NCBI GenBank assembly: GCA_014874455.1
Contig: JADBJL010000036.1
Coordinates: 1 to 51,825 of the forward strand
DNA from: Thermomicrobiaceae bacterium
GTDB taxonomy: Bacteria > Chloroflexota > Chloroflexia > Thermomicrobiales > Thermomicrobiaceae
Direction: 5' to 3'
DNA length: 51,825 nucleotides
Of the stretch, positions 1 through 51,825 are shown piece by piece (positions within the stretch are counted from its first letter, which is position 1; every line of letters starts with the position of its first letter). The translations under genes were made by a program, and so were the position numbers. The notes under the pieces are model-generated. The model did not search any database and had not been told where the DNA came from. It worked only from the letters and a program-made list of their open reading frames with translations.

Positions 1-60
1 GGCGGCCCGGGCTGGGGCGGGGGGCGGGGGGGGCGGGCGGCGGGGAGGGGGGGCCGCCCG
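1..60. other. G-rich low-complexity tract
   Basis: The first 60 bases of the plus strand consist of at least six runs of three or more G separated by one or two other bases, ending at GGGGGGG around position 46-53. Such a tract could fold into G-quadruplexes, and it is also the type of sequence where assemblies fail. It is followed by GC-rich non-coding sequence up to the first gene. No gene or RNA is recognisable in 1-183; a short inverted repeat CAGGGG/CCCCTG lies near 97-127. Confidence 0.55.
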
Positions 61-183
61 CGACCGCCCCGCCGACCGCGGGCGATGAGGGCCCGACAGG
101 GGAGCGGAGCGAGCCGGAGACCCCTGGCGCGGTGGTGGGCCGGGGGTGATGTGCCGGTTACCAAAGCCTGACGGTGCGCTCGG

Positions 184-1077
184 GTGATCGATTCGCCGAA
201 GTTCGCTTGCAGCTACAGGGTGCCGGTGGAGATGACGACGTGGCCACTGCTCGCTCAAGAGGTCAATGCGGAGCGGATTGTGATCCTGGGCTGGGGTCGG
301 GCGATCCTCCTCCAGTTCGCTCACCCGCTGGTGGCAGCCGGCGTCGCTGAGCACAGCCGGTTCGCGGCCAATCCCGGACTCGCGCTCGATCGCCTGCACG
401 GCACCGTCTCGGCGATGCTGGCCTTCACCTTCGGCCCGCAGGAGGCGGCGGTCGAGGCCGCCTGGCGGATCGCCCGCGTGCACGACCGCGTCCACGGCGT
501 GCTGCCCCAGCCGGTCGGCCCCTACCCGGCAGGGACGCCGTACAGCGCCCATGACCCGGCCTTGCTGGCCTGGGTCCACGCGACCGTTGTCGACTCGACG
601 CTGCTCGCCTACGAGCGGTTCGTCCGGCCGCTGACCCCGGCCGAGCGCGACCGCTACTGCGCTGAGAGCCGGGGGATGGAAGGCTGGCTTGGGCTGGAGC
701 CGGGCACACTGCCCGGGAGCTGGGGCGAGCTGCGGGACTATCTGGAGCGCATGCGCCGGAGCGGGCAGATCGTGGTGGGTGAGACAGCGCGCCGGCTGGC
801 CAGGCAGCTCCTCTGGCCACCGCTCCCGGTCTGGTTACGGCCAGCGGCGCGGCTCTGGCGGCTGGTCAGTATCGGGCTGCTCCCGGACGAGCTGCGGGCG
901 GCCTATGGGTTCGACTGGCGGCGTCGCGATCAGCTCGCCCTCGCGGTCATCTCGAGGTCGATCCGGGCGACCCTGCCCTGGTGGCCATCAGCGCTGCGCT
1001 TCTGGCCGGCGGCCCGTGCGGGCCGGCAGGACTGGCCGGAGCCTCGGCTTTCCCAGGCAGTCGAAGATCGCCGCTGA
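184..1077 (+). CDS. Oxygenase MpaB family protein (DUF2236)
   Basis: A 297-residue protein resembling the ER-bound oxygenase MpaB / rubber-oxygenase (Lcp) catalytic fold, also called DUF2236, whose characterised members are b-type haem proteins. The family's N-terminal signature is visible: GWGRAILLQFAHPLVAAG followed by AEHSRF, then FGPQEAA, a VHDRVHG segment and an SAHDPALLAWVHAT segment with conserved histidines, followed by the AYERFVRPLTPAERDRYCAE stretch. No signal peptide is seen; the substrate is unknown. The reading frame opens at GTG 184 without a clear ribosome site; ATG 232, with purines GGTGGAG just before it, gives a 281-residue alternative beginning MTTWPLL, close to where family members start. 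It is followed after 90 nt by the carboxypeptidase gene and may be independent of it. Confidence 0.82.
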   Translation: MIDSPKFACSYRVPVEMTTWPLLAQEVNAERIVILGWGRAILLQFAHPLVAAGVAEHSRFAANPGLALDRLHGTVSAMLAFTFGPQEAAVEAAWRIARVHDRVHGVLPQPVGPYPAGTPYSAHDPALLAWVHATVVDSTLLAYERFVRPLTPAERDRYCAESRGMEGWLGLEPGTLPGSWGELRDYLERMRRSGQIVVGETARRLARQLLWPPLPVWLRPAARLWRLVSIGLLPDELRAAYGFDWRRRDQLALAVISRSIRATLPWWPSALRFWPAARAGRQDWPEPRLSQAVEDRR

Positions 1078-1167
1078 CGGAGCCGGCAGGACACGGTCAG
1101 AACGCAGTGGCTCGGGGTACAATGGGCACTCGGTCGGGCCGGGCAGGCCGGGCCGAAGGGAACGGGA

Positions 1168-2148
1168 TTGGGTGTGCGTCAGCTCGTGCTCGGGCTCGCG
1201 CTCCTGGCATGCAGCCTGCTCATCGCTGGCGTGAGCGTTCGCCGGTATCTCAACGCAGCCTCTGGCGGCCCCCCGGCCGCTCTGCCGGCTACCGCGACGG
1301 TTGCCATCACCCTGGAGCCGACCGTGACACCCACGCCGACTCCAGTGGCCACGCCCACGCCGCCGGCCCTCTCGGCCAGGGCGGCCCTGGTCATGCGCGT
1401 CGAGGACGGCGAGGTGCTCTTCGCCGAGCACGCCGACGAATTGCTACCGCCGGCCAGCACCGTGAAAATCCTCACCGCGCTCACTGTGCTTCGCCATGCA
1501 CGCCCGGAGACGATCGTGACGATCCAGCCCGAGGACGTCGTCGACCCCGTGGAGGAGTCGGCGATGGGTCTCCAGGCCGGCGATACGCTGACGATCCACG
1601 ACCTGCTGGTCGGGCTGCTCTTGCCATCCGGCAACGACGCGGCCCGGGCGCTGGCGCGCGTTGTCGGAGAGCAGCTCGCCGGGCCGGAGAATGCATCACC
1701 GGAGGAGCGCTTCATCGCGGCGATGAACGCGCTGGCCGCCGAGCTGGGGATGGCCCACAGCCAGGTGCTGACGCCCGACGGCGAGGATATCGAGGGCCAG
1801 GCTGTCTCTGCCCGCGAGCTGGCACTGGCCGCGCGGGCCTTCCTCGAGGAGCCGGTGCTGGTGCGTATCGCGTCGATGCGCGAGGCAACCGTGCGGGTCG
1901 GCGGGCCGCAGGCTCGGACGCTCCGGCTGGCCAACACCAACGCCCTGCTGGGCGAGCGAGGGGTCTTCGGGATCAAGACCGGCACCACCGAGGCGGCTGG
2001 GCAGTGCCTGGTGGCCGCCTGGCGCACGGTCGCCGGCCGGGTCTACCTGGCGGTTGTCCTCGGGAGCGAGGATCGCTACGCTGATGTACGTACACTGATC
2101 GACTGGATCGAGCAACTGGAAGGGCAGGGGTCGGAGACGACGCGCTGA
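1168..2148 (+). CDS. D-alanyl-D-alanine carboxypeptidase (peptidase S11)
   Basis: Penicillin-binding-protein-5-type serine peptidase that trims the terminal D-Ala of peptidoglycan stem peptides. All three active-site motifs are present: SxxK at S97-T-V-K100, SxN at S154-G-N156 and KTG at K270-T-G272. The N-terminus has one hydrophobic segment (about 5-25) containing LLAC, which could be a lipobox or simply a membrane anchor; a Pro/Thr linker (about 50-68) separates it from the catalytic domain. The C-terminal beta domain of classical PBP5 is absent. The start used is TTG 1168 after GAAGGGAACGGGA; GTG 1174 two codons on is equally possible. A TACAAT box at 1118-1123 may be its -10 element. The M23 peptidase gene begins 13 nt after its stop, so the two probably form a cell-wall operon. 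Confidence 0.9.
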   Translation: MGVRQLVLGLALLACSLLIAGVSVRRYLNAASGGPPAALPATATVAITLEPTVTPTPTPVATPTPPALSARAALVMRVEDGEVLFAEHADELLPPASTVKILTALTVLRHARPETIVTIQPEDVVDPVEESAMGLQAGDTLTIHDLLVGLLLPSGNDAARALARVVGEQLAGPENASPEERFIAAMNALAAELGMAHSQVLTPDGEDIEGQAVSARELALAARAFLEEPVLVRIASMREATVRVGGPQARTLRLANTNALLGERGVFGIKTGTTEAAGQCLVAAWRTVAGRVYLAVVLGSEDRYADVRTLIDWIEQLEGQGSETTR

Positions 2149-2160
2149 GGGGGACGCCGA

Positions 2161-3897
2161 GTGAAGCACGAGGGGCGAGACGAGGCGAGCCGGCCGGAGC
2201 CGGTCTTCGGCTGGCGGCCGGAAGTAGCCGCCGATCAGGCTGTTGAGATCACGCCCAGCGGTGCCGAGAGAGCGAACGGCCAACGGTTGTCTGAGCCGGA
2301 TGGAACTCCGGCACCAGATGTCTCGACGCCAGGGCATTCGCCGAACGGACATCCCTGGCAGCAGCGCCTGGTGGGAGCGCGGGCAGCGGGTAGCAACCTC
2401 AGCCTGAATGGTCGCCGAACGAGTCAGGATACGGGTGCCCCGTGCACCGCTGCGTTCGCTCGCTGGCACGTCGCCGCCAGCCATGGAACCTCGCCGCGAT
2501 CCCTCCGGCCCCGGCTTGTGCGACTTCCTGGCCACGCGCTGCTGGTGCTGCTCGTGATGCTCATCGTGGCCGGCCAGCGCTTCTTCGCCGTGCTCCCGGC
2601 GATGCCGCGACAGCCGGCCCCGCCCCTGGTCACGTCGACAGAGCAGCTCGGCGATCTCCAAGTTCTCCTGGCCTCGCCAGCACCCGCCAGCAGCGGAACG
2701 GGCGGCGGCGACCCTCTCGCTGGCTACCTCAGCGACTTCGGCAGCGCCGTCTCGCCGCGCAGCCTCTCCATCCAGATCGTCAACGCCCAGGCTGGCCAGA
2801 CGATCGCTGATCTCGCGCGCCAGACCCGGCGCAGCGTCGAGACGCTCCTCTGGGCCAACGGGATGACCGATCCCTTGCAGCCCCTGCCGGCCGGCACACC
2901 GATCCGCGTGCCGCCGGTGGACGGGATGCTCCACGTCGTCCATGACGGCGACACGCTCGAGAGCATCGCCGCGCGCTACCAGGTCGATCTCAGCGCGATC
3001 ACCAGCTATGCGCCGAACCAGGTACAGAGCGACGCAGACCTCGTTCCCTACCGGCTGCTGATGGTTCCCGGCGGCAAGCTCCCGGCGCGTGACCGTGTCT
3101 TGCTCTATACCGTGCGCGAAGGCGACACGCTGGCCACCATTGCCCAGTACTTCGGCCTGCACCCGGAGACGATCGTCTGGGCCAACAGCCTGCCGGACGG
3201 CGACCTGATCTTCCCCGGCCAGCGCCTGGCGATCCTGCCGACCGACGGCGTGATGGTCACCGTGCAGCAGGGCGACACCGTCGAGTCGCTCGCCGAGAAG
3301 TACGGCGTCGATCCCCACGTCATCCGCGACTACCCGATGAACGGGCTCGGCGACAACGGTCGGCTCCGGGTCGGCCAGCAGGTGATGATCCCCGGCGGCC
3401 GGCCGCCGGCGCCGCCACCGCCGGTCGTGGTGGCCGAGCAGGCACCTGCCGACGCCACCTCGGGGCAGCAACGCGCACCGGCGGGTGCAGCCACGGGATC
3501 CTTCATCTGGCCCACTGTCGGTACGATCACGCAGTACTTCGGGCCGACCGACTTCTGGATGGAGCCGGCCTACCAGGGTTACGCCCACTTCCACCAGGGG
3601 CTCGACATCGCCAACTCGATGGGGACGCCGATCGTCGCGGCCGATGGCGGACAGGTCATCTTCGCCGGCTGGAGCACGGTGGGCTACGGCTACGCGGTCG
3701 CGATCGATCACGGCAACGGGCTGATCACCTGGTACGGGCACATGGCGGGACAGCCCGCCGTCTCGGTCGGCCAGTGGGTGAACCAGGGCGACTATCTCGG
3801 GCCGATGGGAAGCACCGGTGCCTCGACCGGGTCGCACCTGCACTTCGCGGTGCTCGACCACGGGGTGTGGGCCGACCCGCTCGCCTACCTGCCGTAG
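2161..3897 (+). CDS. LysM-repeat M23 metallopeptidase
   Basis: A 578-residue membrane-anchored endopeptidase of the M23 (LytM/NlpD-like) type. Residues 1-120 are a long low-complexity, probably cytoplasmic tail; a transmembrane segment (about 123-143, LLVLLVMLIVAG) follows; then four LysM-like units (about 205-250, 256-304, 314-360, 366-412), each with a GDT or GQT turn, separated from the catalytic domain by a Pro-rich linker. The peptidase domain near the C-terminus has the zinc motifs HxxxD (HQGLDIA) and HLHF, so it should be active on peptide cross-links. The start is GTG 2161, preceded by GAGGGGGACGCC that overlaps the end of the upstream carboxypeptidase. The order (anchor, LysM, M23) suggests a septal or wall-bound hydrolase working with its neighbour. 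Confidence 0.92.
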   Translation: MKHEGRDEASRPEPVFGWRPEVAADQAVEITPSGAERANGQRLSEPDGTPAPDVSTPGHSPNGHPWQQRLVGARAAGSNLSLNGRRTSQDTGAPCTAAFARWHVAASHGTSPRSLRPRLVRLPGHALLVLLVMLIVAGQRFFAVLPAMPRQPAPPLVTSTEQLGDLQVLLASPAPASSGTGGGDPLAGYLSDFGSAVSPRSLSIQIVNAQAGQTIADLARQTRRSVETLLWANGMTDPLQPLPAGTPIRVPPVDGMLHVVHDGDTLESIAARYQVDLSAITSYAPNQVQSDADLVPYRLLMVPGGKLPARDRVLLYTVREGDTLATIAQYFGLHPETIVWANSLPDGDLIFPGQRLAILPTDGVMVTVQQGDTVESLAEKYGVDPHVIRDYPMNGLGDNGRLRVGQQVMIPGGRPPAPPPPVVVAEQAPADATSGQQRAPAGAATGSFIWPTVGTITQYFGPTDFWMEPAYQGYAHFHQGLDIANSMGTPIVAADGGQVIFAGWSTVGYGYAVAIDHGNGLITWYGHMAGQPAVSVGQWVNQGDYLGPMGSTGASTGSHLHFAVLDHGVWADPLAYLP

Positions 3898-3907
3898 CGT
3901 GGCGCGG

Positions 3908-3936
3908 CAGGGGGTGGGAACAGGCTGATCCCCCTG
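3908..3936 (+). terminator. Hairpin after the M23 gene
   Basis: CAGGGGG (3908-3914) pairs with CCCCCTG (3930-3936) across a 15-nt loop, starting 11 nt after the M23 stop codon. There is no T-run, so this would be an atypical terminator or an RNA 3'-end stabiliser. Confidence 0.4.
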
Positions 3937-4013
3937 GCCATCCGGTGTTGCCGGTTGCCAGGAGACCAGCCGTATGCGACGCTGGGATGAGCCACTCTTC
4001 AGCACCCCGGTGT

Positions 4014-4039
4014 CCAGCAGCGAACTGCTCCGCTGCTGG
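4014..4039 (+). other. Perfect 9-bp hairpin upstream of the reductase gene
   Basis: CCAGCAGCG (4014-4022) and CGCTGCTGG (4031-4039) form a perfect 9-bp stem with an 8-nt loop, 72 nt before the next start codon. It may terminate upstream transcripts or lie in the 5' leader of the reductase mRNA. I see no known riboswitch consensus around it. Confidence 0.45.
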
Positions 4040-4110
4040 TCTGCGGTGGCCGGGAAGGCGCGTGAGACTCGATGGAGCGGTCTTCACAGCGACAAGAGAG
4101 GAGGTAGGTC

Positions 4111-5013
4111 ATGCGCGTGGGAGTAATCGGCCTGGGCAAGATGGGCAAGCCGATGACGCGGAACTTGCTCAAGGCCGGCTTCACGGTCGTTGTCCACAAC
4201 CGCAGCCGCAGCCCAGTGGACGAGCTCGCGAGGGAAGGCGCCGTCGCAGCCTGGTCGCCGGCCGAGGTAGCGCAGCAGGCGGACGTCGTGGTCACCTCGC
4301 TGCCGACGCCCGCTTCGGTGGAGGAGGTCTACCTGGGCGAGAACGGCCTGATCGGCGCGGCGCGGCCGGGCCAGGTGCTGATCGACACCTCGACCGTGAG
4401 CCCGGGCCTGAGCCGGCGGCTCTACGCGGCAGCGAAGGAGCGCGGGGCCGGCTTCCTCGACGCGCCGGTGAGTGGCGGGCCAGCCGGCGCCGAAGCGGCC
4501 ACCTTGACCATCATGGTCGGCGGCGACGCCGAGGTCGTGGAGCAGGCGATGCCGGTCTTCCAGGCGCTGGGCAAGAACATCCACCACGTGGGGCCGTCCG
4601 GCGCCGGCAGCGTGGTCAAGCTGGTCAACCAGCTTCTGGTGGCGATCAACATGGCTGGGGTGGCGGAAGCGGTCGTCTTCGGGGTCAAGGCGGGGGCCGA
4701 TCCGCAGGTGCTGCTCGACGTGATCAAGACCAGCTTCGGCGGCAGCCGGATGCTGGAGCGGGCCCTGCCGCTGGTGATGCAGCGCGCGTTCGCGCCGGGC
4801 ACGCCGGTCAACCTGATCCTCAAGGACCTCGGGCTGATCCATGAGGTAGGCAAGGAACTGGACACCCGGCTGCTGCTGGGCGCGCTGGCCCAGGAGGTCT
4901 TCAAGGAAGCGCGCGCGGCCGGCTTCGGCGAGGAGGACATGGTGGCGCTCTTCAAGCCGGTCGAGCGGCTGGCAGGAGTCGAAGTGCGCGGGCGAGGAGC
5001 CGGAGCGGCCTAG
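4111..5013 (+). CDS. 3-hydroxyisobutyrate dehydrogenase-family reductase
   Basis: A 300-residue NAD(P)-dependent beta-hydroxyacid dehydrogenase (tartronate semialdehyde / 3-hydroxyisobutyrate group). The dinucleotide-binding GLGKMG motif sits at residues 7-12, the substrate-binding DAPVSGGPAGAEA motif at about 117-129, and the catalytic lysine is in the SVVKLVNQ motif near residue 170. The C-terminal all-helical domain is complete, so it should be an active cytosolic enzyme; the exact substrate cannot be told from sequence. ATG 4111 has a textbook ribosome site (GAGGAGGT, 4096-4103). It stands alone, with 213 nt upstream holding two hairpins and 148 nt downstream. Confidence 0.92.
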   Translation: MRVGVIGLGKMGKPMTRNLLKAGFTVVVHNRSRSPVDELAREGAVAAWSPAEVAQQADVVVTSLPTPASVEEVYLGENGLIGAARPGQVLIDTSTVSPGLSRRLYAAAKERGAGFLDAPVSGGPAGAEAATLTIMVGGDAEVVEQAMPVFQALGKNIHHVGPSGAGSVVKLVNQLLVAINMAGVAEAVVFGVKAGADPQVLLDVIKTSFGGSRMLERALPLVMQRAFAPGTPVNLILKDLGLIHEVGKELDTRLLLGALAQEVFKEARAAGFGEEDMVALFKPVERLAGVEVRGRGAGAA

Positions 5014-5161
5014 TGTGGCGCCGATCTGACGTTGTCAGGTAAAGACAGCCGAGCAGATTGCGTAGCGAAGGCGTTCGAGTAGCCGCCCTCTGCCCACCCT
5101 CGGCCGGCTCGACTTGGCAGAATTACAGTCGCCACGGCCAGTTCCTGGGTCAGGAGCTCCT

Positions 5162-6499
5162 ATGTCACTCGTCACCGAACTGCTACTCATCGCCGTGCTG
5201 ATCGGGTTCAACGCGTTCCTGGCGGCTTCGGAGATCGCCATCGTCTCAGCCCGGCGCTCGCAGCTCCGGGCCTGGGCCGAGGAGGGCAATACCGCGGCCG
5301 AACGCGTCCTCCGGCTGGTCGAGGATCCGGCTCGGATGCTCTCGACCATCCAGGTGGGGATCACGCTGGCTGGCTTCTTCACTTCGGCTATCGGCGCGGT
5401 CGCGCTCGTGCGCGTGGTCGCTGCCGGGCTGGCCATGATCGCACCGGCGCTCGGCCAGGCGCAACTCACCGGCCTCGCGCTTGTGCTGGTGACGACGACG
5501 CTCTCGTTCCTGAGCATCGTCTTCGGCGAGCTGGTGCCGAAGACGGTGGCCGTGCGGCACGCCGGGCGCCTCGCTCTGCTGACCGCTCGTCCGATCGAAC
5601 TGCTCGCGGTGCTCGCCCATCCACTGGTCGTGCTCTTGACCGGAGCGACGAACCTGATCTTGCGGGCTTTGGGGCTGCCGGCGCGAGCGACGCTGCCCAC
5701 GATCACGCGCGAGGAACTCCTCACCCTCCTCGAGGAGGCAGAGGACGTGGGGCAGGTCAGCGCGAGCGAAGCAGAGATGGTGGAGGAGGCGTTCGAGCTG
5801 CGGGAGACCACGGTGCGCAGCGTCATGGTGCCGCGGGTGGACATGGAGGCTGTCCCGGCTGACCTGCCGCTGCAGGTAGCCATCGAGCGTTTCTTCGCCA
5901 CCGGCCTCTCCCGGCTGCCGGTCTACGAGGGCGACCTCGACCACATCGTGGGCATCCTGCACGTGAAGGACGCCTTCCGTCTCGCCTGGAGCGACCCGAC
6001 CGCTCGTTCGCAGCCGTGTCGACAGTTCGCGCGCCCAGCCTACTTCGTGCCGGAAACGAAGCGGGTGGGCGAACTGCTGGAAGAGCTGCGCGCCAGGCGA
6101 ACCCGAATGGCGATCGTGATCGACGAATTCGGTGGTGTCGCAGGATTGGTCACGTTAGAAGACCTGATCGAGGAGCTCGTCGGCGAGATCAGGGACGAGT
6201 TCGACCGGGAGTACGAGCCGCTGCGCCGGCTGGAGACGGGAGAACTGGAAGTCGACGGTCGTGTCGGCATCTACGACCTGCTGGATTGGCTCGACCTCGA
6301 CGAGGAAGCGATCGGGCCGCACGAGGCCGACTCGGTCGGTGGACTGATCGTCGAGCGCCTCGGGCGTTTCCCGGAACCTGGGGAATCGGTGCAGATCGGC
6401 CCGCTGCGCTGCGAGGTGCTTTCCATGGAGGATCGCCGGGTTGGCCGCGTGCGAGTCCAGGTTGAGGAACTTCGTGAGGCAGAAGAGCGTTCCCCCTAG
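5162..6499 (+). CDS. CNNM/HlyC-CorC family membrane protein
   Basis: A 445-residue protein of the hemolysin C / CorC / CNNM family, implicated in Mg2+ or Co2+ efflux. The order is an N-terminal CNNM transmembrane domain (about 1-180, starting LVTELLLIAVLIGFNAFLAASE with the family's small-xxx-SE pattern), paired CBS domains (about 200-330; RSVMVPRVDME and MAIVIDEFGGVAGLVTLEDL) and the C-terminal CorC/HlyC domain (about 345-430). The GxxGLVTLEDLIEE segment is typical of the second CBS repeat. The frame is open from TTG 5114, but ATG 5162 has AGGAG eight bases upstream and puts the first membrane helix right at the N-terminus, so it is preferred. A small CTGAC/GTCAG dyad lies upstream at about 5026-5038. 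Confidence 0.9.
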   Translation: MSLVTELLLIAVLIGFNAFLAASEIAIVSARRSQLRAWAEEGNTAAERVLRLVEDPARMLSTIQVGITLAGFFTSAIGAVALVRVVAAGLAMIAPALGQAQLTGLALVLVTTTLSFLSIVFGELVPKTVAVRHAGRLALLTARPIELLAVLAHPLVVLLTGATNLILRALGLPARATLPTITREELLTLLEEAEDVGQVSASEAEMVEEAFELRETTVRSVMVPRVDMEAVPADLPLQVAIERFFATGLSRLPVYEGDLDHIVGILHVKDAFRLAWSDPTARSQPCRQFARPAYFVPETKRVGELLEELRARRTRMAIVIDEFGGVAGLVTLEDLIEELVGEIRDEFDREYEPLRRLETGELEVDGRVGIYDLLDWLDLDEEAIGPHEADSVGGLIVERLGRFPEPGESVQIGPLRCEVLSMEDRRVGRVRVQVEELREAEERSP

Positions 6500-6547
6500 A
6501 GAGGGAGGCTGCTCGGCCGGTTTTCCCAAGCACTCGCAAGCTATGAC

Positions 6548-6576
6548 TTGACCGGCCGGCCGTGCCGCCGGATACT
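6548..6576 (+). promoter_or_regulatory. Predicted sigma-A promoter
   Basis: TTGACC (6548-6553), a 17-nt spacer, then GATACT (6571-6576), 39 nt before ATG 6616. It would drive the anchored NTF2-like / DUF5671 / dipeptidase unit. Confidence 0.6.
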
Positions 6577-6615
6577 CCTCTGAGACGAATCTGCCAAGCA
6601 GGAGAGGCCGAAGCG

Positions 6616-7104
6616 ATGAGCCAGCCGGCGCGTGTGGTTCTGGCGATCGGCGGAGCGATCGTGCTCCTCATCATCGTCGCGGTGGTAGCGGTACTGGCCC
6701 TGGAGCGGGAGCAGCAGCCGAGCTATCCGCCCGGCTCCCCAGAGGCTGCGCTCGTCGACTACCTCGATGCGCTGGAGAACGGCGATGCTGACCGCGTCTA
6801 CGCGCTGCTCTCCCGGAGCGCCCGCGAAGAGATCGAGCGGCGAGAGAAGGAAGGCGTAGGATACAGCTTCCGGCAGGAGATCCGCTATGCCCGCGACTCG
6901 CTGCGTGATGCCCGGGTACGGATCATCCGGGTGGAGCGCCGGGATGACCGGGCACGCTTGACGCTGGCCATCGACCGCTTCGTCAGCTCCAGCCCTGGTT
7001 TTCCCCCATTCCCATCAGGCGACCGGTACTCCTACGAGCGCACTGTCGAACTCGTGCTGGAAGACGGGGCCTGGAAGGTAGACGAGGTGCTCGTCTACCT
7101 CTGA
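6616..7104 (+). CDS. Membrane-anchored NTF2/DUF4878-like protein
   Basis: A 162-residue protein with one N-terminal transmembrane segment (about 8-30, rich in V, I and A) and an extracytoplasmic domain of about 120 residues. The domain starts SPEAALVDYLDALENGDADR and ends YERTVELVLEDGAWKVDEV, the layout of DUF4878/NTF2-like lumicins: an alpha-helical cone followed by beta strands ending in the 'W-K-V' strand. No catalytic residues or lipobox are evident, so its function is unknown; such proteins often bind small ligands or act as structural subunits. ATG 6616 is preferred over the upstream in-frame codon at 6562 because AGGAGAGG (6600-6607) precedes it at good spacing. The DUF5671 gene begins 31 nt later and is likely cotranscribed. 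Confidence 0.7.
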   Translation: MSQPARVVLAIGGAIVLLIIVAVVAVLALEREQQPSYPPGSPEAALVDYLDALENGDADRVYALLSRSAREEIERREKEGVGYSFRQEIRYARDSLRDARVRIIRVERRDDRARLTLAIDRFVSSSPGFPPFPSGDRYSYERTVELVLEDGAWKVDEVLVYL

Positions 7105-7135
7105 GCGGCGCTGCTTTACCAGTGAGGAGGCTACA

Positions 7136-8788
7136 ATGTTCGTCGCCCGGCGGCTGTACCTCTACTTCGTGGCCGGTGTGAGCCTGGCCGTGCTGGCGGC
7201 CGGGCTGGTCAACCTCTTGGAGCTCGGCCTTCAGACACTCTGGGAAGCGCTCACCGGAACGCAGGTCATCTTTCAGCCGCCGGGCGCCGTGCGGCGCGAG
7301 TTGAGCCTCTACAGCGCCCTAACGGTCGTCGCTCTGCCGATCTGGCTGCTGCATTGGTGGTTGGTCGAGCGGCTGCTGTCGCCGGGGCGCCCTGAGGCCG
7401 AAGCGGAACGGCGCTCGTTAATCCGGGCTCTCTACCTCGCGGTACTCCTTTTCGACGCCTTTCTCTTCTGGGCGAATGCCGCGCTTGAACTGCTGGAGTT
7501 GGCATTCGAGGCCGTCCTCGACGTGACCGAGCCGTTCACGCTGCGTCTCACCGCTGAGTTCGTCATTGGCCGGCTAGCGGTGCTGGTCGTGCTCGGCGCA
7601 ATCTGGATTTACCACGCCTGGGTCGTCCTGCGCGACCGGCGCGCCGGCGCGCTGTCCGGCGGCGCTGACTGGCTCCCCCGGCTCTACCTGTACGTGGGTG
7701 CCGCCTTCGGTCTGGTCATGCTGCTGGTCGGCGCGAGCCAGCTCATCCAGGCAGTGGTCGACGCGATTTTCGCGGTCGGAGAAGTCGTCTCCGGCGATCT
7801 GCGGCGGGTCGTCGCGCAAGGAGCGGCGCGGTTATTAGGCGGGTTCGTCGTCTGGAGCCTGCACTGGGGCTACTCGCTGGGCCTGCGCACGCAGCCGGAC
7901 TGGCGGGGTGAGCACGAGCAGCGCTCGCTGCTGCGCTGGGTCTACCTCTACCTGGGCGTGTTCGCTGGCGTCGTGCTGACGCTGGGAGCGCTGGCTGTCA
8001 GCTTGGCGGAGTTGTCCCGCTGGGTACTCGGAGTGGGAGTCGGCGATGCGAGCCAGCGGCTGCGGGAGATCGTCGAACCACCGGCACTGGTGCTGCCGGT
8101 GACGCTGCTCTGGCTCTATCACCGCCGACAGATCCACCGGGAGGCGGAGGGGATGCCAGAAGCCGGCTGGCGCGTCTCGGTCAGCCGGCTCATCGGCTAC
8201 CTCTCGGCCCTCGCTGGCCTCGCTTTCGCTGGGGCGGGGCTGACGCTGTTACTGGGGCTCCTGTTCGACCTGCTCCTCGGAGGTAGCCGGGTGGCAGCCC
8301 TGCCGCCCGACTGGTGGCGCGATCAGGTAAGCGGCTACGGCGCGGTGACGCTGGTCGGTGGGCTGGCCTGGCTCTGGTACTGGTACGCCGCGCTGCAGCG
8401 GGTAGCGACTGATCCCGTTGCCGAGCGGGCGAGCCTGAGCAGGCGGGCTTACCTTTATATCGTGCTGGCAGCGACCACGGTGGGGTTGCTGGGCAGCCTG
8501 GCGGTGGTTCTCTACCGGTTCCTGAGCTGGGTGCTGGGGATCACCAGCGGTGCCGAGCTGATCTCGGACATCAGCGTCGCGCTGGGGGTGGTGATCGTGG
8601 CCGGCGTGCTCCTGGCCTACCATGCGCTCATCCTGCGCCAGGATCTTCGGGAGGCCGCGGAGCGTCTCCCGGCCGAGCGCACTGTCCGGCTGACGCTGCG
8701 CCTGCCGACGGACGTCGATCCGCAGCAGGCCGTGGAGGAGCTGCGCCGGCACCTGCCGCCTGGCTTCGAGCTGGAGGTGGCGGGATAA
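7136..8788 (+). CDS. DUF5671-repeat polytopic membrane protein
   Basis: A 550-residue integral membrane protein built from six tandem units of about 85-90 residues, each with two predicted transmembrane helices. The first helix of most units opens with an R-x-x-Y-L-Y pattern (RRLYLYFVAG, PRLYLYVGAA, RWVYLYLGVF, RRAYLYIVLA). The second helix closes with an aromatic-His pair (LLHWW, IYHAW, SLHWG, LYHRR, AYHAL); the fifth unit has WYWYA instead. This matches the DUF5671 family, which has no known function. A hydrophilic C-terminal tail of about 45 residues (VRLTLRLPTDVDPQQAVEEL) looks like a small alpha/beta cytosolic domain. ATG 7136 has a GAGGAGG ribosome site. It sits between the anchored NTF2-like protein and the dipeptidase gene. 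Confidence 0.78.
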   Translation: MFVARRLYLYFVAGVSLAVLAAGLVNLLELGLQTLWEALTGTQVIFQPPGAVRRELSLYSALTVVALPIWLLHWWLVERLLSPGRPEAEAERRSLIRALYLAVLLFDAFLFWANAALELLELAFEAVLDVTEPFTLRLTAEFVIGRLAVLVVLGAIWIYHAWVVLRDRRAGALSGGADWLPRLYLYVGAAFGLVMLLVGASQLIQAVVDAIFAVGEVVSGDLRRVVAQGAARLLGGFVVWSLHWGYSLGLRTQPDWRGEHEQRSLLRWVYLYLGVFAGVVLTLGALAVSLAELSRWVLGVGVGDASQRLREIVEPPALVLPVTLLWLYHRRQIHREAEGMPEAGWRVSVSRLIGYLSALAGLAFAGAGLTLLLGLLFDLLLGGSRVAALPPDWWRDQVSGYGAVTLVGGLAWLWYWYAALQRVATDPVAERASLSRRAYLYIVLAATTVGLLGSLAVVLYRFLSWVLGITSGAELISDISVALGVVIVAGVLLAYHALILRQDLREAAERLPAERTVRLTLRLPTDVDPQQAVEELRRHLPPGFELEVAG

Positions 8789-8824
8789 TACCGCGGTGAA
8801 TTGGGTAGACGTGGGGGAGGAGCG

Positions 8825-10195
8825 ATGGAGCGGCTCGAGCAGATCCGCCGCTACGTCAGCGACCACGCGGAGCGGATGATCGCGGATCTCCAGCGGCTGG
8901 TGCGCCAGCCCTCGATCTCCGCCAGCGGCCAGGGCGTGGCCGAGTGCGCCCGCCTGCTGGTGGAGACGATGACCAGCCTGGGCATCGAGGCGGAGATGGT
9001 CGAGACCGAAGGCCAGCCACTGGTGTTGGGGCGAGCGCGGGCAACCCGCGAGGACGCCCCGGCGCTGCTGGTCTACTGCCACTACGATGTCCAGCCGCCG
9101 GATCCGCTGGATGCCTGGGAAAGCCCGCCGTTCGAGGCCCGGCTGGTCGGCGACCGGATCATCGGCCGCGGGACGACCGACGCCAAGGGCAACCTGATGG
9201 CACTGCTCCAGGCCGTGGGGGCACTCCACGCGACTGGCGGGCTCCCGGTTCATCTGACCTTCCTGTTCGACGGCGAGGAGGAAAGCGGCAGCCCCAGCTT
9301 GCCGGCGGCCGTCGAGCGGCTGAAGGGGCAGCTCCGGGCCGACGCGGCGATGGCTTTCGACGGCGGGTTCGACGCTGGCGACATCCCGCGGATCAGCCTG
9401 GGCACGAGCGGGCTGCTGTTCGTCCAGCTCCGGGCGCGAGGCGCGGCGCACGACCTCCACTCCGCCCGGGCACGCCTGGTGCCGAACCCCGCCTGGCGGC
9501 TGGTCTGGGCGCTGGCTACCATGAAGACACCCGATGAGCGCGTGCAGATCGAGGGCTTCTACGACCGGGTGCGGCCGCCGACGCCGGCCGAGCGCGCGCT
9601 GCTGGAGCGCGCTGGCTGGGACGACGCGGCGCAGCGGCGGGCCCTCGGCGTCGAGCGCTTCATCGACGACCTTCAGGGAACCGCGGCGCTGGAGCGGCTG
9701 CTCTTCACGCCCACCTGCAACATCGCTGGCTTCAGCGCCGGGTATGCCGGCGAGGGCTCGAAGACCGTCCTGCCGGCGACCGCGACCCTCAACCTGGACT
9801 TCCGGCTCGTCTGTGACCAGGATCCCGAGGAGATCGCCTGGTTGCTGCGGCGGCACCTCGACCGGCATGGCTTTGCCGACGTGGAGCTGCGGGTGCTGGG
9901 GAGCGTCGAGCCCTCGCGCACCCCACCGGATGCGCCGATCGTGGACGTCACGGTCGATGCTGCCCGACAGGTCTACGGGCGCGAGCCGCATCTCTACCCG
10001 ACCACCGATGCCTCGGGCCGGGAAGCGACCTGGTTGGCCAACCGGCTGGGCATCCCGGGCGTGCAGACCGGCATCGGGCCGCCGGCCTGGCGCGGGCATG
10101 CGCCGAACGAGTTCATCACCGTGCGCCACTATCTGGACGGGATCTGCTTCGCCGCGGCGATCTGGCTAATGGCAGCCGAGCGGCTGCGATCCTAG
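8825..10195 (+). CDS. M20 family dipeptidase
   Basis: A 456-residue zinc-dependent exopeptidase of the M20/ArgE/DapE/CPG2 family, in the subgroup annotated as dipeptidases. The metal-site motifs read CHYDVQPPDPLDAWE (His and flexible Asp), GRGTTDAKGN (bridging Asp), FDGEEESGSPS (general-base Glu and Glu ligand), a later DGGFD segment and the final GIGPPAWRGHAPNEF (C-terminal His). The central lid/dimerisation domain is present (about 190-310), so the enzyme is complete and cytosolic. ATG 8825 is preceded by GGGGGAGGAG and is preferred over TTG 8801. Its 36-nt distance from the DUF5671 gene suggests the same transcription unit. Confidence 0.9.
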   Translation: MERLEQIRRYVSDHAERMIADLQRLVRQPSISASGQGVAECARLLVETMTSLGIEAEMVETEGQPLVLGRARATREDAPALLVYCHYDVQPPDPLDAWESPPFEARLVGDRIIGRGTTDAKGNLMALLQAVGALHATGGLPVHLTFLFDGEEESGSPSLPAAVERLKGQLRADAAMAFDGGFDAGDIPRISLGTSGLLFVQLRARGAAHDLHSARARLVPNPAWRLVWALATMKTPDERVQIEGFYDRVRPPTPAERALLERAGWDDAAQRRALGVERFIDDLQGTAALERLLFTPTCNIAGFSAGYAGEGSKTVLPATATLNLDFRLVCDQDPEEIAWLLRRHLDRHGFADVELRVLGSVEPSRTPPDAPIVDVTVDAARQVYGREPHLYPTTDASGREATWLANRLGIPGVQTGIGPPAWRGHAPNEFITVRHYLDGICFAAAIWLMAAERLRS

Positions 10196-10230
10196 GCACT
10201 TGCTTCCGCCGACGATCGTGGGCGAGCCCC

Positions 10231-10260
10231 GCCACCGCCCGTACCGGCACGTAGGGTGGC
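10231..10260 (+). terminator. Weak hairpin after the dipeptidase gene
   Basis: GCCACC (10231-10236) can pair with GGTGGC (10255-10260), followed by TCCTGTTT. It is a short stem with an 18-nt loop, 35 nt after the dipeptidase stop; weak support. Confidence 0.25.
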
Positions 10261-10344
10261 TCCTGTTTGGCCTGACGTAATCGCAGCCGATAGAGATAGA
10301 GAGGATGTGGCGGGACAAGCTCGAACTATCTCGCGTGGGCGGCC

Positions 10345-11378
10345 ATGAGCTTCAGAAGAACGCACAGGATCGGGACAATGCGACCGGTCGGCGGTCTGCC
10401 AGAGTCTGAGCTATGCGGGGATCTGGCCCGGCTCCGGGCCGCGCTCCGACTTCTCCTGGCCGGTCAGGATGCGGACAGAGTAGCCGCGCACGCGCTGGGC
10501 GCGCCGAGCGACCTCGAAGCGCTGAGGCGCGTCGCTCATGCGCTCGACCCACGCTACAGCGTTGCGCGGTTGGCCAGAGGTGCGAGGCAGCGTGATGGAG
10601 CACATCTGGACGCGCCGCCGCTGGGGCCACAGACCCAGGCGCCGGCACGAGCGGCGCTGGCGCTCGCCCTGCACGTTGGCCTGGGGGTCGGCGGAGCCCT
10701 GCTCGCCGAAGCGCTCCAGGTTGCCCCGGAGCAGGCGGGGCTGCTGCTGGATCAGGCGAGGAGAGCGGCCTATCCCGCGCTGGCGCCCTCCTGCCCAGAA
10801 TACGCTAGCCTGGTTGGCCGCTATGCCGATCGCACGCTGGATAACGTCGACGCCGCGAAGCTCGTGCGCCACGCGCGCCGCTGCGGGCGCTGCCGGGGCG
10901 CGCTCGAGTCACGCCGGTGGATCGACGATGAGCTCGAGGCGCGCATCGATGCGCTGCAGAGAGCGTTGCCGCCGGGCCCACTCGAATCGGTCTCCGTCCT
11001 GAGCCGCACGACGATACCCGGGGCTCGGGCCGTCGGCGTCGTTGTCCTCGTCGTGATCCTGGCCATCGCCGGCTCGCTCGCGGCGCGGTGCTCGAGCGCA
11101 GGCGACGAAGTCGCTGCGCGCGGTAATGGGCCCGCTGTGGTGGTCGCTGCATTCCGGACACCGGTTTCACGGATGAGCGCGGACGCCGAGGACAGCCGCT
11201 GGCTGGTTGCCGAGCTGCCGGGCGGGTCAAGCTTCTCTCGGCCGATGGACGCCAGCGCCTGCCGCTGAGTCCGGATGACGCGACCGCGGCCTATCCGCTG
11301 TGGGTCGCCCCGCACACGGCCTGGTACCAGCAGGCCACCGGCGACCAGGGGCGGGTCATGGCCGTAGAGGTCTGGTAG
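10345..11378 (+). pseudogene. Sigma-like / zinc-finger membrane protein, frameshifted
   Basis: Reads as a fusion of three parts. Residues about 20-140 resemble a degenerate ECF sigma factor: the helix-turn-helix-like stretch LAEALQVAPEQAGLLLDQAR looks like region 4. Next comes an anti-sigma zinc-finger motif, HARRCGRCRGALES (His-x3-Cys-x2-Cys), then a transmembrane helix (about 229-249, AVGVVVLVVILAIAGSLAA) and an outside domain. The first frame stops at 11268 after a sudden change of style (SFSRPMDASACR). The sensible continuation lies in the -1 frame from 11226: VKLLSADGRQRLPLSPDD... ending AVEVW and TAG at 11376-11378. One extra G in the GGG run at 11224-11226 would restore a single 344-residue protein, so either the gene is mutated or the sequence has a 1-nt error. 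ATG 10378 is an alternative start. Confidence 0.62.
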
Positions 11379-11464
11379 CTCGCATGCCGCTGGGCTCGTC
11401 CCGAGAGGCGCTCAGTGCGCGGGCACCGCCCCGCCCGGCGCTGTAGCACCGGGTCATCCCGCCA

Positions 11465-11483
11465 AGCCCCCTGAAAGGGGGCT
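11465..11483. terminator. Bidirectional hairpin between convergent genes
   Basis: AGCCCCCT (11465-11472) and AGGGGGCT (11476-11483) form a perfect 8-bp stem with a GAA loop in the 233-nt gap between the plus-strand zinc-finger gene and the minus-strand YkvA gene. No T-run on either side. Its symmetry and site suit a terminator for both directions. Confidence 0.5.
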
Positions 11484-11611
11484 GCTTCACCCGAGCGAGC
11501 CGGCTTCGACCCCGCGACAGGCGGAGCCAGAGCCTGGCGAGAAGGGCGAACGCGATCAACCTTCACGGCCTGTCCGGGTCACCGCCGCGCGCCGGCTCGC
11601 CCGGCACGGAG

Positions 11612-12046
11612 TTAGCTCAGGCCGACGTAGGCCAGCGCCTCGGCGGCGCGCTCGCCCAGCCGCTGCCTTGTCCGCTCGTAGACGGCGTCGGTCGTCGCCT
11701 CGAGGTCGAACTCGGCCTCCCAGGCGGCCTCGAGTACTTCGGCCGGCAGCAGGGCGCGCAGCTCCCGCACCACGTGCGTGCAGACGAACAGATCGTCCAG
11801 GTAGCCGAGCGGGCCGTAGACCTCCTCCGGCTCGACGTCGTAGGGCGCCACGAAGTAGGCGAGCGCGGCGGCGATCCGGAGCCGCGCCTCGCGGGGCACC
11901 CGGGCGTCTTCCAGCAGGTTGGTGAGCAGCCGGAAGTAGTCCGGCGCCAGGAGCACCACCTCGTCGAACTCGCCGCGGTAGCCGGCAAGATCATCGCGCA
12001 GCAGCTCGTAGAAGCCACGGTAGTCGAGATTGCGAACGCGCGCCAT
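11612..12046 (-). CDS. YkvA/DUF1232 family protein
   Basis: A 144-residue protein with a YkvA (DUF1232)-like core: the segment AALAYFVAPYDVEPEEVYGP followed by LGYLDDLFVC matches the family's A-Y-x-x-x-P-x-D-x-x-P ... G-x-x-D-D pattern. Family members are small, often membrane-associated and of unknown function. The domain is preceded by a helical region (GEFDEVVLLAPDYFRLLTNLLED) and followed by a C-terminal helical tail rich in E and A. Its ATG lies 2 nt after the stop codon of the helicase-nuclease, so it is almost certainly cotranscribed and translationally coupled with it, which hints at a link with that enzyme. Confidence 0.75.
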   Translation of the reverse strand: MARVRNLDYRGFYELLRDDLAGYRGEFDEVVLLAPDYFRLLTNLLEDARVPREARLRIAAALAYFVAPYDVEPEEVYGPLGYLDDLFVCTHVVRELRALLPAEVLEAAWEAEFDLEATTDAVYERTRQRLGERAAEALAYVGLS

Positions 12047-12048
12047 GC

Positions 12049-14862
12049 CTACGCCTCCGCCTGTTCGGGATGTGCCGCTCGATCCCCGTAGGGGCAGAGT
12101 CGCCGGAAATCGCAGGCCCGGCAGTGCGGCCCCGGGTTGGGCGCGAACCGCCGGTTGGCGATCCCGGCGATCACCTCGTCGAGCGTGTCGCGGACGTGCT
12201 GCCTGGCCTGCGGATCCCAGAGGAAATCCAGCGTCTCGCCATCGGCCAGCAGATGGACGGTGAGTCGCCGCACCTCGTCATCGAGCAGGTTCTCGCAGGC
12301 GAACGCGTACAGCTCCACCTGGAGCCGGGCGTTGGTCAGCTCCAGGCCGCCGTGTGCCCGGGTCTTGAAGTCGACGATCTCCAGCCCACCGCCCTCTGCC
12401 TGGCGGACGAGGTCGACCCGCCCGCTGAGCAGGGCGTCCCCGGCATCGTAGCTGAAGGTCAGCTCAGCGCGGCGGACGCGCGGGAAGCTGGCTACGTGCT
12501 CGCGCACGTAGCGGGCGATGTAGCCGCGGCCGGTCTCCTTAAGCCGCTGCTCCGCCTCGGCTGAGCGCGGGCCGAAGGGTACCCAGCACTCCTCGAAGAG
12601 CGCGAGCGCGGTCGCCTCATCCACCGGCTCGCCCGTGAGCGCTCGCCGGTGGATCGCCTCCAGCGTGCGGTGCAGGCTGGCGCCGAACTGGACGAAGTAC
12701 CAGGTGGGGACGCTCAACCCGTCCTCGTAGAGCAACCGGTAGCGGAGCGGGCAGGTCAGGTAGGCGTTGATGACGGAGAAGGTGAGGTGTGCTCGTGGTG
12801 TGCCAGGCGCTCGCCGCTCCGGGCCGTCGATGCGGTAGGACGGGATCCGGAGCTCTTTCAGCTCCAGGCCCATCTCGCTCAGGAAGCGAGAGGGCTTGCA
12901 CCGCTGCTTCCGGATACGCTCCGGGACGCTGAGGATCACCAGATCGCGGGCGCGGGTCATCGCCACGTAGAATAGCCGCCGCTGGTCGGCGAGGTGGGGA
13001 TCGTCCTCGGCTGGCTGCCGGCGCGCGGCGATCTCCGGCGGCATCACCAGCGGCGCAAGCTCGTCCGGAATGCGATAGGTGACCGCCCCCTGCCTGGCGT
13101 GCTTAGGGAGCCGGCCCTCGACCACCGAGGGGACGATCACGACCGGGAACTCCAGCCCCTTGGACTGGTGGATCGTCATGACCTGGACGGCGTCGTCCGG
13201 GGGAGGCCGCCGCTCGTCGAGCGAGCGCTCCGGCAGGCTCCAGAGGTACTCGCCGAAGTGGAAGGTGGAGCGCGAGCGGCCGTGGCGATCGAAGGTGGTA
13301 GCGAGTCTCGTGAACTGGGCCACGTTGAGCACCGCGGCCTCGTCGCCGGCCCGGAGTCGATCGGCCAGATAGCCTGTGATGGCCAGGATCTCGTGGACGA
13401 GGCCGGTGATGCTGGCGTACTCCTTCGCCTGCACGCGGCGGTGGAGGGCGATCACCTGCGCCAGCACCCGGCGATCTCGCTCGCTGGCGAGACCGAGGGC
13501 ATCCAGGCCGGCCTCGTCGAGCGCCCACAGGTTGCCCTCGTACTGCTCCAGGAGGGCCAGCGTCTCCGGAGCCAGCCCGAGCACCGGGCCACGGAGCATG
13601 GTGGTTCGCCAGTAGGTCGGCCAGCCGAGCGCGATAACGAGGTCTTCGAGCTGCCGGATGTCCGGCCGGTCGAAGAAACCGCCGTCGCCGGTGACCTCGC
13701 AGGGGATGTGGCGCCGGGCCAGGGCAGCCAGCAGCGGGCCGGCGAAGTACCGCACGCTGGTGAAGAGCACCGCGACGTCGCGCCAGCGACGGATCACCTG
13801 CGACCGGCGCAGATCTTCGATGAGATCGGCCAGCCGCTCGCCCTCGTCGTCCACGTCCTCGGCCGTCACCAGCAGGATCTCCGGCCCGGCGCCCCGGTGG
13901 GCCACCAGCGCCTTGCGGTAACGGACCGGGTTGTGGGCGATCAGCCGGCCGGTGAGCTCGACGATGGGGGCCGTCGAGCGAAAGTTGCGGCTGAGGACGA
14001 TCGTCCGGGCGTTCGGGTAGGTAGCGGGGAAGTCGAGGAAGTTGCGGACGGTGGCTCCCCGGAAGCGGTAGATGCTCTGGTCGTCGTCGCCGACCACACA
14101 GAGGTTGTACTCCGGAGCGGCGACCAGGCCGAGGATCCGGTCCTGGATCGGGTTGGTGTCCTGGTGCTCGTCGACGATGAGGTAGCGGAAGCGGCGTTGC
14201 ACCGCTTCCTGCACCGCCGCGTCCTCGCGGAGGATGCGGTACGCCTCGCGCTGCAGCCCGGCGAAGTCGATCAGTCGCTCGGCCACGAGCAGATCGAGGT
14301 AGCGGCAGTAGGCCTCGGCCATGGCCATTTCCTCGTCGCCGGCGCCGCTGGCCCGGAGGACCTCGAGCAGCCGGGTTGGATCGACGCACTCCTCGCTGTA
14401 GGCGTTGAAGGCAGCGATCGCGGCCGCGACATGGTCGCCGACCCTGCCCTTCCCGCGACCGAGCCCGAGTGCCTGCAGACGGCTCAGGATCAGCAAGTAC
14501 TGGGCGTCCTCATCGAGCACCTGGAAGTAGCGCCCGTAGGGATGCGCCTGCGGGTAGCTCTCCAGCAGCCACTGGCAGAACCCGTGGATGGTCGAGATGA
14601 GGACGCGCTCGACGTTGCGGCCGAGGAAGCCTGCCAGCCGCAGGCGCAGCTCCTCGGCTGCCTTGCGAGTGAAGGTGGTGAGCAGCAAGGCTTCCGGCTC
14701 GACCCCGCGCTCGCACACCAGATAGGCGGCGCGCCGCAGCATCACCTCGGTCTTGCCGGCGCCGGGGCCGGCGATGACCAGCAGCGGCCCATCCTCGTGG
14801 AGGACGACTTCCCGCTGCTCCGGCGTGAGTGGATCGAGAAGGGTATCGGGCGTCCCCGCCAT
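12049..14862 (-). CDS. UvrD-type helicase with C-terminal RecB-like Fe-S nuclease
   Basis: A 937-residue superfamily 1A helicase joined to a PD-(D/E)XK nuclease. Helicase motifs: Walker A GPGAGKT (32-38), motif II VDEHQD, motif III VGDDDQSIYRFRGA, motif IV SRNFRST, motif V TIHQSKGLEFPVV, motif VI YVAMTRARD. The C-terminal 280 residues carry the nuclease core (SGRVDLV, then EIVDFKTRA) and four cysteines in the arrangement TCPLRYR ... HCRACDFRRLCPYG, as in AddB/Cas4-type iron-sulphur nucleases. One chain therefore holds both activities that AddA and AddB share. A likely role is double-strand-break processing or DNA repair. A promoter with TTGCCT/TATATA lies at 14983-14955. ATG 14862 is the only sensible start. 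The YkvA-type gene follows directly. Confidence 0.93.
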   Translation of the reverse strand: MAGTPDTLLDPLTPEQREVVLHEDGPLLVIAGPGAGKTEVMLRRAAYLVCERGVEPEALLLTTFTRKAAEELRLRLAGFLGRNVERVLISTIHGFCQWLLESYPQAHPYGRYFQVLDEDAQYLLILSRLQALGLGRGKGRVGDHVAAAIAAFNAYSEECVDPTRLLEVLRASGAGDEEMAMAEAYCRYLDLLVAERLIDFAGLQREAYRILREDAAVQEAVQRRFRYLIVDEHQDTNPIQDRILGLVAAPEYNLCVVGDDDQSIYRFRGATVRNFLDFPATYPNARTIVLSRNFRSTAPIVELTGRLIAHNPVRYRKALVAHRGAGPEILLVTAEDVDDEGERLADLIEDLRRSQVIRRWRDVAVLFTSVRYFAGPLLAALARRHIPCEVTGDGGFFDRPDIRQLEDLVIALGWPTYWRTTMLRGPVLGLAPETLALLEQYEGNLWALDEAGLDALGLASERDRRVLAQVIALHRRVQAKEYASITGLVHEILAITGYLADRLRAGDEAAVLNVAQFTRLATTFDRHGRSRSTFHFGEYLWSLPERSLDERRPPPDDAVQVMTIHQSKGLEFPVVIVPSVVEGRLPKHARQGAVTYRIPDELAPLVMPPEIAARRQPAEDDPHLADQRRLFYVAMTRARDLVILSVPERIRKQRCKPSRFLSEMGLELKELRIPSYRIDGPERRAPGTPRAHLTFSVINAYLTCPLRYRLLYEDGLSVPTWYFVQFGASLHRTLEAIHRRALTGEPVDEATALALFEECWVPFGPRSAEAEQRLKETGRGYIARYVREHVASFPRVRRAELTFSYDAGDALLSGRVDLVRQAEGGGLEIVDFKTRAHGGLELTNARLQVELYAFACENLLDDEVRRLTVHLLADGETLDFLWDPQARQHVRDTLDEVIAGIANRRFAPNPGPHCRACDFRRLCPYGDRAAHPEQAEA

Positions 14863-14954
14863 GACGTGCGTCTCCAGTGGACTCGAGTGGGCTCAGAGCC
14901 CCGGCAGGGCCGAAGGGTGCGCCGAGCGGCTTACCTTCTGGTCGCTCGACTGCC

Positions 14955-14983
14955 TATATACCGGAGCTACACAGGGTAGGCAA
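14955..14983 (-). promoter_or_regulatory. Predicted promoter of the helicase operon
   Basis: On the minus strand, TTGCCT (14983-14978), a 17-nt spacer and TATATA (14960-14955) lie 93 nt before the helicase-nuclease start. Confidence 0.55.
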
Positions 14984-15003
14984 GAGGGAGATCGTACTGC
15001 TGG

Positions 15004-15798
15004 CTATGGCTGGGCTCGCTTAACCGCCACGATTCGGAGACGGCGGTAGTCGGCGAACCAGGCGCCGTCGCGGAAGAACTGCGGCCGTAGCCGCTCCTCG
15101 AGCAGCCGGACGACTTCCACTTGCACGTCGTCCGGCACGGCCTCGAAGAGGCGCCCGGCGAAGAGCGCCAGCCAGGTGCGGAGGCCCGCCTCGCCGCCTT
15201 CCAGCCGGGTAGGGCGGTCGAAGAGCGCGGCGTAGGCCGGCTCCAGCCCGTGGGCCTCGAGCAGCGCCGCGTACTCGCCGATGCTCGGGAAGTACCAGGG
15301 GAAGCGCTCCGGAGCGAGCGGGTAGCCAGCCTCGGCGAGGGCTGCCGTGAGCGCGCTCACGATGGCCTGGACGTTTCCCTTACCGCCTAGCTCAGCCACG
15401 AAGCGGCCGCCCGGTCGCAGCGCCGTAGCGATGCAGGCGGCCGCGTCCGCGGCCCGGGTGACCCAGTGGAGGACGGCGTTGGAGAAGACGGCGTCGAACG
15501 GCTCGGCGAAGCGGAAGCTGACCGCGTCGCCGTGGACGAACTCGAGCGCGGGGTAGCTCCGGCGCGCCCGCTCGATCATGGCGGGGTCGCTGTCCAGCCC
15601 GACGACCCTGGCGCCGCGCTCCGCCAGCTCGGCGGTCAGGTGGCCGGTGCCGCAGCCGAGGTCGAGAACGCGCTCGCCCGGCTGGGGAGCCAGCAGCTCG
15701 ATCAGGTCGCTCCCGTGCCGCCAGACGAAGGCTGCGGCTCGCTCGTACAGCTCAGCGTCCCAGCCGGATCCGAGTGCACGCTCTCCGGGCATTGCCAT
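15004..15798 (-). CDS. Class I SAM-dependent methyltransferase
   Basis: A cytosolic methyltransferase of 264 residues, closest in style to trans-aconitate 2-methyltransferases. Motif I reads VLDLGCGTGHLTAELA, the acidic residue after strand 2 is in VVGLDSD, and motif IV is AVFSNAVLHWV (the NAxLHW signature of the TAM group). A C-terminal region, PERFPWYFPSIGEYAALLEA, fits the lid typical of that group. The substrate cannot be fixed from sequence. The frame is open to GTG 15831, but AAGGGGAAG lies just before ATG 15798, and another ATG is at 15792. A TATTAT box at 15927-15922 (minus) may be its -10 element. Its stop lies 20 nt beyond the -35 element of the helicase promoter, so it is probably a separate upstream unit. 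Confidence 0.85.
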   Translation of the reverse strand: MAMPGERALGSGWDAELYERAAAFVWRHGSDLIELLAPQPGERVLDLGCGTGHLTAELAERGARVVGLDSDPAMIERARRSYPALEFVHGDAVSFRFAEPFDAVFSNAVLHWVTRAADAAACIATALRPGGRFVAELGGKGNVQAIVSALTAALAEAGYPLAPERFPWYFPSIGEYAALLEAHGLEPAYAALFDRPTRLEGGEAGLRTWLALFAGRLFEAVPDDVQVEVVRLLEERLRPQFFRDGAWFADYRRLRIVAVKRAQP

Positions 15799-16151
15799 CT
15801 TCCCCTTGCTTGATGCGGCAGTCGTGTCCACCCGCCTGAAGTGCTTGCCGGCACGGCGCTGCTGCTCTCGTGCCCGCGAGGCTGCCGCCGTGAGCAGCGT
15901 GCCGATCGCTGGCCAGCACTGATAATAGGAGAGCCGGCCGCCGTTCGACGACCCGATCCCAGGCCAGGCAACCGGCAGCGAACAGCAGCAGGGCCAGCGC
16001 GAACTAGGGGAACGTGCGTGTTACGCTGGGTGACAGCCCTCCCATTGTTGCAGTACGAATGTCCCTCCAGAGCGAACACACGGGTGGGGACGCCTGATTT
16101 GCTAGGGGCGTCCCCGCTTGCTCTCTCGCACGCATGGCGCAAGGTAGCCAG
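15799..16151. other. Intergenic region upstream of the methyltransferase
   Basis: No gene is recognisable in these 353 nt. They hold a possible -10 box (TATTAT at 15927-15922, minus strand, no convincing -35) for the methyltransferase and the hairpin at 16086-16115 that follows the SurA-like gene. Confidence 0.5.
16086..16115 (-). terminator. Hairpin after the secreted-protein operon
   Basis: GGGGACGCC (16086-16094) and GGCGTCCCC (16107-16115) make a perfect 9-bp stem with a 12-nt loop, 36 nt after the stop of the SurA-like gene on the minus strand. No T-run follows. Confidence 0.5.
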
Positions 16152-16889
16152 CTACCGGTTGGCATTGGAGCAGAGTTCCCAGTAGCGTTGCAGGTAACCC
16201 AGCGCACCTTCGAGCGTCGCTGGGTCGGCAAGGTCAGGGCGAACCATAGTCACGCGCGCCCGGCCGATGATGCGGGCTTGGGCTTCCATCCAGGCTCGCT
16301 GGCGCTCGACTGGATCGGCGATGGCACCGGTCTCTGCTTCCCAGAGGCGCTGTGCCGCCAACTCCTGCCGCACCGTCGCCGGGTAGACCACCGTCCAGTA
16401 ATGCTCTTCACCGATCACGGCAATGTAGGCGGCCATCCGTGGGTCATCAACCTGCGGCGCCAGCGCTCGATCCTGTGCCACCCGCCGAGCCACCTCGTCG
16501 TCCGTCGGTACCAGACCACGACGCTGTGCCTCCGCCATGAGCGCACGATCGACGATGAGGCTGCCGAGCGCCGTGTTCTCGACGCCTGCTGACTCGATCA
16601 GGCGAGCGAACTCCTGGAGGAAGTCGGCTTGCAGCCCACCAGACGCCGCCTCTTGGCGCATGTAGTCGAGGTTTGCCTGGACGATGGCGATCCGCTCGGC
16701 AAGATCGGCGTTGGTGATTGGCAGGCCGTCGACCTAGGCGAGGACTGGACCGGGATCGCCGGCCCGCGCCTGCCCCGCCCGCTCGAGCTGGGCGACATCC
16801 GGCCGCTGGTCGGCGGTCACATGCGTGGCGACCAGCGCGCCTAGGAGTGCCAGGAGAGTCAATACCCCGAGAGCAGCAAATGGTCTCAT
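16152..16889 (-). pseudogene. SurA-like N-terminal-domain protein interrupted by an in-frame TAG
   Basis: Reading on the minus strand from ATG 16889 (ribosome site GGAGGT six bases before it) gives a signal sequence (MRPFAALGVLTLLALLGALV), a short linker, then TAG as codon 52 at 16736-16734, and directly on, in frame, VDGLPITNADLAERIAIVQ. That is the classic start of a SurA/PpiC-type N-terminal chaperone domain (normally V-x-G-x-P-I-T). The frame continues intact to the stop at 16152 (about 245 codons): DRALMAEAQRRGLVPTDDEVARRV is the usual 'lifetime-dependent' helix pair. There is no peptidyl-prolyl isomerase domain. One base change (for example TAC or CAG to TAG) explains the interruption. 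Internal initiation at ATG 16661 would give 169 residues without a signal. It follows the small secreted protein gene by 37 nt. Confidence 0.72.
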
Positions 16890-16926
16890 CAGGTGACCTC
16901 CGCTCTAACGCGGAATCTGCGTACCA

Positions 16927-17235
16927 TCACCATAGTGTCCACCGTCGATCATCCCCTACCCCGCCGTAACAGCCAGCGGCATCACAGAGCTGAAATGCCC
17001 ACACACCGCGATCCTGTCCAGAGACGTTGTTGCTGAACCCGCCGAGATAAGCGGGGTCAGTCGTATTGCCGCCGAAGAGCAGATCATCTGGTTGGATAAT
17101 GTAGCAGCAGCGATTCCATGCCCACCGTGGCACAACGATCTTCTGGGTTCCATTCCAGTATCCGATTACCGGTAGTGCCTGGAAGGACAAGACCGCTAGG
17201 ACAACGGACAAGAGCCGCAGCCGTCGCGACCACAT
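16927..17235 (-). CDS. Small secreted cysteine-containing protein, unknown
   Basis: A 102-residue protein I do not recognise. It begins with a basic N-region (MWSRRLRLL) and a hydrophobic core ending near ALPVIG, a plausible cleaved signal peptide, leaving a mature chain of about 75-78 residues. The mature part is rich in W, Y, G and N and contains four cysteines (a CC pair, then one in QLCD and one in AGCYGG), which could form two disulphides. Base composition here is visibly lower in GC than in neighbouring genes. A TTGACA promoter lies upstream (17318-17291). The SurA-like chaperone gene follows by 37 nt, suggesting that the chaperone once served this exported protein. Confidence 0.6.
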   Translation of the reverse strand: MWSRRLRLLSVVLAVLSFQALPVIGYWNGTQKIVVPRWAWNRCCYIIQPDDLLFGGNTTDPAYLGGFSNNVSGQDRGVWAFQLCDAAGCYGGVGDDRRWTLW

Positions 17236-17290
17236 CTAACCCCCCAATCGGTCAATCGCGGATTCCACGAACCACTAGCCGAGCGCTCCG

Positions 17291-17318
17291 ACTACAGATT
17301 ATCAGAGAGAGATGTCAA
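17291..17318 (-). promoter_or_regulatory. Predicted promoter of the secreted-protein operon
   Basis: Minus strand: a consensus -35 TTGACA (17318-17313), 16-nt spacer and TGTAGT (17296-17291); a GATAAT also lies inside the spacer. It sits 55 nt before ATG 17235. Confidence 0.5.
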
Positions 17319-17513
17319 GCATTCGACTGGTACCGCACGCTGGTCATGCCTGCATCCGGCTGCTGCCCATCCCGCGTCCCGGTGTATCCTTGGCCTCTGG
17401 GCGACAGAACGGAGCGTCCGAACCCCGGGCGAGGCACGTGGCCTTGGCATCTCAGAACGGGCATGTAACCCTGCTCCCCGCCTCTCGCCGATCGAGAGCA
17501 TCGGGAGAGATGC

Positions 17514-17540
17514 GCGGGCGCCCGGGATACGAGCGCCCGC
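17514..17540 (-). terminator. Hairpin after the XDH-family gene
   Basis: GCGGGCGC (17514-17521) and GCGCCCGC (17533-17540) form a perfect 8-bp stem, 59 nt downstream of the molybdopterin-hydroxylase stop on the minus strand. No T-run. Confidence 0.45.
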
Positions 17541-17599
17541 GTTCGTTCGCTTACCCGGCCACTGTGAGCCGTGTCTGGTCGCTCGCCAGTCGCCGGCGG

Positions 17600-19870
17600 C
17601 TATCCAGCCTGCTGCAGTGCGGCCAGCACGCGCGCCGGGGCCATCGGCAGCTCGGTCAGCCGTGCGCCGGCCGCGTCGGCGATGGCGTTGGCGATAGCCG
17701 CAGCGGTCGGGATCACCGGCGGCTCGCCGACGCCCTTGGCTCCGAACGGCCCGACCGCGGACGGCAGCTCGACCAGCTCGACCTGGATCGGCGGCAGATG
17801 AGTCGCCTTGGGAAGGTCGTAGTCCATCAGTGTCGGGTTCAGCGGCTGCCCGTTGTCGTCGTAGACCATCCCCTCGTGCAGTGCCCAGCCCACGCCCTGG
17901 GCCGCGCCACCCTGTACCTGGCCGGTGACCAGTGCTGGGTTGATGGCCCGGCCGACGTCCTGGATCGCCACCAGCTCCAGCAGCTCGACCTCGCCGGTGT
18001 CGGGGTCGACCCGCACGTGCGCGATCTGCCCGTTGAACCCCGGCGACTGCTGCGTGATCGCAGCCCGGCCGCTACCGTAGACCGGGGCATACTTGCCACC
18101 GAAGGTCATGCTGATCCCGGCGATCCGCTCCAGCGTGATACTGCGGTCGGGCACGCCGCGCACCCGCACCGCGCCGTCGACGAGTTCGAGGTCTTCTGGC
18201 GCCGCCTCCAGCTCGGCCGAGGCGATCTCCAGGATCTGGCGCCGGGCATCCTCGGCCGCGGCCTGCACGGCCAGCCCCATGGTGTAGGTCACCTTGCTGC
18301 CGCCGCTCATGCCGGCGTAGGGGGCGACGTTGGAGGGAACAGTCACCACGCGGATGCGCTCGACTGGCTGGTTCAACACCTCAGCGGCGATCATGGCCAT
18401 GACCGTGTTGGTTCCCGTAAGGTCGACCGAGCCGAGCGTCACCGTTAGCGTGCCGTCGAAGTTGAGCCGGACGTTGGCGGCGCAGGGCTCGACACCGCCC
18501 GGCCAGCCGCCGATCGCCACGCCGTAGCCCTCGTTGGGGTCGCTCGAGCGGTTGCGCCAGACCGGGTGCTCGCGCATCCGTTCCAGCACCGTCCGCAGCC
18601 CGATCTGGGGCCAGGGGACGCCGTTCGGCTGCGGGTCGCCGGTCTCCGAGGCGTTGCGGAGCCGGAACTCGATCGGATCCCAGCCGAGCGCACGGGCCAG
18701 CTCGTCGATTTGCTGCTCGATAGCAAACGTCGCCTGCGGCGCGCCGGGAGCGCGGTAGGCGCCGACGCCGGGCTTGTTGGTCAGCACTTCGTACCCCTCG
18801 AGGTCGAGATTCTCGCAGCGGTAGTAGCCGCCGAGCAGCAGGAGCGCGATGTTGACCGGCGCGCCGGGGTAGGCGCCGGAGTCGAAGACCACGCGTGCCT
18901 TGATGGCGGTGATGGTGCCGTCCTTGCGCGCGCCGGTCTTCAGCTCGATCACTGCGCCAGGCGCTGGGGTGGCGAGCAGGAACTCCTCCATCCGCGTCAG
19001 CACGAGCTTGACCGGGCGGCCGGTGCGCAGCGCCAGCGCGCCGGCCAGTGGCTCGAGGAGCACCGTCTTGCCGCCGAAGCCGCCGCCGACCTCCATCGGC
19101 ACGAGCGTGACCTGCTCGGGAGACAGGCCTAGCGTGCTGGCGGTGACGTTGCGGGCGTAAAACTGCCCCTGCGTGCAGGTGTAGATCGTCAGCCCGCCGG
19201 CCGGATCGGGCGCGGCGACCGTGGCGTGCGGCTCCAGGTACGCCTGGTGGACGAACGGGGTGCGGTAGGTACGCGCAACCACCACGTCCGCTTCGGCGAA
19301 GCCGCGCTCGACATCTCCCCGGCGGAAGCGCACCGCATTGGTGACGTTAGCCGGCAGCCGGGCGACGTCTAGCTCCTCGCCGCCCGCGACTGTCGCGTGC
19401 ATGCCAGCCTCGGCCCACTCGCCCTCCAGCTCCTTCGGTCGGATGGCAGGAGCGTCGGGGCGCATCGCCTCGATCGGGTCGACCACGGCTGGCAGCGGGT
19501 CATAGTCGACCCGCACCAGCTCGGCAGCATCGGCGGCGACTTCAGCCGTCTCGGCGACGACCACGGCGACCGGCTGGCCGTAGTAGATCACCTTGTCGCG
19601 GGCCAGCATGTGGCGGGCACGCTCTGCCGGCTCTGGGCCGTCCGGGAACAGGTCTCGCCCAGTGACGACGGCGACCACGCCCGGCAGCGAGGCCGCCTGG
19701 GCCGTATCCACACCGAGGATGCGGGCATGGGCGTAGGGCGCGGTGACCAGACGCGCGTGGAGCATGCCGGGCAGGTGGAGATCGTCAGTGTAGCGCGTCT
19801 GACCGCGTACCTTCTGGGGCGAGTCCATTCGCGGGATCGACCGGCCGATCAGCATCGTGGTCGCTTCCAT
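17600..19870 (-). CDS. Xanthine dehydrogenase-family molybdopterin-binding subunit
   Basis: A 756-residue large subunit of the molybdenum hydroxylase family (XDH, aldehyde oxidase, CO dehydrogenase). It has the N-terminal a/b hammerhead domain (VRGQTRYTDDLHLPGMLHA), the cofactor-binding VGGGFGGK loop, the family AYRAPGAPQ motif and, near the C-terminus, GAKGVGEPP carrying the catalytic glutamate. The AYRAPGAPQ loop, rather than AYRCSFR, argues against aerobic CO dehydrogenase. The usual FAD and 2Fe-2S subunit genes are not adjacent on either side, so partners must lie elsewhere. ATG 19870 has AAGGAGGGAGG before it; the frame is open 150 nt further upstream but that part has no family character. 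moaC at 26 kb serves the cofactor pathway but is in a separate operon. Confidence 0.92.
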   Translation of the reverse strand: MEATTMLIGRSIPRMDSPQKVRGQTRYTDDLHLPGMLHARLVTAPYAHARILGVDTAQAASLPGVVAVVTGRDLFPDGPEPAERARHMLARDKVIYYGQPVAVVVAETAEVAADAAELVRVDYDPLPAVVDPIEAMRPDAPAIRPKELEGEWAEAGMHATVAGGEELDVARLPANVTNAVRFRRGDVERGFAEADVVVARTYRTPFVHQAYLEPHATVAAPDPAGGLTIYTCTQGQFYARNVTASTLGLSPEQVTLVPMEVGGGFGGKTVLLEPLAGALALRTGRPVKLVLTRMEEFLLATPAPGAVIELKTGARKDGTITAIKARVVFDSGAYPGAPVNIALLLLGGYYRCENLDLEGYEVLTNKPGVGAYRAPGAPQATFAIEQQIDELARALGWDPIEFRLRNASETGDPQPNGVPWPQIGLRTVLERMREHPVWRNRSSDPNEGYGVAIGGWPGGVEPCAANVRLNFDGTLTVTLGSVDLTGTNTVMAMIAAEVLNQPVERIRVVTVPSNVAPYAGMSGGSKVTYTMGLAVQAAAEDARRQILEIASAELEAAPEDLELVDGAVRVRGVPDRSITLERIAGISMTFGGKYAPVYGSGRAAITQQSPGFNGQIAHVRVDPDTGEVELLELVAIQDVGRAINPALVTGQVQGGAAQGVGWALHEGMVYDDNGQPLNPTLMDYDLPKATHLPPIQVELVELPSAVGPFGAKGVGEPPVIPTAAAIANAIADAAGARLTELPMAPARVLAALQQAG

Positions 19871-20223
19871 TCTGCCTCCCTCCTTCGTCGCAGCCTTGCA
19901 CCGCATTGTAACGTCGGGCGGCGCCGAGCGCATCCCGACGCGTGCTCGCCGAGACGGACAATCCACGTCCTGGCGCCGTGGTTCCGCTTTCACGCAGCCG
20001 AAGGAACCGGGCTGGCACATGGTTCCGCTGAGAAGGTAGGGGCGAATGATTCTTCGCCCCTACCTTCTGTTATCTCTACCTGCCTGTGTGCCTGTGTCCG
20101 GCTCCCGACATTGCTCAGAAGACATCGCGAAGGCGCATCCTGTACCCCCTGTCCGAGCGGGGCCTCGCGAGCAGGATGCCGCAGGCGGGCTGAGAGCCAG
20201 CGCCCGGCAGGAGCGCCAGGCGG
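19871..20223. other. Intergenic region with palindrome
   Basis: No gene is recognisable in these 353 nt between two minus-strand genes. The only clear structure is the 38-nt perfect palindrome at 20031-20068. Confidence 0.55.
20031..20068. repeat. Perfect 16-bp palindromic element
   Basis: Arms AGAAGGTAGGGGCGAA (20031-20046) and TTCGCCCCTACCTTCT (20053-20068) pair perfectly around a TGATTC loop. The GTAGGGGCGA core resembles short palindromes that I recall from intergenic regions of many unrelated bacteria. Sited 156 nt beyond the end of the BNR gene, it could also act as its terminator. Confidence 0.75.
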
Positions 20224-23200
20224 TCAAGCCAGCGCAGGCACGCCGGCCTGCACCAGCCGCTCGCTGAACTGCCGCTGCTCTACCTCCAGCACCTGGCGTA
20301 GCCGCGCCTGCAGCTCGCCGAGCTGACCAACGAGCAGCTCGTACACCTCGTATGCTCCCTTCGTCGGGCGGTCGTCCGACTCGTCGATCATCGAGCTGAG
20401 CGCGACCAGCTTCTCGCGCACGCGGGCTGGGCCGGGTTGTGGCTTGTCGGAATCGACCTGGACAAAGTCGCGCTCCAGCGCCTCCAGCTTCTCCTTGAAC
20501 GCCTTCGCCGCCTCGGCGATCTCGTCGCTCTTGCCGGCCGCCTTCGCGCGCTCTTCCCACTCCTCGACCTGCTTGCGCAGCCGGCGGATCCGGTTGACTG
20601 CCTCGTGCACCTCGCTGATCCGGTCACGGATAGCGACCTTGAGCTCGAACTGCGCGCGCAGGTCGTCGTCGCTGGCCGGCAGCCGCGGATCTCTCACGAC
20701 CTCGAACGACTGCGTCCACACGGTCTCGCCGACCTTGAGCTGCACCTGGTAGCGGCCGGGCAGCGCCCGCGGGCGGACGGCCACCTCGAGCATCTGCTCG
20801 AAGCGATCCCGCTTGGGCGGCCCTTCCAGCTTGGTCGCTCCCTCGTACCGCAGATCCCAGACGAAACGGTTCAGGCCGGCCTGGGCTGGCACGCGCGGCG
20901 GCTCCTCGCTCTTGCTGGAGAACGTCCGGATCACGTTCCCCTGCGCGTCGAGGATGGTGAGCGTGACCTCCTCCTCGGGCTGCGCCTTCAGATAGTAGGT
21001 GACGATGGCGCCGTCGGGCGGGTTCTTCCCGGCGTCGAGGAACTCCTCGCCGTTGGTACCCATCGGCGTCTCGCGGAGCCGGTAGGTGACGGTGACGGGG
21101 CCGGTCATCTTGTAGTTGGCGGTCTTCGGGTGCTTGTAGAAGCCGCGGCCGTAGAAACGCCAGCGCACGGTGGGGCGGGGCTGGTAGAGGTAGGCTAGCT
21201 CGTCGAGCTGCCCTGGCTCGAACTGCCGCAGCGGGGTCAGGTCGTCCAGGATCCAGAAGCTCCGCCCGTGCGTCGCCACCACCAGGTCGCTCTCCTTCAC
21301 CACCAGGTCGTAGATGGGGCAGACCGGCAGGTTGCTCTGGAAGCGCTGCCAGCTCCCCCCGTCGTCGAAGGAGACGTACAGCCCGGTCTCGGTGCCGCAG
21401 TAGAGCAGCCCCCGCCGCACCGGATCCTCGCGGATGGCGCGGGTGAAGTCGTGCTCGGGAATCCCCGCGGTGATCTTCGTCCAGCTCTGGCCGTAGTCGC
21501 TGGTCTTGAAGAGGTAAGGATGGAAGTCGTCGAGGCGGTAGGCGTGAGCGGCCAGGTAGCAGGTGGCGGGGTCATGAGGGGAGGGCTCCAGCATGGCCAC
21601 CGTGGCCCAGGGGGGCAGGTCGGGCGGGGTGACGTTCTGCCAGGTCTGGCCGCCGTCGCGGGAGAGGTGCACCAGGCCGTCGTCGGAGCCGGCCCAGAAG
21701 ACGCCGGGCTCGTGGGGGGACTCGCGGAAGGCGAAGATGGTGCAGTAGACCTCGGCTCCCGTGTTGTCCTTGGTGATCGGCCCGCCGGAGGGCTGGAGCT
21801 TGTCGGGATCGTTGCGCGTCAGATCCGGGCTGATCACCTCCCAGGTCATCCCCAGATCCCGCGAGCGGTGGACGACGTTGGAGGTGACGTAGAGGGTGTT
21901 GGGGTCGTGGGGGGAGAACTCGATCGGGAACGTCCACTGGAAACGGTACTTCAGGTCTCTCGCCCCCTCGGCCATGCCCAGCTCTTCCGGCCAGACGGTG
22001 ATGTTGCGCTGCTCGCCGGTGCGGTGGTTGTAGCGGATCAGCCGGCCGTTGCCCTCGCCGCTGCCGATCGCCCCGCCGATCACAATATCGGGATCGTCCG
22101 GCTTGACGGCGATGTAGCCGCTCTCGCCGCCGCCCGGCTCGTACCACTCGGCCGGCGTGATGGCGCCGTTGACCGACATGCTGGGCAGGCAGATCGCGGT
22201 GTTGTCCTGCTGGGAGCCGTAGACCCGGTAGGGGAAGCGGTTGTCCACGGTGACGTGGTACATCTGGGCGGTCGGCTGGTTGAACTGGGTCGACCAGGTG
22301 CGCCCGCCGTCGAAGCTGACGCAGGCGCCGCCGTCGTTGCCGTTGATCATCCGCAGCGGATTTCGGGGGTCGATCCAGTGGTCGTGGTGGTCGCCGTGGG
22401 GCGTCGGCACCTCGGTGAAGGTGACGCCGCCGTCGATCGACTTCCAGAGCTTGAGGTCGAGCACCCAGAGGGTGTCGGCGTCCTGCGGGTCGGCGCAGAG
22501 GTGGTGGAAGTACCAGGCGCGCCAGCGCAGGTCGCCCTTGTCGCTCACGCGCTTCCAGGTGTCGCCGTAGTCGTCGGAGCGGAAGAGCGCGCCGTCCTCG
22601 GCCTCGACGATGGCCCAGACGCGGCCAGGTTTCGCTGCGGTGGTCGCGAGGCCGATCCGGCCGAGGATGCCCTGGGGCAGCTCGGGCCTCCGGCTGATCT
22701 CCTCCCAGGTGTCGCCGCCGTCGAAGGAGCGGAAGAGCCCGCTCCCCGGCCCGCCGCTGACCAGCTCCCAGGGCCGGCGGATCGCCTGCCACAGGGCGGC
22801 GTAGAGGATGCGGGGGTTGCTGGGATCCATGATCAGGTCGATGGCGCCGGTGTGCTCGTCGCGGTAGAGCACCTTCTGCCAGGTCTTGCCGCCGTCCTTC
22901 GAGCGGAAGACGCCGCGCTCCTCGTTGGGGCCGTGGGCGTGGCCGAGCGCGGCGACGTAGACCAGGTCTGGGTTCTGCGGATGTACCCGCACCCGGGCGA
23001 TGTGCCGGGTGTCGCGCAGCCCGACGTTTTGCCAGGTGCGGCCGCCGTCGGTCGACTTGTAGACGCCGTCGCCGTGGGAGACGTTGCCGCGGATGCAGGC
23101 CTCGCCGGTGCCGACGTAGATCACGTTGGGGTCGGCCTCGCTCACCGCGATCGCCCCGACCGCGGCGCGGGCGAAGTAGCCGTCGGAGATGTTCTCCCAG

Positions 23201-23370
23201 GTCACCCCGCCGTCGATTGTCTTCCAGACGCCGCCAGCGCAGGCGCCGAAGTAGAACGTCATCGGGTCGGTCGGGTGCCCCGCGACCGCGACCACCCGGC
23301 CGCCGCGGTGCGGGCCGATCAGGCGAAAGCGGAGCGCCTTCGCGAGCCTATCGAGACTGTGCTGGCTCAT
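20224..23370 (-). CDS. BNR/Asp-box beta-propeller protein (VPS10/sortilin-like)
   Basis: A 1048-residue protein whose first 700 residues form one or two large propellers with at least ten Asp-box turns of the S-x-D-G-G-x-T-W type (KTIDGGVTW, STDGGRTW, SKDGGKTW, SFDGGDTW, SDDYGDTW, SFDGGRTW, SRDLGMTW, SRDGGQTW, SDYGQSW). This is the 'WD40/YVTN/BNR-like' glycosyl-hydrolase-annotated family; enzymatic activity is usually unproven. An Ig/FlgD-like beta domain follows (VTVTYRLRET ... RFVWDLRYEGA), then a charged helical C-terminus that looks like a coiled coil (about 925-990). No signal peptide is visible at the N-terminus (MSQHSLDRLAKALRFR), which is unusual. ATG 23370 has GAGGGAGGGAG upstream. 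Confidence 0.88.
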   Translation of the reverse strand: MSQHSLDRLAKALRFRLIGPHRGGRVVAVAGHPTDPMTFYFGACAGGVWKTIDGGVTWENISDGYFARAAVGAIAVSEADPNVIYVGTGEACIRGNVSHGDGVYKSTDGGRTWQNVGLRDTRHIARVRVHPQNPDLVYVAALGHAHGPNEERGVFRSKDGGKTWQKVLYRDEHTGAIDLIMDPSNPRILYAALWQAIRRPWELVSGGPGSGLFRSFDGGDTWEEISRRPELPQGILGRIGLATTAAKPGRVWAIVEAEDGALFRSDDYGDTWKRVSDKGDLRWRAWYFHHLCADPQDADTLWVLDLKLWKSIDGGVTFTEVPTPHGDHHDHWIDPRNPLRMINGNDGGACVSFDGGRTWSTQFNQPTAQMYHVTVDNRFPYRVYGSQQDNTAICLPSMSVNGAITPAEWYEPGGGESGYIAVKPDDPDIVIGGAIGSGEGNGRLIRYNHRTGEQRNITVWPEELGMAEGARDLKYRFQWTFPIEFSPHDPNTLYVTSNVVHRSRDLGMTWEVISPDLTRNDPDKLQPSGGPITKDNTGAEVYCTIFAFRESPHEPGVFWAGSDDGLVHLSRDGGQTWQNVTPPDLPPWATVAMLEPSPHDPATCYLAAHAYRLDDFHPYLFKTSDYGQSWTKITAGIPEHDFTRAIREDPVRRGLLYCGTETGLYVSFDDGGSWQRFQSNLPVCPIYDLVVKESDLVVATHGRSFWILDDLTPLRQFEPGQLDELAYLYQPRPTVRWRFYGRGFYKHPKTANYKMTGPVTVTYRLRETPMGTNGEEFLDAGKNPPDGAIVTYYLKAQPEEEVTLTILDAQGNVIRTFSSKSEEPPRVPAQAGLNRFVWDLRYEGATKLEGPPKRDRFEQMLEVAVRPRALPGRYQVQLKVGETVWTQSFEVVRDPRLPASDDDLRAQFELKVAIRDRISEVHEAVNRIRRLRKQVEEWEERAKAAGKSDEIAEAAKAFKEKLEALERDFVQVDSDKPQPGPARVREKLVALSSMIDESDDRPTKGAYEVYELLVGQLGELQARLRQVLEVEQRQFSERLVQAGVPALA

Positions 23371-23520
23371 CGGACTCCCTCCCTCGGCTCATCCTCACAG
23401 CCACCCGATCTTCGCATATCGCAGGGGAATCCTGCCAGGGCGGCACCGGAGCGCCAGCGATGGTTCGGACATGACGGGAGAACAGGAGAGGAGAGGGCCT
23501 GAGTATCACGGGAGGTCGCG

Positions 23521-24123
23521 CTACCCGCTCTCCCGCGGCAGGCGCAGCTTCTCGGCCAGCACCGGGCTCCGGAACTCGCGCGCCAGGAGATCCATGTACA
23601 CCACGTCGTAGCGCTGCTGGCCGACCCGCGCGGCCTCGCGCAGCCGCCCGGCTTCCCGGAAGCCTAACTGGTCGTAGACCCGCCGGGCCCGCTCGTTGAA
23701 GGCGAGGTAGCGTAGCCAGATCTGGTTCAGGCCGAGGACGGTGAAGCCGTAGTCGAGCAGCAGGCCCAGCGCCTCGGTCGCGTAGCCGCGCCCCCAAACC
23801 GAGCGCTCGCCGATGACGATGCCGACCTCGGCGGTGCCGCTGTGGAAGTCGATGTCGTGGAGCCCGGCGTTGCCCACCGGCCGGTCGTCGGGCCGCTCAT
23901 AGACCGTAAACACCCTCGATCTCGTGTCGCGCCGGACAGCGTCGACCCAGTCGAGCTCGTCCTCGTCCGTCATCGGCAACCGGGACAGGACGCTCAGCGT
24001 CAGCGTGACCTCCAGGTCGTTCATCCAGCGCCGGTAGACGGGCGCGAGCTCGCGCCGGATCGGCCCCAGGAACACCTTCTCGCCCGGAACGATCACGTCC
24101 GGGCGAGGTGGAACTTCCTCCAT
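23521..24123 (-). CDS. GNAT-family N-acetyltransferase
   Basis: A 200-residue acetyltransferase of the RimJ/RimL-like GNAT group (Acetyltransf_3). The acyl-CoA-binding motif A is in ERSVWGRGYATEALGLLLDY (G-R-G-Y-A-T, Q/R-x-x-G-x-G/A-like), and motif B contains LRYLAFNERARRVYDQLGF, the usual N-x-x-A-x-x-x-Y-x-x-x-G-F signature. The substrate is unknown; RimJ-like members modify protein N-termini, amino acids or antibiotics. The frame extends to 24276, but ATG 24123 has AAAGGGGA seven bases upstream and starts just before the domain. It is divergent from mnmA, sharing a 146-nt intergenic region. Confidence 0.87.
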   Translation of the reverse strand: MEEVPPRPDVIVPGEKVFLGPIRRELAPVYRRWMNDLEVTLTLSVLSRLPMTDEDELDWVDAVRRDTRSRVFTVYERPDDRPVGNAGLHDIDFHSGTAEVGIVIGERSVWGRGYATEALGLLLDYGFTVLGLNQIWLRYLAFNERARRVYDQLGFREAGRLREAARVGQQRYDVVYMDLLAREFRSPVLAEKLRLPRESG

Positions 24124-24269
24124 TCGTTGTCCCCTTTCGAGAGTCCCGCAGCGCCCGGAAGCGAATGCGAGCAATGGTACACTTAATCGGTTCTGGCAGG
24201 CGAGCGGAGACCGGGGCGGGCTCTTGCCCGGCTCCTTCCCTCGCGATGGCACCTGGACTGAACGGTACG

Positions 24270-25397
24270 ATGGCAAAGATCCTGGTAGCCCTCTCCGGAG
24301 GCGTCGATAGCGCGGTAACCGCGCTCTTGCTCAAGGAAGCCGGCTGGGAGCCGGTCGGGATCCATTTGCGCCTCTTCGACAGCGACCCCGAGTCGCTGGC
24401 CGAGGGCGTCTGCTGCGGCGACCAGGCGGCCGCCGATGCCCGCATGGTGGCCGCCCAGCTCGGCATCCCCTTCTACGTGCGCGACCTGCGCGACCTCTTC
24501 CGCGAGCACGTCGTCGAGCCGACGGTCGAGGGCTACGCCCGTGCCGAGACGCCGAACCCCTGTGTCCTCTGCAACCACCGGCTGCGCATCCCCGAGCTGT
24601 TGCGCCTGGCCGACAGCCTCGGGATCCCGGCGGTCGCGACCGGCCACTACGTGCGGAAGATCCGGCACGGCGGCGAGTGGCGGCTCGCCGAGGCGCGCGA
24701 CCCGCGCCGCGACCAGTCGTACGTCCTGTACCGGTTGACGCCCCAGCAGCTCGAGCGGCTCGAGTTCCCGATGGGGGAGCTGACCAAGGAGGAGGCGCGA
24801 GCGCGCGCCCGGGCCGCCGGGCTGTTCGTCGCCGAGAAGGCGTCGTCGGTCGACCTCTGCTTTGCCAAGACGGCCGGCGGGATCGGCCGGATGGTGGCGG
24901 CGATGCGCCCGGAGACCGGCCAGCCTGGCCCGCTGCTCGACGAGCGTGGGCGAGTCGTCGGCGAGCATCCGGGTATCGCCTTCGTCACCGTCGGCCAGCG
25001 GCGCGGCCTGCGCTGGCGCTCGACCACGCCGGAGCGCAAGTACGTGGCTGAGATCACGCCCGAGACGCGCGAGGTCAGCGTCGCGCCGCGTGCCCGGCTC
25101 CTCACCCGCGCCGTGCGCCTGGCCGAGCCGGTCTGGCATGAGCCGCTGCCGCCGCTCGCGGAGGCGCGCATCCGCTACCAGGGGCCGCGCTTCCCGGTGC
25201 GCGTTGAGGGGGAGTGGGTGTACTTCCTCGAGCCCGGCCCCCCGCTCGCCCGCGGCCAGGCGGTCGTGCTCTACGACGGCGACCGCGTGCTGGGGGGCGG
25301 CACCGCGGCTGAGGTCGTGCGCGGCGTCCCGGACACGGTACCGGACGAGGAGCCGGCGGGCGCGCTGGCGGTTGCCGGCTCGGCCGGATCCCGCTGA
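24270..25397 (+). CDS. tRNA-specific 2-thiouridylase MnmA
   Basis: The cytosolic enzyme that adds sulphur to U34 of Lys, Glu and Gln tRNAs. The PP-loop ATPase motif SGGVDSAV follows directly on the MAKILVAL start. The catalytic cysteine lies in TPNPCVLCN and the second, persulphide-carrying cysteine in VDLCFAKT, so the enzyme should be active. A GVTVGQRRGL-like segment (FVTVGQRRGLRW) marks the central domain and the C-terminal beta barrel is complete (about 285-375). ATG 24270 is chosen because the protein then begins exactly as MnmA orthologues do; ATG 24246 is in frame eight codons earlier. No strong ribosome site precedes either one. Sulphur relay partners are not encoded nearby. Confidence 0.95.
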   Translation: MAKILVALSGGVDSAVTALLLKEAGWEPVGIHLRLFDSDPESLAEGVCCGDQAAADARMVAAQLGIPFYVRDLRDLFREHVVEPTVEGYARAETPNPCVLCNHRLRIPELLRLADSLGIPAVATGHYVRKIRHGGEWRLAEARDPRRDQSYVLYRLTPQQLERLEFPMGELTKEEARARARAAGLFVAEKASSVDLCFAKTAGGIGRMVAAMRPETGQPGPLLDERGRVVGEHPGIAFVTVGQRRGLRWRSTTPERKYVAEITPETREVSVAPRARLLTRAVRLAEPVWHEPLPPLAEARIRYQGPRFPVRVEGEWVYFLEPGPPLARGQAVVLYDGDRVLGGGTAAEVVRGVPDTVPDEEPAGALAVAGSAGSR

Positions 25398-25440
25398 CCC
25401 TACGGCCAGACGCTGCTCTCCTCGAGTGGACGTGCTAACG

Positions 25441-25465
25441 CTGCTCAATCTCACCTGCTGAGCAG
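25441..25465 (+). terminator. Hairpin after mnmA
   Basis: CTGCTCA (25441-25447) and TGAGCAG (25459-25465) form a 7-bp stem with an 11-nt loop, 43 nt after the mnmA stop. A nested CCTGCT-G-AGCAGG dyad (25454-25466) gives an alternative fold. Confidence 0.35.
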
Positions 25466-25567
25466 GGTGTTCAGGCTCGTGACCATCGGGGGATTGCCTG
25501 CTTCGCCGGGATCGTGCATGCTTGAGCCGAGTATGTACGGACAATCTGCACGGACACTGGAGGAGAC

Positions 25568-25852
25568 ATGCCGTTCAAGCCTGGCGACCGCATCTGGATC
25601 GAGTACCCGCCCGAGCGCGGCGACGTCGTGCACGATAGGGGCTGGCCGGCCGAGGATCGCTACCGACAGCGCTTCTGGCACCAGGACGAGCATGGGCTGC
25701 ATCCCCTGGCGGCAGACGACGTCCGGCGGGCCACGGTGAAGCCGGACGAGCTGGTCATCGAGATCGCCGGGCAGCGGGCCCGGGCCGAGCCGGATCGGGA
25801 GCGGGAGGTCGGCATGGCCAGCGGCACCGTGACTACAGTGGATCCCTGCTGA
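25568..25852 (+). CDS. Small conserved-looking hypothetical protein
   Basis: A 94-residue, highly charged soluble protein, not recognised. It starts MPFKPGDRIWIEYPPERGDVV, which resembles the entry strand of small beta-barrel (SH3-like) proteins, and continues through a W- and D-rich stretch (WPAEDRYRQRFWHQDEHG) to a Glu/Arg-rich tail. The frame has the codon bias of real genes and the best possible ribosome site (GGAGGAG, 25558-25564, just ahead of ATG 25568), so I take it as coding. A hairpin starts at its stop codon. No partner genes are obvious: mnmA lies upstream on the same strand and moaC is convergent. Confidence 0.7.
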   Translation: MPFKPGDRIWIEYPPERGDVVHDRGWPAEDRYRQRFWHQDEHGLHPLAADDVRRATVKPDELVIEIAGQRARAEPDREREVGMASGTVTTVDPC

Positions 25853-25872
25853 TGCAGGGCCGCTCCCTGCAT
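25852..25872 (+). terminator. Hairpin at the end of the small hypothetical gene
   Basis: ATGCAGGG (25852-25859) and CCCTGCAT (25865-25872) form a perfect 8-bp stem with a 5-nt loop; its first base is the last base of the stop codon. GTTG follows, with no long T-run. The rest of 25873-26078 shows nothing clear. Confidence 0.5.
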
Positions 25873-26078
25873 GTTGCCCGCCGCGCCGGCTGATCCTGGC
25901 ACTGGAGCAACTCGAATGACCGCCGGCCGGACTCACTCGCCGCCTCAGGTGAACCAACGAGCGCCAGCCGCACACAACACGGCGTCGCCGGCCCGGTGCG
26001 CGACGGCCTGCCGCTTCACCCTGGCAATGCTGCTGTCCTCGTGAGGCTCGTCGCTGACCTCGCCAGCGGGCGGCCGGC

Positions 26079-26570
26079 TCACTCGCGCGCCGCGCTGCCC
26101 CGCTCCCAGACGCCGCTGCGGCCGCCGCTCTTGTGCTCCAGCCGGATCTCGCCGAGCACCATGCCCCGGTCGACCGCCTTGAGCATGTCGTAGATCGTCA
26201 GCGCGGCCACGGCGACGGCGGTCAGCGCCTCCATCTCCACCCCGGTTCTGCCGACGGTCTCGACCCGCGCCTCGATCTCGACCGCGCTCCGCTCCACGTC
26301 CGGCGCGAAGTCGACCTCGACCTTCGTCAACGGGATCGGGTGGCAGAGCGGGATCAGCTCGTGCGTCTTCTTGGCCGCCATGATGCCGGCCACGCGCGCC
26401 ACGCCGAGGACGTCGCCCTTGGCCGCCCGGCCTTCGACGACCAGCCGCAGCGTCTCCGGCTGCATCCGCACCTCGCCGCGCGCGATCGCCACCCGGCGCG
26501 TCTCCTCCTTGGCGCCGACGTCGACCATCCGGGCCCGGCCCTGCTCGTCGAAGTGGGTCAGCTCGGCCAT
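26079..26570 (-). CDS. Cyclic pyranopterin monophosphate synthase MoaC
   Basis: A 163-residue MoaC, which with MoaA converts GTP to cyclic pyranopterin monophosphate, the first step of molybdenum cofactor synthesis. Family motifs are intact: [18 protein letters not shown] (active-site His), [13 protein letters not shown] (catalytic Glu and Met) and [10 protein letters not shown] (catalytic Lys and Asp). The length is normal. ATG 26570 has GAGGAGGG upstream and overlaps the end of the EamA gene by 13 nt, so it is translationally coupled as the last gene of an aminotransferase-EamA-moaC operon. No moaA, moaD, moaE or mogA gene is in this window. Confidence 0.96.
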
Positions 26571-27604
26571 CGTGGCCCTCCTCGCTCTGCCCGGCCCTCG
26601 CGGAGCCCGAACCAGCGCTGGCGACCCGGCCGCTCGTCGACCGTGCCGGCCCTACCGGTGTTGGTCACGATCACGCCCGCCAGGATGGTCAGGCCTCCGA
26701 GTACCAAGTAAAGCGTGATCCGCTCGCCGAGGAAAAGCCAGGAGCCGAGCACCCCGAAGACCGGCACCAGGTAGATGTAGACCGAGATCTGGGTGGGCGT
26801 CAGGTAGCGCAGCCCGCGATACCAGAAGGTGAAGGAGACGACCAGCGCGAAGGCACTCATCATCAGCGTGGCGAGCCACTGGGTGGGGGTGAAGCGCAGC
26901 ACTGCCGGCACGATCTCCCGGTCGAGCGCAAGGAGCGGCAACACCGGCAGCGAGCCCAGGATCGTCACCAGGCCGGCGAACTGGCCCGGCGGGTAACGCG
27001 CCAGCAGCGGCTTGCTCAGCACGGTGTAGAAGGCCCAGGCCAGCGGACCGATCAAAGTGATCGCGACGCCGAGGGCGTTGTCGACGCTGAAACGGGCCTC
27101 CGGCCCGCCGTAGAGCAGCACGATCAGAAAGCCCAGAAACGCGATCGCCACGCCGGCCAGTTTCCGGCGCGTCAGCGGCTCGCCGGTCAAGAGGCGAGAG
27201 ACGACGGCGGTGAGTACCGGGTTGCCGGTGACGATCAGGCTGGCGACCGCGGCTGGGATGAGCCGGGTGCCGGTAGCGAGCGCCAGCGTGTTCACCGGGA
27301 TACCGAGCAGTGCCAGCAGGATCAGCATCGGCCAGTCGCGCCGCTCGACGCGCGGCAAGCCGTGCGCCAGCCAGAGCACGATGACGCCGAAGAGCGCGCT
27401 GGCGAACGCCAGCCGCACCACGGTCACCTGCAGCGGGTCGAGCGAGCGCAGCAGGTACTTGATCGAGACGAAGTTCGACCCCCAGCTCACCGCCACGAGG
27501 AGGAGCGAGGCGTGCGTGAGCAGCAGCGCCCGCACCGGAGCCTGCGCTGCGACCGCGGCGGGCGCCGCGGCGTGATCCTCCGTCGCGGTCGATGGGCCTG
27601 ACAT
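26558..27604 (-). CDS. EamA (DMT) family transporter
   Basis: A 348-residue inner-membrane transporter of the drug/metabolite superfamily, with two EamA repeats (about 30-165 and 180-320) and roughly ten transmembrane helices. The repeat signatures are seen in [13 protein letters not shown] and [14 protein letters not shown], and each repeat ends in a GxxLIxxGV-like helix ([11 protein letters not shown] and [11 protein letters not shown]). The cytosolic C-terminal tail is long and basic. Members export amino acids or related metabolites. Its ATG is one base after the aminotransferase stop, which strongly suggests cotranscription, so a compound handled by the aminotransferase is a possible substrate. 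Confidence 0.9.
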
Positions 27605-27605
27605 C

Positions 27606-28961
27606 TCAGCCGAGCACGTCCTCCAGCGCGCCGGCCACGGCTTCGAGCAGGAAGTCGCACTCTTCCCGCGTGATGGTGAGCGGCGGCGCCATCGCGATAC
27701 CGTCCGGCGTGCAGCGCACGATCAGCCCGCGCTTGCGAGTCGCCTGCTCGAGCTTGGGGCCGAGCTGGAAGGAGGGCTCGAACTTGGCCTTGGTCGCCTT
27801 GTCCGCCACGACTTCGACCAACAGCATCAGCCCCTTACCGCGCACGTTCCCCACGTAGGGCCGGTCGAGCAGCTCGCTCAGCTCCGAGAGCAGGTAGGAG
27901 CCGGCCTCGCGCGCGTTGTCCGGCAGCCGCTCCTCCTCGATGATCTGGAGGTTGCGCAGCGCCACCGCGCAGGCCACCGGGTGGCCGGAGTAGGTGAAGC
28001 CGTGCATGAACATCCGGTCGACACCGGAGAGGACGTCGAAGACTTCGTCCGTCACGCCGACGCCGCCGAGCGGTAGGTAGCCGGAGGTGATCCCCTTGGC
28101 GAAGGAGACGATGTCCGGGCTGAGCCCGTACTGTTGCATACCGAACATCGTGCCGGTGCGGCCGAAGCCGGTGATGACCTCGTCGAGGATCAGCAGGATG
28201 CCGTGCCGCTTGAGTACTTCGGCGATCGCCGGCCAGTAGCCTTCAGGCGGCACCACCACCCCGCCGGCGCCCTGCACCGGCTCGCCGATGAAGGCGGCGA
28301 TCGTCTCCGGGCCTTCTCGCTCGATCGTCTCTTCCAGCTCGCGCACCAGCGCCGCCACGAACTCGGCTTCGGTCATCCCCTCGCCAGCGCGGTAGTAGTA
28401 GGGCGCGGTCAGGTGGATGAAGCCGGGCGGGCGCGGGCCGAAGCCTTCCCAGTAGGCCGGCACGCCGGTGGCCGAGAGCGCGCCCATCGCGATGCCGTGG
28501 TAGGCCATCTGCCGGCTGAGGATCTTCACCCGCTCCGGTTGGCCTTTGAGCCACCAGTAGTAACGGGCGATCTTGATCGCCGTCTCGTTCGACTCCGCCC
28601 CGCCGGAAGTGAACTGGAAGTGGTTGATCGGCCCGGGGAAGAGCTCGGCCAGCCGGGCCGCCAGCTCGATCGTCGGCGGGCTGGCCAGGCCGAAGAAGGT
28701 CGGCACGAAGGCCACCTCTTCCATCTGGGCCCGGGCTGCCTCGGCCAGCTCTCGCCGGCCGTGGCCGACGTTGACGTTCCAGAGCCCGGCGAAGCCGTCG
28801 AGGTAGCGGTTGCCCTCGGCGTCCCACAGCCAGGCCCCCTCGCCCCGCACCAGGACCAGTGGCCCGTGCTGGCGCAGCCGGTACAGGTTCGAGACCGGGT
28901 GCAGGTGGTGCGCCTGATCTTTCTGGATCAGCTCGGCTGCATTCCACGTCCGCGTCTGCAT
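27606..28961 (-). CDS. Class III (omega) aminotransferase
   Basis: A 451-residue PLP-dependent enzyme of aminotransferase class III (the beta-alanine:pyruvate, putrescine or taurine-pyruvate group). The PLP-lysine is in DIVSFAKGITSGYLPLGG, the cofactor aspartate in LLILDEVITGFGRTG, and the phosphate/substrate site motif FTSGGAESNETAIKIAR matches the family; a second-subunit residue lies in MHGFTYSGHPVACA. The chain is complete. ATG 28961 follows GGGAGGAC. It is the first gene of an operon with the EamA transporter and moaC, and lies 100 nt downstream of the ABC exporter gene, from which read-through is possible. The amino donor cannot be fixed from sequence. Confidence 0.92.
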   Translation of the reverse strand: MQTRTWNAAELIQKDQAHHLHPVSNLYRLRQHGPLVLVRGEGAWLWDAEGNRYLDGFAGLWNVNVGHGRRELAEAARAQMEEVAFVPTFFGLASPPTIELAARLAELFPGPINHFQFTSGGAESNETAIKIARYYWWLKGQPERVKILSRQMAYHGIAMGALSATGVPAYWEGFGPRPPGFIHLTAPYYYRAGEGMTEAEFVAALVRELEETIEREGPETIAAFIGEPVQGAGGVVVPPEGYWPAIAEVLKRHGILLILDEVITGFGRTGTMFGMQQYGLSPDIVSFAKGITSGYLPLGGVGVTDEVFDVLSGVDRMFMHGFTYSGHPVACAVALRNLQIIEEERLPDNAREAGSYLLSELSELLDRPYVGNVRGKGLMLLVEVVADKATKAKFEPSFQLGPKLEQATRKRGLIVRCTPDGIAMAPPLTITREECDFLLEAVAGALEDVLG

Positions 28962-29061
28962 GTGTCCTCCCAGGCAGGTACTCGCACGCCACGCCCTGAT
29001 TGTCCGTCAGGGAGGACGATCAGTCCAGAGCGAAGCCGCCGCTCGTGGTGTGCTGCCCGCG

Positions 29062-31002
29062 CTAGGCGTCCGTGGTGATGACCTGGCCGCTGGCCAGCAC
29101 CAGGCCGTCCTCGCAGCGCGCCTCGATCAGCCCCGCGCCGAACTGCTGCCGGTAGAGCTGCGCGTACAGCCCGCCGCGCTCCAGCAGCTCGCGGTGCGTG
29201 CCCCGCTCCACCAGGCGCCCGCGGTCGAGCACGAAGATCACGTCGGCGTTCAGGATGGTCGAGAGCCGGTGGGCGATGGCGATCGTCGTGCGGCCGGCCA
29301 TCACCGGCTGCAGGGCGCGCTGCACCAGCCGCTCGCTGGCCGTATCCAGCGAGGACGTGGCCTCGTCCAGGATCAGGATGCGCGGGTCTTTCAGGATCAC
29401 GCGCGCGATCGCCAGCCGCTGCTTCTCCCCGCCCGACATCCGGTAGCCGCGCTCGCCGACGACCGTGTCGTACCCGTGCTCCAGCTCGAGGATGCGGTCG
29501 TGGATCAGCGCCAGCCTGGCGGCGCGCTCGATCTCCTCCTGGGTCGCGTCCGGCTTGGCGTAGAGCAGGTTCTCGCGCACCGTGGCGTGGAAGAGATAGG
29601 GCTCCTGCGTCACCATGCCGATGATCCGGGCCAGCGAGTCGAGCCGGATCTTGCGCACGTCCACGCCGTCGATCTCGACGGCGCCCGCGGTGACGTCGTA
29701 GAGCCGGGGGATCAGGTACGAGATGGTCGTCTTGCCAGCGCCGGTCGGCCCCACCAGCGCGACGAGCTGGCCCGGATCGATCTCGAAGTCGATGTCCTCC
29801 AGGATCCAGGGCCGGGCTGGCGTCTGGCCGTACCGCCCGTCCAGCGCCGGAGGGCGGTGCCCGTCGCTCCCGGCGACGAGCGACGGCGGCAGGCGCGCCT
29901 CGCCGTAGGTGAAGTAGACGTGGCGGAAGCGGATCCGTCCGCGCACTGACTCCGCTGGCAGCGCCACGGCGTCCGGGGCGTCGACGATCTCGGGCGTGAG
30001 ATCGAGGTAGTCGAAGACCCGCCGGAAGAGCGCCAGCGATGACTGCACCTCGACCGAGACGCGGAGCAACTGCCCGATGGGGAAGAAGAGGCGTGTCTGC
30101 AACGTAGTGAAGGCGACCAGCGTGCCAGCGCTGACCTCCGGGCCACGGCCGCTGGCCAGCAGGTAGCCAGCGACCAGGTAGACCAGCGCTGGCATGACCG
30201 AGAAGAAGGCCTGGACGACAGCGAAGAAGCCTTGCCCCACCATCTGCTGCCGTAGCTGCAGCTCGGCCAGCCGCCGGTTCTCGCGCCGGAAGCGCTCGAG
30301 CTCGTCCTGCTGCCGGCCGAAGACCTTGGCCAGCAGCATGCCGGAGACCGAGAGCGTTTCCTGCGTGATCGCGCTCATCTCCGCCTTGGACTGCTGGGCC
30401 ACCTCGGTGAGCTTCCGCCGCGTCTTGCCCACCCGATAGGTGAGCCAGACGAAGAGCGGCGTGACCAGCAGCGAGAGCGCCGTCAGCGGCCAGGAGATCG
30501 CCAGCATCGCGACCAGCGTGCTGACCACGATCACGACGTTGGCCAGGACGGTCGCGGCCGTGTCGGTGACGACCGACTGCACGCCGCCGACGTCGTTGGC
30601 CAGGCGCGACTGGATCTCCCCGGTACGGGTGGCGGTGAAGAAGCGCAGCGACATCCGCTGGAGGTGGGCGTAGAGGCGGTCGCGCAGATCCTGCATCACC
30701 CGCTGGCCGACCCGGTTGGCGAGGTAGGTCTGCCCCACGCCGATAGCTCCACCGACGACCGGTACGGCGGCCATCAGCGCGACGAGCCGGGTGAGCAAGC
30801 CGAGGTCAGGACAGCCCGAGCCGCAGAAGAGCGCCCGGTCGAAGATGACCCGGATCAGGAGCGGGTTGACCACGCCCAGCCCGGAGCTGAGCAGGATCGC
30901 GAGGGTGACGAGCAGGGTCTGGGCCCAGTAGGGCCGGAAGAGGTCGACGATCTTGGGCAAGAGGCGATCGTCATCGCCGGGACGTACCGGTTGTCCGCGC
31001 AT
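29062..31002 (-). CDS. ABC exporter, fused permease and ATPase
   Basis: A 646-residue type IV (MsbA/LmrA-like) half-transporter. Residues about 25-330 form the six-helix membrane domain; the nucleotide-binding domain follows (about 400-640). The Walker A loop is GPTGAGKTT, the Q-loop is in MVTQEPYLF, the ABC signature is MSGGEKQRLAIARVIL, Walker B is ILILDEATSSLD and the H-loop is in IAIAHRLSTI, so it is complete and should work as a homodimer, exporting a lipid, drug or peptide. An unusual 40-residue insert (GSDGHRPPALDGRYG) lies between the membrane domain and ATPase. ATG 31002 has GGAGAG upstream; a promoter candidate lies at 31133-31104. Confidence 0.93.
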   Translation of the reverse strand: MRGQPVRPGDDDRLLPKIVDLFRPYWAQTLLVTLAILLSSGLGVVNPLLIRVIFDRALFCGSGCPDLGLLTRLVALMAAVPVVGGAIGVGQTYLANRVGQRVMQDLRDRLYAHLQRMSLRFFTATRTGEIQSRLANDVGGVQSVVTDTAATVLANVVIVVSTLVAMLAISWPLTALSLLVTPLFVWLTYRVGKTRRKLTEVAQQSKAEMSAITQETLSVSGMLLAKVFGRQQDELERFRRENRRLAELQLRQQMVGQGFFAVVQAFFSVMPALVYLVAGYLLASGRGPEVSAGTLVAFTTLQTRLFFPIGQLLRVSVEVQSSLALFRRVFDYLDLTPEIVDAPDAVALPAESVRGRIRFRHVYFTYGEARLPPSLVAGSDGHRPPALDGRYGQTPARPWILEDIDFEIDPGQLVALVGPTGAGKTTISYLIPRLYDVTAGAVEIDGVDVRKIRLDSLARIIGMVTQEPYLFHATVRENLLYAKPDATQEEIERAARLALIHDRILELEHGYDTVVGERGYRMSGGEKQRLAIARVILKDPRILILDEATSSLDTASERLVQRALQPVMAGRTTIAIAHRLSTILNADVIFVLDRGRLVERGTHRELLERGGLYAQLYRQQFGAGLIEARCEDGLVLASGQVITTDA

Positions 31003-31103
31003 GTGGCTGGCTCTCCACGGTGTCTCCTCGTCACGCCGCCCGTCTCGGGCCGCCTGGCCGGCCCGGGCGTGACCGCAGCGCCCGGCGCTACAAGGTAATC
31101 ACA

Positions 31104-31133
31104 ATTACACACCAGGGTCCGCCTGTCGTGCAA
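31104..31133 (-). promoter_or_regulatory. Predicted promoter of the ABC exporter
   Basis: Minus strand: TTGCAC (31133-31128), 18-nt spacer, TGTAAT (31109-31104). The -10 matches at five of six bases and the -35 only at three; about 100 nt of leader follow before ATG 31002. Confidence 0.4.
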
Positions 31134-31506
31134 GAACGCCGCCGCACGGCCGGTCTACGCGCCGCCGCGCCGTCTCCGAAACTCGCAGGCCACCTGGCCC
31201 ACGCGGAGCCCCAGCCGGCTGAGCCTGAACGGCTCTTCGGTGCAGGTATCAACGTGCGGCGGAGTGAGGAAGCCTCTGCCCGCAGCCAACGGATACGGTC
31301 GTCCGCCCGCAGGCCCGCAATCGATCCGGACGCGCGTCGCTGCCATCGCGCTTCTTCGCCTGCCCTGCACGATACGCCTGCTCTCCTCAGCCGGTCGCGA
31401 GCGGCAAAACTGGCGCACACTTGCGGTGACCAGTGCTAGGCTGCTCCTGAGAAGGAAAGGCTGCCGAATCAGGACTTTTCTCCCCCTTCCGCTCCTACCA
31501 GACGAT

Positions 31507-31535
31507 TTGACGAAAACTGGTACCTGGCCGATACT
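31507..31535 (+). promoter_or_regulatory. Predicted promoter of the GAF/HD-GYP gene
   Basis: TTGACG (31507-31512), 17-nt spacer, GATACT (31530-31535). It has the same layout as the promoter at 6548-6576. About 150 nt of leader separate it from ATG 31691. Confidence 0.55.
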
Positions 31536-31690
31536 ACAGAGTGTTCGCTGGCGTATGGAGAAGCTGGTCCGTGTCGTGTCATATCCGCTCGATGCTCGGC
31601 ATGGAATGGCGCTTCCCCGTTCGAGTCGGCGGCCAGCGCCCGTTCTTCGTACCGACCATGGTGTTTTGTGTGAGGAGTGGATGACCCCCC

Positions 31691-34600
31691 ATGCCGGAGC
31701 GCTCGATGCGGCGCCGCGCACGGCGCAGGGGTCGCTCTGAAGCCTCTTCGCCACTCGCTGGTGCCGTTCACCCTGACGCGGCCGAACGTCAGGCCGTCCG
31801 CGCTTCTCCGTCTAGCGTGCAGATCGGCGAGGCGTCCACGCCATCCGAAGGTGCTGCCGGTCTAGGGACGGGCGAGGCAGAGTGCACCACGTCGTCCTTG
31901 CCGGAGCCGACGGCGCTCCTGCAGACGCTCGTCACCCAGCTCGCCCATGCCGTGCGTGCCGACCTCGCGAGCTTCTACATCTACGACGAGACGCTCACCC
32001 GCACCGAGCTGGCCATCTACGCTGGCTCTCTCGCCGAGACCGTCTACGACACAGCAGCGATTCAGCTATCGCCGCGCGAGGTGCCGGCCGAGGCCGAAGT
32101 CCTCCGCAGCGGCCGGATCCTCCACCTGACCTCGATCGAGGAGTATCGGCGCTGGCCGCCGGTCAACCAGACGCTGCGGGAGCTGGCCGAGCGCGGGCGT
32201 CTCGTCAGCCTGCTGGTGCCGCTGCGCTGGGAAGGGCGGCTGATCGGAACCGCCTCGCTCCGGCGCTTGCGGCAACCGATCCCCTTTCACGACCAGGAAA
32301 TCCGCTTAGCGGAAGAGCTGTGCGCCCTGGCGACCATCGCCGTGCTGGTGCACCGGCACTACTTCGAGGAATACCGGGAGCGCCGGTTTCTCGAGACCCT
32401 GCTCGATGTCAGTCAGGCGGTCGCCAGCCTGCCGGATCTCGACCAGATCCTGGCAGTCATAGTCGACACCGTGCGGCGGACGCTTAGCACTGAGGCAGCC
32501 AACATCCTTGTCTTCGACGAGGAGGGCGAGTACACGGCCAAGCTCTTCCACGCCGGGGTCACCGAGCATGACCGTCGAGTAGTTCAACACAGCTCGGTCT
32601 TCCCCTCGTCGGCGATACCGGTCGAAGTGCAGTTGCGGGAGACATTGCAGCCGGCACTCATCGCAGCCGCTGGTTTCGCGCAGGCGCTGGGGCCGGCCGC
32701 TGACCTCGTCGCGTTCCTCGGTGACCAGCGCGTGCGGGAACTACTTGTTCTCCCGCTGGTCGATCGCGGGCGCATGGTCGGCGTCTGCTACACCTGGAGC
32801 TATCGAGAAGACCACCGGTTCGATCCTCGCGCGGTCGACACCGCCGCTGCCGTACTCAACGCGGCGGCCGGCGCGGTGACGCGAGCGCGGCTGCAGGAGC
32901 AGGCAGAGCGCCACCTGGAGGAGCTCCAGGCGCTCTGGGAAGTCGCCCACACGGTCGGCTCCAGCCGTACACTGGGCGACGCCCTCGACCAGATCGCCAG
33001 CGCCCTGCGGCGGTTCATCCGGTTCGACTCGGCGATGGTCGCCGAGCCCGACGAGTCCCAGCCGGGATACCTGGTGATCCGCTGGGCCTGGGGCAATGCT
33101 ACCGGCCGGATCGGTCGAGCTGTGCCGGTCGACGGGAGCCTGGTCGGTCACGTGTTCAAGACCGGGAAGGGCGTGAACGTCGCCGACACCGGGCTCGATC
33201 CCCGCACGTACCATCCTCCGCACGGCCGGTTCGTCATCCGCTCGGTGATGATCCAGCCGCTGCTCCGCGAGGGCAAGCCGATCGCCGTCCTCGGCCTGGG
33301 GCGGGATGCTGGCCCTCCCTTTACACCGGAAGAGGAGCGCCTCTTCGCCGTGCTGGCTCAAGAGGCGAGCACGGCCGTCGTGCTGATCCGGGCGCGGGAG
33401 GCGCTGGAGCGGCGCGAGCGCGCGCAGGCGCTGCTGGCCGAGATCGGCGAGGCGCTGCTCGGTGCCCGCGACCCGGTCGCGATGGTCGAGGCCGTCGCGC
33501 GCCTGGCCGCTGGCGTCGTCGGCGAGGCGGTCGCTGTCACGCTCCACACGCACATCCCGGATCAGGTCGAGGCATATGCCACCGACCACGTGGATCCGAT
33601 CCGCCACGAGCGGCTCCGCGGGCTGCTGCAGCGTGACCGCAGCCGGGCGCTCGTCACCTGGCTGGCACAGGGCGATAGCCCACGAGTCGTCCGCTGTACG
33701 GAACTGGACAAGGTACCGGTCGAGGTAGCGGAGCACCTGTCGGCGGTCATGGATGCCGCTGGAGTCCAGGTCGTCGTGGCGGAGGTCTGGCGGGTGGCGG
33801 GCAACGCGCGGGGCCTGCTCGCCGCCGGCCTGGCTCAGGGCGACAGCGAGCGCATCGCCTCCGCCCGGACGCTGCTGCAGGCGATCGGCGAGCGGCTCGG
33901 CCTCGCGGTGGAGCGCTGGCAGGCCGCGCAGGCCCGCGAGGCGCTGCTCCGCGTTGCCCGCGAGTTCGCCAAGCACAGCGAGCTGTCCGATTTGCTCCAG
34001 GTCATCGTCGGCGAACTCTCAGCAGTGCTCCCGCACGACCGCTTCATCCTCTTCGAGGCCGACGAGCACGCGCGGCGCCTGCGCGCCGTGCTCTCGTCGG
34101 AGATCTACCGCCAGACGTGGGGAGATGTCTGGGAGGTGCCATACGGCCAGGCGCTGAGCGGAGCCGTGGCGGTCACGCGCCGTGCCGAGCTGGTGCTCGA
34201 TGCCCGCGCGGACGCGCGCGTCCGATTCAATCCTCGCGAAGACCCGTCGGTCAACATGAGCCTGATGGCTGCGCCGCTGGCCGTACAAGATCGGCTGCTC
34301 GGCGTGCTGCTGGTCGGCCGGATCGGTGCCGGCCGGTTCAGCGAGCACGAGTTTCAGACCTTCCAGCTCTTCGCCGCTCAAGCGGCTGTCGCGCTCTGGC
34401 AGGCCCAGCAGCGCGAGCGTGAGCGGTCGCTCTATCGCGCTTCGGTCGAAGTGCTGGCCGCGACCGTCGACGCGAAAGATCCGTACACCCACGACCATTC
34501 GCGCAAGGTGGCGCGCTATGCCCGGCTGCTCGCCGAGGCGATGGGCTGCCCACCGGAGGAGGTGGAGCAGATCGAGCTGGCGGGGCTGCTCCACGACGTC

Positions 34601-35536
34601 GGCAAGATCGGGATCCCTGATCACATCCTGCGCAAGCCCGGCCGGCTGGATCCCGAGGAGTGGGAGCTGATGAAGGCGCACGCGCCTCTCGGTGCCGATA
34701 TCCTGGCGGCGCATCCAGCGCTCCAGCCGATCGTCCCGCTGATCCGCCACCACCACGAGCGCTGGGACGGCAAGGGGTATCCCGACGGGCTGCACGGGGA
34801 CGAGATCCCGCTCGGCGCCGCGATCATCGGCCTGGCCGACGCCTTCGACACCATGACCTCCGACCGGCCGTACCGGCGGGGGATGCCGATCGCGGCGGCG
34901 GTCGAGGAACTGGTGCGCTGTAGCGGCACCCAGTTCCACCCGGAGGTGGCCGCCACCTTCCGGCGCCTGCTCGAGGAGTCGCCCGAGCTCGCCGGGCTGA
35001 TGGCCGCCTCGACGCTGCAACGGTTTCCGATGGCGGAGGTCACCGAGTTCACCGTCCTGCACGAGCTGGGTGAGCGCGTCGGGCAGATCACCGACTTCAA
35101 CGCCCTGGCGGAAGTCATCGACCTGACGATTTCGGGCTCCCTCGGTGCGAGCGACCTCGCCGTCGTGCTGCTCGACGAGGCGAGCGGCGAATTGGTAGTG
35201 CGCTATTCGCGCTGGTACCCGCACCTGAGCGGCCGGGTGCGACTCCGACCCGGCGAGGGGGCAAGCTGGGACGTGATGGCCAGCGGCCAGCCGTTGATCA
35301 TCCGTGACCCACAGGCGGATCCCAAGCTCATCAAGCTCGGCTCTCGGCCCTTTAGCACCGCTATCCTCGCGCCGATCGTCGCCGGAGACCAGCCGATCGG
35401 GACACTCGCGATCTCGCGCGTCGCCCCGGCGGATCAGGAAACGGACGAGCGCGACGCCCGGGTTCTCGCCGCGATCGGGCGACACATCGGCCCGCTGCTG
35501 CGCCTGCTCGCACACGCCATGCCTTCAGCGTCGTAG
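31691..35536 (+). CDS. Multi-GAF sensor with HD-GYP phosphodiesterase domain
   Basis: A 1281-residue soluble signalling protein. Five GAF or GAF-like domains (about 70-225, 235-400, 410-575, 585-755, 765-925) are followed by an HD-GYP domain (about 925-1110) and a sixth GAF at the C-terminus (about 1125-1275). The HD-GYP site is complete: His934 in HDHSRKV, H968-D969 in LLHDVGKIGIPD, the HHHERW pair and the G1029-Y-P motif, so it probably hydrolyses cyclic di-GMP (or a related dinucleotide). No transmembrane segment is seen, so it senses intracellular signals. ATG 31691 lacks a well-placed ribosome site: the nearest GAGGAG better fits ATG 31681 of a 19-codon leader. GTG 31817 is another possible start before the first GAF. 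Confidence 0.92.
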   Translation: MPERSMRRRARRRGRSEASSPLAGAVHPDAAERQAVRASPSSVQIGEASTPSEGAAGLGTGEAECTTSSLPEPTALLQTLVTQLAHAVRADLASFYIYDETLTRTELAIYAGSLAETVYDTAAIQLSPREVPAEAEVLRSGRILHLTSIEEYRRWPPVNQTLRELAERGRLVSLLVPLRWEGRLIGTASLRRLRQPIPFHDQEIRLAEELCALATIAVLVHRHYFEEYRERRFLETLLDVSQAVASLPDLDQILAVIVDTVRRTLSTEAANILVFDEEGEYTAKLFHAGVTEHDRRVVQHSSVFPSSAIPVEVQLRETLQPALIAAAGFAQALGPAADLVAFLGDQRVRELLVLPLVDRGRMVGVCYTWSYREDHRFDPRAVDTAAAVLNAAAGAVTRARLQEQAERHLEELQALWEVAHTVGSSRTLGDALDQIASALRRFIRFDSAMVAEPDESQPGYLVIRWAWGNATGRIGRAVPVDGSLVGHVFKTGKGVNVADTGLDPRTYHPPHGRFVIRSVMIQPLLREGKPIAVLGLGRDAGPPFTPEEERLFAVLAQEASTAVVLIRAREALERRERAQALLAEIGEALLGARDPVAMVEAVARLAAGVVGEAVAVTLHTHIPDQVEAYATDHVDPIRHERLRGLLQRDRSRALVTWLAQGDSPRVVRCTELDKVPVEVAEHLSAVMDAAGVQVVVAEVWRVAGNARGLLAAGLAQGDSERIASARTLLQAIGERLGLAVERWQAAQAREALLRVAREFAKHSELSDLLQVIVGELSAVLPHDRFILFEADEHARRLRAVLSSEIYRQTWGDVWEVPYGQALSGAVAVTRRAELVLDARADARVRFNPREDPSVNMSLMAAPLAVQDRLLGVLLVGRIGAGRFSEHEFQTFQLFAAQAAVALWQAQQRERERSLYRASVEVLAATVDAKDPYTHDHSRKVARYARLLAEAMGCPPEEVEQIELAGLLHDVGKIGIPDHILRKPGRLDPEEWELMKAHAPLGADILAAHPALQPIVPLIRHHHERWDGKGYPDGLHGDEIPLGAAIIGLADAFDTMTSDRPYRRGMPIAAAVEELVRCSGTQFHPEVAATFRRLLEESPELAGLMAASTLQRFPMAEVTEFTVLHELGERVGQITDFNALAEVIDLTISGSLGASDLAVVLLDEASGELVVRYSRWYPHLSGRVRLRPGEGASWDVMASGQPLIIRDPQADPKLIKLGSRPFSTAILAPIVAGDQPIGTLAISRVAPADQETDERDARVLAAIGRHIGPLLRLLAHAMPSAS

Positions 35537-35558
35537 CCGTCGCCCACGCGCCGCGTCG

Positions 35559-36386
35559 CTACGCCAGCCCGAGCGCCTCGAGCCGGACGATTCCCAGTAG
35601 CACCAGGAGGGTGATGATGACCGGCTGGTGCACGAGATAGAGCACCAGCGCATGGCGCCCGATCCAGACCAAGAGGCGCGCTGGCGGCAGTGCCGACCAG
35701 TCGGGCAGCGGCACGACCGGCCGGCCGCCGGGATACAGCAGGTTGCCGAGCGCGACGCCCCAGAGTGCCACGCCGAACCAGGGAAGCAACGGGCGGTAGT
35801 CGAAGGAGCTGAAGCCGGCCGGCGGGAGGCCGAGCCAGAGCAGCCAGGGAAAGCTGGCCGGCAGCACCACGCCGTCGATCAGGGTGCCGAGGGCGACCAG
35901 GACGGATCCGAGCAGCAGGTTCGAGAGCACGCCGCTGAGAAACGGCCCGGCCAGCAGGATCGAGACCCCGATCAGGTGCAGGATGCCGAAGAGGACGACC
36001 TGGCGGGGGTCGACCAGCCAGGTGGCGATGGTGACCAGGAAGCCGTAGCCTAGAATCCGGAACCCGCGGCGCACCAGGTACGGCCAGTACGGGCCAGCCT
36101 GGCGCGCGCGCCAGCGTGCCCGGCTCAGGGTCAACGAGACACCGACCAGGAGCAGAAATAGCCCGGCGGTCGCGTCGGCGAAAGCGCCCCAAAAGCCGCT
36201 CGTGACCGCGATCGGCCAGCCGGCGAAGTAGCGCAGGTCGAACAGGAGGTGGTAGAGGGCCATCATGCAGAACGCGACCCCGCGCACGGCGTCGACTTCC
36301 CACAGACGTGAGGAGCGTGCCTGCGCCGCGGGTCGGGCTAGCGGCAGTCGGGCGGGGAGCGCGGGGCGAGCCATCCTGCTTCTCAT
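35559..36386 (-). CDS. DUF1624/HGSNAT-like membrane acyltransferase
   Basis: A 275-residue polytopic protein of the heparan-alpha-glucosaminide N-acetyltransferase catalytic (DUF1624) family. The opening signature is W-E-V-D-A-V-R-G-V-A, followed by MALYHLLFDLRYF with the conserved YH-x-x-FDL, and the chain has about seven to eight membrane helices. The eukaryotic relative transfers acetyl groups across a membrane to sugars; bacterial substrates are unknown. ATG 36386 overlaps the stop of the upstream oxidoreductase gene as ATGA, so translation is probably coupled, and AGGAG lies just before it; ATG 36374 is the alternative. It ends 22 nt from the convergent GAF/HD-GYP gene. Confidence 0.85.
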   Translation of the reverse strand: MRSRMARPALPARLPLARPAAQARSSRLWEVDAVRGVAFCMMALYHLLFDLRYFAGWPIAVTSGFWGAFADATAGLFLLLVGVSLTLSRARWRARQAGPYWPYLVRRGFRILGYGFLVTIATWLVDPRQVVLFGILHLIGVSILLAGPFLSGVLSNLLLGSVLVALGTLIDGVVLPASFPWLLWLGLPPAGFSSFDYRPLLPWFGVALWGVALGNLLYPGGRPVVPLPDWSALPPARLLVWIGRHALVLYLVHQPVIITLLVLLGIVRLEALGLA

Positions 36387-37354
36387 CTCCTGTCATCGCG
36401 AGACGTCGTCTCCAGCGTAGCAGACGGCGTGCCAGCGCTCTCGCCGCTTGCCAGCGCCGCCCGCACCGCCGGGACGACCTCGGCGGCAAAGACGGCGGCC
36501 TGGTCGAGTGGTCTTCGGCCGAGCGGCCAGAAGATCATAGTATCGATGCGCCGCTCGCGGTGGAGCCGCACCAGCTCGTCGGCCCACTGCTCGGCGCTCA
36601 GGACTGGCGCGCCCGGACGGATCTCGGCCGTCACCGGATCCGGCCCGGCCAGCTTCAGCACGCCCATCAGGTTATAGCCGCGCCGGATCGCTTCGGGTGG
36701 CCGCCCTGCTTCGGCCGCGCCGGCGTCGACGGCGGCATGGATCTGCGCGAGCTGGTGCTCTGGCACGTAGGTGTTCGAGACGAGCAGGCCGTCGGCCAGG
36801 CGGCCGACCAGCCGGAGCATGCGCGGCCGGGTCGCCCCGACCCAGATGCGCGGCCGGCGCGCTGGCCGGGGGCCGAAGCGCAGGCCGCGTACCTGGAAGT
36901 AGCGGCCTGTCCAGGTCACCGCTCGCTCGCTCTCCCACAGCCTGCGGATCAGCGTGATCGCCTCTTCGAACATGCGCACGCGCTCGGCGGGCTTCTCGGG
37001 TACCCACCCACCCATCGCGAGGATACCCTGCGGGAACGCGCCGGCGCCGATGCCGAGCTCGATCCGCCCGCCGCTCATGAGGTCGAGCGACGCCGCCAGC
37101 TTCGCCAGCATCGCCGGTGGCCGCAGCGGCACAGGAGAGACGTTGGTGCCGAGGTGGACACGCGTGGTTCGCGCGGCCAGGAAGGCCAGCAGCGCCCAGG
37201 TATCGAAGAAGTCGGCGATGTAGGGGTGATCCTGGATCGTCAGCAGGTCGATCTCGTGCGACTCGGCGAGCTGGGCGAGCCGCAGGGCCGTCTCCAGGTC
37301 GGCCACGCCGGGGTGGACGTTCAGGCCGAGGAGCAACGGAGGTGCAGCGCTCAT
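36383..37354 (-). CDS. Luciferase-like (LLM) flavin-dependent oxidoreductase
   Basis: A 323-residue TIM-barrel enzyme of the bacterial luciferase / F420-dependent reductase family. Features of the family are LTIQDHPY near residue 38, TNVSPVPLRPPAMLAKLAASLD (about 68-90), the SGGRIELGIGAGAF loop (about 93-106), the RMFEEAITLIRRLW helix and the RPRIWVGA strand. The DHP-x-x segment and the PRI-x-x-GA motif suit F420-binding or FMNH2-binding members; which cofactor is used cannot be told. ATG 37354 is preceded by GGGAGGGAA; the frame stays open much further upstream but that part overlaps the MFS gene and is not coding. It sits in the middle of an MFS - oxidoreductase - DUF1624 operon. Confidence 0.9.
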   Translation of the reverse strand: MSAAPPLLLGLNVHPGVADLETALRLAQLAESHEIDLLTIQDHPYIADFFDTWALLAFLAARTTRVHLGTNVSPVPLRPPAMLAKLAASLDLMSGGRIELGIGAGAFPQGILAMGGWVPEKPAERVRMFEEAITLIRRLWESERAVTWTGRYFQVRGLRFGPRPARRPRIWVGATRPRMLRLVGRLADGLLVSNTYVPEHQLAQIHAAVDAGAAEAGRPPEAIRRGYNLMGVLKLAGPDPVTAEIRPGAPVLSAEQWADELVRLHRERRIDTMIFWPLGRRPLDQAAVFAAEVVPAVRAALASGESAGTPSATLETTSRDDRR

Positions 37355-37416
37355 CGCGTGTTCCCTCCCGGTAGGGCGCCAGCTCACCTCATCCGGCGAG
37401 CGCGAGCGAGGGCGAG

Positions 37417-38682
37417 TCAGTCCGCAAGTCTCGGAGCAGCCGACCGGGTGGCCGGGGTCGCGCTCGGTCGGAACCGTGGGGCCACGCGGATCGGGAGCAC
37501 GACGGCTGCCGCGAGGACGCCGAGCGCCAGGTTGAGCGCGAGCGACGGCTGGTACGTCGCGGTCAGGTCGTAGAGCAGGCCGCTGAGCGCCGCGCCGGCC
37601 GCCGAGCCGATCGGCATGACGGCGAAGAGCAGGCCGAAGATCGTGCCCAGGTTGCGGCGCCCGTACAGGGCGACACACAGCGACGAGGTGAGCGGCGTGG
37701 TCGCGCTCCAGGAGAAGCCGATGACCGCCACCGCGAGCATGACCGCTGGAGTCCACGACCCGGCCAGGAGCAACAGCCCGAAGCCGGCCCCGCGCAGCGC
37801 GTAGACAGCCGAAAGCGGCAGCGTCGTGCCCGCTCGATCGAGCCACCAGCCAGTAGCCAGCGCCCCCGCCAGGCTCATCCAGCCCATCAGCGAGAGGCCT
37901 GCCGCCGCCTGACCGCGCCCCAGGCCGTGCTGGAGCGCGTAGTCGACGAAGTACGTCATCATCCAGGACATCGTGAAACCACAGACGAAGAAGCCGAGCG
38001 CGAGCTGCCACCAGGCCCGGCTCGAAACTGCCTGACGCGCGCCACAGCCGGTGAACCGCTCCGCCGTCGTGGAGACGCGCCGCTGCTCGCGCAGCAGCAC
38101 GAAGATCAGCGGCGCGCCGACGGTCGCGACCAGCAGCCCGAGCAGGAGGTATCCATCCTGCCAGCCGGTCGCCGTCACCAGCAGTGCCAGCACGGGCACG
38201 ACCAGCGACTGGCCCAGCGGATTCACGGTGCTGATGACCGAGAGCGCCGTCGTCCGCCGTCGCTCGAACCAGGCAGCCACCACCGGCGTCATCACCGTCG
38301 GGGTCAGGGTCGCCAGCCCCAGGCCGGTCAGCACGCCGTAGCCGAGTACCAGCCCCAGCCCGCTCCCCGCCTGGCTGACGACGATCAGCCCTGTGCCGAG
38401 CAGGAGCAGCCCCCCAGCCGCGACCACACGCGCCGAGAAGCGATCGACCAGCCAGCCGACCAGCGGCTGCCCCAGCCCGACCATCAGGACGCTGACCGAG
38501 ACGACCGAGCCGAGCCCGCCGTGACTCACGTGGAAGTGCTGCTGCATCTCGTCGAAGACGAGACCGACCAGGAAGCGCCCACCGGCGGCGATCGCCAGCA
38601 CCGATGTGGCGACCGCCAGGATGGCCCACTGCATCCATGCGGCGCGCGGAGGGCGACGGTCGGGTTGCTCCGTGGCAGCCAT
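37417..38682 (-). CDS. MFS transporter (OxlT/MCT-like)
   Basis: A 421-residue, twelve-helix major-facilitator transporter of the oxalate-formate / monocarboxylate-like group. The loop 2-3 signature GWLVDRFSARVVAAGG and the equivalent in the second half (GWWLDRAGTTLPL) are present, as is the N-terminal GGRFLVGLVFDEMQQHF segment typical of the group. It is the first gene of the operon with the luciferase-like oxidoreductase and the DUF1624 protein, so it may import the substrate they modify. ATG 38682 has GAGGAGG upstream. A promoter with an overlapping dyad lies 43 nt before the start. Confidence 0.9.
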   Translation of the reverse strand: MAATEQPDRRPPRAAWMQWAILAVATSVLAIAAGGRFLVGLVFDEMQQHFHVSHGGLGSVVSVSVLMVGLGQPLVGWLVDRFSARVVAAGGLLLLGTGLIVVSQAGSGLGLVLGYGVLTGLGLATLTPTVMTPVVAAWFERRRTTALSVISTVNPLGQSLVVPVLALLVTATGWQDGYLLLGLLVATVGAPLIFVLLREQRRVSTTAERFTGCGARQAVSSRAWWQLALGFFVCGFTMSWMMTYFVDYALQHGLGRGQAAAGLSLMGWMSLAGALATGWWLDRAGTTLPLSAVYALRGAGFGLLLLAGSWTPAVMLAVAVIGFSWSATTPLTSSLCVALYGRRNLGTIFGLLFAVMPIGSAAGAALSGLLYDLTATYQPSLALNLALGVLAAAVVLPIRVAPRFRPSATPATRSAAPRLAD

Positions 38683-38724
38683 GGCGACGCCTCCTCGATC
38701 CCCGGCGGGCCGGGGCCTCCCTGT

Positions 38725-38753
38725 AGCCTACGCGCCGTCGTGGGGAGCGTCAA
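38725..38753 (-). promoter_or_regulatory. Predicted promoter of the MFS operon
   Basis: Minus strand: TTGACG (38753-38748), 17-nt spacer, TAGGCT (38730-38725), 43 nt from ATG 38682. Confidence 0.55.
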
Positions 38754-38769
38754 CCGCTGTGACGGTTGA
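38750..38769. promoter_or_regulatory. Operator-like dyad overlapping the MFS promoter
   Basis: TCAACCG (38750-38756), six bases, CGGTTGA (38763-38769): a perfect 7-bp inverted repeat centred just upstream of, and overlapping, the -35 element. This spacing and site suit a dimeric repressor or activator of the TetR/LacI/MarR size class; no regulator gene is adjacent. Confidence 0.5.
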
Positions 38770-38852
38770 GGGCCGATCACGCTCGTCCCCTCGCCTGCCG
38801 TGTCGGTCTCCCGTCGCAGCCGAGCGCAGGGCTTCAGACCGGTGCTCAGCGG

Positions 38853-38898
38853 CCCTCACCCCCAACTCCTCTCCCGCCACGCGGGCGAGGGGGTAGCG
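38853..38898. repeat. Palindromic repeat, CCCTCACCCC family, copy A
   Basis: Starts CCCTCACCCCCAACTCCTCT and folds through CCTCTCCCGC / GCGGGCGAGGGG. Imperfect copy adjoining copy B. Confidence 0.7.
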
Positions 38899-38963
38899 CC
38901 CTCACCCCGCCCTCGGCACCCCTCTCCCGCACGGCGCGGGAGAGGGGGTAAGGGGGTGAGGGG
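38899..38963. repeat. Palindromic repeat, CCCTCACCCC family, copy B
   Basis: Outer arms CCCTCACCCC (38899-38908) and GGGGTGAGGG, inner arms CCCTCTCCCGC and GCGGGAGAGGG around a short ACGGC loop: a long hairpin. It lies just downstream of the zinc-ribbon gene. Similar short palindromes occur, as I recall, in intergenic DNA of many high-GC bacteria. Confidence 0.75.
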
Positions 38964-38978
38964 CCACCGCGCTGACGT

Positions 38979-39266
38979 CTAGCGCGCGAGCAGCCGCACG
39001 TAGACGAGGTATTCGTTGAGCCCGACCCGCAGCAGCCGCTGGACAACGTACCGCTGGCCTGCGACCGTCACGGTCTGGCCCGGAGCGAGTCCTTGTGCCC
39101 GCACCTCGCGCGCTGAGCGACAGAGGATCTCGTAGGTGACGCGCCCGCACTGCCGACAGCGAACATACTGGTCACGCTCGTCGGTCGGGCCGGTGAACCC
39201 TCTCCGGACGAGGACGGCTGCCGTGCTGCCACAGACCGGGCACCGGCGAGGCGGATCCGCGACCAC
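38979..39266 (-). CDS. Zinc-ribbon hypothetical protein
   Basis: A small protein with a four-cysteine zinc ribbon: RRCPVCGSTAAVL ... DQYVRCRQCGRVTYEIL, then a C-terminal beta-rich part (GQTVTVAGQRYVVQRLLRVG) that resembles a small barrel. Probably soluble and nucleic-acid- or protein-binding; the function is unknown. The frame stays open to GTG 39371 and includes ATG 39326, but a TTGACC/TATGCT promoter at 39350-39322 would start transcription near 39315, so GTG 39266 (GGGAG nine bases upstream; 95 residues) is preferred. If that promoter is not used, the 130-residue form is possible. It is divergent from otsA. Confidence 0.72.
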   Translation of the reverse strand: MVADPPRRCPVCGSTAAVLVRRGFTGPTDERDQYVRCRQCGRVTYEILCRSAREVRAQGLAPGQTVTVAGQRYVVQRLLRVGLNEYLVYVRLLAR

Positions 39267-39321
39267 GGACGGCGACTCCCATGTGCTGGTACGCTCCGGC
39301 GAGGTCGTCTGCTTCGGGCGA

Positions 39322-39350
39322 AGCATACGGCGTACGACCGCAGAGGTCAA
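39322..39350 (-). promoter_or_regulatory. Predicted promoter of the zinc-ribbon gene
   Basis: Minus strand: TTGACC (39350-39345), exactly 17 nt, TATGCT (39327-39322). It lies inside the longer forms of the gene, which affects the start choice. Confidence 0.55.
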
Positions 39351-39623
39351 CGCTCGGCGCGCGGTAGGCACGGGCGCAGGGGGAGGGGGAACCTGTGGTA
39401 CGATGACGCTGAGCCCGAGGGCGGCGGCCCTGCCGCCGGGACAGCACAGGGTTTGGTCGCTGTAGCCCTGAGTTCTGAGGCAAGCTCGAATCGCGCATCG
39501 CCAGCGGCTCGGGGAGCGATAGCTTCACCGGTCACCCGCGAGCTGTCGAGCACGGGCACGGCTGGTGCCCACAGGCCGCTCTCAGGACAGAGCGGGCGCG
39601 ATGACCAACGATTGGAGGACGGC

Positions 39624-41198
39624 GTGCAAGGTTCGAGCCCGTTGTCGGGAAAACCCGCCTGGTTCGACGACCGCGACCTGCCCGAGCATGTCCGAGAACT
39701 GCTCGACCGTACCACGCTGATCATCGCCTCGAACCGGGGGCCGGTCGAGTTCCACCTCGCGCCGGACGGCACGTTCTTCACGAAGCGAGGCACCGGCGGA
39801 GTCGTGACCGCCATGAGCGCGGCCAGTCGCTATACTGAAGCGGTCTGGGTCGCCTGCGCCATGACCGAGGGCGATCGCCTGCGCGCCGAAATGGCGCGCG
39901 AGGCCGGAGAGACGGTGATCACGCCGCCTGAGGGCGATTTCCGCTTACGCTTCGTCCTGCCCGACCCCGAGGCGTATTACGGGTACTACAACCGGATCGC
40001 GAACCCGCTCCTCTGGTTTCTCCAGCACTACCTGTGGGACACACCGAGGGCACCGGATGTCGACCACTTCACCTGGCACGCCTGGCACCACGGCTACGTC
40101 ACCGTCAACCGCTTGTTCGCCGAGGAGATCCTCGCTGCTGCCGCCGCGGCTCAGCGCGAGCCGCTGGTCATGCTGCAGGACTACCACCTGTACCTCGCCC
40201 CCGGTGTCCTGCGGGAGCTGCGGCCGGAGATCACGCTGCAGCAGTTCATCCATATTCCCTGGCCCGACCAGGACTACTGGCGGCTCGTGCCGCGCGCCAT
40301 GCGCGAGGCGATCTGCCGCGGCCTGCTGGCCAACGATATCGTCGGCTTCCAGACCCCGCGCCACGCCCGCAGCTTCATCAATACCGTGGAGGCGAACCTC
40401 GACGACGTCGAAATCGACCGTCGCCAGCGCGAGATCTGTCACCAGGGGCGCGTCACGCGCGTGCGGGTCTACCCGATCTCGATCGACCCGGCACACGTGC
40501 TCGACGTCGCCGACAGCGAGGACGCGAAGCGGCACGAGGAGCACCTGCGCAGCTTCCTCAACGAGTACACGATCATCCGGGTCGACCGGGCCGAGCCAAG
40601 TAAGAACGTGGTGCGCGGCTTCCTCGCCTACGACCGCCTGCTGGAGGTGCACCCCGAGCTGCTCGGGCGGGTCAATTTCCTGGCCTTCCTGGTTCCTTCC
40701 CGGCTCGAAGTCGCCGAGTACATCGACTACCTGGACGACATCAACGCCGTGGTCGGCCGGATCAACGCCAAGTACGCCAACGTCGCCGAGCACCGTGGTA
40801 TCAACTGGCAACCGGTGCACCTCTTCATCGGCGACGACTACCCGCGGGCGCTGGCGGCCATGAAGCACTACGACGTGCTGCTGGTGAACGCCATCTTCGA
40901 CGGCATGAACCTCGTGGCCAAGGAAGGGGCGCTGCTCAACCAGCGCAACGGCGTGATCGTCCTCTCGGAGGGCGCTGGCGCGTACCAGGAGCTGGGCCAG
41001 TGGGCGCTGACCGTCTCGCCGACTGATATCGAGGGGACGGCCCAGGCCCTCTACGAGGGGCTGATGATGCCCGAGCGCGAGCGAGCGCTGCGCGCGCGGC
41101 AGCTCCGCGAGCTGGTGCTCGAGCACGACCTGCGCCGCTGGATCGCCGAGCAACTCAGCGATCTGGCCGAGCTGCGGGCCGAGCGCCACGCGCGCTGA
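39624..41198 (+). CDS. otsA: Alpha,alpha-trehalose-phosphate synthase (GT20)
   Basis: A 524-residue glycosyltransferase family 20 enzyme making trehalose 6-phosphate from UDP- or other NDP-glucose and glucose 6-phosphate. Signatures: IIASNRGPVEF at the N-terminus, LQDYHLYLAPGVL, QQFIHIPWPDQDYW, GFQTPRHARSFI, the donor-site VDRAEPSKN (Arg and Lys kept) and FDGMNLVAKEGALLNQ. Several are shifted from the E. coli form (QDYHLYL for HDYHLM, SKN for KG), so it belongs to a divergent subgroup. The frame is open from 39453, but GTG 39624 has GGAGG at ideal spacing and begins just before the conserved domain. No trehalose-6-phosphatase (OtsB) is fused or adjacent. It converges with the P1 peptidase gene, 4 nt between stops. 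Confidence 0.9.
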   Translation: MQGSSPLSGKPAWFDDRDLPEHVRELLDRTTLIIASNRGPVEFHLAPDGTFFTKRGTGGVVTAMSAASRYTEAVWVACAMTEGDRLRAEMAREAGETVITPPEGDFRLRFVLPDPEAYYGYYNRIANPLLWFLQHYLWDTPRAPDVDHFTWHAWHHGYVTVNRLFAEEILAAAAAAQREPLVMLQDYHLYLAPGVLRELRPEITLQQFIHIPWPDQDYWRLVPRAMREAICRGLLANDIVGFQTPRHARSFINTVEANLDDVEIDRRQREICHQGRVTRVRVYPISIDPAHVLDVADSEDAKRHEEHLRSFLNEYTIIRVDRAEPSKNVVRGFLAYDRLLEVHPELLGRVNFLAFLVPSRLEVAEYIDYLDDINAVVGRINAKYANVAEHRGINWQPVHLFIGDDYPRALAAMKHYDVLLVNAIFDGMNLVAKEGALLNQRNGVIVLSEGAGAYQELGQWALTVSPTDIEGTAQALYEGLMMPERERALRARQLRELVLEHDLRRWIAEQLSDLAELRAERHAR

Positions 41199-41202
41199 CG
41201 CG

Positions 41203-42321
41203 CTACAGCCGCCCGGCCCGGCGCAGCAGTTCCAGCGTCTCGTCCAGCGGCAGCGCGTGCGCGGTGTGGCCGTCGCGACCGGTCATCGTCTCGGCCCGGA
41301 ACAGCGCGTTGACCACGGCTTCCTCGGTCGCCTCCACCGCTGCCTGGAAGAGCGCGTCGAGCAGCCGGCCGCCCTCGACGAGGTGCGGGAGCTGGAGTAC
41401 CTGCTCGGCCGGCTCGTGTGGGATCCGGATCGCGGTCGAGAAGGCGAGCACGAAGTCGCCGCTGCCGTGCCCGGCGATGGAGCCGGTGCGGGCCAGCCCG
41501 AGCGCGCCGCGGCGAGCCAGCCGGCGCAGCGCCCGGTCGAGCAGCGGGGCATCGGTCGCCAGCACGACGATGACCGAGCCGCGTTCCTCGCTCGAGGCGG
41601 CCGGCTGCCAGTCGCGCAGCAGCCGGCCGACCGGTACCCCGGCGATGGTGAGCTGCTCGCGTCGCCCGAAGTTGCCGAGCACCAGGGCGCCCACGGTGTA
41701 CCCGCCCAGCTCCGCCGGTAGCCGGCGCGAGGCCGTGCCGATCCCACCCTTGAAGCCGAAGAGCATCATCCCGGTGCCGGCCCCGGCGTTTCCCTCCCCG
41801 ACCGGGCCGGAGCTCGCTTGCCGGATCGCCTCCAACGCGTGCTCAGCCCGTGCGTGCCTGCCCTGCATGTCGTTGAGCCAGGCGTCCGAGCATTCGAACA
41901 CCAGCGGGTTGACCGTGCTGGTCGTGATGCCGACGTCCGGGTTGGTCTGGATGGCGTGCTCCAGCAGCCCGTCGGCCACCCGTGGCACGCAGAGCGTGCT
42001 GGTGAGCGCGATCGGCGTCTCGACGACGCCGAGTTCATCGAGCTGGGCGACTCCGGTCGGCTTGCCGAAGCCGTTGAGCACGAACAGCGCGCCGGGCACC
42101 TTCTCGCGGAACAGGTTACCGCCGTGCGGCAGGATCACCGTGACCCCGGTGCGGATCGGCCCCCGGCCAGGCACCAGCGGCCCCTCGCCCTCTACCAGCG
42201 TGACGTGCCCGACCCGCACGCCCGGCACATCGGTGATCGCGTTCAGCGGCCCCACCGGCAACTCGCCGAGCACCAGTCCGGCCTCGCGCGCCCGCGGGCG
42301 TCGACTCGCCTCTCCGCTCAT
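41203..42321 (-). CDS. P1 family (DmpA/BapA-like) aminopeptidase
   Basis: A 372-residue N-terminal-nucleophile hydrolase of peptidase family S58 (L-aminopeptidase/D-esterase, beta-peptidyl aminopeptidase). Family landmarks: NAITDVPGVRVGHVTL at the N-terminus, GVTVILPHGGNLF, VLNGFGKPTGVAQL, the GNAGAGTGMMLFGFKGGIG turn and GYTVGALVLGNFG near the autocleavage region. Such enzymes process themselves into two chains and cut N-terminal residues including D- or beta-amino acids. ATG 42321 has AGGAGGG upstream; the frame is open to 42414, but there is no ribosome site there. Divergent from the M48 gene and convergent with otsA. Confidence 0.9.
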   Translation of the reverse strand: MSGEASRRPRAREAGLVLGELPVGPLNAITDVPGVRVGHVTLVEGEGPLVPGRGPIRTGVTVILPHGGNLFREKVPGALFVLNGFGKPTGVAQLDELGVVETPIALTSTLCVPRVADGLLEHAIQTNPDVGITTSTVNPLVFECSDAWLNDMQGRHARAEHALEAIRQASSGPVGEGNAGAGTGMMLFGFKGGIGTASRRLPAELGGYTVGALVLGNFGRREQLTIAGVPVGRLLRDWQPAASSEERGSVIVVLATDAPLLDRALRRLARRGALGLARTGSIAGHGSGDFVLAFSTAIRIPHEPAEQVLQLPHLVEGGRLLDALFQAAVEATEEAVVNALFRAETMTGRDGHTAHALPLDETLELLRRAGRL

Positions 42322-42437
42322 GCTTCGCCCTCCTGTTCCCTCACCCGTACCTGAGGCCCGCTCAGCATAGCAGGCCCCGCATAGGCGATAATCCAGGCAC
42401 CGAGACTCGCTCACCGGTAGGAGGGAGACGAGAGCGT

Positions 42438-43655
42438 ATGTCCGGGCAGGCCCGACCGGCGAACGGCAACGCCAGACCGGTGACTCCGTCGCTCGACGAT
42501 CCGGCGTGGCTGGCCCGGGCGCGGCGCTACCGCCGTGACCGGCTGCGCTGGCTCCTGGTCGACCTCGCGACGGGTATGGCCGTGAGCGGGCTGGCGCTCG
42601 CGCTGCGCCTGCCGGTCGTCGCCCAGAAGCGGATCGCCCGCTGGCTACCGGCGAGGTGGCTCGCCTCGGCGAGCGCCGTGCTCGCGTACGCGGCCAGCGC
42701 CTGGCTGCTCGGGTTGCCTTCCCGGGCCTGGCGCGACCTGGTTCTCGAGCATCGCTACGGCCTGAGCACGCAGCGTGCGCTTCCCTGGCTAGCCGACCAG
42801 CTCAAGGCCCTCCTGCTCGCACTACCGGTCGAGGCGCTCGTCGGGCAGGGCGTGCTGGCGGCGATCCGGCGCTGGCCGCGCCGCTGGTGGCTGGCGCTCA
42901 GCCTGGCCACCGCGCCGCTGGCGGCGCTCTTCAGCTTCCTCTTTCCCGTCGTCATCGCGCCCCGGTTCAACCGTTACCGGCCGCTGGAAGACGACGCGCT
43001 GGCTGCCCGCCTGCGCGAGCAGGCTGCGGCGGCCGGCATCGATGTGAGCGAGATCCTGGTGGCCGACCTCAGCCGGAGGACGCGCAAGGCCAACGCCTTC
43101 TTCGCCGGCCTGGGCCGTACCCGGCGCATCGTCCTGGGCGACACGCTGCTGGACGAGTTCGCGCCGGACGAGATCGCGGTCATCCTGGCACACGAGCTGG
43201 GCCACCAGGTCCACCGCGACCTCTGGCGCCTGATCCTCGTCTCGACGGCCCAGGTCACCCTCACGGCCTGGCTGGCGCATCGGCTGGCCGAGCGCGCGGC
43301 GCGCCGCTACGGGCGACAGCTCGGGCTCGCGCGGCTCGACCAGCCCGCCGCGCTCCCGTTGATCACCTGGCTCGGCACGCTGGCCGGCCTGGCCCTGGCG
43401 CCGGCCGCGAACGCGTGTTCTCGCCGCATCGAGCGCCAGGCCGACCGCTTCGCGCTGGAGCTGACCGGCGATGCCGACGCCTTCATCCGGGCGATGCGGC
43501 GCCTGGCGGAGCAGAACCTGCACCACCCCGACCCGCCGTGGCTGGAGCACTGGCTCTTCGATAGCCACCCCTCCATCGCCGAGCGCATCGCGGCCGCCCG
43601 GCAGTTCGCACGGCAGCGCCGTGCGGGTCGGGATGCTGAGGCGCGTCACCCGTGA
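42438..43655 (+). CDS. M48 family membrane metalloprotease (Ste24-like)
   Basis: A 405-residue integral-membrane zinc endopeptidase. The HExxH motif is AHELGHQVHRD (His252 to His256) and the third ligand lies in RRIERQADRFAL; several hydrophobic segments precede and surround it (about 30-55, 85-105, 130-165, 270-320), matching the CAAX-protease/HtpX-like family. An N-terminal tail with basic residues is cytoplasmic. Such proteases take part in membrane-protein quality control. ATG 42438 is preceded by AGGAGGGAG. It ends 2 nt from the stop of the convergent M19 gene. Confidence 0.93.
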   Translation: MSGQARPANGNARPVTPSLDDPAWLARARRYRRDRLRWLLVDLATGMAVSGLALALRLPVVAQKRIARWLPARWLASASAVLAYAASAWLLGLPSRAWRDLVLEHRYGLSTQRALPWLADQLKALLLALPVEALVGQGVLAAIRRWPRRWWLALSLATAPLAALFSFLFPVVIAPRFNRYRPLEDDALAARLREQAAAAGIDVSEILVADLSRRTRKANAFFAGLGRTRRIVLGDTLLDEFAPDEIAVILAHELGHQVHRDLWRLILVSTAQVTLTAWLAHRLAERAARRYGRQLGLARLDQPAALPLITWLGTLAGLALAPAANACSRRIERQADRFALELTGDADAFIRAMRRLAEQNLHHPDPPWLEHWLFDSHPSIAERIAAARQFARQRRAGRDAEARHP

Positions 43656-43657
43656 GC

Positions 43658-44857
43658 CTAGCCGACGACCTCGCGGAAGACGCGCAGGAAGTTGAGGCCG
43701 AGCAGCTTGCGTAGCTCCTCCTCGGTGAACCCCGCCTGGGCCAGCGCCACCGTCAGGTTCGGCCAGTCGGCGAACGTCTCGTACCCCGCGATCCGGTAGT
43801 CCGGCGTCAGCCGGTGTTCCTCCAGCCGGAAGCCCGCCCAGTCGAACGCCCCCGGCGGGTTCATCGGCATCGAGGGCGGGTACTCGATCAGCGAGCCCGT
43901 CCGGGAACTCGGCGGCCCCATCTTGTCGGTGCCGATCCCCACGTGGTCGATCCCGCACACGTCCACCAGATGCTCCACGTGCCGCACGAAGTCCTCCAGC
44001 GTGGCCTCGGGCCGCTCGCTGATGAAGCCCGGCACCACCACCACGCCGAAGTAGCCGCCGCGCTCCGCCACCGCCCGCGCCAGCTCGTCCGACTTGCCCC
44101 GGTCGTGCCGCGCCACCGCCTTGCTGGCCGAATGCGAGACCACCACCGGCGCCGTCGACACCTCCAAGGCGTCCCAGCCCACCTGCTCGCTGCAGTGGCT
44201 GATGTCGACCAGGATCCCAAGCTCGTTCAGCCGTCGCACCACCTCCCGGCCGAAGTAAGTCAGCCCGCCCTGGTAGCGCTCGGTGCAGCCGTCCCCCACC
44301 AGGTTCTGCAGGTTGTAGGTGAGCTGCACCATCCGCAGCCCCAGGTGATAGAAGCACTCGATCCGCTCCAGGTCGTCGCCGAAGGCGATGGTGTCCTGGA
44401 AGTCGATCACGATCCCGTGCTTGCCCTCGGCGTGCGCCCGCTCGATGTCGGCCGCCCGGCGCACCAGCACGAGCTCGTCGCGGAGGGCATCGACGATGGC
44501 CTGAGCTTGTGCGATCCGGCGCACCGCCCGCTCGAAGGCGTCGGCGAGCCGCCCCGGCCCCGAGTAGGTGCCGCAGGCGACGGTCACTCCCGAGCGCTCC
44601 CAGACCGCGAGGTAGGCCTGCCGCGCCTCCGGCGAGGTCTGGATCTCCCGGGCCGCCATCGCCTCCAGCACCGGCGCCACCTCGGCCCGCGAGCGCCCCT
44701 GGCGGGCGTACTCCTCGACGACCCGTCGCATCTGCTCGGTGAAGAGCATGCCGGTGGTGATCGGCGGCTGCTGGGTGTCGATCACGAGCGCCTCGTAGTG
44801 CAGCGCCCGGGCCTCCTCCGGCGTCAACGACGGCCTCCGTCTCCGCTGTGCCTCCAT
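43658..44857 (-). CDS. Membrane-dipeptidase (M19)-like protein with altered metal site
   Basis: A 399-residue TIM-barrel protein of the renal dipeptidase family. Conserved parts are the C-terminal half: DISHCSEQ (His ligand), VVSHSASKAV (His ligand), GYFGVVVVPGF, and DHVGIGTDKMG (the DHVGIGSD motif). The N-terminal metal motif, D-G-H-x-D in active enzymes, is replaced by DTQQPP at residues 27-32, and the bridging-Glu strand reads VIDFQDTIAFGDD instead of a GxEG pattern. Two of the zinc ligands are therefore missing or different, so it may bind one metal only, use other ligands or have another function. ATG 44857 has GGGGAGG upstream. It converges with the M48 gene with 2 nt between stop codons. 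Confidence 0.85.
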   Translation of the reverse strand: MEAQRRRRPSLTPEEARALHYEALVIDTQQPPITTGMLFTEQMRRVVEEYARQGRSRAEVAPVLEAMAAREIQTSPEARQAYLAVWERSGVTVACGTYSGPGRLADAFERAVRRIAQAQAIVDALRDELVLVRRAADIERAHAEGKHGIVIDFQDTIAFGDDLERIECFYHLGLRMVQLTYNLQNLVGDGCTERYQGGLTYFGREVVRRLNELGILVDISHCSEQVGWDALEVSTAPVVVSHSASKAVARHDRGKSDELARAVAERGGYFGVVVVPGFISERPEATLEDFVRHVEHLVDVCGIDHVGIGTDKMGPPSSRTGSLIEYPPSMPMNPPGAFDWAGFRLEEHRLTPDYRIAGYETFADWPNLTVALAQAGFTEEELRKLLGLNFLRVFREVVG

Positions 44858-45310
44858 CGTTTGTCCTCCCCAACGCTCTATCCCGAGGACGCCCTGCCCG
44901 GGCGCAGGCTACGGCGACGGCGCTACCGCTGTCAACGGGCGACGTTCCCTGTACCTGCCCTCACCCCCGTCCCCTCTCCCGCTCGTGCGAGAGCGGGGTG
45001 GCCGCAGGGCGGGGTGAGAGGTGCCGCCCTCACCCCCGGCCCCTCTCCCGCTCGTGCGGGAGAGGGGTGCCGCAGGGCGTGGTGAGAGGTGCCGCCCTCA
45101 CCCCCGGCCCCTCTCCCGCTCGTGCGGGAGAGGGGTGGCGTAGCCGGGGTGAGGGGAGAAGGGGCCGCTGCCAACTCGACTTCGTGGTACCCCTACTCAC
45201 CGGCGCCTGCCACGGGTATACTGCGCAAAGAGTTGATCGCCTATCGCTATCTGAGAGACACAGGACGCCTGACGTAGACTCAGGGCGCGCCGCCGAGACG
45301 AGGGGGATAG
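44858..45310. other. Divergent intergenic region with tandem palindromes
   Basis: 453 nt between the M19-like gene and the MFS gene. Most of it is a three-copy tandem repeat (44958-45156); a TATACT box lies at 45217-45222, with no good -35, and could serve the MFS gene. No gene is seen. Confidence 0.6.
44958..45156. repeat. Three tandem palindromic repeats of about 68 bp
   Basis: Copies begin at 44958, 45027 and 45095, each starting CCCTCACCCCCG and containing CCCCTCTCCCGCTCGTGCGG with its complementary arm GGAGAGGGG, then a GGTGAGAGG or GGTGAGGGG end. Copies 2 and 3 are nearly identical, copy 1 has a few changes. They are related to the elements at 38853-38963. Confidence 0.8.
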
Positions 45311-46582
45311 ATGAGGCTCCAGGGCAAGCGGCTTGCCCTGCTCATCGGCAATCGCAACTTCGCAGCGCTCTGGGCATCTGACCTCATCGCGACGCTGGGC
45401 GACCGAATTCACCGGGTCGCCCTGGCGGCGCTCATCTGGCATCTGACCGGCTCGCTGATGGACGCAGGCGTGGCGTTCATCGCCTCGTCGCTGCCTGAGC
45501 TCGCACTGGGGCCGCTGGCCGGCGTGGCGGTCGACCGCTGGGATCGGCGTAAGATCATGGTCGCTTCGGATCTGGCCCGCGTCGCACCGGTGCTGCTCAT
45601 CCCGATCCTGGCTCCGGCTTCGCTCTGGGCGGTCTATATCTTGCTGTTCCTGCTCAACACCGCGTCGATCCTGCACCGCCCGGCGAAAGTTGCTTCCATC
45701 CCCTCGGTGGTGCCGTCCGAGCAGCTCACGGCCGCTAACTCGTTCTCCTCGATGGTCGAGAGCGTCGGCGACCTGGCTGGCTACCCGATGGCCGGGATCG
45801 GGGTGGGGCTGCTGAGTGGCTGGCTGGGGACGGAGACCGGCCTCACCGCCGCGTTCGGCGGCACGGCGCTCGCCTACGTGCTCTCGGCGCTCATCTTGCT
45901 GGGGCTGCGGCTACCGCCGGTCGAACGGCCAGAGGCAGGCTCGATCCGGCAGGTCTGGGAGGATCTGGTGGCCGGCCTGCGCTTTCTGGCCCGGCACCCG
46001 ATGGTTCGGATCAACACGGTGGTGCTGTTGCTCGGGCCGTTCGCCGCCGGGATCGCGATGCCGTTGCTGATCGGCTACGCGTATCAAGTGATCGGCCGTG
46101 AGGAGTTCGCCTACGGCATGTTGAACTTCGGCATCGGCCTCGGGAGCGTGGTGGGCGCGGGCGGGCTGGCGCTCCTCGGGGCGCGCCGGCTCGGCACGCT
46201 GGTCGTCGGTGGGCTGGCCCTCATGGGCGCCGCGATCCTCGGCCTCGCCAGCACGAGCCACCTCTGGGGGGCCGTCCTGCTCATGGCCGCGACCGGCGTC
46301 GGGAACATGATGGTCGTCATCCCCAGCGTGACCATCGTCCACCGCTGCACACCGGGGCACCTGCTCGGGCGCGTCTTCGGCTTCCGCTCTACACTCATCT
46401 TCACCGCGCTGATCGTCGCCAACGGCATCGGCGGCTGGGCCGGGGACACCTTCGGCGTCTTGCCGGTCATGGCCGGCACTGGCGCCGGCCTGCTGGTCGC
46501 TGCCGTTCTGGCGGCGATGGTGCCGGCCAGCCGGCAGGCCGACGCGCTGGAGGCAGCGACAGGCTCTGTCCCCGGCGACTGA
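45311..46582 (+). CDS. MFS exporter (EntS/MFS_3-like)
   Basis: A 423-residue twelve-helix major-facilitator protein of the enterobactin-exporter-like (MFS_3) group. The N-terminal RNRNFAALWASDLIATLGDRIHRVALAALIWHLTGS segment is split here by motif: NRNFAALWASDLIATLGD then ALIWHLTGS, both characteristic, and the loop 2-3 motif is GVAVDRWDRRKIMV. The group exports siderophores, drugs or macrolides. ATG 45311 follows CGAGGGGGAT. Upstream lies the tandem palindrome region; downstream, 238 nt with a weak TTGACC box precede the secreted BNR gene. Confidence 0.85.
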   Translation: MRLQGKRLALLIGNRNFAALWASDLIATLGDRIHRVALAALIWHLTGSLMDAGVAFIASSLPELALGPLAGVAVDRWDRRKIMVASDLARVAPVLLIPILAPASLWAVYILLFLLNTASILHRPAKVASIPSVVPSEQLTAANSFSSMVESVGDLAGYPMAGIGVGLLSGWLGTETGLTAAFGGTALAYVLSALILLGLRLPPVERPEAGSIRQVWEDLVAGLRFLARHPMVRINTVVLLLGPFAAGIAMPLLIGYAYQVIGREEFAYGMLNFGIGLGSVVGAGGLALLGARRLGTLVVGGLALMGAAILGLASTSHLWGAVLLMAATGVGNMMVVIPSVTIVHRCTPGHLLGRVFGFRSTLIFTALIVANGIGGWAGDTFGVLPVMAGTGAGLLVAAVLAAMVPASRQADALEAATGSVPGD

Positions 46583-46820
46583 CCCGTGATGAAGAACAAA
46601 CTGTTTGGTTGTTGACCGAAGGCTGCCAGTCAGGCTACTTTGAGTGCATATCCCGACGGTCGAGTGACCACGCGTTTCGGCTTCAGGCGACGGCGAGGCG
46701 AGGGACTGCTGGACAAGAAGGGAGGTACGGAGAGGAACAGCCTGGCCTCCTGACTCTGCTGCTTCTGTCGCCTCGGGTAGAGTCCACCCGATGGCGCTTT
46801 GGGATGGGAGGGAGCGAGCC

Positions 46821-48770
46821 ATGACGCGGAAACCCAGTTTACCGGCTCGGTTGCTCATCGCCCTCAGCCTGGTGCTCACCCTGCTCGGCATCTCCACCTG
46901 GTCATCGGCCGCGGTCAGCCGCTTCGATCGCGGCTTCAACCCCGGGGAGCGCTTGCTCCCCTTCAAGCTCCTACCCTCGCCGCTCGAGCTGGACACTGAC
47001 GTCCAGCCAGGCATGACCGGCCCCGACGGCCAGTTCAGCAAGGAGCAGATCCAACGGTTCAGGTGCACCACGTCCGGTGACCCCAGCCGGTGGATCGATA
47101 TCAGTTGCAACGTCAATGACTTCGGGCAGGACTTCGCGCCGGACAACGAGATCGCGATCGCGGTGAACCCTGATGATCCGAATCACCTGGTTGCTGGCTC
47201 GAACGACTACTACTACCGCTTCAACAACGCCACCGGCGCCCGCCAGGCCATCGTGCCGACCGGCTTCTTCACCTCCTTCGACGGTGGGAGGACCTGGGTC
47301 GACGGCCAGATCCCGCTCAAGAGCGGCAACGGCGGCGGCGACCCGGTGCCGGCGTTCGACGTGAAGCACGGCGTCGTCCTCATGGCCCAGCTCGAGAACG
47401 TCTCTGGCCACGGCGGGCCGTTCGTCGCCCAGGGCGACGTGGCAGTCAGCCGCTCGACGGACGGCGGCCTCACCTGGAGCGAGCCGATCACGGTGATGCA
47501 GGGGCAGGGCACCGGCATCGGCCCGGCGAATCGAGCGACCTTCTTCGACAAGGAATGGCTGACGGTCGACAACAACCCGGACTCGCCCTACTACGGCCGG
47601 GCCTACCTCACCGCCACGCTCTTCGTCAACGGGCCGCTGGGCACCTACACCCGCTCGCCGATCGTCCTCAGCTACTCCGACGACGGCGGGCTGACTTGGA
47701 CTCCGCCGGTCGAGATCTCCGGCCAGCATCCGAGCTGTACCTTCCAGACCACGGTCACCCGATCCGGTACTGAGTGCGATGAGGATCAGTTCTCGATCCC
47801 GGTGGTCGCCCCCGACGGCACGGTCTACGTCCACTTCCACAACTACCAGCATGAGGCGGCCTGGGAGGTGCCCTTCGACTTCGACGCCCAGATCATGATC
47901 GTCAAGTCCACCGACGGTGGGGTCACCTGGAGCGATCCGGTGCCGGCGGTGCAGCTCGAGGACGGGCTGAGCGACATGCCGTGGTCGGTGATCTTCCGCC
48001 AGACGATCTGGGGCCACCAGATCCGCTGGAACGCCGCGGGCAACATCGTGGTCAACCCGACCGACCCTGACGAGATCACGATCGTCTTCGCCGACCGCGG
48101 CACGCCCAACCCGGCGGCGACCGAGGGCTGCTTCATCACCTCGGAGGGTGGGCTCAACATCGGCGAGCCGCCGGACTACGACCCCTGCGGCGCCAAGACC
48201 GACTTCGACACCGACGTCTTCAAGGTCGTCTCGACCGACGGCGGGCAGACCTGGTCGCGGCGCACGCTGATCGACGACGGCAACGGTGCCCCGCAGTGGT
48301 TCCCCTGGGCCGGCTACCTCTCTGACGGCAGGCTGGTGGCCGCCTGGGACGAGGACACCGAGCCGGCTCCGGCCGACAGCTTCGTCCACGTGCTGTGGAT
48401 CGAGGGCAAGGGCAAGGAGGTGCTGGGGCCCGTGGAGTTCCCGGACGTCTCAGTCACGCACTGGGCCGGCCAGTACGTGCCACAAGATCGCTGGCCGGAG
48501 GCCTGTGGCCCGGCCGAATACTCCGATCCACCGGTGGCGAACGCCGCGGGGAAGGACTGCAACGTCTTCCACGGCGACTACACCGGGCTGGCGGTCGGCC
48601 CGGACGACAGCATCAACGTCGTCTGGACGGGCCTGAATGAGCTGGCGACCTCGCCGCAGCTCGATCCCTACACTGGCGCCGAGCACGACGGCTATCGCCA
48701 GGACGCGATGTTCGCCCGCCGGACGGCCGACAACCCCGCGTTGAAGCCGAAGAAGGGAGGCCGCCGCTGA
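46821..48770 (+). CDS. Secreted BNR-repeat (sialidase-like) protein
   Basis: A 649-residue exported propeller protein. A signal peptide is clear (MTRKPSLPARLLIALSLVLT... ending SSAAVS). The mature part contains at least five Asp-box turns (SFDGGRTW, STDGGLTW, SDDGGLTW, STDGGVTW, STDGGQTW), giving a six-bladed-type sialidase/BNR fold with several cysteines (SCNV, SCTF, ECDE, GCFIT, DPCGAK, ACGP, DCNVF) that may form disulphides. The arginine triad of true sialidases cannot be confirmed by eye, so the activity is unknown. The C-terminus is basic (KPKKGGRR). ATG 46821 has GGGAGGG upstream. It is followed closely by the CinA-domain gene. Confidence 0.87.
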   Translation: MTRKPSLPARLLIALSLVLTLLGISTWSSAAVSRFDRGFNPGERLLPFKLLPSPLELDTDVQPGMTGPDGQFSKEQIQRFRCTTSGDPSRWIDISCNVNDFGQDFAPDNEIAIAVNPDDPNHLVAGSNDYYYRFNNATGARQAIVPTGFFTSFDGGRTWVDGQIPLKSGNGGGDPVPAFDVKHGVVLMAQLENVSGHGGPFVAQGDVAVSRSTDGGLTWSEPITVMQGQGTGIGPANRATFFDKEWLTVDNNPDSPYYGRAYLTATLFVNGPLGTYTRSPIVLSYSDDGGLTWTPPVEISGQHPSCTFQTTVTRSGTECDEDQFSIPVVAPDGTVYVHFHNYQHEAAWEVPFDFDAQIMIVKSTDGGVTWSDPVPAVQLEDGLSDMPWSVIFRQTIWGHQIRWNAAGNIVVNPTDPDEITIVFADRGTPNPAATEGCFITSEGGLNIGEPPDYDPCGAKTDFDTDVFKVVSTDGGQTWSRRTLIDDGNGAPQWFPWAGYLSDGRLVAAWDEDTEPAPADSFVHVLWIEGKGKEVLGPVEFPDVSVTHWAGQYVPQDRWPEACGPAEYSDPPVANAAGKDCNVFHGDYTGLAVGPDDSINVVWTGLNELATSPQLDPYTGAEHDGYRQDAMFARRTADNPALKPKKGGRR

Positions 48771-48837
48771 AGGTCGCCCCCGTGCTGCTATACTTCTGCA
48801 CCGGTACCGGGCGATACGCGGCATGGGGGCGCACGGG

Positions 48838-49338
48838 ATGCCAGACCAGCCGCCTCTGGAGCGGCAGCTCTATGACCTGCTGACCGGTCGCCGGCTGACG
48901 CTGGCGACGGCTGAGTCGTGCACCGGCGGGCTAGTCGGTCACTTGATCACGACCGTCTCCGGGAGTTCGGCCTACTACCTGGGCGGGGTCATCGCCTACA
49001 GCAACGAGCTGAAGCGCGCCCTGCTGGGCGTGCCGGCGAGCATCCTCGAGACGCAGGGCGCGGTCAGCCGGGAGTGCGCCGAGGCCATGGCCCAGGGGAT
49101 CCGTGAGCGCACCAGGGCCGATATCGGCATCTCGACGACCGGGATCGCCGGCCCGACCGGCGCCACGCCGACCAAGCCGGTCGGGCTGGTCTACGTGGCC
49201 TGCGCGACCGCTCGGGGTGTCACCTGCGAGGAGCACCGCTTCCAGGGCGACCGGCTGACCAATATCCGGCTCGCGGCCGAGGCCGTGCTGCGGCTGGCCC
49301 TGCACGAGGCCGCGGCGCTTCCGGAGCCGGGATCGTAG
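48838..49338 (+). CDS. CinA C-terminal-domain nicotinamide-nucleotide amidase
   Basis: A 166-residue stand-alone CinA C-terminal domain, the family of nicotinamide-nucleotide amidohydrolase PncC, which returns NMN to nicotinate mononucleotide in pyridine salvage. The ATAESCTGGLVGHLIT motif (catalytic Ser in SCTGG) and the STTGIAGPTGATPTKPVGLVY motif are intact. The N-terminal molybdopterin-binding half of full CinA is absent. ATG 48838 (MPDQPPLERQL) is chosen; ATG 48823 is five codons upstream. A TATACT box at 48789-48794 may be its -10. The M16 gene follows by 71 nt. Confidence 0.9.
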   Translation: MPDQPPLERQLYDLLTGRRLTLATAESCTGGLVGHLITTVSGSSAYYLGGVIAYSNELKRALLGVPASILETQGAVSRECAEAMAQGIRERTRADIGISTTGIAGPTGATPTKPVGLVYVACATARGVTCEEHRFQGDRLTNIRLAAEAVLRLALHEAAALPEPGS

Positions 49339-49365
49339 AAGAGCGCGAGCATTCGCGTCATGTGG

Positions 49366-49395
49366 GTGGGGAGGGCGAATCACCGCTCGCCCCAC
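49366..49395. repeat. Degenerate palindrome, GTAGGGGCGA-type
   Basis: An imperfect hairpin (GGGCGA at 49373-49378 pairs with TCGCCC at 49387-49392, with GTGGGG and CCCCAC outside) that resembles a decayed copy of the element at 20031-20068. It lies in the leader of the M16 gene. Confidence 0.35.
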
Positions 49396-49409
49396 CGGTA
49401 CGAGGGGTT

Positions 49410-50678
49410 ATGGAGTACTCGAAGACGACGCTGCCGAACGGCGTCCGTGTCGTGACCAGCCGCATGGAGCACGTCCGCTCGGCCAGCTTGATCCTCTACT
49501 TCGGCGTGGGGGCGCGGCACGAGCCGGACGAGCGGGCCGGCATCTCGCACTTCCTCGAGCACATGCTCTTCAAGGGCACCGAGCATCGCCCCGACCCGGT
49601 GCAGATCACCGAGGCGATCGAGGGGGTCGGTGGCATGCTCAACGCTGCCACCAACCGGGAGAGCACGAACTACTGGGCGAAGGTGCCCAGCGAGCATCTC
49701 CCGCTCGCCTTCGAGGTACTGGCCGACATGGTGCGGCACTCGCTGTTCGCTCCCGAGGAGCTGGAGAAGGAGCGGCGGGTCATCATCGAGGAGATCCACG
49801 GCATCCACGACACGCCGGACGACTACATCCACGACGTGATCGACCAGGCCGTCTGGGACGGCCAGCCGCTCGGCCGCCCGATCATCGGCAGCGAGCAGAC
49901 CGTGCAGGCGATCACCCGCGACGACCTCGTCGCCTATCTGAACGAGCACTACCGGGCTAACCGGCTCGTCATCGCGGCAGCCGGCGACCTCTGGCACGAG
50001 CAGGTGGTGGAGCTGGCCGACCGCTACTTCGGCGATCTGCCGGCTGGGCCGCCGCCACCGCTGGTGCCCGCCCGGATCCGCGATGGGTTGCCCGATGTCC
50101 TCGTGGTCAGCCGGCCTACCGAGCAGGCGCACCTCTGCGTCGGGCTGCCGGCGCTCCCCTACACCGACGAGCGGCGGTTCACTCAGGGGATGATCGACGC
50201 CGTGCTTAGCTCCGGCATGAGCTCGCGCCTGTTCAAAGAGATCCGCGAGCGCCAGGGGCTGGCCTACGAGGTCTACGGCTACTTCCGCGAGTACCGGGAC
50301 GTCGGCGAGGCAGTCGTCTACGCCGGCACCGAGGTCGAGCAGGTCGGTCGTGCTATCCAGGCCATCCTGCGCGAGCTGGACAAGCTGCGCCGGGAGCCGG
50401 TGCCGCCCGACGAGCTGGAGCGCACCAAGGAGCTGCGCAAGGGGCGGATCGTGATGGGGCTCGAGGACAGCCGGGCGGTGGCGAGCTGGATCGGTGGGCA
50501 GGAGCTGGTCTACGGCGAGATTCTGACCCCGGACGAGGTGATCGCGCGCATCCAGGCGGTCACCAGTGACGATATCCAGGCGCTGGCCGGGGAGCTGTTC
50601 CAGGTGCAGCGCTACGCCCTGGCCCTGCTCGGCCCCTTCGACGACCCCGAGCCGTTCCGCCGGCTGCTCCAGGCATAA
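49410..50678 (+). CDS. M16 family (pitrilysin/MPP-like) zinc peptidase
   Basis: A 422-residue peptidase with the inverted zinc motif HFLEH (within ERAGISHFLEHMLFKGT) and the downstream glutamate in the EKERRVIIEEIHG helix, plus the glycine-rich NAATNRESTNYWAKV substrate strand; the R/Y pair of the second domain is seen at SSRLFKEIRERQGLAYEVYGYF. Both M16 halves are present, so it works as a dimer like processing peptidases and degrades or processes peptides. ATG 49410, with GAGGGG before it, is used; ATG 49362 is in frame but falls before the palindrome. The gene converges with the surface-protein gene. Confidence 0.95.
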   Translation: MEYSKTTLPNGVRVVTSRMEHVRSASLILYFGVGARHEPDERAGISHFLEHMLFKGTEHRPDPVQITEAIEGVGGMLNAATNRESTNYWAKVPSEHLPLAFEVLADMVRHSLFAPEELEKERRVIIEEIHGIHDTPDDYIHDVIDQAVWDGQPLGRPIIGSEQTVQAITRDDLVAYLNEHYRANRLVIAAAGDLWHEQVVELADRYFGDLPAGPPPPLVPARIRDGLPDVLVVSRPTEQAHLCVGLPALPYTDERRFTQGMIDAVLSSGMSSRLFKEIRERQGLAYEVYGYFREYRDVGEAVVYAGTEVEQVGRAIQAILRELDKLRREPVPPDELERTKELRKGRIVMGLEDSRAVASWIGGQELVYGEILTPDEVIARIQAVTSDDIQALAGELFQVQRYALALLGPFDDPEPFRRLLQA

Positions 50679-50711
50679 CCTCCCGGCCTGCCCTGCCTAC
50701 AGAGCGATGGC

Positions 50712-51825
50712 TCACTGGGTGAGTGTTATCTCCCGCTCGAGGAGCAGGTCATCGGCGTCCGGGGAGAACCAGCCGCCCCCGTCGCTGTCGAGCCAGACGC
50801 GCACGCGCAGCCGGTCGCCCGGCCCGCCGTTGAGCACGGACACGTCCAGCGGCACGCCGCTGAACCAGCGCAAGGCCTGCTCGCCACCGGATCCGCGCGC
50901 TGACGCTGTCTCGTCGACGAACTCCACGAAGAGGCGGGGTGCGGCCACCTCCGGATCCAGCGCCGGCTCCAGGGTCGCCGTGACCTGGAACGCCGGGCTG
51001 GACTCGCCTGGGAGCCAGCGCGTCGCCGGGTCGCTGTCCACCGCAGGCCCGGTCACCGCAAGGCGCACGCCGGTGACCCAGTGGTGTACGAACGGCCCGG
51101 CGACCGGCTCGTCCGCGTCGCAGGCGTCGTTCCGATTCAGGTCGACGCAGGCCGTGATCAGGTCTGTCCCTCCGAGCTCGCCACGGTAGCGGAACTCCAC
51201 GTAGCCTGAGAAGTTTGTCAGGATCGACTGCACGTGTGCGTTCGCGCCGGTCACCACGAGGCGCACAGGCGCCGCAGCGAGCGACCCACTCCAGCCGCCG
51301 TCAGGGGTCACCCCGTAGACGTTGAAGAATTGTGCGTGTTCTTCCCCTACCAGACGCGCGGTACCAGGGACAGCATATGCATTCGTCGAGATCGTCGCTT
51401 GTGTCACCCATGTAAGGTTGGTGCCGGGGAGGAGTATGAGACCGCACGACTCGTCGCCCTCGGTATCTAGGCACACGTACACATTGCGGAAACCAGGCGC
51501 ATTGGGGCTGACCACGTGGAGCGCCGCTTGGCCTCTCTCATCGGTGAAGATCGTGAACGACTCGGGCTCGAGGTCAAGCACCACGAGCCGCGCCCCGGCG
51601 AACGGCCTCCCTCCGAGCGCCAGCGTGAAGGTCACGATGGCATCCTGCCCCACGAGCAGCGTCCACCCTGGGTGTACCGTCCAGTTGAACTCCAGGCCGA
51701 CCCACACCTCGGCGCTTGAGCGCGGCTCGCCGGCGTCGCAGTCCGTGTTGCGGTTCACATCGACGCATGCCTCGATTCGATCGAGACCGACTCCGGCACC
51801 CGTGTACTGGATCCACAGTCCTCCC
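50712..51825 (-). CDS. Ig-repeat surface protein, 5' end off the window
   Basis: The 3' part (at least 371 codons) of a larger gene on the minus strand; the frame runs off the right edge. Sequence repeats are visible at about 100-residue spacing: EACVDVNRNTDCDAGEP, VYVCLDTEGDESCG and TACVDLNRNDACDADEP, each closing an Ig-like beta unit, followed by a W-x-(A/V) segment opening the next. The D-x-N-x-N-x-x-C-D-x-x-E loops look like calcium-binding turns with a disulphide. The C-terminal domain (GDRLRVRVWLDSDGGGWFS) has no membrane anchor or LPxTG. The GC content is lower here around 51260-51480. The usual role is an adhesin or extracellular structural protein. Confidence 0.7.
   Translation of the reverse strand, partial: GGLWIQYTGAGVGLDRIEACVDVNRNTDCDAGEPRSSAEVWVGLEFNWTVHPGWTLLVGQDAIVTFTLALGGRPFAGARLVVLDLEPESFTIFTDERGQAALHVVSPNAPGFRNVYVCLDTEGDESCGLILLPGTNLTWVTQATISTNAYAVPGTARLVGEEHAQFFNVYGVTPDGGWSGSLAAAPVRLVVTGANAHVQSILTNFSGYVEFRYRGELGGTDLITACVDLNRNDACDADEPVAGPFVHHWVTGVRLAVTGPAVDSDPATRWLPGESSPAFQVTATLEPALDPEVAAPRLFVEFVDETASARGSGGEQALRWFSGVPLDVSVLNGGPGDRLRVRVWLDSDGGGWFSPDADDLLLEREITLTQ

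Follow-up and report, generated by a model that had tools for sequence, protein, structure and literature searches.

A gene for a secreted SurA-core-like protein in the window (the whole stretch of 51,825 nucleotides that was analysed) is interrupted by a single stop codon, which probably reflects a real nonsense mutation that has cost a dispensable accessory gene its function. The frame, on the minus strand at 16889-16152, comprises 245 codons; its translation begins with MRPFAAL, runs from GPVLA through the stop into VDGLPIT and ends with CSNANR. As the original prediction held, the only internal stop in this SurA-like gene is the TAG at 16736-16734, codon 52, a reading borne out by the translation and by a match to the Pfam profile PF13624 (SurA_N_3). 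The ribosome site and the signal sequence that had been described are present as well: GGAGGT (16896-16901) lies 6 bases 5' of the ATG, and the 51 codons ahead of the TAG (16737-16889) encode a signal-peptide-like N terminus and a linker that align with the corresponding part of the relatives' proteins.

Beyond the stop the frame retains the properties of a coding sequence. The part after the TAG on its own scores 37.2 bits against PF13624 (E 3.3e-09), and the frame with the TAG read through scores 42.8 bits (E 6.3e-11), both exceeding the curated cut-off of 27.2 bits. The codon-usage score after the TAG (0.215, as compared with 0.19 +/- 0.17 for real gene fragments) is normal for the genome, and this part retains 22 of the 29 positions at which seven homologues agree without exception. 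Since there is one fault in 245 codons and both the coding signal and the invariant residues are kept, either the break would be very recent or there has been no loss at all; a recent break appears the better of the two, and a protein that is still made the less likely.

Homologues were found in 8 of the 158 genomes of the class, namely the window's own, five Thermomicrobium genomes (G008, G011, G014, G018 and G019) and two more distant ones. Four of the five Thermomicrobium carriers are Thermomicrobium sp. SKW109, bacterium HR27, bacterium HR28 and Thermomicrobium sp. CFH 73360. When contigs were scanned with the protein alignment, four Thermomicrobium-type records matched, while a scan with a single protein as the query returned no match. 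Each of the five Thermomicrobium homologues is encoded by one uninterrupted frame, about 250 residues long, that aligns on both sides of the window TAG and has no stop at that place. This rules out a chance open frame, as these proteins align over their full length, the part before the TAG included, and it indicates that the interrupted frame was one gene. The idea of a single protein, which the original prediction would have given up had the relatives carried an unrelated upstream part, is thus upheld, and comparing the codon among relatives, as had been suggested, placed intact homologous copies in five genomes beside the interrupted one. The window protein shares 34-42% identity with the Thermomicrobium copies, and as the nearest homologue is only about 41% identical, silent sites are saturated.

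The likeness to SurA extends to the predicted fold. Modelled with a mean pLDDT of 83, an intact relative adopts the SurA core fold and superimposes on SurA (PDB 1m5y) with a Z score of 9.9 over 153 residues at an rmsd of 4.2 (VIA-align); ten further SurA-like entries follow before the scores fall sharply to Z 4.3. Foldseek on its own found nothing significant for the chaperone model, and the intact relative L003 scores 17.1 bits on PF13624, under the cut-off. No rotamase (parvulin isomerase) domain was matched in the window protein or its relatives, and the protein is too short to hold one; SurA proper carries one or two such domains, which the window gene does not. In the relative's model the stop falls within the core's first short strand. 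The residue concerned is variable rather than invariant, being R in three and L in two of the Thermomicrobium proteins and L or T in the two more distant homologues. Another genus of the family has more distant exported proteins (L105 3160-3885 and L106 1193-1927) that likewise consist of the SurA core only; their genes adjoin a pyridoxamine-oxidase-like gene (named by eye from the sequence) and not one for a small secreted protein. A further SurA-type gene (C88) elsewhere in the window's genome has no internal stop, so folding of exported proteins need not depend on the window copy.

As relatives differ in the residue at the stop, a functional protein could result whichever amino acid was inserted there, and suppression or programmed read-through of the TAG to a useful level would then yield the full-length product. 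The open, conserved frame downstream would suit this, as would the base directly 3' of the TAG, a G, which raises TAG read-through in E. coli (PMC11126739). Mean read-through of TAG reporters in that organism is, however, 0.01-0.03% at 37-42 degrees in rich medium (PMC11126739), and the decoding apparatus of the window's genome looks ordinary. The release factor 1 gene prfA is present above its profile cut-off, and none of the 43 tRNA genes found has the anticodon CUA; this set falls slightly short of complete, as it appears to lack Ile-GAU and one Ala tRNA, which probably went missing with an unassembled rRNA operon. No genome match to the pyrrolysine synthetase PylS passes the cut-off, and pyrrolysine was rejected because the weak, sub-threshold matches arise in control genomes too. 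TAG also closes 14 of the window's 33 long frames, including the SurA-like gene itself at its true end. Recoding of TAG across the genome is ruled out by these findings together: UAG recoding is marked by a CUA tRNA and by loss of release factor 1 or avoidance of TAG, and the genome exhibits neither. No relative has a stop at the aligned place, either. Useful read-through of this one codon is thus conceivable in principle only; read-through or recoding is unlikely, and we give the full-length protein made by suppression or programmed read-through very little credence. Still fainter is the prospect that the TAG is read under some condition, such that an exported chaperone would be made only when termination is weakened, with the variable position tolerating any residue. 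Read-through of that sort would count among rare regulated cases, and nothing that was found supports it.

Nor does a division into two functional products, a leader peptide and a cytoplasmic SurA core made by restart, seem at all probable. A 169-residue frame does begin at an ATG at 16661, but no ribosome site is seen there, the restarted protein would be without the core's first strands and the export signal, and the relatives have one continuous protein. If the stop is instead a nonsense mutation, as we favour, ribosomes would start at 16889 and halt at the TAG, leaving a 51-residue stub that amounts to little beyond the signal peptide. No well-placed restart would rescue the remainder, as the next in-frame ATG comes 24 codons after the TAG, is not preceded by a clear ribosome site and would give a protein that is not exported.

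The interrupted gene forms a two-gene cassette with the one ahead of it on the same strand, a gene for a small secreted Cys/Trp-rich protein of 102 residues (16927-17235), the C-terminal half of which matches the Thermomicrobium partner by sequence comparison, and every Thermomicrobium SurA-like copy follows a gene for a small secreted protein ending in RTWTLW or RTWNLW. The intact Thermomicrobium partner has about 170 residues, so that some 70 residues from the middle are missing in the window version. This partner (for example L038 5382-5891) has no match in Pfam or NCBIfam, and a pLDDT of 38.6 makes its predicted structure unusable. L038 5382-5891 and its homologues were seen only beside a SurA-core-like gene. 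Upstream lies TTGACATCTCTCT (17306-17318, minus strand), a promoter-like element common to the Thermomicrobium cassettes; a TTGACATCTCTCTCTG-TAATCT-like element precedes the cassette in the window and in L031, L032, L033, L039, L040 and L041, with an insertion in SKW109. The spacing of this element is unlike that of a usual sigma-70 promoter, and in L031 the element recurs at 2491-2503, apart from the cassette. The window thus keeps the promoter-like element, the small gene and the SurA-like gene in the Thermomicrobium order. From the gene pairing and the fold we infer that the intact relatives' protein most likely keeps its small Cys/Trp-rich neighbour foldable outside the membrane.

Flank comparison shows the cassette to lie in an accessory stretch (15817-17477) flanked by genes for a xanthine-dehydrogenase-like protein and a methyltransferase (both named by eye from the sequences). 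Two species of the same genus (93% and 88% DNA identity) have about 110-140 bp in its place, so that the flanking genes are joined directly and the cassette is absent at the site. The G+C content of the stretch is 56-69%, compared with about 70% or more in the flanks. In Thermomicrobium, too, a homologue of this dehydrogenase gene lies close to the cassette, which however sits at the opposite end of that gene, so the window cassette may have been gained or may have survived where others were lost. On the minus strand at 15832-16052 there may be a second broken small gene, with a signal- or membrane-type segment, FALALLLFAAGCLAWDRVV, that follows a TAG and precedes a frame change; a homologue of this frame was sought in the relatives and none was convincing.

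Breakage of the cassette is not confined to the window. In HR28 (L041) the partner gene has a TGA at a tryptophan that is conserved in the relatives, and the CFH 73360 copy (L040) combines a frame change with a TGA; in both genomes the SurA-like frame is uninterrupted. Two of the seven Thermomicrobium genomes gave no match, one of these two being only about half complete, and the cassette was not found in G016. Members of the cassette evidently break or vanish repeatedly, which on sequence comparison would make the cassette dispensable in the family and subject to loss piece by piece, and the window stop fits this pattern.

A sequencing or assembly error, with the gene intact in the organism, would likewise produce one fault only and leave the coding signal beyond it untouched, and the draft assembly (114 contigs, estimated contamination 4.6%) gives some room for it. 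Genes on the same contig that are shared with the two sister species show no internal breaks in real frames, the few stops listed in that comparison falling in frames taken as antisense or poorly matching. Such clean genes argue against a poor assembly, not against one wrong base; the independent reduction of the partner gene, which no single base error explains, also stands against an error, and we consider one improbable, if less so than read-through or restart. Of the three options that had been proposed, the nonsense mutation is favoured by the loss and breakage of the cassette and by the genome's ordinary machinery for termination at TAG. In this account a fairly recent, real mutation would have inactivated what was one gene, encoding an exported chaperone of the SurA-core type.

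The window gene would then be a clear case of a young pseudogene in a rare two-gene cassette, in all likelihood a gene broken in the usual manner and not a sign of novel decoding. As a by-product, the analysis brings to light a cassette that pairs an isomerase-free SurA core with an unnamed small secreted protein and that, in the genomes searched, is limited to Thermomicrobium and the window genome and is evidently decaying.

Compared with known systems, the window frame resembles the SurA core domain (PF13624; PDB 1m5y, 2pv3) in scoring above the Pfam cut-off and through the placement of the relative's model on SurA, and differs from SurA in having no parvulin isomerase domain, in an identity of 11% and in the stop that breaks the gene; at the level of sequence and model, nothing points to the BAM-type role of SurA for the window protein. 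With the Thermomicrobium cassettes (SKW109, HR27, HR28, CFH 73360 and G011) it shares the gene order and the promoter-like element, whereas their chaperone gene is intact and the window copy combines the stop with the shortened partner. From bacterial nonsense pseudogenes it differs in nothing unusual, as far as tested, and like them it presents one premature stop in an otherwise open, dispensable gene.
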